A stretch of DNA of 31,612 nt from a virus. The notes below the pieces were generated by a model. The model worked only from the letters and a program-made list of their open reading frames with translations. It was not told the origin of the DNA and searched no databases. Numbering within the stretch: position 1 is the stretch's first letter; every line of letters starts with the position of its first letter. Both the position numbers and the translations under genes were made by a program. Below, in pieces: positions 1 to 31,612 of the stretch. The stretch is from positions 1 through 31,612 of IMG/VR virus record IMGVR_UViG_3300032265_000235, one strand, 5' to 3'.

Positions 1-114
1 AGCTGGAGTGTTGATTTCATAATCCGGGAATAGTTTCGATAACACACCATGCCAGTGATCCACGTATGGATTTTTTGGAATGATTTGTCTCAATTGTTCT
101 TTTGTGATATTCAT
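1..114 (-). CDS. Endolysin, probable GH19 chitinase/lysozyme-like (N-terminus only)
   Basis: The first 38 codons are present from an ATG at 114; the gene runs off the window. The peptide begins MNITKEQLRQIIPKNPYVDH and continues through a stretch ending YEINTP. This resembles the N-terminus of phage and bacterial GH19-type lytic enzymes, where such a helix is followed by a conserved 'RxAAFxAQxxHESGxF' segment that would lie just outside the window. It starts 13 bases after the glycosyltransferase stop, so it may be co-transcribed with the lipid genes. No catalytic residue is visible, so the family call rests on the N-terminal pattern alone. Confidence 0.5.
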   Translation of the reverse strand, partial: MNITKEQLRQIIPKNPYVDHWHGVLSKLFPDYEINTPA

Positions 115-127
115 ATTAGCTGACTCT

Positions 128-1129
128 CTAAACAGAAATTAAGTTTTCTTTGAATATATTCCAGCATTCTTGCCAAGACCATTTACTGCTTGACTTCTCA
201 ACCGAATCTCGATCGAGTGTCAAACAGCTATTTATACTATCAACAAGATCACCCATAAATCCATTGACACCAGGATCAAGAATATCTATTGGTCCAGGAA
301 CTTTGTATGCTGCTACTGGAGTTCCTACGGACAATGCTTCTATTATTACTATGCCAAAAGTATCCACCTTGGAGGTAAACACAAACACATCGGCATTGGC
401 ATAATACTCTGCGAGTTCTTTACCAGTTTTTACACCAACAAAATTTACTTCTGGGTACTTTGATTCTAATTCTTTTCGACAAGGACCATCACCAACTACT
501 ATTTTCTTAACCCATGGGTTACATTCCAGAGAACAGAAATCCTCGATACCCTTTTCTTTGCTGACCCTACCTACGCTTAGTAACACCTTACCATTATATT
601 CTGTTCGAAGATCTTTATTGAATATCTCTCTATCAACTCCGCGAGTCCAGGGAATTATACTAGAGCCGAATCCATGTTCTTCCAGTTCCTGGACCATGGT
701 CTTCGTAGTAGTTAGAACTTTGCCGCTGTGTTTGTGGAACCAGCGAAAGTATGCGTAACTGATACATTCTGGAATACCATACAACTTCTTCAGGAACTCC
801 GGAAACTTTGTATGATAACTTGTGTTATATTTTATCTTCTTCCTATCCAAGTAACAGCGAGCAAAAAATCCGATTGGACCTTCCGTAGCAATGTGGATAT
901 AATCTGGAGATATGCTCTCAATCTTTTCCGCAATCTTAAATGGGAATGAGAGTTTAATGTCAGCATAGCCAGGACAGTTAATATAACTAAACTGCCTGGG
1001 ATCAAGATAAACAATATCAAACCCATCACGATCAGCATACGTTTCAATGTTTTTGAAAGTAGTAACGACGCCATTTATTTGGTCCGGTAAGTTATCAGTT
1101 ATAACTAGAATCTTCTTGCGGTCATTCAT
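128..1129 (-). CDS. agt-like: GT4 glycosyltransferase, Agt-like (glycolipid synthesis)
   Basis: A 333-residue GT-B fold glycosyltransferase of family GT4. Visible features are the N-terminal glycine-containing loop (DNLPDQINGVVTTF), a SYHTKFPEF segment near residue 105, the donor-domain start GRVSKEKGIEDF near 188, and the nucleotide-sugar segment DTFGIVIIEALSVGTPVAAY followed by KVPGPIDIL near 260-280. That last pattern is typical of the subgroup annotated as GDP-mannose-dependent alpha-mannosyltransferase and of Agt enzymes, which transfer a sugar to diacylglycerol. The start overlaps the stop of the upstream phosphoesterase by 8 bases, so the two are translationally coupled. In marine and soil proteobacteria a plcP-agt pair replaces phospholipid with glycolipid. 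Sugar donor and acceptor cannot be read from sequence; glycosylation of phage DNA or LPS is an alternative. Confidence 0.8.
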   Translation of the reverse strand: MNDRKKILVITDNLPDQINGVVTTFKNIETYADRDGFDIVYLDPRQFSYINCPGYADIKLSFPFKIAEKIESISPDYIHIATEGPIGFFARCYLDRKKIKYNTSYHTKFPEFLKKLYGIPECISYAYFRWFHKHSGKVLTTTKTMVQELEEHGFGSSIIPWTRGVDREIFNKDLRTEYNGKVLLSVGRVSKEKGIEDFCSLECNPWVKKIVVGDGPCRKELESKYPEVNFVGVKTGKELAEYYANADVFVFTSKVDTFGIVIIEALSVGTPVAAYKVPGPIDILDPGVNGFMGDLVDSINSCLTLDRDSVEKSSSKWSWQECWNIFKENLISV

Positions 1130-1877
1130 CCTGAGGAGTCCACGTAATTATTTCCCAGGTTCCATCGTGGTGCTCAACTAATGCCGTACACGATTCTACC
1201 CAGTCACCATCATTCATATAAACAACACCATCGATGTTTTTGATTTCTGCGTGGTGTATATGCCCACAGATAACACCATCAAACCCTCGTTTGGCGCAGT
1301 ACTTTGCGATATTCTTTTCAAAGTGGAAAACAAAATCAATTGCTTTCTTTACTCTATACTTTAGGAATCTGCTTAGACTCCAATATCCGAATCCAAGTTT
1401 TCTGCGTGCCCAGTTCAAATTAGTATTTGCGCTAAGAATAAAATCATATGCGCGATCACCGAGGAATGAAATCCAAGGTGCTAGTCTTGTGATTCCATCG
1501 AATAGATCACCATGGACTACGAGGTATTTCTTACCATCAACCCCAATGTGCTCATATTGATTGGCTATCTCTACGAGACCAAATCCAATGTGATAGGATA
1601 ACAGTGGTCTTAGGAATTCATCATGGTTTCCGGCAATGTATATTACCTTCGTGCCATCCTTTGAACAACCTAGAATTCTCCGAATGACATTGGTGTGGGT
1701 TTGTTTCCAACGCCACTTGTTTTGTTGAATCCTCCAACCATCGATAATGTCACCGACGAGGTATAGAGTTTCGCAGCTGTTGTTCTTTAGGAAATCATTA
1801 AGTGTCGCTGCCTTGCAGTCTTTTGTACCCAAATGTACGTCACTTATAAAGATACTTTTGTATTTTGGAATAGTCAT
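1122..1877 (-). CDS. plcP-like: Metallophosphoesterase, PlcP-like phospholipase C / LpxH-type family
   Basis: A 251-residue calcineurin-like metallophosphoesterase. The metal-binding blocks are complete: DVH at residues 13-15, GDIID at 42-46, GNHD at 83-86, VHGD at 121-124, and CGHIHH near 205. The long helical insert before GHIHH and the C-terminal NDGDWVESCTALVEH segment match proteins annotated UDP-2,3-diacylglucosamine diphosphatase in alphaproteobacteria. PlcP, the phosphate-starvation phospholipase C, belongs to this group. The ATG at 1877 is chosen because a longer reading frame would run into tRNA-Gln. No good Shine-Dalgarno is visible, but TATAAATA lies immediately upstream (1883-1890), so a very short or leaderless late transcript is possible. 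Immediate coupling to an Agt-like glycosyltransferase favours PlcP over LpxH. Confidence 0.82.
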   Translation of the reverse strand: MTIPKYKSIFISDVHLGTKDCKAATLNDFLKNNSCETLYLVGDIIDGWRIQQNKWRWKQTHTNVIRRILGCSKDGTKVIYIAGNHDEFLRPLLSYHIGFGLVEIANQYEHIGVDGKKYLVVHGDLFDGITRLAPWISFLGDRAYDFILSANTNLNWARRKLGFGYWSLSRFLKYRVKKAIDFVFHFEKNIAKYCAKRGFDGVICGHIHHAEIKNIDGVVYMNDGDWVESCTALVEHHDGTWEIITWTPQDE

Positions 1878-1882
1878 ACGTA

Positions 1883-1890
1883 TATTTATA
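1883..1890 (-). promoter_or_regulatory. T4-type late promoter box TATAAATA before plcP-like gene
   Basis: The minus strand reads TATAAATA, identical to the T4 late promoter -10 element recognised by gp55, which is itself encoded in this window. It ends 6 bases before the ATG at 1877, implying a start point at or next to the start codon. A chance occurrence in AT-rich DNA is possible. Confidence 0.4.
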
Positions 1891-1895
1891 AGGGC

Positions 1896-1969
1896 TGGCA
1901 GGGGATACAAGAATCGAACTCGTAATCGCGGAATCAAAATCCGATGTTATACCATTTAACTAATCCCCA
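1896..1969 (-). tRNA. tRNA-Gln (anticodon TTG)
   Basis: A cloverleaf with anticodon loop TTTTGAT, giving TTG (Gln, codon CAA), and T-arm GAGTTCGAATCT. Discriminator G73 and CCA are encoded. The first pair is U1-U72, an unpaired end; a weak first pair is a known feature of tRNA-Gln. It lies about 15 bases downstream of the tmRNA gene. Confidence 0.95.
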
Positions 1970-1982
1970 ATTATCAGTGGTG

Positions 1983-2275
1983 AGTTATTCTGTTACGAGG
2001 AAACCCACCGAAACCCTAAGCAGTAATTAGGCTGCTAATGCGACGTCATAGACGCTGTCGTTTGCATTTACGTTGTTTTGCTTGATTTACAGTCATCGCC
2101 TACTGGATCGTCCATGCATATACTTTTCGCCCTGTCGAAACCATTTCACCCCCTTCAAAAGTACACAAAGACCTTTTGACTACTGTCGATACCAATCAGT
2201 ATGTACTTTTGGTGGAGGTGGCGGCATCGAAGCCGCGTCCAGAACTCATTTCTAATTACTTCATACGATCATAAC
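1983..2275 (-). ncRNA. ssrA: tmRNA, circularly permuted (two-piece) gene
   Basis: On the minus strand the acceptor piece comes first. It has a T-arm (GCGGC TTCGAT GCCGC, about 2240-2221) and the 3' acceptor strand CACCTCC-A-CCA ending at 2210. After an intervening loop comes the coding piece, starting GGGGGTGAAATGGTTTCGAC at 2153, the standard tmRNA 5' end. GGGGGTG pairs with CACCTCC over 7 positions and keeps the G3-U70 alanine identity pair. Resume codon GCA is at 2065-2063, preceded by GTAAAT; the tag reads ANDSVYDVALAA and stops with TAA at 2029-2027. A P2-type helix joins ACGATC (2111-2106) to GATCGT (2270-2265), with CAT/ATG continuing beyond a GG bulge. The intervening loop is closed by AAAAGTACA (2210-2202) and TGTACTTTT (2165-2157), extending the acceptor stem as in precursors of permuted tmRNAs. 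The T-loop is one base short of standard. Outer ends are approximate. Confidence 0.93.
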
Positions 2276-2352
2276 TCTTACTTCGTGATTTGCAAAAAAA
2301 CCAAGAATGTCATAAACCAAAAGAGAAAAATAATGCTAGCATAATAACTCCT

Positions 2353-2580
2353 TTATAAACCAAAATGGTCTAATATATCAACTGCAGATACCTTTAGCAT
2401 AGCCTTAGACACTGGATCAGTCTCGGTTTTGGCCTTCTCTCGTAGAACATCTGAGCATTCGAAAATAAGTTTCTTACTTAGTTCCAAAACATAATTGTCA
2501 ATCAAGATTTCTGGTTTGACATTATCTGTCTTCATACTTTCGAAAGTCTTAGTCGCGATATTCTTAATTACATTATTCAT
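2353..2580 (-). CDS. Hypothetical protein, 75 aa
   Basis: An acidic, helical 75-residue protein beginning MNNVIKNIATKTFESMKTDN and ending VSAVDILDHFGL. No signal peptide, membrane segment or known motif is visible. The ribosome binding site is weak (TTGGTAAAAT just upstream). It lies 3 bases downstream of the small membrane protein gene at 2584-2742, so the two are probably co-transcribed. I do not recognise the family. Confidence 0.65.
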   Translation of the reverse strand: MNNVIKNIATKTFESMKTDNVKPEILIDNYVLELSKKLIFECSDVLREKAKTETDPVSKAMLKVSAVDILDHFGL

Positions 2581-2583
2581 ATT

Positions 2584-2742
2584 TTACCAATGTCTAATAA
2601 TACCTGCAATAATAAAAATGTTTGTGGTCAAATACACCAAGACAATAAGAGTTCTGATCAGAGCAATTACATCAGCATCTGAATCAGTTTTGCCTTGTTT
2701 ATCACCAAGAGCCTTAGCCCACAAACTCCATAGTCTTTTCAT
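2584..2742 (-). CDS. Small membrane protein, 52 aa (T4-like phage family)
   Basis: The chosen start is the ATG at 2742, preceded by GGAAATTT; a longer frame would overlap tRNA-Ser. The N-terminus is MKRLWSLWAKALGDKQGKTD, followed by a charged linker and one hydrophobic helix (residues about 28-49, IRTLIVLVYLTTNIFIIAGI), ending RHW. I have an impression of similar short proteins with an LWxxWAxALG start and an IRHW end in T4-like phages of cyanobacteria, which I cannot verify here. Likely an inner-membrane protein of unknown role. Confidence 0.7.
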   Translation of the reverse strand: MKRLWSLWAKALGDKQGKTDSDADVIALIRTLIVLVYLTTNIFIIAGIIRHW

Positions 2743-2759
2743 AAATTTCCATAATAAAC

Positions 2760-2847
2760 TGGAGGAAGCGGTGAGATTCGAACTCACGAACCCTTTCGAG
2801 TTTTCAGTTTTCAAGACTGACACATTCAGCCACTCTGCCACGCTTCC
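2760..2847 (-). tRNA. tRNA-Ser (anticodon TGA)
   Basis: A class II tRNA with acceptor GGAAGCG/CGCTTCC, anticodon loop CTTGAAA (TGA, codon UCA), a long variable arm (AACTCGAAAGGGTT region), T-arm GTTCGAAT and encoded CCA. The discriminator reads U73 where bacterial tRNA-Ser normally has G73. Confidence 0.94.
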
Positions 2848-2989
2848 ACTTTGTATTTAATATAATTCAGGGGCACAGTTTTCGATTGTTGTTTAAGAAG
2901 AGCATCATCGCTTCTTCCCCCTATACCTCATGCGCTCGACTTTACGACCGACTCATAGAGGAATTCAGAAAAGTAAGTTTACCTTTAAT
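2848..2989 (-). other. Intergenic gap with tiny reading frames
   Basis: No ordinary gene is visible. The minus strand contains ATG codons at the start of two tiny frames: MRYRGKKR, then an overlapping MMLFLNNNRKLCP preceded by a good GGGGGAAGAAG Shine-Dalgarno-like run. Upstream of MRYRGKKR the same frame continues as RKVER, so a basic peptide may have been longer and lost its start by a small indel. ATTAAATAC, a possible relaxed late-promoter box, sits just before tRNA-Ser. Confidence 0.3.
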
Positions 2990-3190
2990 TTACTCAATAG
3001 TAAAATAATCTTTGCAATCCAATTTCTGAAAATTATTGTTCACGTATTCTTTGAATTCTTCTCTTGCGTTAATAAACAAATCATATCCATGAGAATTAAA
3101 ACCTGTAGCAGCAGCTGCCATATTATCTGCTAATCTAAGAATATTTTCTTGCATGCTATATGTATCTTGATGTACGTATGTAAGTGTCAT
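2990..3190 (-). CDS. Hypothetical protein, 66 aa
   Basis: The start at 3190 is fixed by a strong GGAGG nine bases upstream; the longer frame to 3262 has no such site. The protein begins MTLTYVHQDTYSMQENILRL and ends LDCKDYFTIE. It is soluble and probably helical, with a conserved-looking DNMAAAATGFNSHGYD centre. It is preceded by a promoter (3360-3388) and a 5' structured leader (3302-3357). Function is not recognised. Confidence 0.7.
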   Translation of the reverse strand: MTLTYVHQDTYSMQENILRLADNMAAAATGFNSHGYDLFINAREEFKEYVNNNFQKLDCKDYFTIE

Positions 3191-3301
3191 TTTATGACCC
3201 TCCGTGTGGATTATATTTCTACACAACTCTGAAATAGAGAAATGCAACTCAACCTGACTCATAACAGATTAACTAGAATTTTATAAAATTCCTCATATCT
3301 A

Positions 3302-3357
3302 AGTTAGGTTGGACTTTTCCCAACGACAGAGTTGGGACTTATCTCCACAACCTAACT
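3302..3357 (-). promoter_or_regulatory. Two-stem structured 5' leader
   Basis: A perfect 10-bp outer stem (AGTTAGGTTG at 3302-3311 with CAACCTAACT at 3348-3357) encloses a perfect 6-bp inner stem (CCCAAC/GTTGGG) with a GACAGA loop and asymmetric internal loops. There is no T-run, so it is not a standard terminator. The promoter at 3360-3388 would start transcription within or at the edge of the outer stem, placing the structure at the 5' end of the mRNA for the 66-aa gene. A 16-nt perfect palindrome lies further down at 3276-3291. Confidence 0.6.
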
Positions 3358-3359
3358 AA

Positions 3360-3388
3360 AGTATACTGTCAATAGGGATAAAAGTCAA
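3360..3388 (-). promoter_or_regulatory. Sigma70-type promoter (TTGACT-17-TATACT)
   Basis: -35 TTGACT at 3388-3383, 17-bp spacer starting TTTAT, -10 TATACT at 3365-3360. It matches the promoter family repeated through the window. The -35 overlaps the stop codon of the upstream gene. It would drive the structured leader and the 66-aa gene. Confidence 0.75.
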
Positions 3389-3759
3389 ATAATATGCCAC
3401 CCATTATTGTTGAACATAAAACACTTACATCCATGAGAAACTGTAATTGTGGCTTCGCTATATCCGTCGATTTTGTTACCATCAGTAGTTGAAATAGTTA
3501 TCTTTCTATTTGAAAGTGGTGGAACCATTTCTGCTTTTACGATAATAATTTTTCCATCTTTCGGATTTTCTGGTAGGTAGACCGTGACTTGTTTGTCACT
3601 GACAACTCCGATGTAAAAATCATCATCTGTTGAGTGGTAGTTTGCATCAATTGTTTTAGTACTGGTGCTTCTACGACTTCTGACATTTGTGATTTTTCTT
3701 TTGAGTTCAATTACTTTCTTTGAAATTTTCTCTGAGATGTTTTTCCAAAATATATTCAT
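3385..3759 (-). CDS. Small beta-domain structural protein, paralogue 4
   Basis: A 124-residue protein with a basic N-terminus (ISEKISKKVIELKRKI, RSRRSTST) and a C-terminal domain running DDDFYIGV, VTVYLPENPKDGKIIIVKAE, NRKITIST, NKIDGYSEATITV, ending GWHII. This is the same domain as the three genes just upstream in transcription (3769-5128): a D-Y-x-I/L-x-V strand, a VTV/ITLP strand, a GKxYxVK strand, a D-G turn, and a terminal hydrophobic W. The positively charged N-terminus distinguishes this copy. Probably a virion fibre or decoration component; that assignment is inferred from composition and context. SD AAGGAAAT precedes the ATG. Confidence 0.75.
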   Translation of the reverse strand: MNIFWKNISEKISKKVIELKRKITNVRSRRSTSTKTIDANYHSTDDDFYIGVVSDKQVTVYLPENPKDGKIIIVKAEMVPPLSNRKITISTTDGNKIDGYSEATITVSHGCKCFMFNNNGWHII

Positions 3760-3768
3760 ATTATTTCC

Positions 3769-4236
3769 TTATACTAAATTCCATCTTGTTCCATCAAACA
3801 CAGCAGTAAGACTTCCCTCAGATCCGAGAGTTCTGTCTCCTGACTGGTCTAAATCTTGACCAGTACCCTTGACTTTTATGTTACCATCTGCTTGATTTTT
3901 AACCACGTAGACTTTTCCAACTATACCAGCTGGAAGTGTTATCGTGATATTCTTTTTAGTAGCACCGATATAATAATCGGTTAATGATGCAGTATAGTTT
4001 ATTGATGTAAGTTGAACATTGATTAAAGAACTGCTACTACCAGTTGCTGATAAAATACCAGATGGGGTAATAGACAACCCACTACCAACCTGAATAACTC
4101 CAAGACTGGTAGTAGTAGCTTCTTCACATTCCAATGTAACTGGAACTAATCCAGGTGGTGTTGTTGTGCTTGCTGATGGATTCTGCCTTAATGCAGTTCC
4201 TGCAAACACAACATTAGGTTGTCTACTGTAAGCCAT
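3769..4236 (-). CDS. Small beta-domain structural protein, paralogue 3 (fibre-like)
   Basis: 155 residues. The N-terminus (MAYSRQPNVVFAGTALRQNP) is low-complexity. It is followed by TTSLGVIQVGSGLSITPSGI, a repeat-type segment common in phage tail-fibre shafts. The C-terminal domain, from about residue 70, carries DYYIGATKKNITITLPAGIV, GKVYVVKNQ, GNIKVKGTG and TAVFDGTRWNLV, the same fold signature as its neighbours. It is 3 bases downstream of 4240-4638. Likely a trimeric fibre or head-fibre component; the fibre role is inferred. Confidence 0.8.
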   Translation of the reverse strand: MAYSRQPNVVFAGTALRQNPSASTTTPPGLVPVTLECEEATTTSLGVIQVGSGLSITPSGILSATGSSSSLINVQLTSINYTASLTDYYIGATKKNITITLPAGIVGKVYVVKNQADGNIKVKGTGQDLDQSGDRTLGSEGSLTAVFDGTRWNLV

Positions 4237-4239
4237 GAT

Positions 4240-4638
4240 TTAAGTCAGCAACCACTGAACGCCATCATAGATCAGAGTCAGTGAACCATATGGCGCATTA
4301 ATGACAGCATTCACAGAACCATCAATGGTACCTGCAGTCGGGACAATAGTAATAGGTGTTGCAACACTTGCGAGACCTAGTCCATCTTTAATGATAAAAG
4401 TTTGACCTGTTACACCAGCTGGTAAGTTTACTGCCACTGGTACTGGTCCAGGAACTTGAACACTAACAGCAGCATCAGCTAAAAGAACTGCTACTGGAGT
4501 TGTTAGAGCAATTCTAATTGCTGTAATAACTACACCACCTGCTGCAATAGTAATTCTATTTGCACCAGTACCTGTGGTTGGCGTTACGGTAATACCTGAA
4601 CCTGCGATGATCGAGGTAGGATTATTTGTATATGACAT
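4240..4638 (-). CDS. Small beta-domain structural protein, paralogue 2
   Basis: 132 residues, Ala/Val/Thr-rich. The N-terminus MSYTNNPTSIIAGSGITVTP leads into a domain with VAVNLPAGVTGQTFIIKDGL, TPITIVPTAGTIDGS, AVINAPYGSLTLIYDGVQW and LLT. NAPYGSLTLIYDGVQW is nearly the same as NSPYGSIQLIFNGTDW in paralogue 1, which shows recent duplication. SD AAAGGAAAA precedes the ATG, within an AATAATAACAAC leader shared with the gene at 5180-5959. Confidence 0.8.
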   Translation of the reverse strand: MSYTNNPTSIIAGSGITVTPTTGTGANRITIAAGGVVITAIRIALTTPVAVLLADAAVSVQVPGPVPVAVNLPAGVTGQTFIIKDGLGLASVATPITIVPTAGTIDGSVNAVINAPYGSLTLIYDGVQWLLT

Positions 4639-4681
4639 TTTAGTTTTCCTTTGTTGTTATTATTTTGGATAGATAAAGATC

Positions 4682-5128
4682 TTACACGATGCTCCAGTCA
4701 GTTCCATTGAATATCAATTGAATAGAACCATATGGAGAATTGATGGTTGCAGTTGAACCATCGACTAATTGACCACCAGTTCCTTGGATGGTTATAGGAT
4801 TATTGTTGGCATCACCAAAACAATCTTTCACGATATAAACTGTTCCACGAATACCAGTTGGTAAAGTAATTGTTACTGGACCATTAGTTAACACACAAAG
4901 CATATAATCAGTTGATAATGCAGTGTATGTTGGGGTTGCGACATCTGTCACAGAAACAGGACTTGGATTTCCTCCACCAATAATTTGGTTACCTGAACCA
5001 ATATTGATGTTATCATTATCATTAATAATTTTTTGTTGGGGTATTCCAGGAATACCACAAGATGTGTATGGTTCTAATGGTGGCATCATTGATGCCCAAT
5101 AGGGTTGAATTCTTTGATATTGATACAT
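4682..5128 (-). CDS. Small beta-domain structural protein, paralogue 1
   Basis: 148 residues. The N-terminal 60 residues are rich in Pro, Asn, Gly and Tyr (MYQYQRIQPYWASMMPPLEP, then NINIGSGNQIIGGGN). The C-terminal domain contains DYMLCVLTNGPVTITLPTGI, GTVYIVKDC, NPITIQGTGGQLVDGS, INSPYGSIQLIFNGTDW and SIV. It is the first of four tandem copies in transcription order. It follows a terminator (5144-5174) and has SD AAGGAGA seven bases before its ATG. Confidence 0.8.
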   Translation of the reverse strand: MYQYQRIQPYWASMMPPLEPYTSCGIPGIPQQKIINDNDNINIGSGNQIIGGGNPSPVSVTDVATPTYTALSTDYMLCVLTNGPVTITLPTGIRGTVYIVKDCFGDANNNPITIQGTGGQLVDGSTATINSPYGSIQLIFNGTDWSIV

Positions 5129-5143
5129 TTATTCTCCTTAAAG

Positions 5144-5174
5144 AAATACCCACTCCTTTTGAGAGTGGGTATTT
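5144..5174 (-). terminator. Rho-independent terminator after the glycine-rich gene
   Basis: A perfect 12-bp stem, AAATACCCACTC (5144-5155) and GAGTGGGTATTT (5163-5174), with a 7-nt loop. On the minus strand the stem ends in TTTCTTT, and it begins 6 bases after the stop codon of 5180-5959. Confidence 0.85.
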
Positions 5175-5179
5175 TTCAA

Positions 5180-5959
5180 TTAACGAATATTGGTATTATT
5201 GTTAAGTGGGTTAGCTGTTTGCGTACCAGTACCTACATTAATAGCTGAGTTAGTAGCTTGAATGTTTTGTGCCATGCTCCACAAAGCATTGTACAATTGA
5301 CCGTACTGTTGCTGTTGTTGAGTTTGTTGTTGCATCTGGTTGATATTGTTAGTTGTAGTAACTTCAATACCACGGCTACGTTCTGCAAAGTCAAAACGAT
5401 TCTGTAGAGAAATAACTGCTGCATTTGCATCAGACAACTGACGATTCAATGCTGCTTCATATTGAGCAACGATCAACGCACGAGTTTTGTCACCGTCAAC
5501 ATACACAGCTGTTTGTGTATCATTAGCAGTTTGCAATACTTGCGTGTTAACAGTATTCAATTGTTGCATTAATGCAACTGAGTTTCCGTTAACTACATCT
5601 TTAACACCGTCAATACGGTTAACCAATGAACCAGTCGTTGCATTAAATTGGTTAGTAATACCAATGGTTTGTGCAGCTTGCGATGCCTCCATTGCTGCTG
5701 TTCCAACGGCAACTGCTTTGTCAACTTGCCCAATTGACTGCATTAGAGCCATGTTTGCTGCCACTTGCTCTGGAGGGCTGCGGAATACAGCACCTGCTGC
5801 ACCGCCATCAGTATTACCACCGCCGAATAGGCCACCACCATTACGATTTAAGAGTGTGCCTAAGATAAGACCACCGATTAGACCGCCACCTGAGCCGAAG
5901 CCAAGTCCGCCGTCACCGCCACTCATCATCATGCCTGCTGGGTTTAGAATTTCTGCCAT
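5180..5959 (-). CDS. Glycine-rich N-terminus plus coiled coil, probable virion protein
   Basis: 259 residues. Residues about 9-55 are almost entirely Gly with Leu, Ile and Phe (GGDGGLGFGSGGGLIGGLIL and onward), resembling a glycine-zipper or membrane-seeking segment. From about 60 to 205 the sequence is a long Ala/Gln-rich helical region with heptad-like spacing (for example TQVLQTANDTQTAVYVDGDK). The C-terminus is a poly-Gln/Asn stretch ending NPLNNNTNIR. Proteins with this layout occur in many large phages and are usually unassigned. Its own terminator and its position before four fibre-like genes suggest a highly expressed virion or ejection component. SD AAGGAAAT is present. Confidence 0.75.
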   Translation of the reverse strand: MAEILNPAGMMMSGGDGGLGFGSGGGLIGGLILGTLLNRNGGGLFGGGNTDGGAAGAVFRSPPEQVAANMALMQSIGQVDKAVAVGTAAMEASQAAQTIGITNQFNATTGSLVNRIDGVKDVVNGNSVALMQQLNTVNTQVLQTANDTQTAVYVDGDKTRALIVAQYEAALNRQLSDANAAVISLQNRFDFAERSRGIEVTTTNNINQMQQQTQQQQQYGQLYNALWSMAQNIQATNSAINVGTGTQTANPLNNNTNIR

Positions 5960-6054
5960 TTTAATTTCCTTTTATTGTTGTTATTATTGAAATTTCAAAG
6001 TGATGAACGCCACCACCAAGCGATTTGGTGTCACCCAAAATTCTTAAAATCTTT

Positions 6055-6321
6055 TTAAACTGCGGATCTGGCTATTGTAGCTGCTTCTTCAGCTACTGGA
6101 GTTCCAGCAGCAAGTGCTACTAGGTCATCAGCTACTGTTAGTGTGCGACCTTTTCCATCTTCGCTAAGTTTTACTGCTCTAGTGATCATTGTGTGAATAT
6201 GATCTTTTGTAATGGCTTCTGATTTAGCAAAGTCTAAGATTGTTGCTAATAGCCAGTTTTCTAGAGCAATAGAACCGTATTCGCAGGTTTCTTCTGTGAT
6301 TGTTTTGACGCGTTTGCGCAT
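6055..6321 (-). CDS. Hypothetical protein, 88 aa
   Basis: The start at 6321 is chosen for the AGAGGA site ten bases upstream; a longer frame to 6372 begins with an Asn-rich low-complexity stretch that is the untranslated leader. The protein runs MRKRVKTITEETCEYGSIAL, then two or three helices, ending ATIARSAV. No membrane segment or motif is recognised. It is just upstream of the glycine-rich virion gene and may belong to the same late unit. Confidence 0.65.
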   Translation of the reverse strand: MRKRVKTITEETCEYGSIALENWLLATILDFAKSEAITKDHIHTMITRAVKLSEDGKGRTLTVADDLVALAAGTPVAEEAATIARSAV

Positions 6322-6540
6322 AGGTAATTCCTCTTTGTTATTATTATTATCGGAATTGAGTCTTTGACTCATCAGCGATCTTCTTTGAGATCTAACTGTA
6401 TTTAGAGGATTTGTTGGAGTGTTTTCAACAAATCATGAAATATATTTTGAGATCCAGTTAAGGTAAGACTGGAACCATCCTTGAGTAATATGCTCACTTA
6501 ATCCTGCGGATCACAGTAACTAGGAAGCCTAGTGAAATTT
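6322..6540 (-). other. Structured intergenic region downstream of tRNA-Val
   Basis: No protein gene is seen. In transcription order after tRNA-Val it has a perfect 6-bp hairpin (ACTAGG/CCTAGT, 6519-6533), then a GATCC...GGATC-bounded segment (about 6452-6513) holding TGAG/CTCA and CCAGT/ACTGG stems and a T-arm-like GGTTCCAGTC. A perfect 9-bp hairpin follows (GATTTGTTG/CAACAAATC, 6408-6434), then TCTAAATAC (near 6400), a relaxed late-promoter-like box before the 88-aa gene. The middle part looks like a degraded tRNA. Confidence 0.4.
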
Positions 6541-6615
6541 TGGTACCTTGTGACGGGTTCGAACCGCCGACCTTCTCCGTGTAAAGGAGACACTCTGCCG
6601 CTGAGTTAACAAGGC
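6541..6615 (-). tRNA. tRNA-Val (anticodon TAC)
   Basis: A full cloverleaf: acceptor GCCTTGT/ACAAGGT with G1-U72, anticodon arm TCTCC-TTTACAC-GGAGA, T-arm GGCGG-TTCGAAC-CCGTC, A73 and encoded CCA. It reads GUA. Confidence 0.96.
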
Positions 6616-6623
6616 TTATTCTA

Positions 6624-7055
6624 TTATTTCCAACTAGTTTTAAGTATCAAAACCTTCGGATTAATGCCCATCATTTTGGCGACCATCAATCTTGTATTCC
6701 CTGCAACTAGAGTATATTTTCTGCCACCTTCATAAGACAAAAGAATAGGAGCTCTGACGCTATTACTTTCATACTCTTTTATTACGCTATCGATATCTCT
6801 TTTACCACTAGATGCTGAATTAGATTTGATAGCCTTCATAATCTTTTCTCTTGTGTCTGTATGATAACTATCTGTGTTTTCTAGTATTTGCCAGATACGT
6901 GTTGAGATTAGTGATACTCTGGCTGTTGTATATATTTGTTTAATTTGAAACATTTTATAATCCCAATCAGGATCTGTGCCATTTGAGAATTGAGAGACGA
7001 CTCTGTCGAACTCGTCCATTTCGTTTTCAAATTTTGATTTCTTATAATTTATCAT
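6624..7055 (-). CDS. ParB/sulfiredoxin-fold protein
   Basis: 143 residues. The C-terminal 45 residues, RAPILLSYEGGRKYTLVAGN followed by TRLMVAKMMGINPKVLIL, carry the ParB-like 'GNTRLxxAxxxG' core: a substrate strand, the G-x-x-R helix start, then a hydrophobic strand. The N-terminal part is helical and charged, with no HTH evident. Small ParB-like proteins are common in T4-like phages, where some are DNA-binding or nuclease-like; the role is unknown here. The start overlaps the GroES-like stop by one base (TAATG), so the genes are coupled. Confidence 0.7.
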   Translation of the reverse strand: MINYKKSKFENEMDEFDRVVSQFSNGTDPDWDYKMFQIKQIYTTARVSLISTRIWQILENTDSYHTDTREKIMKAIKSNSASSGKRDIDSVIKEYESNSVRAPILLSYEGGRKYTLVAGNTRLMVAKMMGINPKVLILKTSWK

Positions 7056-7303
7056 TATTCTTCGTAAACAGCCAACACATTAGTCATTGGGACTTTGTAT
7101 GTGTTGAGTTCTAACTTTTTCGTGTCTGGCCAATGCACCAGTACTCGATCGCCGACTACAACTTCATCAACATCAGATGCAACTGCGATCACGTGTGCAA
7201 TCTCTTGCTCTTGTGAATTCTGCAGGACGATACCTGAATCAGTGACCTTAGAGCCTTCTGAAACACGAACGATGATGTTGCCACTCATTGGAATATAGTT
7301 CAT
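7055..7303 (-). CDS. GroES-like co-chaperonin (gp31 functional analogue)
   Basis: 82 residues, shorter than GroES (about 97). The order is as in Cpn10: an N-terminal strand (YIPMSGNIIVRV), a mobile-loop-like KVTDSGIVLQNSQEQE with the GIVL tripeptide that contacts GroEL, AHVIAVASDV, the VGDRVLVHW strand, and a final NVLAVYEE strand. T4 gp31 replaces GroES so that host GroEL can fold the capsid protein gp23; a similar role is inferred here. It is immediately downstream of tRNA-Gly. It lacks part of the roof loop. Confidence 0.78.
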   Translation of the reverse strand: MNYIPMSGNIIVRVSEGSKVTDSGIVLQNSQEQEIAHVIAVASDVDEVVVGDRVLVHWPDTKKLELNTYKVPMTNVLAVYEE

Positions 7304-7322
7304 AAATTATCCTAATTAAAAA

Positions 7323-7396
7323 TGGAGCGGGATAGGGGAATCGGACCCCTGACCGAAGATTGGAAATCTGCTGTTATACCATTTAACTAATCCCGC
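7323..7396 (-). tRNA. tRNA-Gly (anticodon TCC)
   Basis: Acceptor GCGGGAT with 3' ATCCCGC, U73 and CCA encoded; anticodon loop TTTCCAA (TCC, codon GGA); T-arm CAGGGGTCCGATTCCCCT. The anticodon stem has one C-U mismatch. The T-loop begins TCCGATT rather than TTCGATT. Confidence 0.94.
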
Positions 7397-7404
7397 ATTA
7401 TATT

Positions 7405-7480
7405 TGGCTACGGTGGACGGAATCGAACCCCCAACCTATGGTTTTGGAGACCATTGCTCTGCCAATTGAGCTACACCGTA
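7405..7480 (-). tRNA. tRNA-Trp (anticodon CCA)
   Basis: Acceptor TACGGTG/CACCGTA, anticodon arm ATGGT-CTCCAAA-ACCAT giving CCA, T-arm with GTTCGATT, G73 and encoded CCA. It ends the tRNA run next to the homing endonuclease gene (4 bases from its stop). Confidence 0.95.
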
Positions 7481-7484
7481 ACGA

Positions 7485-8099
7485 TTACTTTTTATTCCTT
7501 GGCAATCTCCCACGGACCCAGCCAGTTTGGAGATATGCCTCAGAATCTTCTTTGCTAAGGTATTTACATTCAATACCATTATTTATCATAATCTTTCCCT
7601 TAAACGCAAGAGAAAGATTATTTCGATGCTCTTCTGATTTAGTCTTTCCAGTTAACGAATCTTGCATTTTTTTACGAACAGCAGGATTATTTTTGATAGC
7701 ATTATTATCTGATAAACGCTGTTTGGTTTCTTTATTTGGTGTCTTACCACTGGCTGCTTGGCGAAGTTTTTCTTTCGTTTCGTCAGAGTGACATTTACCA
7801 GAAAAGGCACCAACAATTCCAGGGTTACCACCAGAACCACCAACCTTTATATTATAAGTGTTGTTGGAGACTATAAATTCTTCATTGACTAACTCACGTT
7901 CTTTAGAAAACATTTCTTCTTTAGAGTCAAATATAAAAAGAACTTCTCTTTCGAAATTCTCAATACCATATTTTTTGACAGCAGACTTGAGATATTTTCC
8001 AGAACCAAAATATCCATCATTTAGGTCATCAGTAGAATGTGCTCCTACGTAAACTTTTCCGTCTATTTTGTTTGTTGTCTTGTAGATAATATGTAGCAT
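7485..8099 (-). CDS. GIY-YIG homing endonuclease with NUMOD3-type repeats
   Basis: 204 residues. The N-terminal catalytic module starts HIIYKTTNKIDGKVYVGAHS: IY and YVG form the GIY-YIG signature in the variant found in T4 Seg-type enzymes. KKYGIENFEREVLFIFDSKE with the catalytic Glu, and NTYNIKVGGSGGNPG, complete the domain by about residue 95. HSDETKEKLRQAASGKTPNK and SEEHRNNLSLAFKGK are NUMOD3-like DNA-binding repeats, and the C-terminus ends WVRGRLPRNKK. It lies inside the tRNA cluster between a tRNA 5' half and tRNA-Trp. Its Shine-Dalgarno AAGGAG and start codon lie in a hairpin (8098-8132), as seen for T4 intron endonucleases. Confidence 0.92.
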   Translation of the reverse strand: MLHIIYKTTNKIDGKVYVGAHSTDDLNDGYFGSGKYLKSAVKKYGIENFEREVLFIFDSKEEMFSKERELVNEEFIVSNNTYNIKVGGSGGNPGIVGAFSGKCHSDETKEKLRQAASGKTPNKETKQRLSDNNAIKNNPAVRKKMQDSLTGKTKSEEHRNNLSLAFKGKIMINNGIECKYLSKEDSEAYLQTGWVRGRLPRNKK

Positions 8100-8132
8100 A
8101 ATAATCTCCTTTTATTATTTAGAGATTATTAT
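8098..8132 (-). promoter_or_regulatory. RBS-sequestering hairpin with late-box-like loop
   Basis: An 11-bp perfect inverted repeat, GAGATTATTAT (8108-8098 on the minus strand) and its complement at 8132-8122, with a 13-nt loop. The 3' arm contains part of the AAGGAG ribosome site and the first two bases of the ATG. TCTAAATA at 8123-8116, at the 5' side of the loop, is one mismatch from the T4 late box. A late transcript started there would lose the 5' arm and free the site. This arrangement is known for T4 I-TevI; here it is inferred. Confidence 0.6.
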
Positions 8133-8138
8133 TCTTTG

Positions 8139-8175
8139 CCACAAGACCCGTATGCTGCCGTTACACTAAGGAGAA
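8139..8175 (-). pseudogene. tRNA 5' half (truncated after anticodon loop)
   Basis: The minus strand gives a possible acceptor TTCTCCT, TA at positions 8-9, a D-arm GTGTAACGGCAGCAT the same length as that of tRNA-Gly, then CGGGT-CTTGTGG, an anticodon stem and loop. The 3' stem (ACCCG expected) is missing and the sequence passes directly into the endonuclease leader. The anticodon reads TGT (Thr), or GTG (His) if the stem is shifted by one base. The first bases overlap the stop codon of the 54-aa gene. Confidence 0.5.
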
Positions 8176-8330
8176 ACAGATTTCTTTTCTTCTGTAACAA
8201 CAGGAATTGAATCCTGCTTTTGTTTATTCTCTTTTTGGTCTTTTCCGAAGATCATATCCCAGCGAGCAGCATATTCTGCATTGCTCACGCTATATGGCCT
8301 CGGCGCAGATCCTTTACCACCATCACTCAT
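8166..8330 (-). CDS. Small conserved phage protein, 54 aa (MSDGGKGS family)
   Basis: ATG at 8330 with AGGA upstream, TAG at 8168-8166. The protein begins MSDGGKGSAPRPYSVSNAEY, continues AARWDMIFGK, then has a Lys/Glu/Gln-rich tail ending KKSVSP. An N-terminal MSDGGKGSxPRPxSV motif with a following RWDxIFG is one I have seen in short proteins of many tailed phages. Function is unknown. The gene sits inside the tRNA cluster, downstream of tRNA-Pro, and its stop overlaps a tRNA remnant. Confidence 0.8.
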   Translation of the reverse strand: MSDGGKGSAPRPYSVSNAEYAARWDMIFGKDQKENKQKQDSIPVVTEEKKSVSP

Positions 8331-8349
8331 ATATATTCCTTTAATAATT

Positions 8350-8427
8350 TGGTCTCCGATGACAGATTCGAACTGCCGTTATTCTTCGTCCCAAACGAAG
8401 TGCCATACCAGACTAGGCGAATCGGAG
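8350..8427 (-). tRNA. tRNA-Pro (anticodon TGG)
   Basis: Acceptor CTCCGAT/ATCGGAG, anticodon arm CTTCG-TTTGGGA-CGAAG (TGG, codon CCA), T-arm GGCAG-TTCGAAT-CTGTC, A73 and CCA. GCTAAATAC lies immediately upstream. Confidence 0.95.
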
Positions 8428-8437
8428 TATTTAGCCC

Positions 8438-8514
8438 TGGTAGGCTGGGTGGGATTCTAACCCACGATCAACGAATTATGAGTTCGCTGCTTTAGGACTC
8501 TAAGCTACCAGCCC
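8438..8514 (-). tRNA. tRNA-Met (anticodon CAT, elongator type)
   Basis: Acceptor GGGCTGG with 3' CCAGCCT (G1-U72), anticodon loop CTCATAA, T-arm GTGGG-TTAGAAT-CCCAC, A73, CCA. There is no C1-A72 mismatch, so it is not an initiator; a lysidine-modified Ile tRNA cannot be excluded. The T-loop has A in place of the near-invariant C56. Confidence 0.92.
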
Positions 8515-8521
8515 TACGTTT

Positions 8522-8595
8522 TGGTGCCCCCACCAGGAATCGAACTTGGAATTAATGCTTACAAGGCAATCGTTATACCACTTAACTATAGGGGC
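8522..8595 (-). tRNA. tRNA-Thr (anticodon TGT)
   Basis: Acceptor GCCCCTA/TGGGGGC, anticodon loop CTTGTAA (TGT, codon ACA), T-arm with GTTCGATT, A73 and CCA. The anticodon stem has weak pairs. Confidence 0.94.
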
Positions 8596-8611
8596 AATCA
8601 TTTCTATTTAA

Positions 8612-8687
8612 TGGTGGAGGATGACGGGATCGAACCGACGACCTTCTGCTTGCAAAGCAGACGCACTCCCAACTGTGCTAATCCCCC
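8612..8687 (-). tRNA. tRNA-Ala (anticodon TGC)
   Basis: Acceptor GGGGGAT/ATCCTCC with the G3-U70 alanine identity pair, anticodon arm TCTGC-TTTGCAA-GCAGA, T-arm GTTCGATC, A73 and CCA. It is a possible partner of the tmRNA, which shares the G3-U70 rule. Confidence 0.96.
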
Positions 8688-8690
8688 ATT

Positions 8691-8830
8691 ATTCTTGGTA
8701 CCAACGGAAGGTAACGATCCAAAATAAGGTGACAGTATATGGGTTCTTTCCTGTCAGTCACGGAATTACATAGAATTGCCACGAGCATACATCTCCGTGA
8801 AAGGGAGGTGCTACGTATCCGTGTCTTAAA
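8691..8830 (-). other. Degenerate tRNA-Glu-like structured segment
   Basis: There is no intact gene in 147 bases between tRNA-Arg and tRNA-Ala. The minus strand has a Glu-type anticodon arm, ACCTCC-CTTTCAC-GGAGAT (loop CTTTCAC, anticodon TTC), but no normal D-arm or T-arm. Other paired segments are CACGGA/TCCGTG and TGACAG/CTGTCA, and the 3' end reads GTTGGTACCA like a tRNA terminus. It could be a decayed tRNA-Glu or a separate stable RNA. Confidence 0.4.
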
Positions 8831-8834
8831 ACTC

Positions 8835-8911
8835 TGGTGCGACCGGAGGGATTCGAACCCCCGACAGTTCGGGTAGAAGCCGAATACTCTATCCATCTGA
8901 GTTACGGTCGC
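8835..8911 (-). tRNA. tRNA-Arg (anticodon TCT)
   Basis: Acceptor GCGACCG/CGGTCGC, anticodon arm TTCGG-CTTCTAC-CCGAA (TCT, codon AGA), T-arm GTTCGAAT, A73 and CCA. A 9-base copy of a tRNA 3' end (TCTCGCACC) sits just upstream, before tRNA-Leu's own CCA. Confidence 0.95.
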
Positions 8912-8927
8912 GTATTGGTGCGAGAAT

Positions 8928-9004
8928 TGGTGCGGGTGGAGGGACTCGAACCCTCAGATTATGAATTTTAAGTCCATTGCCTATACCAATTCGGCTACAC
9001 CCGC
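8928..9004 (-). tRNA. tRNA-Leu (anticodon TAA), short variable loop
   Basis: Acceptor GCGGGTG with 3' CACCCGC, anticodon arm ATGGA-CTTAAAA-TTCAT, T-arm GAGGG-TTCGAGT-CCCTC, A73 and CCA. Only five bases (AATCT) separate the anticodon and T arms, where a bacterial tRNA-Leu has a long class II variable arm. Total length is 77. Confidence 0.93.
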
Positions 9005-9008
9005 TAAA

Positions 9009-9083
9009 TGGCTCCTCAGACTGGGATCGAACCAATGACCGACGGATTAACAGTCCGTTGCTCTACCGCTGAGCTACTGAGGA
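9009..9083 (-). tRNA. tRNA-Asn (anticodon GTT)
   Basis: Acceptor TCCTCAG/CTGAGGA, anticodon arm ACGGA-CTGTTAA-TCCGT, T-arm GTTCGATC, G73 and encoded CCA. Confidence 0.96.
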
Positions 9084-9091
9084 ATATATCT

Positions 9092-9184
9092 TGGTGGGTG
9101 TTCCTGGATTCGAACCAGGAATGTTTACCTAATAGGACGAGATTTACAGTCTCGGGATGCACACGCCATAGCATCAAAACACCC
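9092..9184 (-). tRNA. tRNA-Tyr (anticodon GTA)
   Basis: A class II tRNA with acceptor GGGTGTT/AACACCC, anticodon arm CGAGA-CTGTAAA-TCTCG, a long variable arm (TCCTATTAGG region), T-arm TCCTGG-TTCGAAT-CCAGGA, A73 and CCA. Confidence 0.95.
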
Positions 9185-9190
9185 ATAAAT

Positions 9191-9267
9191 TGGTGCGGAA
9201 GGAGAGACTCGAACTCTCAGCTTACGGCTTCTAAGACCGCTGCGTATACCAATTTCGCCACTCCCGC
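9191..9267 (-). tRNA. tRNA-Leu (anticodon TAG), short variable loop
   Basis: Acceptor GCGGGAG/CTTCCGC, anticodon arm GCGGT-CTTAGAA-GCCGT, T-arm GAGAG-TTCGAGT-CTCTC, A73 and CCA. As in the other tRNA-Leu here, the variable region is five bases (AAGCT) instead of a long arm. Total length is 77. Confidence 0.93.
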
Positions 9268-9276
9268 ATTATTCTT

Positions 9277-9352
9277 TGGTGGGTCGTGCGGGACTCGAAC
9301 CCACGACCTACGGATTAAAAGTCCGCTGCTCTACCAACTGAGCTAACAACCC
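9277..9352 (-). tRNA. tRNA-Lys (anticodon TTT)
   Basis: Acceptor GGGTTGT/ACGACCC, anticodon arm GCGGA-CTTTTAA-TCCGT, T-arm GTTCGAGT, A73 and CCA. It is the first intact tRNA transcribed after the long-stem array. Confidence 0.96.
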
Positions 9353-9359
9353 ATTCTAC

Positions 9360-9442
9360 CATAATAAGTGTGCCCTCGACCGACGAGCTCTCGAAGTTAC
9401 GATACTGGCAATCACGCACCGTCTTATCACACACTTATTATG
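9360..9442 (-). ncRNA. Long-stem tRNA-like element A
   Basis: A 13-bp perfect inverted repeat (9360-9372 with 9430-9442; core ATAATAAGTGTG) encloses 57 nt. On the minus strand the interior contains a possible GTGAT/ATCGT arm with loop TGCCAGT, and an ACTTCGAGAG stretch reminiscent of a T-loop, but no proper cloverleaf. It lies 8 bases upstream of tRNA-Lys in transcription order and may serve as a processing signal or be a decayed tRNA. Confidence 0.5.
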
Positions 9443-9530
9443 ATATCATAGTGAAGCATAGCACTAGCCAGTTGAATACAGCCGACCAGACTTCCTTATC
9501 AGTGAAGTGCTATGCTTCACTATGATGTCA
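9441..9530 (-). ncRNA. Long-stem element B (21-25 bp stem)
   Basis: A 21-bp perfect inverted repeat, 9445-9465 with 9506-9526, extendable to 25 positions (9441-9465/9506-9530) with one mismatch. The loop is 40 nt. The right arm contains ATGCTTCACTATGAT, related to the arms of C and E. Its TTCAACT stretch is only weakly T-loop-like. A perfect stem this long is a likely RNase III substrate; that is inference. Confidence 0.55.
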
Positions 9531-9631
9531 CCATATTGAAATGCACTACCAGTCCTAGGGAGTCGAACCCTCTGTCTCTTATAGTTTACCACGACTTTCA
9601 CGGTCAGGCAAGCAATGCATTTCAATATGGT
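9530..9631 (-). ncRNA. Long-stem tRNA-like element C
   Basis: A 16-bp perfect stem (9530-9545 with 9616-9631) around 70 nt. The minus-strand interior holds a T-arm-like AGGG-TTCGACT-CCCT and a GAC-CGTGAAA-GTC arm. The stem shares CCATATTGAA with element E. It abuts element B at one base and element D on the other side. No CCA end or normal D-arm is visible. Confidence 0.55.
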
Positions 9632-9692
9632 ATGGTGCCGCTGCCCATCCGCGGATCGTCCAGGGCACTCTTACCTCGGGACCTTCACCATA
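9631..9692 (-). other. Spacer hairpin D between elements E and C
   Basis: A GTGCC/GGCAC hairpin with an inner CTG/CAG and an ATCCGCGGAT palindrome, bounded by TATGGTG and CACCATA. The flanking CAATATGG (end of E) and CCATATTG (start of C) are complementary, so D could also be enclosed by pairing between E and C strands as an alternative fold. Confidence 0.4.
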
Positions 9693-9778
9693 TTGAAGCA
9701 TTCTGGATTCGAACCAGAAATAGATACCTGTTCAGGTTTCAGTACACCAATACCGTCTCACTTGATGCTTCAATATGG
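9688..9778 (-). ncRNA. Long-stem tRNA-like element E
   Basis: A 14-bp perfect stem (9688-9701 with 9765-9778) encloses 63 nt. The minus strand has a perfect T-arm, TCTGG-TTCGAAT-CCAGA, directly joined to the stem strand ATGCTTC, exactly where an acceptor would be. It also has ACCTG/CAGGT and CGGTA/TACTG stems. A normal anticodon arm cannot be drawn with confidence. It is the best tRNA-like member of the array. A further T-arm-like CCAGGGTTCGCTCTGG lies just upstream, at about 9780-9796. Confidence 0.6.
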
Positions 9779-9858
9779 CACCAGAGCGAACCCTGGATCC
9801 ATACAACAATAAATTTTTAAAGATCAGCGGGAAGTTCAACTAACCAACCCATAAAGAT

Positions 9859-9887
9859 ATTATACTTCTAATTTGAATAAAAGTAAA
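9859..9887 (-). promoter_or_regulatory. Sigma70-type promoter for the RNA block (TTTACT-17-TATAAT)
   Basis: -35 TTTACT at 9887-9882, spacer beginning TTTATTCAAATT, -10 TATAAT at 9864-9859. It belongs to the repeated promoter family and lies 12 bases after the gp41 stop. Transcription from about 9852 would run through the long-stem array into the tRNA cluster. Confidence 0.8.
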
Positions 9888-9899
9888 GTTGAATTTTAT

Positions 9900-11324
9900 T
9901 TAGAACTTAAATCCACCGAAGTCCGTAGGTCTTGGCTTCGATCGATCATACAGAGGAATGTCTGGCTCCTCAACTTTCTTCATCTTACCCTTCGGACTAA
10001 ACGATGATCCAGTAGCAATAGACGTCTGGGCAGACTTCTCAAGATCAAACAACTTCATCCTAGAACGATTGATACCAACGACGAATCGCTTATTGATAGC
10101 AGTATCAGCATAACGATTCTTCAACTGCTTGATCAGGATTTGATTGATCTCATCGAGTTCCTCAGTACGAATCAAAGCAAGCATCAAGTCAGCAGTATGG
10201 ACCAGACCCATTGACTCAGAAGTATCTGTCAGTTCAATATCCGAGTTATCAAAACCATTACGATTGACCTGAGTAGCACTGATCAATGGAATGTCATACT
10301 CAACTGCCAGACTACGCAGCTCTTCAGCGATACTCTTGATGTAAGAATAACTATTAACACTACCACCCATCTTCATGCGCGAGGACGCACAAATACCAAG
10401 GTAATCAACGATCAGGAAGTCAGGCTTAAAGTCTTTCTTTACCTTCAACTCCTCAAGCAAACCACGGAAGTGACCCGAATGAGCAGAGCCAGTTGGATAT
10501 TCCTTGACGATCAACTTACCCTGAGTCTTTTTACTAATCGTAGCAATCTTCTGGACGAATTCTTCCTTAGATAGATCAGCCAGTTTATCAATGTCAATAC
10601 CAAGTAGGTTTGCATCAATACGTTCAGCGATTCTTTCCTCGGACATTTCCAGAGTAATGTAAAGAACATTCTTACCCTGGCGGAGAGCAGCAGCGGCGAA
10701 GTGACTCATAACGAGACTCTTACCACCACCAGATTGCGCAGCCAACAGAGTCAGGGTTTTCTTAGCCAGACCACCCTTAGTAATATCATTAAGGATCTCC
10801 AGATCGAATGCAATCTTTTCTTCCTTACGAGTGTAGAACTCATAACGAGCAGTAGCATCTTCGAGGTAGGAGTGACCAACTGCAGTATCAAACGAAATAG
10901 CCAAGGCATCCTGAAGGATCTTCGGAATACCTTCTTTGTTCAGTTCCTTATCCTTACCATCAATAATCTTGATAGAGCGAAGGATAGCATTGTATACACT
11001 CTTTTCTTTACAGAATTTCTCAGTCTGTTCAAGAAGCCAATCTTTACTGGTTGGTTTCTCATCAGTAAAGTTATCAATAATCTCAATGGCATTCTTGAGA
11101 TCAGTATCAGTCAGATCAGTTCTCTGCGCAAGTTGGACACGAATAATTTCTTTCGTAGGCAACTTGTTATACTTCATGAAGAATCCATTGATCTCCATGA
11201 GTAGGGTCTTCTCTGCCTTTTCGGCAAAGTAATCAGCTTCGAGGAATGGCGTAGCCTTACGTGAGTATTCCTCATCAATCAATAAATTTGATAGAATCGT
11301 TTCTTCAATTCTCAGATTTGTCAT
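9900..11324 (-). CDS. gp41: Replicative DNA helicase gp41 (DnaB-like)
   Basis: 474 residues, close to T4 gp41. The N-terminal helical primase-interaction domain covers about 1-150. The RecA-like motor carries Walker A AAQSGGGKS at about 195-203, LYITLEMSEERIAERIDANL for helicase motif Ia, Walker B PDFLIVDYLG, the H3 region LISATQVNRNG, and an arginine-finger segment KNRYADTAINKR. It is the hexameric 5'-3' helicase that unwinds the phage fork and recruits primase. The start overlaps the upstream 94-aa gene by 20 bases. It sits downstream of uvsX as in T4; primase gp61 is not in the window. Confidence 0.96.
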   Translation of the reverse strand: MTNLRIEETILSNLLIDEEYSRKATPFLEADYFAEKAEKTLLMEINGFFMKYNKLPTKEIIRVQLAQRTDLTDTDLKNAIEIIDNFTDEKPTSKDWLLEQTEKFCKEKSVYNAILRSIKIIDGKDKELNKEGIPKILQDALAISFDTAVGHSYLEDATARYEFYTRKEEKIAFDLEILNDITKGGLAKKTLTLLAAQSGGGKSLVMSHFAAAALRQGKNVLYITLEMSEERIAERIDANLLGIDIDKLADLSKEEFVQKIATISKKTQGKLIVKEYPTGSAHSGHFRGLLEELKVKKDFKPDFLIVDYLGICASSRMKMGGSVNSYSYIKSIAEELRSLAVEYDIPLISATQVNRNGFDNSDIELTDTSESMGLVHTADLMLALIRTEELDEINQILIKQLKNRYADTAINKRFVVGINRSRMKLFDLEKSAQTSIATGSSFSPKGKMKKVEEPDIPLYDRSKPRPTDFGGFKF

Positions 11325-11589
11325 TGTTTCTTTCTTCGCGTTTCATTTCTTCTTGGATAAATGCCATTAAGACCTGGCCAAGGAAATCGTGTAAACGAGG
11401 TTCCTGCTCTTTCTCAATTGTACCCTCAAGTATGTCAATCTCAAAGGAAAGATTATTTTCTCCAGTTTCCGGAAACCATGCACGCCCAAACCTAACTACC
11501 AGACCTTCGAACTCACCTTCGATAATTCTAATTGGTCTAATCTTGTCTGGTTCTGACTCTTCTACTAATTCAATTTGGTCTAAAATCAT
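11305..11589 (-). CDS. Hypothetical protein between uvsX and gp41, 94 aa
   Basis: An acidic protein starting MILDQIELVEESEPDKIRPI, with a beta-rich centre (GLVVRFGRAWF, NNLSFEIDIL) and a C-terminal amphipathic helix ending REERNNDKSEN. SD AGAGGAAAAT precedes the ATG. Its 3' end overlaps gp41 by 20 bases, so it is translationally coupled to the helicase. No known domain is recognised; a replisome accessory role is suggested only by position. Confidence 0.7.
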   Translation of the reverse strand: MILDQIELVEESEPDKIRPIRIIEGEFEGLVVRFGRAWFPETGENNLSFEIDILEGTIEKEQEPRLHDFLGQVLMAFIQEEMKREERNNDKSEN

Positions 11590-11598
11590 ATTTTCCTC

Positions 11599-12129
11599 TT
11601 ATGGGTTAATCAGAGAATCTGGATTTGCTAAGTCGAATAACAAAGTAATTCTGTCATCACCACTGATGCACTCAGCACTATGTGTTGTTTGTAAGTCAAA
11701 CCAGAACAGAGTTCCAGGTGTAATTGTATACACCGGATCACCTTCTACTTTATACAGGTACTTACCCTGAAGACACAGATGGTAACGCATCTTATCTGTG
11801 TAATAATCACCGCTATCATCTTTATGTGGTGCAACAATACCACCTGGAGGTAGTCTGTAAACTCCTGCCCATGCATGGTGGTAGAAGTTCCTCCTGCGCA
11901 TCCAATTAAGAATAGTTGGACACTTGAAATAATTCGGAGTATTGATTGTCTCATTCGAATCAAGGATAGAAGTATCCTGTCCCTCATAGATAACAGGAAC
12001 TGTCAAAGGAATAATCTTATGCGTCTTATCCTTTGAATGGGAGACCCAAGTCTGCTCTGGAAGAGACAGAATCTCATCCAAGAGTGGCTTGACATTGATA
12101 CCTCTTTCGATGATTCGAATGTTAATCAT
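11599..12129 (-). CDS. Asp/Asn beta-hydroxylase-like 2OG-Fe(II) oxygenase
   Basis: 176 residues with a cupin-type oxygenase core. YRLPPGGIVAPHKDDSG gives the HxD metal pair (H and D of PHKDD, about residues 102-104). RYHLCLQGKYLYKVEGDPVY is the 2-oxoglutarate-side strand of the Asp/Arg hydroxylase family. TLFWFDLQTTHSAECISGDD supplies the distal His, and DRITLLFDL the Arg that binds 2-oxoglutarate. Such enzymes hydroxylate protein or small-molecule side chains; the substrate is unknown. Its start overlaps the uvsX stop by one base, so it is co-transcribed with recombination and replication genes, an unusual place for a metabolic oxygenase. Confidence 0.82.
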   Translation of the reverse strand: MINIRIIERGINVKPLLDEILSLPEQTWVSHSKDKTHKIIPLTVPVIYEGQDTSILDSNETINTPNYFKCPTILNWMRRRNFYHHAWAGVYRLPPGGIVAPHKDDSGDYYTDKMRYHLCLQGKYLYKVEGDPVYTITPGTLFWFDLQTTHSAECISGDDRITLLFDLANPDSLINP

Positions 12130-13187
12130 TAGACTTCCTCTAGTTCTGCGTCAATATCCTCATCAGTGATGATGTCACCATTGGATACTTGATATGAGTT
12201 CTTGATGTATTCTTGGAATGATGCCGAGTTAATGATCGACTGCCAGAACAACTTGGAGTCGGTATCCTTTGCTCGCCACTTCTTGTCTTCGATCTCACCA
12301 GTCTCTTTGTTTACTCTGGAGTACCAACCCATTGAAGGTTTGATAACATGACCAGACTCAATGGCAATATCAAGCAGACCAGACCAAGTAGAGACGCCAC
12401 CTTCGAACTTAACTTCGATAGGAATCTTTGACTTCTCACGAACATACCTGGACTTCTCGACGTTGATAATGAAGTTGTATCCGATAATGTCAGTACCTTC
12501 CTTCTCTTGTTGACGACCAAGGATAAAGATATTGTCAGCAGAAAGGTAAACACCTGTACCACCAGAAACGATTGCCTTTGGATAAAGACCTTGTTCCATA
12601 TAGATGTGGTTTACAGCAACCATAGGAATATCCAGACGATTCAGGTATGGGGTAATCATACGGAAGATCGACTTCATCTGCTTGGCACGAGACATATCCG
12701 CAACAGACTTACCTTCAATGGCATCATCCATTTCTTTCTTGGATGACATATTACCAAGCGAATCAATGATGAAGATAACCTTGTCTCCGCGATTCAATGC
12801 CTCAAGTTGCTTGATAACATCGAACTTAAACTCTTCCATATTCATAATAGGAACATGGAGAATGCGTTCTTGATCAATGTTCAGTGACTTGAAGTAGGCA
12901 GCTGGTGTGCCGAACTCGCAGTCATAAAAGATCATCACTGCTTCTGGATACTTATCCAGATATGCCTTTGCCATAATCAATGAGAACATTGACTTAAAAT
13001 GCTTTGATGGTCCACACCACAAAGTAAGACCAGGAACAAACCCACCATCAATCTCACCTGACAATGCGATATTCATTGCAGGGATTGAGGTCGAGATCAT
13101 ATCTTTCTTGGTGAAATACTTACTGTCCGAAAGAACAGAAGTATCTTTAATAGTTGAATTCTTGCGAAGTCGTTCAAGCAAACTCAT
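12129..13187 (-). CDS. uvsX: UvsX RecA-like recombinase
   Basis: 352 residues, near T4 UvsX (391). It has an N-terminal region, then Walker A GPSKHFKS at 59-66, AVMIFYDCEFGTPAAYFKSL, Walker B VIFIIDSLGNMSSKKEMDDA, MVAVNHIYMEQGLYPKAIVS for loop L1/L2 surroundings, and an acidic C-terminal tail (DEDIDAELEEV). It forms presynaptic filaments on ssDNA with UvsY and drives strand invasion and recombination-dependent replication. SD AAGGAGAT lies 7 bases before the ATG. The promoter at 13208-13240 precedes it. Confidence 0.96.
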   Translation of the reverse strand: MSLLERLRKNSTIKDTSVLSDSKYFTKKDMISTSIPAMNIALSGEIDGGFVPGLTLWCGPSKHFKSMFSLIMAKAYLDKYPEAVMIFYDCEFGTPAAYFKSLNIDQERILHVPIMNMEEFKFDVIKQLEALNRGDKVIFIIDSLGNMSSKKEMDDAIEGKSVADMSRAKQMKSIFRMITPYLNRLDIPMVAVNHIYMEQGLYPKAIVSGGTGVYLSADNIFILGRQQEKEGTDIIGYNFIINVEKSRYVREKSKIPIEVKFEGGVSTWSGLLDIAIESGHVIKPSMGWYSRVNKETGEIEDKKWRAKDTDSKLFWQSIINSASFQEYIKNSYQVSNGDIITDEDIDAELEEV

Positions 13188-13207
13188 AGGTATCTCCTTT
13201 TTAGATC

Positions 13208-13240
13208 ACCAAGTATACTTGGTATCAGGGGTAAAACAAA
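13208..13240 (-). promoter_or_regulatory. Promoter with -10 inside a 16-nt palindrome, before uvsX
   Basis: TATACT at 13217-13212 lies within the perfect palindrome ACCAAGTATACTTGGT (13208-13223). The -35 position (13240-13235, TTTGTT) is poor. The palindrome could be an operator, or a hairpin at the end of the gp43 message. Confidence 0.55.
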
Positions 13241-13245
13241 ATAAA

Positions 13246-15750
13246 TTAACCGAAGAAGTCCTCAAGGGAACTTGTCTCCTCGGATGCCCAACCGATCGGC
13301 TGGAGAACAATATCCATTGCATTGATGAAACTCTTTTGGAATTGCATCTCATAATCAACATACTCATGTAACCCAAGATCTGGAGGAAGGATCCCATCAG
13401 CAGGAATCGCAATAATGTTTTCCTTCAGTGGATTCGGCATTGTCAGATACATAAACTTGATCTTGTCGCCATCATTTATCAGAGGATACTTACTCTGAAG
13501 TTTCTTCCTCTTGACAATCTCATTATACAACAGAACACCTCTTACGTGAATAGGAGTTGCCTTCTTGTAAATCGAATTAGCATCTGCATATTCATCAATG
13601 GAGTTAGCAGTACGAGGGAAGGCAATAGCAGAGATAGGAAGTTTATTAAACTCCTCACGAGCCTCACTAATAAACAACTGCACAGTCTTCTCAGTACCAT
13701 CAAATACCTGCACAAGAGACTCTCGCAACTTCCCACGAATGAATGCAGGAGTCGATGACCGAACCATCTCAAGACCCATTACCTTGAACTTTGGCTTGGC
13801 ATAAGTTACACCCTCCGAAGAATGCACTCGAACAATATACTTCTTCTTTGCGCACCAGATAGCCGTATCGCCAACTGCTTCAAGTTTGAAGTGTATCTTG
13901 TTCTCAAAGAACCCAAGTGTATCTGCTACCTCAGCGCAGATCTTATTGATCTCACTCTGAAGAATATCTTTCGCTACCTTCTCGAGACTCTTTACGATTT
14001 CATCAGTAGGCTTACCACTTAAGAACTTATCAACCACTGGCTTCATATTCACGTACACAGAGTCAGTGTCAACATAGACAAGATACTTATGCTCGCCAGT
14101 ATCGAACTTCTTATTGAGAGCAATATCCAATGCAACTTCAATCTTCTTCAGAATGTATTGACCAGTGATCGTAATTGACTCAGCGACATCTGGATTAAAG
14201 AATCGGAATCCTTCATTCGCCGTAGCACCATAAAGACTGTTCAGTGCAATCTTCGCTGCCATCTGAGCATTATTCAACGCAGAGATCTTCGGAAGCAATG
14301 ATTCATCCTTTGACTTCTCATACTCAGACTCAAGTCCAAGCATCTGACTCTTTGCTGTCTTTCTCGCAGCCATCATTTCCTTAATCAGACGAGGAAGAAC
14401 ACCAGTCTTTTCTTTTGTAAACAATGCACCGATCGGAGAGATAGCATAATCCTGCTGAACATACGGAGAAGTAATGTTGGAATTATTCAGCAGAGAGTCC
14501 ATAGTTATATCAGTACGCCCAGCGAAAGTCTCAGGGCTGATATTCAATGACATCATAATACTTGGATACAACGAGGTAGCATCAAGACTGACGATCCAGT
14601 TGTACTTACCAGTAAGAGGTTCCTTCACATACGCACCATCGATGCTTCTGCAACCAGTATGGCCACGCTGCGGCACAACGATCTTTTCGCGCAACAGCGA
14701 ATTATGGATCAGAGCATCCCACATCTTTACTGGACTGAACACATCTGTAAAGTTGATCTTCGCCTGATATGCCATCGTAATGATCAGCTCAAGCAATTTC
14801 AACTTATCCTCGAGTTCAGTTACCAGCTGCGTATCTACGATGTTGTAATGTACAAAATCATTCCAATGATGATCGATGTTATCATTGAACGTGTCACCTG
14901 GAAGATCTACCTTCGTATGACCGAGTTCTTCAGCAGCAATATACTTCAGAGAGTAGCTCTCTTGCTTCGTGTATGTAAACTTCTTGTACAGAGCAAGGTA
15001 ATCAAGGATAGCGATACCCTTGATGTCAACAGTCATTTCTTCTTTACCACGATAAGACTGCATCTCTGCGCTGACGAATCCCCAAGGACTCATCTTCTTC
15101 ATCGCATCTTCGCCGAGGATGCGCTTGATTCGATTGATCAGATAAGGAATGTCGAAGAACTCAATGTTCCAGCCAGTAATGATGTCAATGTCAGAAAATT
15201 CCCAGAACATCAGGAACTGCTTCAACAAAGAATACTCATCTGCGCAACTGATGAATTTAGAATCATAGCCAGCATAACCAATATACGTACCCTTGCCAAA
15301 AGTATAGCAGGTCTTGGTCTTTACGTTCTGAAGAGTAATAAGAACTACTTCTTCATTCGCTGTCTCTGGCTTAGGGAATCCGTCATCACCTGTGCGCGTC
15401 TCGATGTCGATTGACCAGATAGAAAGATTATTCATATCTGGAGTAATCGCCTGTGGGTAGCGATTGTTGAGATACTGTAGAGTAAAGTTCAACTGACCGA
15501 AGATCGAGAACCCATCTACGCCTTCGTATTGCTTGATGAACTCTTTGGTCTCACGAATATTACCTGCGACTATTTCCTTCACAGGATCACCATACAGACT
15601 CTTGTATACACTCTCAGTATTGTTGTTGTCTTTGAGAAACAACGTCGGCTGCCACTGTTCTTTGGACTTCTGACGAACACCATTGATCACTTCGCGTGTC
15701 ATAACGGTATTACCGAAGATCTCTACGTTCGTATAAAACGAATCATTCAA
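13246..15750 (-). CDS. gp43: DNA polymerase gp43, family B
   Basis: 834 residues. 3'-5' exonuclease motifs are SIDIETRTGD (Asp115, Glu117), GWNIEFFDIPYLINR near 194-207, and HYNIVDTQLV near 301-310. Polymerase motif A is SLDATSLYPSIM (Asp390), motif B KIALNSLYGA (about 500-509), motif C YVDTDSVYV (about 559-567). All catalytic residues are present. The C-terminus LEDFFG resembles a sliding-clamp-binding peptide for gp45. The frame begins with TTG at 15750, with GGAG nine bases upstream; a nearby ATG is out of frame. It is slightly shorter than T4 gp43 (898), with no intein or intron seen. A promoter with a 10-bp inverted repeat lies upstream. Confidence 0.97.
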   Translation of the reverse strand: MNDSFYTNVEIFGNTVMTREVINGVRQKSKEQWQPTLFLKDNNNTESVYKSLYGDPVKEIVAGNIRETKEFIKQYEGVDGFSIFGQLNFTLQYLNNRYPQAITPDMNNLSIWSIDIETRTGDDGFPKPETANEEVVLITLQNVKTKTCYTFGKGTYIGYAGYDSKFISCADEYSLLKQFLMFWEFSDIDIITGWNIEFFDIPYLINRIKRILGEDAMKKMSPWGFVSAEMQSYRGKEEMTVDIKGIAILDYLALYKKFTYTKQESYSLKYIAAEELGHTKVDLPGDTFNDNIDHHWNDFVHYNIVDTQLVTELEDKLKLLELIITMAYQAKINFTDVFSPVKMWDALIHNSLLREKIVVPQRGHTGCRSIDGAYVKEPLTGKYNWIVSLDATSLYPSIMMSLNISPETFAGRTDITMDSLLNNSNITSPYVQQDYAISPIGALFTKEKTGVLPRLIKEMMAARKTAKSQMLGLESEYEKSKDESLLPKISALNNAQMAAKIALNSLYGATANEGFRFFNPDVAESITITGQYILKKIEVALDIALNKKFDTGEHKYLVYVDTDSVYVNMKPVVDKFLSGKPTDEIVKSLEKVAKDILQSEINKICAEVADTLGFFENKIHFKLEAVGDTAIWCAKKKYIVRVHSSEGVTYAKPKFKVMGLEMVRSSTPAFIRGKLRESLVQVFDGTEKTVQLFISEAREEFNKLPISAIAFPRTANSIDEYADANSIYKKATPIHVRGVLLYNEIVKRKKLQSKYPLINDGDKIKFMYLTMPNPLKENIIAIPADGILPPDLGLHEYVDYEMQFQKSFINAMDIVLQPIGWASEETSSLEDFFG

Positions 15751-15772
15751 TATTCTTCTCCATAAAATAATT

Positions 15773-15813
15773 ACAGCAGGTACAAGTATACCTGCTGTTG
15801 GGTCAGAAGTAAA
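15773..15813 (-). promoter_or_regulatory. gp43 promoter (TTTACT-17-TATACT) with inverted repeat over -10
   Basis: -35 TTTACT at 15813-15808, -10 TATACT at 15790-15785. A perfect 10-bp inverted repeat, ACAGCAGGTA (15773-15782) and TACCTGCTGT (15789-15798), straddles the -10. In read-through RNA it forms a hairpin followed by AATTATTTTA, possibly terminating the upstream exonuclease transcript. Confidence 0.75.
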
Positions 15814-15819
15814 ATAAAC

Positions 15820-16398
15820 TTACTGCTTACCAAATAGAATCATAGCCAGATCAAAGGCACAATCGTGTTCTGGCGAGTGCTTGAGGACTTGATCTCGGTC
15901 AAACCCAAGACAGAGTTCTGGGTCAACATCTACATACCCATTCTTCGATGTTTCTGGATACATAATATCAATTGCAGTTCGAACATCTCGATACATATTA
16001 TACTTGAACAGAGGTTCAGCATCAACTGCTCTAAACAGAGAATCAAGACACATCTGGTCAAGGCTACCTCGAATCCAGCAGAGATCGTCTTTCTTTGCCC
16101 GTTCATTTACCCATTTCTGAAGAACAGAAATTCCTTCAGCGACAGAGAGATCAGTTTTCTTTGGGTAGTAACTACGTTCTTTGGCGAAGTCGCATTGTTG
16201 ATTCCACCAATCAACAGTGGACTTAACAACAACTCTACCTGCAGCAATCTGTTCTTTGGCATTCAACTTAACGAAAATTGAATTGTCAAGAATTTCTTGG
16301 TAGCTCTTTGGTTCTGTATTAGAAACATAAGACAGACCAACAGAAAGAATAACTGAGGTACTCTCAACCCCAAGTGTTTCGATATCAAGACAGAACAT
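15820..16398 (-). CDS. DnaQ-fold 3'-5' exonuclease, DexA / Rv2179c-like
   Basis: 192 residues. The N-terminus MFCLDIETLG holds the DxE pair. STVDWWNQQ is a segment typical of DexA and the related exoribonuclease family. WIRGSLDQMCLDSLFRAVDA contains the second Asp, and HSPEHDCAFDLAMILFG contains the terminal H-x4-D motif. T4 DexA is a 3'-5' DNA exonuclease; the Rv2179c branch acts on RNA, so the substrate is uncertain. It lies between Hsp20 and gp43 in a single direction; the gp43 promoter begins just past its stop. Confidence 0.85.
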   Translation of the reverse strand: MFCLDIETLGVESTSVILSVGLSYVSNTEPKSYQEILDNSIFVKLNAKEQIAAGRVVVKSTVDWWNQQCDFAKERSYYPKKTDLSVAEGISVLQKWVNERAKKDDLCWIRGSLDQMCLDSLFRAVDAEPLFKYNMYRDVRTAIDIMYPETSKNGYVDVDPELCLGFDRDQVLKHSPEHDCAFDLAMILFGKQ

Positions 16399-16407
16399 AA
16401 TAAATCC

Positions 16408-16614
16408 TTAGAAATAATCTATATGCTTACCCGCAGCTGCTTCATCAATAAACGCAATCGCTTCATCTGAGTCACAGAAGTAACGCATCATAAAGATATT
16501 TGGGTCTTTGACATTAAGAACCATAAGCATTATGTTAGTGCTATCACTTATGCTTATGCGAAACAACCAATCGTCTCGCATAAGCACAGGGAATATAGTT
16601 AGTTTATTGATCAT
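16408..16614 (-). CDS. Hypothetical protein, 68 aa
   Basis: The preferred start is the ATG at 16614 (MINKLTIFPVLMRDDWLFRI), downstream of a hairpin at 16624-16645. An alternative ATG at 16653 would add 13 residues encoded across the hairpin and couple to the Hsp20 stop. The protein is a small alpha/beta domain, with SDSTNIMLMVLNVKDPNIFM, a CDSDEAIAFIDEAAAGK helix and C-terminal HIDYF. Its family is not recognised. Confidence 0.65.
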   Translation of the reverse strand: MINKLTIFPVLMRDDWLFRISISDSTNIMLMVLNVKDPNIFMMRYFCDSDEAIAFIDEAAAGKHIDYF

Positions 16615-16623
16615 ATCAAGAGA

Positions 16624-16645
16624 TGGGCTGGAATTACCCAGCCCA
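16624..16645 (-). terminator. Hairpin after the Hsp20 gene
   Basis: A perfect 8-bp stem, TGGGCTGG (16624-16631) and CCAGCCCA (16638-16645), with a 6-nt loop, 11 bases past the Hsp20 stop. It is GC-rich for this genome but followed by ATCTCTTG rather than a T-run, so it may be an attenuator or mRNA stabiliser, not a strong terminator. Confidence 0.5.
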
Positions 16646-16656
16646 CTTGTCATTTA

Positions 16657-17133
16657 TCAGACATCTTCATTCAAGACAGTCTTTTTAGACTTTCCAGAAG
16701 GTTGGCGAATATCAATTTTCTTCGCTGTCTGACTTTCTGGCACAAGACGCTCAAGATAAATCTTAAGCAATCCATTAACCAACTCAGCATCTTCAACACG
16801 AACATTATCTTCAAGAGTAAATGAACGGTTAAATCCCTTGTAGGTAAATCCCTTGTAGATAAAGCAATCAGCAAGAGAACCTAGATCTTGTTTCTCAGAA
16901 CGAATGGACAAAACATTCTTATCAAGTTCGATTGAAACATCATTGATGGTATAACCAGCAATAGCCAGTTCTACCTCATATTTGTTTTCTTCAATCTTCT
17001 TAATGTTGTATGCTGGAAAATGGGAATTCACTTTCGATGCAAGTTCAGCAATCTGCTTATGTGCATCCATGAATCTTTCCATACCAACGCTACTGCGAAC
17101 AATTTCCCCAAACACTTTTTGTAAATCACTCAT
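16657..17133 (-). CDS. hsp20: Small heat-shock protein, Hsp20/alpha-crystallin
   Basis: 158 residues from an ATG at 17133 with AGGGAAG upstream. FPAYNIKKIEENKYEVELAI-type strands open the alpha-crystallin domain at about 40-60. AGYTINDVSIELDKNVLSIR follows, then YKGFNRSFTLEDNVRVEDAE and NGLLKIYLERLVPE, the GLL strand shared by IbpA-type proteins. The C-terminal tail has KKIDIRQP in place of a standard IxI motif. It is an ATP-independent holdase; hsp20 genes are regular members of T4-like phages of cyanobacteria. The upstream regA stop is 61 bases away. Confidence 0.93.
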   Translation of the reverse strand: MSDLQKVFGEIVRSSVGMERFMDAHKQIAELASKVNSHFPAYNIKKIEENKYEVELAIAGYTINDVSIELDKNVLSIRSEKQDLGSLADCFIYKGFTYKGFNRSFTLEDNVRVEDAELVNGLLKIYLERLVPESQTAKKIDIRQPSGKSKKTVLNEDV

Positions 17134-17194
17134 TTTCTTCCCTTTCGGCAAAGTTAAAAATGCTCCCTTTCGGTGAGCGCATACGGACAACATA

Positions 17195-17596
17195 TTAGTC
17201 ATCCGATTCTTGATTCTGACGTTGTTTAATACGGTCTGTCAGCATCATGAATTTCGGTTTGAAAGTCCACTTACTCTTTTCTTTGTAAGGTACTACCTTA
17301 ATGTTTGACATATTGGTAGTTGGAATGTCTTCTTGAATAACTTTACACAATCCCCATTGCTCTAACAATTTAGCGATTGTATTTCTTCGCACTAAATCTT
17401 CAACAGTAATGTCGCTTTGCTTTCCCTCAAGCGCAAACATTTCTTTAAAGTGAACGATATAATATCTACCTCTTTTGTGTAGAATATGACAAGACGGATA
17501 AAGGATAAATTCTTTTTTACTGGCAATACCAATACGAGAAAGAGTTTCTCTAATCTTCAGAAATGAATCTGGGTCGGTGATATTCACCTCCAACAT
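17195..17596 (-). CDS. regA: RegA translational repressor
   Basis: 133 residues from the ATG at 17596. The core aligns with T4 RegA from memory: SFLKIRETLSRIGIASKKEF, LYPSCHILHKRGRYYIVHFK and VRRNTIAKLLEQWGLCKVI. RegA binds the ribosome-binding regions of many early mRNAs and represses them, including replisome genes. The start is chosen because GGAG lies 8 bases upstream and the first residues MLEVNITDPDSFLKI match the T4 start; an ATG at 17647 overlapping the gp62 stop would add 17 residues. The C-terminal 20 residues beyond the T4 end are charged. Confidence 0.95.
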   Translation of the reverse strand: MLEVNITDPDSFLKIRETLSRIGIASKKEFILYPSCHILHKRGRYYIVHFKEMFALEGKQSDITVEDLVRRNTIAKLLEQWGLCKVIQEDIPTTNMSNIKVVPYKEKSKWTFKPKFMMLTDRIKQRQNQESDD

Positions 17597-17636
17597 TTTC
17601 TCCGGAGTCCATTCTACATACACATCTAACGCATAA

Positions 17637-18023
17637 TTATTTTGCATTTCCCAATCCGCCTTTAAATAATGAGGATTTTAATTTTTCCAAATCATCATTA
17701 TTTAATATAGCTGCATAGGAGATCGCAGTCTTGTATGAGACTCCGTATACCTTCTGAATCAACTCAATGTTCTCATCTTTCTGTTTATCCCACTTCGCAA
17801 ATCGTTTCTTCTTTGGTTGAACACCGATACGCAGGAAGTCATACTGCATCTTCTTACTTATGTGTGACCTGGAATTCATTTCCTGCGCATACATAACAGT
17901 ATCATAGTGATGCGAGAGAGCACGATTGACTAGGAATGGTTCATACTCAGATTCAGAAACTCCATCTTCCCAGTAGTTATCCTTCGATGCGCATATTGCG
18001 TTGACATATTCAAATGGCTTCAT
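17637..18023 (-). CDS. gp62: Clamp-loader small subunit gp62
   Basis: 128 residues from ATG at 18023, with AGGA upstream. MKPFEYVNAICASKDNYWED and EYEPFLVNRALSHHYDTVMY are characteristic of gp62, and MNSRSHISKKMQYDFLRIGV continues the conserved region. The tail has KKKRFAKWDKQKDENIELIQ. It forms a 4:1 complex with gp44 to load the gp45 clamp. It is shorter than T4 gp62 (187). Its start overlaps the end of the 96-aa membrane protein by 14 bases. It is followed by regA as in T4. Confidence 0.92.
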   Translation of the reverse strand: MKPFEYVNAICASKDNYWEDGVSESEYEPFLVNRALSHHYDTVMYAQEMNSRSHISKKMQYDFLRIGVQPKKKRFAKWDKQKDENIELIQKVYGVSYKTAISYAAILNNDDLEKLKSSLFKGGLGNAK

Positions 18024-18300
18024 CGATAATCCTGGTCTTAGTTGCCATACTAACAACAATGTCAATATATGGATTCTCCTGTTTCAGGATAGCCACACCC
18101 TCATCATATGTAGTGGACTGACAGAGAAATACATCTGTCAATAGATTGTAGAAGATAAATCCATTATTACTTTCTTCACAAAGAACATTCAGAGCACCCT
18201 TTGAACTCATTACGCCAAGTTTATAGCAGCGTCGTCCATACAACTCAAGTAAAATAATGAGCAGGATTCCGATAAATGAATATAGCAGTACTTCCATCAT
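18010..18300 (-). CDS. Membrane-anchored hypothetical protein between gp44 and gp62, 96 aa
   Basis: It begins MMEVLLYSFIGILLIILLEL, one N-terminal membrane helix (residues 3-20), then YGRRCYKLG and a soluble domain with NGFIFYNLLTDVFLCQSTTY and DIVVSMATKTRIIDEAI. The ATG overlaps the gp44 stop (ATGATGG), and its end overlaps gp62, so it is inserted within a normally adjacent clamp-loader pair and translated with both. It could tether replication to the membrane; that is only a position-based suggestion. Confidence 0.75.
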   Translation of the reverse strand: MMEVLLYSFIGILLIILLELYGRRCYKLGVMSSKGALNVLCEESNNGFIFYNLLTDVFLCQSTTYDEGVAILKQENPYIDIVVSMATKTRIIDEAI

Positions 18301-19235
18301 TTGAATTTCGCAATCATCATAATTTCAGTCATCGCAGCAGTAACAAGGATCTCTGCATCAACCGAATGGGTTGCCTTAAAGGAATAGTCAGCCAAGATCA
18401 GAATAATAGATGGAAGACAGGTTGGTTCGAATAAATCATTTCCATTATCATAGATATCACGAAACAATACCTGTGGATCAATATCAGTATTCGAAGCAAC
18501 CCACTTACGAACATCCTTGAAGTTCTTATCACGGATTGCATTAAACAATTCCTTGAACGTCTCAGAAGAATGGTTCAACAGAATACCAGAATCAATCTTA
18601 CCACTGATAGCATATCGCTGCAGTTCATTCAGAGTGCGTCGAAAGTCAGGGAAGTATTTAGTAACTAGTTCCGCAACTACTTCTGTCTGGAACTCAACAT
18701 TCTTTTCCTTCAGGATATGCGTAACCCTCTTGAAGAATTTAGAGGCAAGTTTTGGCTTCTCTGCATTATCAATCTTGAAATTGATATTTACGCAACGAGA
18801 CTTGATCGGATCAATGATCTTGTTTACGTGATTACTTGTAAAGAAGAATCGGGCATTCGGGAACTCTTCAATAACACCCTTCAATGCATTCTGCTGGAGT
18901 GGAGGCATCCCATCGAACTCATCAAGGAGAACGATCTTCAAACCACCAGAGAATGACACAGAGGAACTAAAGGAAACAACCTGAGTGCGAATAATATCAA
19001 TACTGCGCTCAAGAGAGGCATTGATATACATTAGGTCAGCACCAAGTTCATTGGCAATGGCACGACAGGCAGACGTCTTGCCCGTACCCGCTGGACCATA
19101 CATAAGAATGTGGGGAACATTCCCAGATGCGATTGCTTCCATCAAAGACTTCTTTGTCTCAGCTGGAAGAATGCATTCTTCAATAGTGGTTGGTCGATAG
19201 AACTCAGACCAAACCATCATGTTAATATCTGACAT
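18297..19235 (-). CDS. gp44: Clamp-loader large subunit gp44 (AAA+)
   Basis: 312 residues (T4: 319). Walker A GPAGTGKT at 47-54, Walker B LLDEFD at 103-108, sensor-1 FFFTSNHVNKI, and the SRC arginine-finger motif at 146-148. The C-terminal collar domain follows from about 210. The ATPase opens the gp45 ring and loads it at primer ends. SD GGAG lies 8 bases before the ATG. Order gp45, gp44, gp62, regA is that of T4. Confidence 0.97.
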   Translation of the reverse strand: MSDINMMVWSEFYRPTTIEECILPAETKKSLMEAIASGNVPHILMYGPAGTGKTSACRAIANELGADLMYINASLERSIDIIRTQVVSFSSSVSFSGGLKIVLLDEFDGMPPLQQNALKGVIEEFPNARFFFTSNHVNKIIDPIKSRCVNINFKIDNAEKPKLASKFFKRVTHILKEKNVEFQTEVVAELVTKYFPDFRRTLNELQRYAISGKIDSGILLNHSSETFKELFNAIRDKNFKDVRKWVASNTDIDPQVLFRDIYDNGNDLFEPTCLPSIILILADYSFKATHSVDAEILVTAAMTEIMMIAKFK

Positions 19236-19256
19236 TCAATACTCCATAATAAATAA

Positions 19257-19298
19257 GGGCGACTGTGCAATTATACATCAGTCGCCCTGCACATCAAA
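19257..19298 (-). promoter_or_regulatory. Promoter before gp44 nested in a hairpin (TTTGAT-17-TATAAT)
   Basis: -35 TTTGAT at 19298-19293 and -10 TATAAT at 19275-19270. A perfect 9-bp inverted repeat, GGGCGACTG (19257-19265) and CAGTCGCCC (19279-19287), puts the -10 in its loop. In read-through RNA the hairpin is followed by TTATTTATT, so it also looks like the gp45 terminator. Confidence 0.75.
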
Positions 19299-19303
19299 AT
19301 AAT

Positions 19304-19963
19304 TTAGAACGTCGAGCTACTCTCCAAGGCAACGAACACAGTCATATCACCACTGGTCGCTACCCATCGACTGATCTTCTTCGACGAGATCGACACAGTG
19401 TATTCCTGATGGATCATCTTCAGGTTATCGACCTTCAGATTAGCACGGAAAGTAATGTCAGTAGAACCGATGTTGACATTGTAACTGTTCGAAGTTGCAT
19501 TCTTCAGATCACCGACGACGATCTTCAGAACACCATTCTCACCAACAACGCTAACATCTGCTGCCTTCAGGACTGATGCTGTACGAATTGCTTTCGTAAG
19601 CACAGCTGCAGGAAGAACGAACTCAACGTCTGGCGTTGGAAAGGTAATCTTCTTTTCTGGAGGGATGGTCAGAACAGAAGTATCTGCTGCGTAATAGCGA
19701 ATGCTATCATTACCTTCGCTCAACAGAACAGTCTTACCTTCGAAGTCCACATCTGGATCATCGAACAGTGACAAAGCACCGAGGAACTCAGAAAGATCAT
19801 AGATACCGAAGTCAGCTGGGAAAGTCTCAGCAACTGCAGCATCAGCCATCACATTCTTCTGTGGACTAATAGTAGCAAGACGATTGCCCTGCCGAATCAT
19901 AATGTTTGAGTTAATGCCGCTGAAACTCTTAAGAATCTGTACGGTCTCTTTTGAAATCTTCAT
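19304..19963 (-). CDS. gp45: Sliding clamp gp45
   Basis: 219 residues (T4: 228). The N-terminus MKISKETVQILKSFSGINSN and NIMIRQGNRLATISPQKNVM match gp45. FGIYDLSEFLGALSLFDDPD, RYYAADTSVLTIPPEKKITF and KISRWVATSGDMTVFVALES follow the PCNA-like duplicated fold. It forms the trimeric clamp for gp43 and also the late-transcription coactivator acting with gp55. SD AAGGAAA precedes the ATG. A hairpin/promoter unit follows the stop. Confidence 0.96.
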   Translation of the reverse strand: MKISKETVQILKSFSGINSNIMIRQGNRLATISPQKNVMADAAVAETFPADFGIYDLSEFLGALSLFDDPDVDFEGKTVLLSEGNDSIRYYAADTSVLTIPPEKKITFPTPDVEFVLPAAVLTKAIRTASVLKAADVSVVGENGVLKIVVGDLKNATSNSYNVNIGSTDITFRANLKVDNLKMIHQEYTVSISSKKISRWVATSGDMTVFVALESSSTF

Positions 19964-19994
19964 ATTTTTCCTTATTGTTTAATTGCCGAATGCT

Positions 19995-20561
19995 TCAATC
20001 TGCACCAACTGCGCCGACTGGTCTCGCAATACCAGCTAGATGCCTCGAACTACGATTCTGAAACTGATAATTCATTTTGGGTGTATTGGTATTAAAATTT
20101 ACACTATCATAACCCATAATATAACCCATAATCTCCTGCGTGGGAGATAAACAGACATTTTGTTTCATAGACATAGACTCGAAGACTTCTCCCAACGAAA
20201 TAGGCGTAGGAGGAGTAGAGAATGCATAATTCACTTTCGGCACATCGAACTTCGCCTCTGCTGGTGCTAATGCTTGACCAGACTCATCTGCATCCAGAAT
20301 GAACATAAGGCAACAAATAGCGTGAGCAAGGTGATTACATCCGCTCTCTGGATCAATCTTTTCGCCCTTAACATAGTCATTGATATGACGCAGCGCAGCA
20401 TTCCGATACCGATACTCTCCATTGCTTACATGCTTCCAGTTATCAACATCATACTTCTCAGCCCCGAAGGTAAGTACCTTCGCCACAGACTCAAGAGCCC
20501 AAGGTGGAAGCAACGAAAACTCCGGCTTCCCACTGTCATATTTCCTACCGATTGTAGTCAT
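19995..20561 (-). CDS. dATP/dGTP diphosphohydrolase-like (MazG-related, DUF5664)
   Basis: 188 residues. Residues 5-95 match the dATP/dGTP diphosphohydrolase domain: RKYDSGKPEFSLLPPWALES, TFGAEKYDVDNWKHV, YRNAALRHINDYVKGEKIDP, ESGCNHLAHAICCLMFILD. These are the helices of the all-alpha NTP-pyrophosphatase fold with the E/D metal sites. The C-terminal 90 residues are low-complexity and unassigned. Family members hydrolyse purine dNTPs and in some phages support 2-aminoadenine DNA; no PurZ or PolA-type Z polymerase is seen here, so nucleotide-pool control is the safer call. SD AGGAGAA is present. Confidence 0.82.
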   Translation of the reverse strand: MTTIGRKYDSGKPEFSLLPPWALESVAKVLTFGAEKYDVDNWKHVSNGEYRYRNAALRHINDYVKGEKIDPESGCNHLAHAICCLMFILDADESGQALAPAEAKFDVPKVNYAFSTPPTPISLGEVFESMSMKQNVCLSPTQEIMGYIMGYDSVNFNTNTPKMNYQFQNRSSRHLAGIARPVGAVGAD

Positions 20562-20577
20562 CGTTGCTTCTCCTTAA

Positions 20578-20832
20578 TTACTGCGTGTAACCCAGAGCAG
20601 CCAACTGCTTCGAGGGAACACCAATGCTGTACTTCGTAACAGTCGAACCATCACGCATAGTGATAGGATCGCTGTAAACACAGACACGCTTCTCACGCAG
20701 ATAACCAATGGCGCGATAAGGATTAGCGAAACCAAACTTCTTTTGGATTTCCTTTGCCGACAATACCTTGCCCGAGCGCAATGCGGTCAGAAGTTGCTCG
20801 GTCTTGGTCTTAGGAGTCTTTGCTTTAGTCAT
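20578..20832 (-). CDS. Small winged-helix DNA-binding-like protein, 84 aa
   Basis: Start at 20832 (MTKAKTPKTKTEQLLTALRS), with GGAAATTT upstream. GKVLSAKEIQKKFGFANPYR is a helix-turn-helix; AIGYLREKRVCVYSDPITMR and STVTKYSIGVPSKQL give a beta wing. The N-terminus is strongly basic. Similar small HTH proteins occur in T4-like phages. It has its own promoter (20909-20937) and could be a transcriptional regulator; a target is not known. Confidence 0.7.
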   Translation of the reverse strand: MTKAKTPKTKTEQLLTALRSGKVLSAKEIQKKFGFANPYRAIGYLREKRVCVYSDPITMRDGSTVTKYSIGVPSKQLAALGYTQ

Positions 20833-20908
20833 AAATTTCCAATCAAATAATTTCGGGAGATAATGGTTCATCAGAGTAAGCCCGAACACCTTACTCAACC
20901 AAAGATAT

Positions 20909-20937
20909 AGTATAGTGTGATTTACTTTATAAGTAAA
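20909..20937 (-). promoter_or_regulatory. Sigma70-type promoter (TTTACT-17-TATACT)
   Basis: -35 TTTACT at 20937-20932, -10 TATACT at 20914-20909. The -35 lies in the inverted repeat TTTACTT-TAT-AAGTAAA (20921-20937). It overlaps nothing coding and gives a leader of about 70 nt to the winged-helix gene. Confidence 0.75.
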
Positions 20938-20938
20938 A

Positions 20939-21262
20939 TTATTTTATACCGTATTTAAGTAATTCCTGCTTAAATTCTTCGAGCAGCGCAGTCTTAACTG
21001 GAGCTGCTCTCGAGGAAGCAGGAGCCAATGTATTTGCCTCAGCAGGAAAGAAGTATACACCACGACGAATCGTATTGTGACCAATCAACCAGAGTGGGAG
21101 ACCGACCTTATACTTCTTATCCTTCTGGCGAAGAGCCATAAACTCCTCATGGAATTCATTGATCTGCTTGAATGTAATCTCAGTAGTCACCTCTGGGTGG
21201 AAGTGATTCACGATATACACCCATTTCTTCTGGGCAGTGGAGAGATCGTTAAAGGTAAGCAT
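20939..21262 (-). CDS. Hypothetical protein with G-x-P-x-W ... RGVY motif, 107 aa
   Basis: MLTFNDLSTAQKKWVYIVNH is followed by a helical ITFKQINEFHEEFMALRQKD and KKYKVGLPLWLIGHNTIRRG with VYFFP. The C-terminal AAPVKTALLEEFKQELLKYG is a helix. The motif GLPLWLI...RRGVYFFP resembles GVPPKWSI...SRGVYLMH in the adjacent CobS-like protein, suggesting a shared small domain. It ends at the promoter of the winged-helix gene and starts 2 bases after the CobS-like stop, so it may work with that AAA+ protein. Confidence 0.7.
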   Translation of the reverse strand: MLTFNDLSTAQKKWVYIVNHFHPEVTTEITFKQINEFHEEFMALRQKDKKYKVGLPLWLIGHNTIRRGVYFFPAEANTLAPASSRAAPVKTALLEEFKQELLKYGIK

Positions 21263-21264
21263 GA

Positions 21265-22470
21265 TCAGAATGGAGGAGTTTCGAGTTCAGCACCAGAAGC
21301 ATAGACATCTGCCACCGGAACAGCAACTACCACTTCTTCAGTAGAGATCTTATCGAAGAGTTCGAAGAATGCCTGCTTAGTCATAGAATCAAAACGATTC
21401 ACTGCCAGTTCGACTGCTTTCTTCTTATCTTTGAAGAGAGAAAACCCGCGAACGATATGCTCAAGACGGCGAGTAGCAATAAGGCTGTCAACAGCACCAT
21501 CAGCGAAAGACCGACGAATCGCATCAGCCCACTTGACGAGTTCTTCGGCGAATTTTTCATCAACACATCCATTCTCCTCCATGATGTTCATCACGATCTT
21601 CTTCTCAACAGCAGGAGAAGGAAACTCCTGCTCGAAGGTGAAGGCGATTCGCTCAAGGAAGGCTTCGTTCAGGATCTGGGTACCGATGTACCGACCATCC
21701 TCTGAACCCTGACCCTTGGTGTTAGCAGTCATGATAATGTTAAAACCAACTTCTGGTTTGATATACTCGCCAATCGCAGAGAAGTAGTATGGCTTACCTT
21801 CCAGGATAGACTGGAGGCACATAATCGTATTGCTCTCAGCGGCATCCACTTCATCGAGCAATACGGTGCAGCCCTGACGCATAGCGATCAGGATCGGACC
21901 TTCGATGACAACCACATTGCCATCTACGAGGGTCTTGCTACCGATCAGGACTTCCTCATCGGTGCGCTTGGTCATGTTCAGCCGAATGATAGGAATGTCA
22001 TTCTTGGCGTGAATCTGCATAATGGTCGTGGACTTGCCATTACCGCTATGACCAGTCACCAAGACAGGGAAGAATTTCCGCGACTTGATGATCTTCTCGA
22101 TATCCTTGTAGTTACCGAATGGAACATACTTAGGATCTACTGGAGGGACTGCGCCGACCAGGGTTTGACGTACAGCTGACTGCTTGAATGGAACGACCTT
22201 ACGCTCCACAGCAGACACCAGAGCAGGAGCTGCTTCTGGCTCAGATTGCTTCACAGCATTCTCAGGATTTTCACCATGCATAAGATAAACTCCACGGCTA
22301 ACAGGTTGACTCTTGTCGCGAATAGACCACTTCGGGGGAACACCCAAAACATCGCACGCATTCTTGATCAGAACTGGCTTGAACTCACCAGTCTCAGCGA
22401 ACACCGTATCCAGCTGACGCATCTTACGGATAATCTCAAATTCTTGAGAATTGAATCGGGAAAGCCACAT
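21265..22470 (-). CDS. cobS-like: CobS/MoxR-like AAA+ ATPase
   Basis: 401 residues from ATG at 22470 with GGAG 6 bases upstream; an earlier ATG at 22485 lacks spacing. The N-terminal 70 residues include GVPPKWSIRDKSQPVSRGVY. The AAA+ core has Walker A TGHSGNGKS (139-147), Walker B CTVLLDEVDA (201-210, DE at 206-207), FNIIMTANTKGQGSEDGRYI for sensor 1, and LNEAFLERIAFTFEQEFPSP for the arginine-finger region. Cobaltochelatase-like CobS proteins are common in T4-like cyanophages; here the partner 22739-24820 is VWA-type. This supports a MoxR-VWA chaperone or remodelling complex, not cobalamin synthesis. Confidence 0.88.
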   Translation of the reverse strand: MWLSRFNSQEFEIIRKMRQLDTVFAETGEFKPVLIKNACDVLGVPPKWSIRDKSQPVSRGVYLMHGENPENAVKQSEPEAAPALVSAVERKVVPFKQSAVRQTLVGAVPPVDPKYVPFGNYKDIEKIIKSRKFFPVLVTGHSGNGKSTTIMQIHAKNDIPIIRLNMTKRTDEEVLIGSKTLVDGNVVVIEGPILIAMRQGCTVLLDEVDAAESNTIMCLQSILEGKPYYFSAIGEYIKPEVGFNIIMTANTKGQGSEDGRYIGTQILNEAFLERIAFTFEQEFPSPAVEKKIVMNIMEENGCVDEKFAEELVKWADAIRRSFADGAVDSLIATRRLEHIVRGFSLFKDKKKAVELAVNRFDSMTKQAFFELFDKISTEEVVVAVPVADVYASGAELETPPF

Positions 22471-22501
22471 ATTAAACTCCATCACAAATAAACAATAATA
22501 T

Positions 22502-22530
22502 ATTATACCTGAACTTCAAATAAAAGTCAA
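22502..22530 (-). promoter_or_regulatory. Sigma70-type promoter (TTGACT-17-TATAAT)
   Basis: -35 TTGACT at 22530-22525, -10 TATAAT at 22507-22502. This perfect -10 gives a leader of about 25 nt to the CobS-like gene. The -35 overlaps the stop of the 52-aa gene. Confidence 0.85.
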
Positions 22531-22685
22531 GCGAGGTCAAAGCCAACGAAGGCAGGAAAGAAACCATGGAGTTCCTCAGTAGGATTCGCATCCTTGTAGG
22601 TGTCCGGATGATCCAGACTGTAATCATACAGAGCCATCTCAGCCGAGCAATGATCACCGTAGACAACAAACTCTTGGTATTCCAT
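22527..22685 (-). CDS. Hypothetical protein, 52 aa
   Basis: ATG at 22685 with AAGGAAAG upstream. The whole protein is acidic: MEYQEFVVYGDHCSAEMALY, DYSLDHPDTYKDANPTEELH, GFFPAFVGFDLA. No membrane segment. It has its own promoter (22714-22742) and lies between the two halves of the AAA+/VWA pair. Function is not recognised. Confidence 0.7.
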   Translation of the reverse strand: MEYQEFVVYGDHCSAEMALYDYSLDHPDTYKDANPTEELHGFFPAFVGFDLA

Positions 22686-22713
22686 TTTTCTTTCCTTTTC
22701 GTTTCGATAAGTT

Positions 22714-22742
22714 ATTATACCTCGAAACTGAATAAAAGTCAA
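22714..22742 (-). promoter_or_regulatory. Sigma70-type promoter (TTGACT-17-TATAAT) with flanking repeat
   Basis: -35 TTGACT at 22742-22737, -10 TATAAT at 22719-22714. GTTTCGA (22701-22707) and TCGAAAC (22722-22728) form a 7-bp inverted repeat around the -10. The -35 overlaps the stop of the CobT-like gene. Confidence 0.85.
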
Positions 22743-24820
22743 GCAATTTCGGAGATGAACTTCGTCAAAACGACCCGACTCTTGATAACCGAGGACATAG
22801 AGGAGCTAAAAGACTTCGCAATCCTCGCTGCAGACATATCCTTATCAATCCCACGGGTATTGAACTCCATTTCCCCAGTCTGCGAGGGAATGATGTACAT
22901 TTTATGGTAACCAGCCAAGGGATACTCAAAGAAGTAGTCTTTGTTCAGTTGACGCATAATTGCTGCAGAATCAGAAACTTTATTGTCATTCTGATAGTTG
23001 AAACTCCGAACATTCTTGATACTACCAGCGATGAAGAAGCCAACGAACCGAACATCTGGATTGGCATCCTTGAGCATCTGCATCATATTGCGCTGAGTCT
23101 CAGTACGATGATTGCAGGCATACACGCGACCAGTCTTCGGGCAACGCAGCATCCTCTTCATCGTATAAGTAGCATCAGTAGTCTTATACGCAACACCCTG
23201 GCCTTCGCCATCAGTAACCGTAATTACAGTCATCTTCTCAGCCTTGGTGTTCTTCTTGAACTCATCGATGTAGTCATACAACCAAGCAATCGACTCGATC
23301 AATGGAGTACCACCGAGGCGATACTTGTATTGAAGAGTACTATCAGAGATCGACATAAACCGAAACGTATACAGCATTTCGCAGACAAAATCAAATTCTG
23401 AGTTGCTCATCTTCGAATCGAGGAAATTCAGAATATTGATCATATCTCCATTGATCACGCCGAACTGACCTGGCTCATTAACAGCATCGTTACAATGCGA
23501 GAAGTATTTTTCTGTAGTGTAGGTAATATCTGCGTTACGAGAGTCACTGAATGCACAGACCTGGAAAGGAATGTTCACTCGGCGGCAGAATGATGCCAGA
23601 GTAATAACCTGACCCAGCGAATCCTGCAGATAGTTCTGCATAGAACCAGACCAGTCCAGAAGCATCAGGAAAGAGTGGTTCTTGTCATCGGTAATGACGT
23701 CAAGTTTACGGAACAGGTCTTCGCTGGTCTTGTACTGGTGAAGTTTGCTCATAGACAACGAACCAGTCTGGGCAACCTGCGTACGCGAGTAACGCTGAGC
23801 AGCCTTACGCATCTCGAATTCCTTAACAAGGTGCGAGACAGACTTCTGGTTAGCAGCACGAAACTTCGTGTACTGCTCTTTCCGATACGAACTCATCTCA
23901 ATACCACCGAACTCGGCTTTGCGGAAGTCAGCCACAATATCTTTGTACCCAATGAACTTCGGTACATAGTAGTTCTTTGGTTGGACATAGATGAAGTCCC
24001 AGCCATTAACATTCGTGTTCGCCTGAACCTTCTCATTGAATCTGTCTTGGGTCTGGGGAGCAGGAGCAGTGTCTTCATCATCTGCTTCTTCGTCCTTCTC
24101 CTCATCGACACCATCATCCATCGGAGGCAGTTCGGCTTCTTCAGAGTCTTCTTCCTCGACCATGTCATCGTCGAAGTCGAAATCATAATCTTCGTCATCG
24201 AACTCATCTGGGTCACCCTCACCGAACTCGATGTCATCACCCTTTTCTTGTTCTTGCTTTTTGTTCTTCTCGTCAGCTGCGTAGGCATAGATACGCAGAG
24301 CGAGGTCATACACGTCCTCGACAGTCTCTGCGTTTTCCGCAGCAGTCAGGAACACGCGCTCTTCCTTGGTAAACTTTACACCACAGGAGAACCCTACCTT
24401 GAAGTGCAGGTTGATGCGGTCAATGATGCCATACTCATTGAGGTCACGATTGGCAGTACCAAAGAAGTCACGCTCGTTGAGCACCTTATAGCCAGCAAAG
24501 AAATCCTTGCGGCAACCAGGATACTGTTGCTTCATCAGTCGCTCGATACGCACATCCTCGAGGACGTTCATGTAGGAGCTGAAGTTCTTCTTCTCTTGTT
24601 TCTTGACCAGAGCGATGTACTCTTCGCCAGTAAACAGAGCATGGCCGACCTCGTGGAATTCCATTACCGTCTCTTCGGCAGGAGTCATTCCAACGAGGGT
24701 GGGCAACCTGAGAGTTCTGCTCTTCAGGTCAAAGGAGGCTGTCTGAACTTTCTGGCGCAGAACAGTGATGTTCTCGTTGGCCATAAGTTTGCTCAAGAGG
24801 TCTATCGATTTGTTTTCCAT
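22739..24820 (-). CDS. cobT-like: CobT-like metallopeptidase/VWA protein
   Basis: 693 residues from ATG at 24820. VMEFHEVGHALFTGEEY carries a zinc HExxH at residues 56-60, and SSYMNVLEDVRIERLMKQQY supplies the distal E-D-x-R-x-E ligand helix. Residues about 195-250 are an extremely acidic Asp/Glu linker. A VWA domain follows with MIDAS LLDWSGSM (Asp389, Ser391, Ser393), a TPLIESIAWLYDYI helix and VITVTDGEGQG. This architecture (peptidase-like plus acid linker plus VWA) is that of CobT; its CobS-like ATPase is encoded downstream. Its -10 box is 6 bases before the ATG, implying a near-leaderless mRNA; an internal ATG at 24784 is the alternative start. Confidence 0.88.
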   Translation of the reverse strand: MENKSIDLLSKLMANENITVLRQKVQTASFDLKSRTLRLPTLVGMTPAEETVMEFHEVGHALFTGEEYIALVKKQEKKNFSSYMNVLEDVRIERLMKQQYPGCRKDFFAGYKVLNERDFFGTANRDLNEYGIIDRINLHFKVGFSCGVKFTKEERVFLTAAENAETVEDVYDLALRIYAYAADEKNKKQEQEKGDDIEFGEGDPDEFDDEDYDFDFDDDMVEEEDSEEAELPPMDDGVDEEKDEEADDEDTAPAPQTQDRFNEKVQANTNVNGWDFIYVQPKNYYVPKFIGYKDIVADFRKAEFGGIEMSSYRKEQYTKFRAANQKSVSHLVKEFEMRKAAQRYSRTQVAQTGSLSMSKLHQYKTSEDLFRKLDVITDDKNHSFLMLLDWSGSMQNYLQDSLGQVITLASFCRRVNIPFQVCAFSDSRNADITYTTEKYFSHCNDAVNEPGQFGVINGDMINILNFLDSKMSNSEFDFVCEMLYTFRFMSISDSTLQYKYRLGGTPLIESIAWLYDYIDEFKKNTKAEKMTVITVTDGEGQGVAYKTTDATYTMKRMLRCPKTGRVYACNHRTETQRNMMQMLKDANPDVRFVGFFIAGSIKNVRSFNYQNDNKVSDSAAIMRQLNKDYFFEYPLAGYHKMYIIPSQTGEMEFNTRGIDKDMSAARIAKSFSSSMSSVIKSRVVLTKFISEIA

Positions 24821-24826
24821 GAGTGT

Positions 24827-24855
24827 ATTATACTTTAAGTTTGAATAAAAGTAAA
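24827..24855 (-). promoter_or_regulatory. Sigma70-type promoter (TTTACT-17-TATAAT), leaderless geometry
   Basis: -35 TTTACT at 24855-24850, -10 TATAAT at 24832-24827. The predicted start point falls on or next to the ATG at 24820. Confidence 0.8.
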
Positions 24856-24969
24856 TTACAGAACCAGGATACCAGCACTGATAGCTCCCATCAGCATAGC
24901 AAACAATCCGAATGCCAGCATCACTGCAGTGCATCGGAGACCAGCCTTGAGAATTTCGTTTCTTGACAT
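24856..24969 (-). CDS. Small membrane protein, 37 aa
   Basis: ATG at 24969 with AAGGAAAAG upstream, TAA at 24858-24856. The sequence is MSRNEILKAGLRCTAVMLAF followed by GLFAMLMGAISAGILVL: a short basic head and one hydrophobic helix running to the C-terminus. It has its own promoter (24999-25027). A single-span phage membrane peptide; function is unknown. Confidence 0.7.
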   Translation of the reverse strand: MSRNEILKAGLRCTAVMLAFGLFAMLMGAISAGILVL

Positions 24970-24998
24970 TTTCTTTTCCTTTCAACTTTCGATAAGTT

Positions 24999-25027
24999 AT
25001 TATACCTCGAAGTTGAATAAAAGTAAA
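24999..25027 (-). promoter_or_regulatory. Sigma70-type promoter (TTTACT-17-TATAAT) with flanking repeat
   Basis: -35 TTTACT at 25027-25022, -10 TATAAT at 25004-24999. CAACTTTCGA (24983-24992) and TCGAAGTTG (25007-25015) pair with one bulged base around the -10. The promoter is nearly identical to 22714-22742, but the outer repeat bases differ in a compensating way. Confidence 0.85.
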
Positions 25028-25030
25028 ATG

Positions 25031-25246
25031 TCAGATCTCGATCGTGCAATCATCTTCGGGCCACTCATGGGAACAGCTCACTGGAAGATTCCGAAACTCT
25101 TCCAGCTCCTGCAGAAGTTCATAGGCAGCGATCTTGGTCTCGCTCTCACCCAACCGAACTCGATAAAGTAAAGAATTGATAACTTCAAGATGAATCATAC
25201 GCAGCCCAGTCAGAGCATATCCATCTTCAGATGCTTGTACTTTCAT
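25031..25246 (-). CDS. Hypothetical protein, 71 aa
   Basis: The second ATG (25246) is preferred because GGAG lies 9 bases before it, while the first ATG (25252) touches the Shine-Dalgarno. MKVQASEDGYALTGLRMIHL and EVINSLLYRVRLGESETKIA are followed by a helix and acidic tail EWPEDDCTIEI. It follows gp46 by 11 bases. Family not recognised. Confidence 0.65.
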   Translation of the reverse strand: MKVQASEDGYALTGLRMIHLEVINSLLYRVRLGESETKIAAYELLQELEEFRNLPVSCSHEWPEDDCTIEI

Positions 25247-25257
25247 AATCATTCTCC

Positions 25258-26943
25258 TTAAACATATTCATATTGACTAAAATCACCACGTTTCTCTACT
25301 TTGATTACCGCATCATAGGCATCTGGGCTGGTATCGGTGTGCGAGATAACGAACACATTTGACCCAGCCATAGAGTCCAACAAATCATTGAATTTGGCAC
25401 GAGCATCCAGATCCAATGAACTATCCTGCACTTCATCGAAGATCAGGAGATTTACCTTTGCGCTATTCTTCATAGCAGCAACCTGGCGGAAAGATAACAG
25501 GATAGCCAGGTCGATTCTTTTTTTCTCGCCTTCAGAGAAACTTGCATAACTAAACTCATCCCGACCACGACTCTTGATTACTTCATTGAATGATTCATCG
25601 AGATTGAAGTTGACAAAGAAGTCAAACACAGTCAGATACTTATTGATGAGTTTGTTGAGCACAGGAAGGTACTCACGAATGATAGCAGTCTTGATGCCAT
25701 TATCTTTCAGCAGCACCTGTGATACTTCCTGGAGTTGTTTCTCTTCTGACAACTCATTCTTACGTGAGATGAACTGTAATGCCTCAGCGGCGATTGCCTT
25801 CATCTTCTCTTTCTCAGCATCTACGTCACCGGAATCTTCTTTGATCTTTTCGATCTGATCCTGTTTGCCTTTGATGGACTTGACGAGATCAGACTTACTC
25901 TGAGTTAGAGTTTCCTTTGTTGTCTCATAATTACCCTGCTCTTTTTCTGCTGCTTGCAAAAGACCACCAACTTCTTTCAATGATGGGTATTGCTCATTGA
26001 GATTCTGGTCGATCTGATCACATTCTTCCTCGAACTTTGTTTTGATAGTTGTCTTGTGATCATGAGAGATACCCTGGATACAAGTAGGACATTCTTCAAG
26101 ACTCTCTAGGCGAGTAAGCCTAGTCTTTAGTTGCGTAGCAGTTGCCTTTAGATCGTCAATGCTATCAACAATGGCAGTATATCTTTCGCGCAGAGCCTTC
26201 GTGGAAACGTAGTCTGGTACTTGCTGAGCAGATAGTGAACTCATTACTATACCTAGTTCTTCCTGTAGTATTGTTAGTTCATCATTGATCTCAGAGATAC
26301 GCGAAGTCTTATTCTTCTCGATCAATTCAATAATACGTTTCTGTGCCTGTGCTTCTTTCTTCGCTGAATCAACTTTGATCTCAATGATGCGCAGTTCTTC
26401 CTTCGTTCCTGCTATTCGATCCTTCAACAAACCATTCATCTTACTGAAGATACCGATGTCTAGAACGTCCTCAACTACCTCTCTACGCTGATGCGCAGGA
26501 AGTTGCATAAATGGAGTATACGATGCCGAACCAAGGATGACTACCTGACAGAATGTCTTGAAGTTTAGTTTCAGAATCTGCTGCTCAAGATAAGTCTGCA
26601 TATCTTTCATTGCTGCTTCCTGGTCTAGCATCTTACCTTGGCAATAAATATCAAAGACATTCGGCTTCATACCACGAATGATCTTATACTCAACGCCATT
26701 TACCAACAGTTCCAACTCAACAACACAGGCTTTCTGGTTAATTGAATTTACCAGTTGTGGTTTGTTGATATTGCGGTATGGCTTACCAAAGAGACCGAAG
26801 CACACTGCGTCCAGGAGAACACTCTTACCATGACCATTCCTGCCTACGATAAGAGTGCTGTTATGTTTATCAAGAAACCACTTTGTTTCGTAGTTACCAT
26901 AACTAAGAAAGTTCTTTACACTAACTGTTTTGAATACGATCAT
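25258..26943 (-). CDS. gp46: Recombination nuclease subunit gp46 (Rad50/SbcC-like)
   Basis: 561 residues (T4: 560). The N-terminal ATPase half has VGRNGHGKS (Walker A, about 33-41) and the Q-loop region FCQVVILGSASYTPFMQLPA. Coiled coils flank a zinc hook CPTC (EECPTCIQG). The C-terminal half has signature FSEGEKKRIDLA and Walker B LLIFDEVQDSSLD, with VFVISHTD as the His switch. With gp47 it resects DNA ends and feeds UvsX. The start overlaps the gp47 stop by 4 bases (ATGA). Confidence 0.96.
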   Translation of the reverse strand: MIVFKTVSVKNFLSYGNYETKWFLDKHNSTLIVGRNGHGKSVLLDAVCFGLFGKPYRNINKPQLVNSINQKACVVELELLVNGVEYKIIRGMKPNVFDIYCQGKMLDQEAAMKDMQTYLEQQILKLNFKTFCQVVILGSASYTPFMQLPAHQRREVVEDVLDIGIFSKMNGLLKDRIAGTKEELRIIEIKVDSAKKEAQAQKRIIELIEKNKTSRISEINDELTILQEELGIVMSSLSAQQVPDYVSTKALRERYTAIVDSIDDLKATATQLKTRLTRLESLEECPTCIQGISHDHKTTIKTKFEEECDQIDQNLNEQYPSLKEVGGLLQAAEKEQGNYETTKETLTQSKSDLVKSIKGKQDQIEKIKEDSGDVDAEKEKMKAIAAEALQFISRKNELSEEKQLQEVSQVLLKDNGIKTAIIREYLPVLNKLINKYLTVFDFFVNFNLDESFNEVIKSRGRDEFSYASFSEGEKKRIDLAILLSFRQVAAMKNSAKVNLLIFDEVQDSSLDLDARAKFNDLLDSMAGSNVFVISHTDTSPDAYDAVIKVEKRGDFSQYEYV

Positions 26944-27983
26944 AGGGTAAGTGCTTCATTGTATAATGATTGCATATATGATTTGATTTTACTCTTGTCC
27001 AGATTTGTAGTGATGCCATCAATATAATTCTCAATGATGGCATTCGAATCTTCGAGGTCAATATTCTCATCAACCTCGCCATCCTTGAACTCATCGAGAT
27101 TCTCAATGATAGCCAACTCATATACACCAGCCAATTTAAGGCTGTCTACGAAACGATCATAAAGGAAAAGATCTTTCTTCTCCTGAACAACCAACTTAAC
27201 AATCTTCTCGGATAGGGAACTGATATCACCTGACCAACCATTATTATACACTACACGACTGAATATAGTAAATGGATTTTCAATAAACTCAACGGTATTT
27301 TTATCTGTATCTACTACGTGGAATCCCTTTGGGTCAGCGAAGTCACTCCAGGTAATCTCATATGGAGTTCCTGTGTAAAGAATGTTTCCATTTTCTGATT
27401 TATGGTGATAGTGTCCTGAGAATGTTCTGTCATAGTTATCAAAGAGTGCAGGTGATAGTCCATGCGAAAGCATCTCGCCACCACGGTACATTGAGAAACC
27501 AGCAATCTCAAAATGCCCAACGCAATACTTGGCTCGATCTTTTCTGCCAATGAACTCAAGAACCTCATCTTCATTATCAGCGCAGATCCACGGAACTAGG
27601 TCGAAGATTGGCTCACCAAATTCAGAGATAGTAAATGGTTTATTGTGGACATGTATATTCTCATACTGGCCAAGTAGCAACTCTGGACTATTGATCTCAA
27701 GAGTGTTCTTATGGTAGATGTCGTGATTACCTAGCAGCACGTGCATCTCAATACCGATGTTATCAAGGGGATTGAACCAATGATCCTTACAGGCATGGAA
27801 TGCTTTGTATGAAAGATTGGTTCTATTATCAAACAGATCACCTAACTGAATGATCGTATCGATGTCATTATGAATGATGTATGGATACAGAACATCCGTG
27901 AAGAATTTATTGAAATGCTTTGAGAATCGTGAACTGCCATTGCGTGCTCCAAGGTGGCAATCACCAAGAAGTACGTACTTCAT
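26940..27983 (-). CDS. gp47: Recombination nuclease subunit gp47 (Mre11/SbcD-like)
   Basis: 347 residues (T4: 339). Phosphoesterase motifs are LGDCHLG (Asp8, His10), QLGDLFDNR, LLGNHDIYHKN, YCVGHFEIAG and FSGHYHHKS. The C-terminal region binds gp46. It is a Mn-dependent nuclease in the gp46/47 complex needed for host-DNA breakdown and recombination-dependent replication. Both ends overlap neighbours by 4 bases (gp55 stop upstream, gp46 start downstream), a tight translational unit. Confidence 0.95.
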   Translation of the reverse strand: MKYVLLGDCHLGARNGSSRFSKHFNKFFTDVLYPYIIHNDIDTIIQLGDLFDNRTNLSYKAFHACKDHWFNPLDNIGIEMHVLLGNHDIYHKNTLEINSPELLLGQYENIHVHNKPFTISEFGEPIFDLVPWICADNEDEVLEFIGRKDRAKYCVGHFEIAGFSMYRGGEMLSHGLSPALFDNYDRTFSGHYHHKSENGNILYTGTPYEITWSDFADPKGFHVVDTDKNTVEFIENPFTIFSRVVYNNGWSGDISSLSEKIVKLVVQEKKDLFLYDRFVDSLKLAGVYELAIIENLDEFKDGEVDENIDLEDSNAIIENYIDGITTNLDKSKIKSYMQSLYNEALTL

Positions 27984-28552
27984 TTATTGTCTCCGAAGAA
28001 TTGTTCAAGCGCACCGATCTCCGTAGTTACCTTTGACTTCTTCTTTGGTTCATCTTCACTACCAAGACTATTCAGATACTCAATCAATGGAAGGGCAAAC
28101 TCACCGTCCTCATCGTGCTTCTGCAATTCGTATGTATCAATTGCTGAACTAAGCACTAGCCTTTTCTTGATCGCACTCTGTTTCTTCTCTTTCTGAATAA
28201 TGTGAATGTATGCATAGAAGCAAGCCTGAGTAAAGTATGAGAAAGGATTCTGAGACTTTGCTGGATCGAATGAATGCATATTCTTGATACAGGTCTCAAC
28301 TCCAGCCCCAATCATTTCTTCAAGATATGAATAGTTCCGGAAGTTATGTTTCATTGCAAGACCCTTTGCGATCTTCCAAACACACTCACCGAGGTAGTTA
28401 CTAATCTGAGGAAGTTCAGTACCTGCCTCTTTGGCGATCACATATGCTTCTTTGTATTTCTTGATTTCTTCATAGAACTTGACGTTGTTTACGTAGTGGT
28501 TCTTGTTGTCCGCATCAACTGGAGGGACTACTTTAATCGAATTGTCTTGCAT
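27980..28552 (-). CDS. gp55: Late-transcription sigma factor gp55
   Basis: 190 residues (T4: 185) from ATG at 28552, with AGGAG 8 bases upstream. HYVNNVKFYEEIKKYKEAYV and LPQISNYLGECVWKIAKGLA are followed by the sigma region-2-like NYSYLEEMIGAGVETCIKNM and NPFSYFTQACFYAYIHIIQK. The C-terminal peptide LEQFFGDNK resembles the T4 clamp-binding tail that lets gp45 activate late promoters. It predicts TATAAATA-type late promoters in this genome. Confidence 0.93.
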   Translation of the reverse strand: MQDNSIKVVPPVDADNKNHYVNNVKFYEEIKKYKEAYVIAKEAGTELPQISNYLGECVWKIAKGLAMKHNFRNYSYLEEMIGAGVETCIKNMHSFDPAKSQNPFSYFTQACFYAYIHIIQKEKKQSAIKKRLVLSSAIDTYELQKHDEDGEFALPLIEYLNSLGSEDEPKKKSKVTTEIGALEQFFGDNK

Positions 28553-28578
28553 TAGGGTACTCCTATGGAACTCAGCCA

Positions 28579-28606
28579 AGTATACCCCATTTCCCAGAAA
28601 AGTAAA
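28579..28606 (-). promoter_or_regulatory. Sigma70-type promoter (TTTACT-16-TATACT) before gp55
   Basis: -35 TTTACT at 28606-28601, -10 TATACT at 28584-28579, with a 16-bp spacer. It lies between the tail-fibre-like gene stop and gp55, giving a short leader to gp55-gp47-gp46. Confidence 0.75.
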
Positions 28607-28614
28607 ATAAAATT

Positions 28615-29760
28615 TTATGCCGCTGTGAATGTTGTTGTCAACGGAATCAACGTAGTAATTGCTGAGGATATCTTGTTTGTGCTTCCATATTGGAATATTG
28701 GACCAGAGTATAATACCACATTAGTAGCAGTACCGTTGATAGCACGATTGGTTGCCTGCGCGGCCGGTATGTTAAATGTACACACACCAAACTGCATGGT
28801 TGCTGTGCCACTCATTGAGACACCATAGGTATTGGCGCCTGTTCCGGTGTTGGTAAGAATACACACACCCATACCCCACTGTACTGTTCCACTTAGAGTA
28901 ACCACAGCACCAGTGTTGGCTTCTATGCCACTTCTCAGCATGTTGCCTGTGGAATCATTTGCCATGTTAAGCACTTGTCCTATACCGTTGGTTTCCAGAT
29001 TGTTTATGCTACAAAATCCACGTTGAATGTCTATTAGATATGTAGAGCCACTGGCTCTAGCCATGGTACAATCGTACATTTCCACTCTGCTGCCAGTGCC
29101 AGTTTTATTGGCATAAACACAACTCTTGGTGGCGTTGCCTTGATAGCAGTGTACATCGTCTAGGTAAAGTTTTGATGGATTGGCGCCAGTCACTTGAATA
29201 GCATGATTAGCAGTAGAAGGAATAACAGCAACCTTAAACAAACCAAATCTATTGACATTAATGGCATTTGCGCTAGAGTCTGCTGGGGTAACAGTAACGT
29301 TACCCTTGATCCAAATTGGTACGTGACCAGCATCAGGAGTAGCAGAACCGATAAAAATGTTTCCACGAGTCAGGGCCACATTTTCTGTAGTTGAACTCAT
29401 CAGTTGGATAAATTGCGGGTTGTCAACAACAGCCCCATTGATAACGATTGTTAAATTACCACCAGCGATGCGTGCCTCAATGTAGGCTAATGCTTCAGTG
29501 ATTGACAAAAAAGGATTGCTTGGACTTCCAGTTGATGTACCTAAAGAAATATCTGTTCTGCTTGGATCCACGTACCAAAGACTGGCTGCCGAAGTAATTC
29601 CAGTAGGTTCTGTAATGGACAGACCACCTGGATTTACTCCATTGGAAATTTTTATTGATCCAATCAGGGGATCATAAAAGATCTCACCAGTGGTCCCAAT
29701 GTAGGTGGAGGTAGATCTACCTCCCATTTTATCCGCAAATAATTTGAAGGTCGTAGACAT
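28615..29760 (-). CDS. Tail-fibre-like protein with beta-helix
   Basis: 381 residues. The N-terminal TYIGTTGEIFYDPLIGSIKI followed by SNGVNPGG is a short head-binding module common in phage fibre proteins of cyanophages and others. SLWYVDPSRT, NPFLSITEALAYIEARIAGG and NLTIVINGAV start a right-handed beta-helix of short Val/Ile/Asn repeats that runs to about 340 (many 'TG' turns and stacked residues). It ends LIPLTTTFTAA. Likely receptor-binding or fibre protein. It is out of place, inserted between uvsW and gp55. A hairpin and late-like box lie upstream (29798-29827). Confidence 0.8.
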   Translation of the reverse strand: MSTTFKLFADKMGGRSTSTYIGTTGEIFYDPLIGSIKISNGVNPGGLSITEPTGITSAASLWYVDPSRTDISLGTSTGSPSNPFLSITEALAYIEARIAGGNLTIVINGAVVDNPQFIQLMSSTTENVALTRGNIFIGSATPDAGHVPIWIKGNVTVTPADSSANAINVNRFGLFKVAVIPSTANHAIQVTGANPSKLYLDDVHCYQGNATKSCVYANKTGTGSRVEMYDCTMARASGSTYLIDIQRGFCSINNLETNGIGQVLNMANDSTGNMLRSGIEANTGAVVTLSGTVQWGMGVCILTNTGTGANTYGVSMSGTATMQFGVCTFNIPAAQATNRAINGTATNVVLYSGPIFQYGSTNKISSAITTLIPLTTTFTAA

Positions 29761-29884
29761 TTTACATTTCCAATGATATCAATATACAAAAAGCAATGTA
29801 GGAGAACTATCCTACTTTGTATTTAGCGTAAATTTTATTTTACACTTGCTTTTTAGCAGGTATAATTCAACTGCAGGGTTGATA
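29761..29884 (-). promoter_or_regulatory. Leader of fibre-like gene: hairpin, late-like box
   Basis: The minus strand has GCTAAATAC at 29827-29819 (a relaxed late box), then a perfect 6-bp hairpin (GTAGGA/TCCTAC, 29798-29815), then a weak GGAAATGT ribosome site. A late transcript from the box would begin with the hairpin. No gene is present in the gap. Confidence 0.4.
29839..29866 (+). promoter_or_regulatory. Candidate plus-strand promoter (TTTACA-16-TATAAT)
   Basis: The plus strand has TTTACA at 29839-29844 and TATAAT at 29861-29866, spacing 16. If active it would make RNA antisense to uvsW, the only opposing promoter in the window. No plus-strand gene follows, so it may be chance. Confidence 0.35.
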
Positions 29885-31399
29885 TTACTGGGTCTTTAGA
29901 GGGACTTTTACCAATTCCCATTCGAACTGCTCTGAGTCATAGACCTTGACTCTTTCCTGGAAGTGCTGCATCGTGGTGTTTATATAGGACTTGCAACTCA
30001 AGTCATCCACGATATCAAACAAATTGCAGTGAGTCTTCCCATCCTTCAGCCTTAATCCGCGACCAATACTCTGACGAATTCTAATCGTAGACTTGGTTGG
30101 CACAGCGAAAATAATATTCGCGATAGACGGCATATTGATACCAGTGCTGAATAGAGATGACGTCGCGATAATAACTGCGTCATTTTCTTTCTCAACAGTC
30201 AAACGAATCTTCTCTCTATCTTCGACATCAGTGCCACCGTGTACAAAGTATATAGACCTACCAGATCCATCCAGTTTCTGCGAGATCATATCATTGAGAA
30301 CTGCCCCATGACGTTCCACGAAGTTGAATAGAATGAGAGTATTACCCGAGCAGGCTTTCGCTAGGTTAACAATAAACTTATTTCTTTCCTGACAGCCAAC
30401 AAGGTAATCAATCTCCTCAGCATACTTCATACCCTTTAACTGTTTACGCAGTTCTTCTGGGTGTTGTAGCATCAATGCTTTGATCTTTAGAGTAGTTACC
30501 TGACCAGCATCCATCAATTGCTTTGTCGTAATAACCTTATAGATTGGCCCCATCAATCCAATAAGACTTAGTTCATTGATCTTGTTGTTGTCAATCGTGC
30601 CAGTGGTGCCAGTTCTCCACTCAGTCTTAATGAACTTTTCCATCGTCGCGAGCACTGCTGCTGCCTTATAGGTATGTGCCTCATCGAATAGGGCTACGTC
30701 TACGCTAGATGTTAGATTCGAGAAGTTGTCTGGATCATTCTTCATCATAGCAGTAATAGACTGCCAGGTGCTGATCATAATTGGCTTGTGAAATAACTTT
30801 TCTTTGCCGGAGTACAGCAGCTGAATATTACCTTCGACGTCCCATCCATTCTTCGTAGAGTAGTCTTTGAAGTCCGAGAAGATCTGTTCAACGAGCATTG
30901 TCGTCGGAACAATTAGCAGCACGCTCTGATTCTGGTCAACATGGTATCGAGTCTTGCAGTAAAGAATCGCACTTTTACCTGAACTCGTCGGTGAGATTAG
31001 CAGGTTGCGCTTTGTCTCTAGAGTTTTATATACTGCCTGGTATTGATACTCCCGTACCTCAAGCAACTCACCACGAGCAGTTAGTTGGAGTGAGTCCACG
31101 TATGCACGGACGTCTTCTTCTTTGAGATTGGTTCTGTTATCTAGACTCTTATCAATCTCGAACTCATACTCGCGATCTTTTACAAATTTGATGGCGATAG
31201 CGAGTAACCCTTTGTATAGGGTTTTTCTGCGAGCATCGAGCATTCTGATCTTACCATCCCAGATTTTTGCCTTTACCTTTGGGTGAAACTTATACCCAGG
31301 CGCAAAGAAAGTAAAGAAGTCAGACAACTCTTGTTCAATACCGAAGTCATCGATAAGAACCTTAATATGCGTCTCATTGAATTCAATAAATCGAATCAC
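29885..31399 (-). CDS. uvsW: UvsW ATP-dependent helicase
   Basis: 504 residues (T4: 587 with UvsW.1; otherwise about 503). The N-terminal domain runs to about 110. Superfamily-2 motifs: I SPTSSGKS, Ia LLIVPTTMLVEQI, II LFDEAHTY, III RTGTTGTID, V SSLFSTGINMPS, VI QSIGRGLRL. It is a DNA/RNA helicase that unwinds R-loops, branch-migrates recombination intermediates, and switches replication from origin- to recombination-dependent modes. The frame starts with GTG at 31399, overlapping the uvsY stop (GTGA). Confidence 0.95.
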   Translation of the reverse strand: MIRFIEFNETHIKVLIDDFGIEQELSDFFTFFAPGYKFHPKVKAKIWDGKIRMLDARRKTLYKGLLAIAIKFVKDREYEFEIDKSLDNRTNLKEEDVRAYVDSLQLTARGELLEVREYQYQAVYKTLETKRNLLISPTSSGKSAILYCKTRYHVDQNQSVLLIVPTTMLVEQIFSDFKDYSTKNGWDVEGNIQLLYSGKEKLFHKPIMISTWQSITAMMKNDPDNFSNLTSSVDVALFDEAHTYKAAAVLATMEKFIKTEWRTGTTGTIDNNKINELSLIGLMGPIYKVITTKQLMDAGQVTTLKIKALMLQHPEELRKQLKGMKYAEEIDYLVGCQERNKFIVNLAKACSGNTLILFNFVERHGAVLNDMISQKLDGSGRSIYFVHGGTDVEDREKIRLTVEKENDAVIIATSSLFSTGINMPSIANIIFAVPTKSTIRIRQSIGRGLRLKDGKTHCNLFDIVDDLSCKSYINTTMQHFQERVKVYDSEQFEWELVKVPLKTQ

Positions 31400-31612
31400 G
31401 CGCCTGCCCTAAATTTATTCCACTCAATAATGTTCTTTACATGGAATGATCTTGACCTAATCTCACCGAGAACTGATTCCAGATAATAGATAACGGACTT
31501 CAAATACTCAACGCGAGCAAGAATAGTCTGCACTTGCTCATCAGCATCGAGTAATGAGTCAACTTCAGATTTGAGAGTTTTGTATTGCCACTGCTCCCAG
31601 CCATTCTCTTCC
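31396..31612 (-). CDS. uvsY: UvsY recombination mediator (C-terminal part)
   Basis: The last 72 codons to TGA at 31398-31396; the start lies beyond the window. EENGWEQWQYKTLKSEVDSL, LARVEYLKSVIYYLESVLGE and a final IRSRSFHVKNIIEWNKFRAG carry the helical C-terminus of UvsY, where T4-like members end '..IKNxIxxxKFxAG'. UvsY displaces gp32 and loads UvsX on ssDNA. Its stop overlaps the uvsW start by 3 bases, so uvsY-uvsW is one operon as in T4. Confidence 0.85.
   Translation of the reverse strand, partial: EENGWEQWQYKTLKSEVDSLLDADEQVQTILARVEYLKSVIYYLESVLGEIRSRSFHVKNIIEWNKFRAGA

Follow-up and report, generated by a model that had tools for sequence, protein, structure and literature searches.

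We identify a circularly permuted tmRNA of the betaproteobacterial type in a virus contig from IMG/VR, encoded at about 2275-1979 on the minus strand of the window, the 31,612-nt stretch analysed here, which is the whole of record IMGVR_UViG_3300032265_000235. A preliminary description made from the letters had proposed a permuted tmRNA on this strand, and an Rfam scan confirms the gene where it was placed: the model RF04321 (tmRNA_permuted) matches end to end at 2270-2027(-) with 136.9 bits (E 4.8e-27; gathering threshold 47). The beta_tmRNA model RF01850 matches over its whole length at 2312-1957(-) with 107.7 bits (gathering threshold 84), compared with 84.2 bits for the alpha model RF01849 (gathering threshold 50). 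The E values of the full-length matches, 4.8e-27 and 4.2e-32, are far beyond chance. This kind of RNA is already known; the new parts are the form of its T-loop and its mosaic history.

Both pieces of a two-piece tmRNA can be read directly at 2275-1979(-), in the order first described: the acceptor piece (2210 to about 2275; P2 5′ strands, T-arm, acceptor 3′ strand and CCA) lies ahead of the coding piece (about 1979-2153; acceptor 5′ strand, D-loop, P2 3′ strands, tag and 3′ hairpin), with an intervening sequence between them. GGGGGUG (2153-2147, with G3) and CACCUCC (2220-2214, with U70) form the anticipated 7-bp acceptor stem with its G3-U70 pair, followed by A73 at 2213 and CCA at 2212-2210; together with the T-arm they make up an alanine tRNA-like domain. 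The T-arm, GCGGC-UUCGAU-GCCGC (2236-2221), has a 5-bp stem with a C53-G61 closing pair and a loop (2231-2226) of 6 nt rather than the usual 7, a feature absent from the preliminary description whose form recurs in other viral tmRNAs. As had been claimed, P2 bridges the two pieces, through GUUCU/AGGGC (2245-2241 and 2133-2129) and GAUCGU/ACGAUC (2270-2265 and 2111-2106). The 56-nt intervening sequence (2154-2209) is closed at its ends by a helix that reaches into the CCA; this helix had been put at 9 bp, whereas the minimum-free-energy fold gives 12 bp, against a shuffled mean of 4.2. The tag frame was also read correctly: ANDSVYDVALAA is encoded at 2065-2027(-) by GCA AAC GAC AGC GUC UAU GAC GUC GCA UUA GCA GCC UAA, ending in the canonical ...ALAA degron and a UAA stop at 2029-2027, where the RF04321 match also stops. 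A 3′ hairpin, GGUGGGU...ACUCACC (2009-1979), completes the gene, and the fold of the whole RNA is more stable than that of shuffled sequences (z = -2.8).

These helices are conserved among 61 viral relatives. The inner P2 is paired in 87% of cells (shuffled maximum 77%), the outer P2 in 81% (69%), the T-stem in 86% (76%) and the 3′ hairpin in 76% (65%), and most pairs of these helices show double, compensatory changes, including 5 of 5 pairs of GUUCU/AGGGC, 5 of 6 of GAUCGU/ACGAUC and all 7 of the 3′ hairpin. The acceptor stem is 100% paired and is uninformative in this set because it is almost invariant. The ends of the intervening loop also pair in the relatives, over a mean of 10.1 bp versus 3.6 in shuffled sequences (p<=0.05 in 47 of the 61 genes). 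The nearest rows in a gene tree are viral, with a best identity of 80% (to L067), and no close bacterial tmRNA was found within a narrow bacterial sampling. The window tmRNA seems to be a genuine member of a group of phage tmRNAs, and one that evolves.

The surrounding genes agree with the proposal of a T4-like carrier, since the contig encodes UvsX, a gp41-like helicase, DNA polymerase, RegA, clamp, clamp loader, UvsW and a late sigma factor. The DNA polymerase shares no more than 44% identity with its counterparts from isolated phages, among which cyanomyophages rank first. ARAGORN finds 15 tRNAs on the minus strand of the window, among them a tRNA-Gln(UUG) directly downstream of the tmRNA (1969-1896, minus strand). 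It is followed by a gene for an LpxH-like calcineurin phosphoesterase (1892-1122, minus strand; PF00149, with NF003743 below cut-off), whose place downstream of the tmRNA is conserved in related phages. SmpB was not found among the window proteins scanned, the contig being part of a genome. That the host is a betaproteobacterium is a guess from the tmRNA type. Sigma-70-like sites at the gene occur at chance level with no promoter standing out, and the late promoter TATAAATA is absent before it. This T4-type promoter does occur at a nearly fixed distance upstream of the acceptor piece in 8 of the 61 viral permuted genes (L238, L243, L246, L259, L276, L280, L039 and L098), which suggests late expression of the tmRNA in those eight phages. 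Elsewhere in the window, four adjacent small ORFs at 3385-5128(-) look alike by eye (3385-3759, 3769-4236, 4240-4638 and 4682-5128); three of them have weak tail-fibre or baseplate matches, suggesting duplicated tail modules. A 30-nt inverted repeat, 90% complementary, lies at 9436-9535, where 500 nt with no clear gene separate the tRNA cluster from the helicase gene.

The T-loop of the bacterial tmRNAs examined is 7 nt long and closed by G-C, whereas the window gene has 6 nt closed by C-G; the Rfam models do not require the 7-nt loop, usual though it is in these RNAs. A pattern scan for the 6-nt T-arm form identified 51 viral contigs, and 44 of the 50 searched have an RF04321 match, 43 of them above the cut-off. 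When viral permuted genes were scanned without selection on the T-loop, 84 of 90 had 7 nt and six had 6 nt. The 6-nt T-arm also occurs in genes of ordinary one-piece order, with the coding part first, in the viral records G062, G054 and G087. These three had been candidates for a split, two-gene tmRNA, as records with an acceptor piece and no RF04321 match, and were rejected on finding their one-piece genes (that of G062 is matched by RF00023); G096, with its acceptor piece close to the end of the contig, yielded no coding part. In bacteria, the T-loop is 7 nt in 26 of 26 permuted genes of one set, in all 25 readable alphaproteobacterial genes, and in every readable permuted T-arm sampled, alpha and beta; Alphaproteobacteria were sampled through their phylum, as the route via L213 led to another class. 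One-piece genes called by ARAGORN have 7 nt in 82 of 83 cases, although sets built on ARAGORN calls may under-represent short loops. The exception is L164, a Fibrobacter MAG locus with several tandem tmRNA calls at 6320-7214, one of which has an odd T-arm.

Direct searches for the 6-nt T-arm pattern in bacteria gave no match in 399 genomes of one betaproteobacterial order and none in 198 genomes from the phylum to which the Bacteroidetes MAG L171 belongs. The 7-nt pattern matched 8 of 60 genomes of the same betaproteobacterial order, and the 6-nt pattern could therefore have found about 50 cases in the 399 if the form were usual there. A 35-nt T-arm query against isolated phages returned no recognisable 6-nt tmRNA among the matches listed. 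With the window gene as nucleotide query, only the tRNA-Gln part matched among the listed matches in isolated phages, and plasmids gave only short matches. The 6-nt loop was probably gained or lost more than once, because explaining the 6-nt group on a 146-gene tree takes no fewer than 3 changes along well-supported branches, a count drawn from a short alignment in which the bootstrap is not settled. A partial literature search found no published account of 6-nt T-loops in tmRNA, and the 6-nt T-loop with a flipped closing pair is, as far as could be tested, new here. We interpret it as a viral alteration of the elbow formed by the T-loop and the D-loop, and it poses the question of whether seven residues are required in the elbow of a tmRNA. 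Since at least some genes with 6-nt loops escape ARAGORN, phage tmRNAs are probably undercounted.

To reach orthologues, the downstream phosphoesterase was used as a query, giving 80 viral loci. It replaced L284, a close UvsX sister, which had no match in the whole record and whose fetched stretch ends ahead of the tmRNA. A permuted tmRNA lies upstream of the phosphoesterase gene in 19 of the 80 loci, about 11 of them non-redundant; L472, a doubtful twentieth, is not counted. At least five acceptor-stem sequences occur in these phages (GGGGCTG/CAGCTCC, GGGCCGG/CCGGTCC, GGGCCAG/CTGGTCC, GGGCCTG/CAGGTCC and GGGGGTG/CACCTCC), each fully paired and with G3-U70 kept. The finder demanded pairing and U70, which makes failures uncountable and leaves the diversity on both sides of the stem as the informative part. 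The T-loops are UUCGAUU, UUCGACU, UUCGAGG, GGCAGUA (L469) and UGCGAUU (L499), the 6-nt form occurring in none, and the tags called by ARAGORN end in LAA or MAA. Two of these genes, L469:3744 and L499:1118, combine alphaproteobacterial-type T-loops with an otherwise beta-like gene, that of L499 on a stem CCGGG/CCCGG like L436 and L437; judged from such sequences, T-arm exchange among phage tmRNAs seems frequent. At L480, L482, L518 and L504, the tmRNA genes beside the same phosphoesterase gene have unusually long tags, for example ANANTFDFSAMSFTGNTVRGAANESRFALAA.

The window gene resembles different sister phages in different parts. Of the sister phages L467 and L468, L467 shares the neighbours of the window gene, and its phosphoesterase is 98% identical to that of the window. 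L467 differs in its 7-nt T-loop, its acceptor stem GGGGCUG/CAGCUCC and its tag ANDNAFLMAA, while L067 has the 6-nt T-loop and a tag of the same family and is unlike the window in P2. Across P2 and the pre-tag region, the window matches L467 at 55/56 positions and L067 at 43/57; across the tag block it matches L067 at 46/48 and L467 at 29/48. The T-arm with the acceptor 3′ strand (26/27 for L067, 24/28 for L467) and the acceptor 5′ strand with the D-loop (23/23 and 20/23) also match L067 better. Between P2 and the 3′ hairpin, with substitutions alone considered, the 66 informative sites form 10 runs against an expected 33 (p about 2e-5). The gene is a mosaic, with P2 like one sister phage and the tag like another, and recombination would explain it most simply; uneven constraint could contribute to the pattern.

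A further side observation concerns the intervening sequence of other viral permuted tmRNAs, which in two phage lineages contains an HNH-type endonuclease ORF (phrog_3322): in L042 at 4256-4813 (T-arm at 4160, coding piece at 4806) and in L272 at 1848-2438, with L246 and L257 arranged alike. Its reading frame continues into the tmRNA coding piece, and it looks like a homing endonuclease housed in the removed loop.

Taken together, both pieces, the joining pairing, the alanine identity pair, the CCA, a complete tag frame with its stop and conservation in related phages are seen in the sequence, and the gene probably encodes a working tmRNA that rescues ribosomes through host SmpB, alanyl-tRNA synthetase and ClpXP, where expression, processing and function are inferred. 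The RNA would be transcribed together with the phage tRNAs, its intervening loop would be cut out by host tRNA-processing enzymes, and the host alanyl-tRNA synthetase would charge it. Host SmpB would then deliver it to ribosomes that have stalled on broken mRNA in the infected cell, and ANDSVYDVALAA would direct the stalled peptide to ClpXP, freeing the ribosome for phage translation. The preliminary description had also raised a redirecting of tagged proteins; nothing points there, because the tag is the canonical degron. During T4 infection host tmRNA remains abundant, and the authors of that study suggest that ribosomes are kept available by it (PMC9697503). If the window tmRNA is functional, it gives the phage a control of its own over stalled ribosomes during the destruction of host mRNA.

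The 6-nt T-loop could weaken the contact with SmpB or the synthetase, and its place in the elbow region is one reason to consider that the phage RNA interferes, titrating host SmpB or acting poorly, so that host trans-translation is damped. A precedent is the tmRNA of mycobacteriophage DS6A, which has the tRNA-like domain only and has been cited as a likely inhibitor through SmpB titration (PMC4131195). We nevertheless consider interference unlikely: the window gene keeps its tag frame, stop codon, P2 and 3′ hairpin with covarying helices, a tag would be superfluous in a decoy, and most viral relatives have 7-nt loops (84/90). That the gene is instead a recently captured bacterial tmRNA, decaying or neutral and of no use to the phage, would fit its mosaic sequence and its patchy occurrence, since RF04321 detects a permuted tmRNA in 1 of 50 records with related UvsX, most of which are fragments. 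This passenger status is already disfavoured and distinctly improbable, given the orthologues in the same place in about 11 non-redundant phage loci, the compensatory changes in viral relatives and a nearest neighbour that is viral, no sampled bacterial tmRNA being close in the narrow sampling. A chance or tRNA-like match is a negligible prospect; ARAGORN, run on the window, did not call the gene and nothing more speaks for this reading, which is refuted by the Rfam E values as well as by the tag frame and the comparative support.

A broader and speculative idea, which we regard as possible but doubtful, is that viral tmRNAs, one-piece and permuted, repeatedly gained a T-loop of 6 nt and an inverted closing pair, a form unused by bacteria, and that tag and tRNA-like blocks were swapped by recombination. 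The change might let the phage RNA escape an agent directed at host RNA, such as a nuclease, a modification enzyme or a T-loop-targeting integrase, and still rescue ribosomes. The syntenic phage copies, with their varied acceptor stems, T-loops and tags, amount to a natural mutagenesis of tmRNA that could be assayed directly.

Phage-borne permuted tmRNAs have been published and are abundant in IMG/VR; RF04321 and a database holding 79 bacteriophage tmRNA sequences originate from one study (PMC11915505), and 53 two-piece tmRNAs, 50 of them from marine or aquatic samples, were predicted in phage genomes in another, which described that of phage Melnitz (PMC9004378). The betaproteobacterial permuted tmRNA (RF01850, part of RF04321) shares with the window gene the gene order, 7-bp acceptor with G3-U70, P2, 3′ hairpin, D-loop GGUUUCGACAGG, resume region and a tag of the form AND...ALAA. 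It differs in its T-arm (7-nt loop and G53-C61, versus 6 nt and C53-G61) and in its tag (10 residues in those sampled here, versus 12), and the window gene, unlike it, is phage-borne. The ssrA of the Methylophilales phage Melnitz (MZ577097, L438) is likewise a permuted two-piece tmRNA of a T4-like myophage (Kyanoviridae). It belongs to the alpha type and its T-loop, GGCAGUA, is 7 nt long, whereas the window gene is closer to the beta type; it is reportedly under a glutamine riboswitch, beside a transcription coactivator gene (PMC9004378), whereas a tRNA-Gln and a phosphoesterase gene adjoin the window gene. Alcaligenes phage vB_Af_QDWS595 (OK149171, L457), a phage of a betaproteobacterium, carries an unannotated beta-type permuted tmRNA (L457:1435-1782; 93.8 bits) among tRNAs, eight of them nearby; it differs from the window phage in being N4-like (Schitoviridae), and its tmRNA in having a 7-nt T-loop and the tag ANDNVYAAAA.
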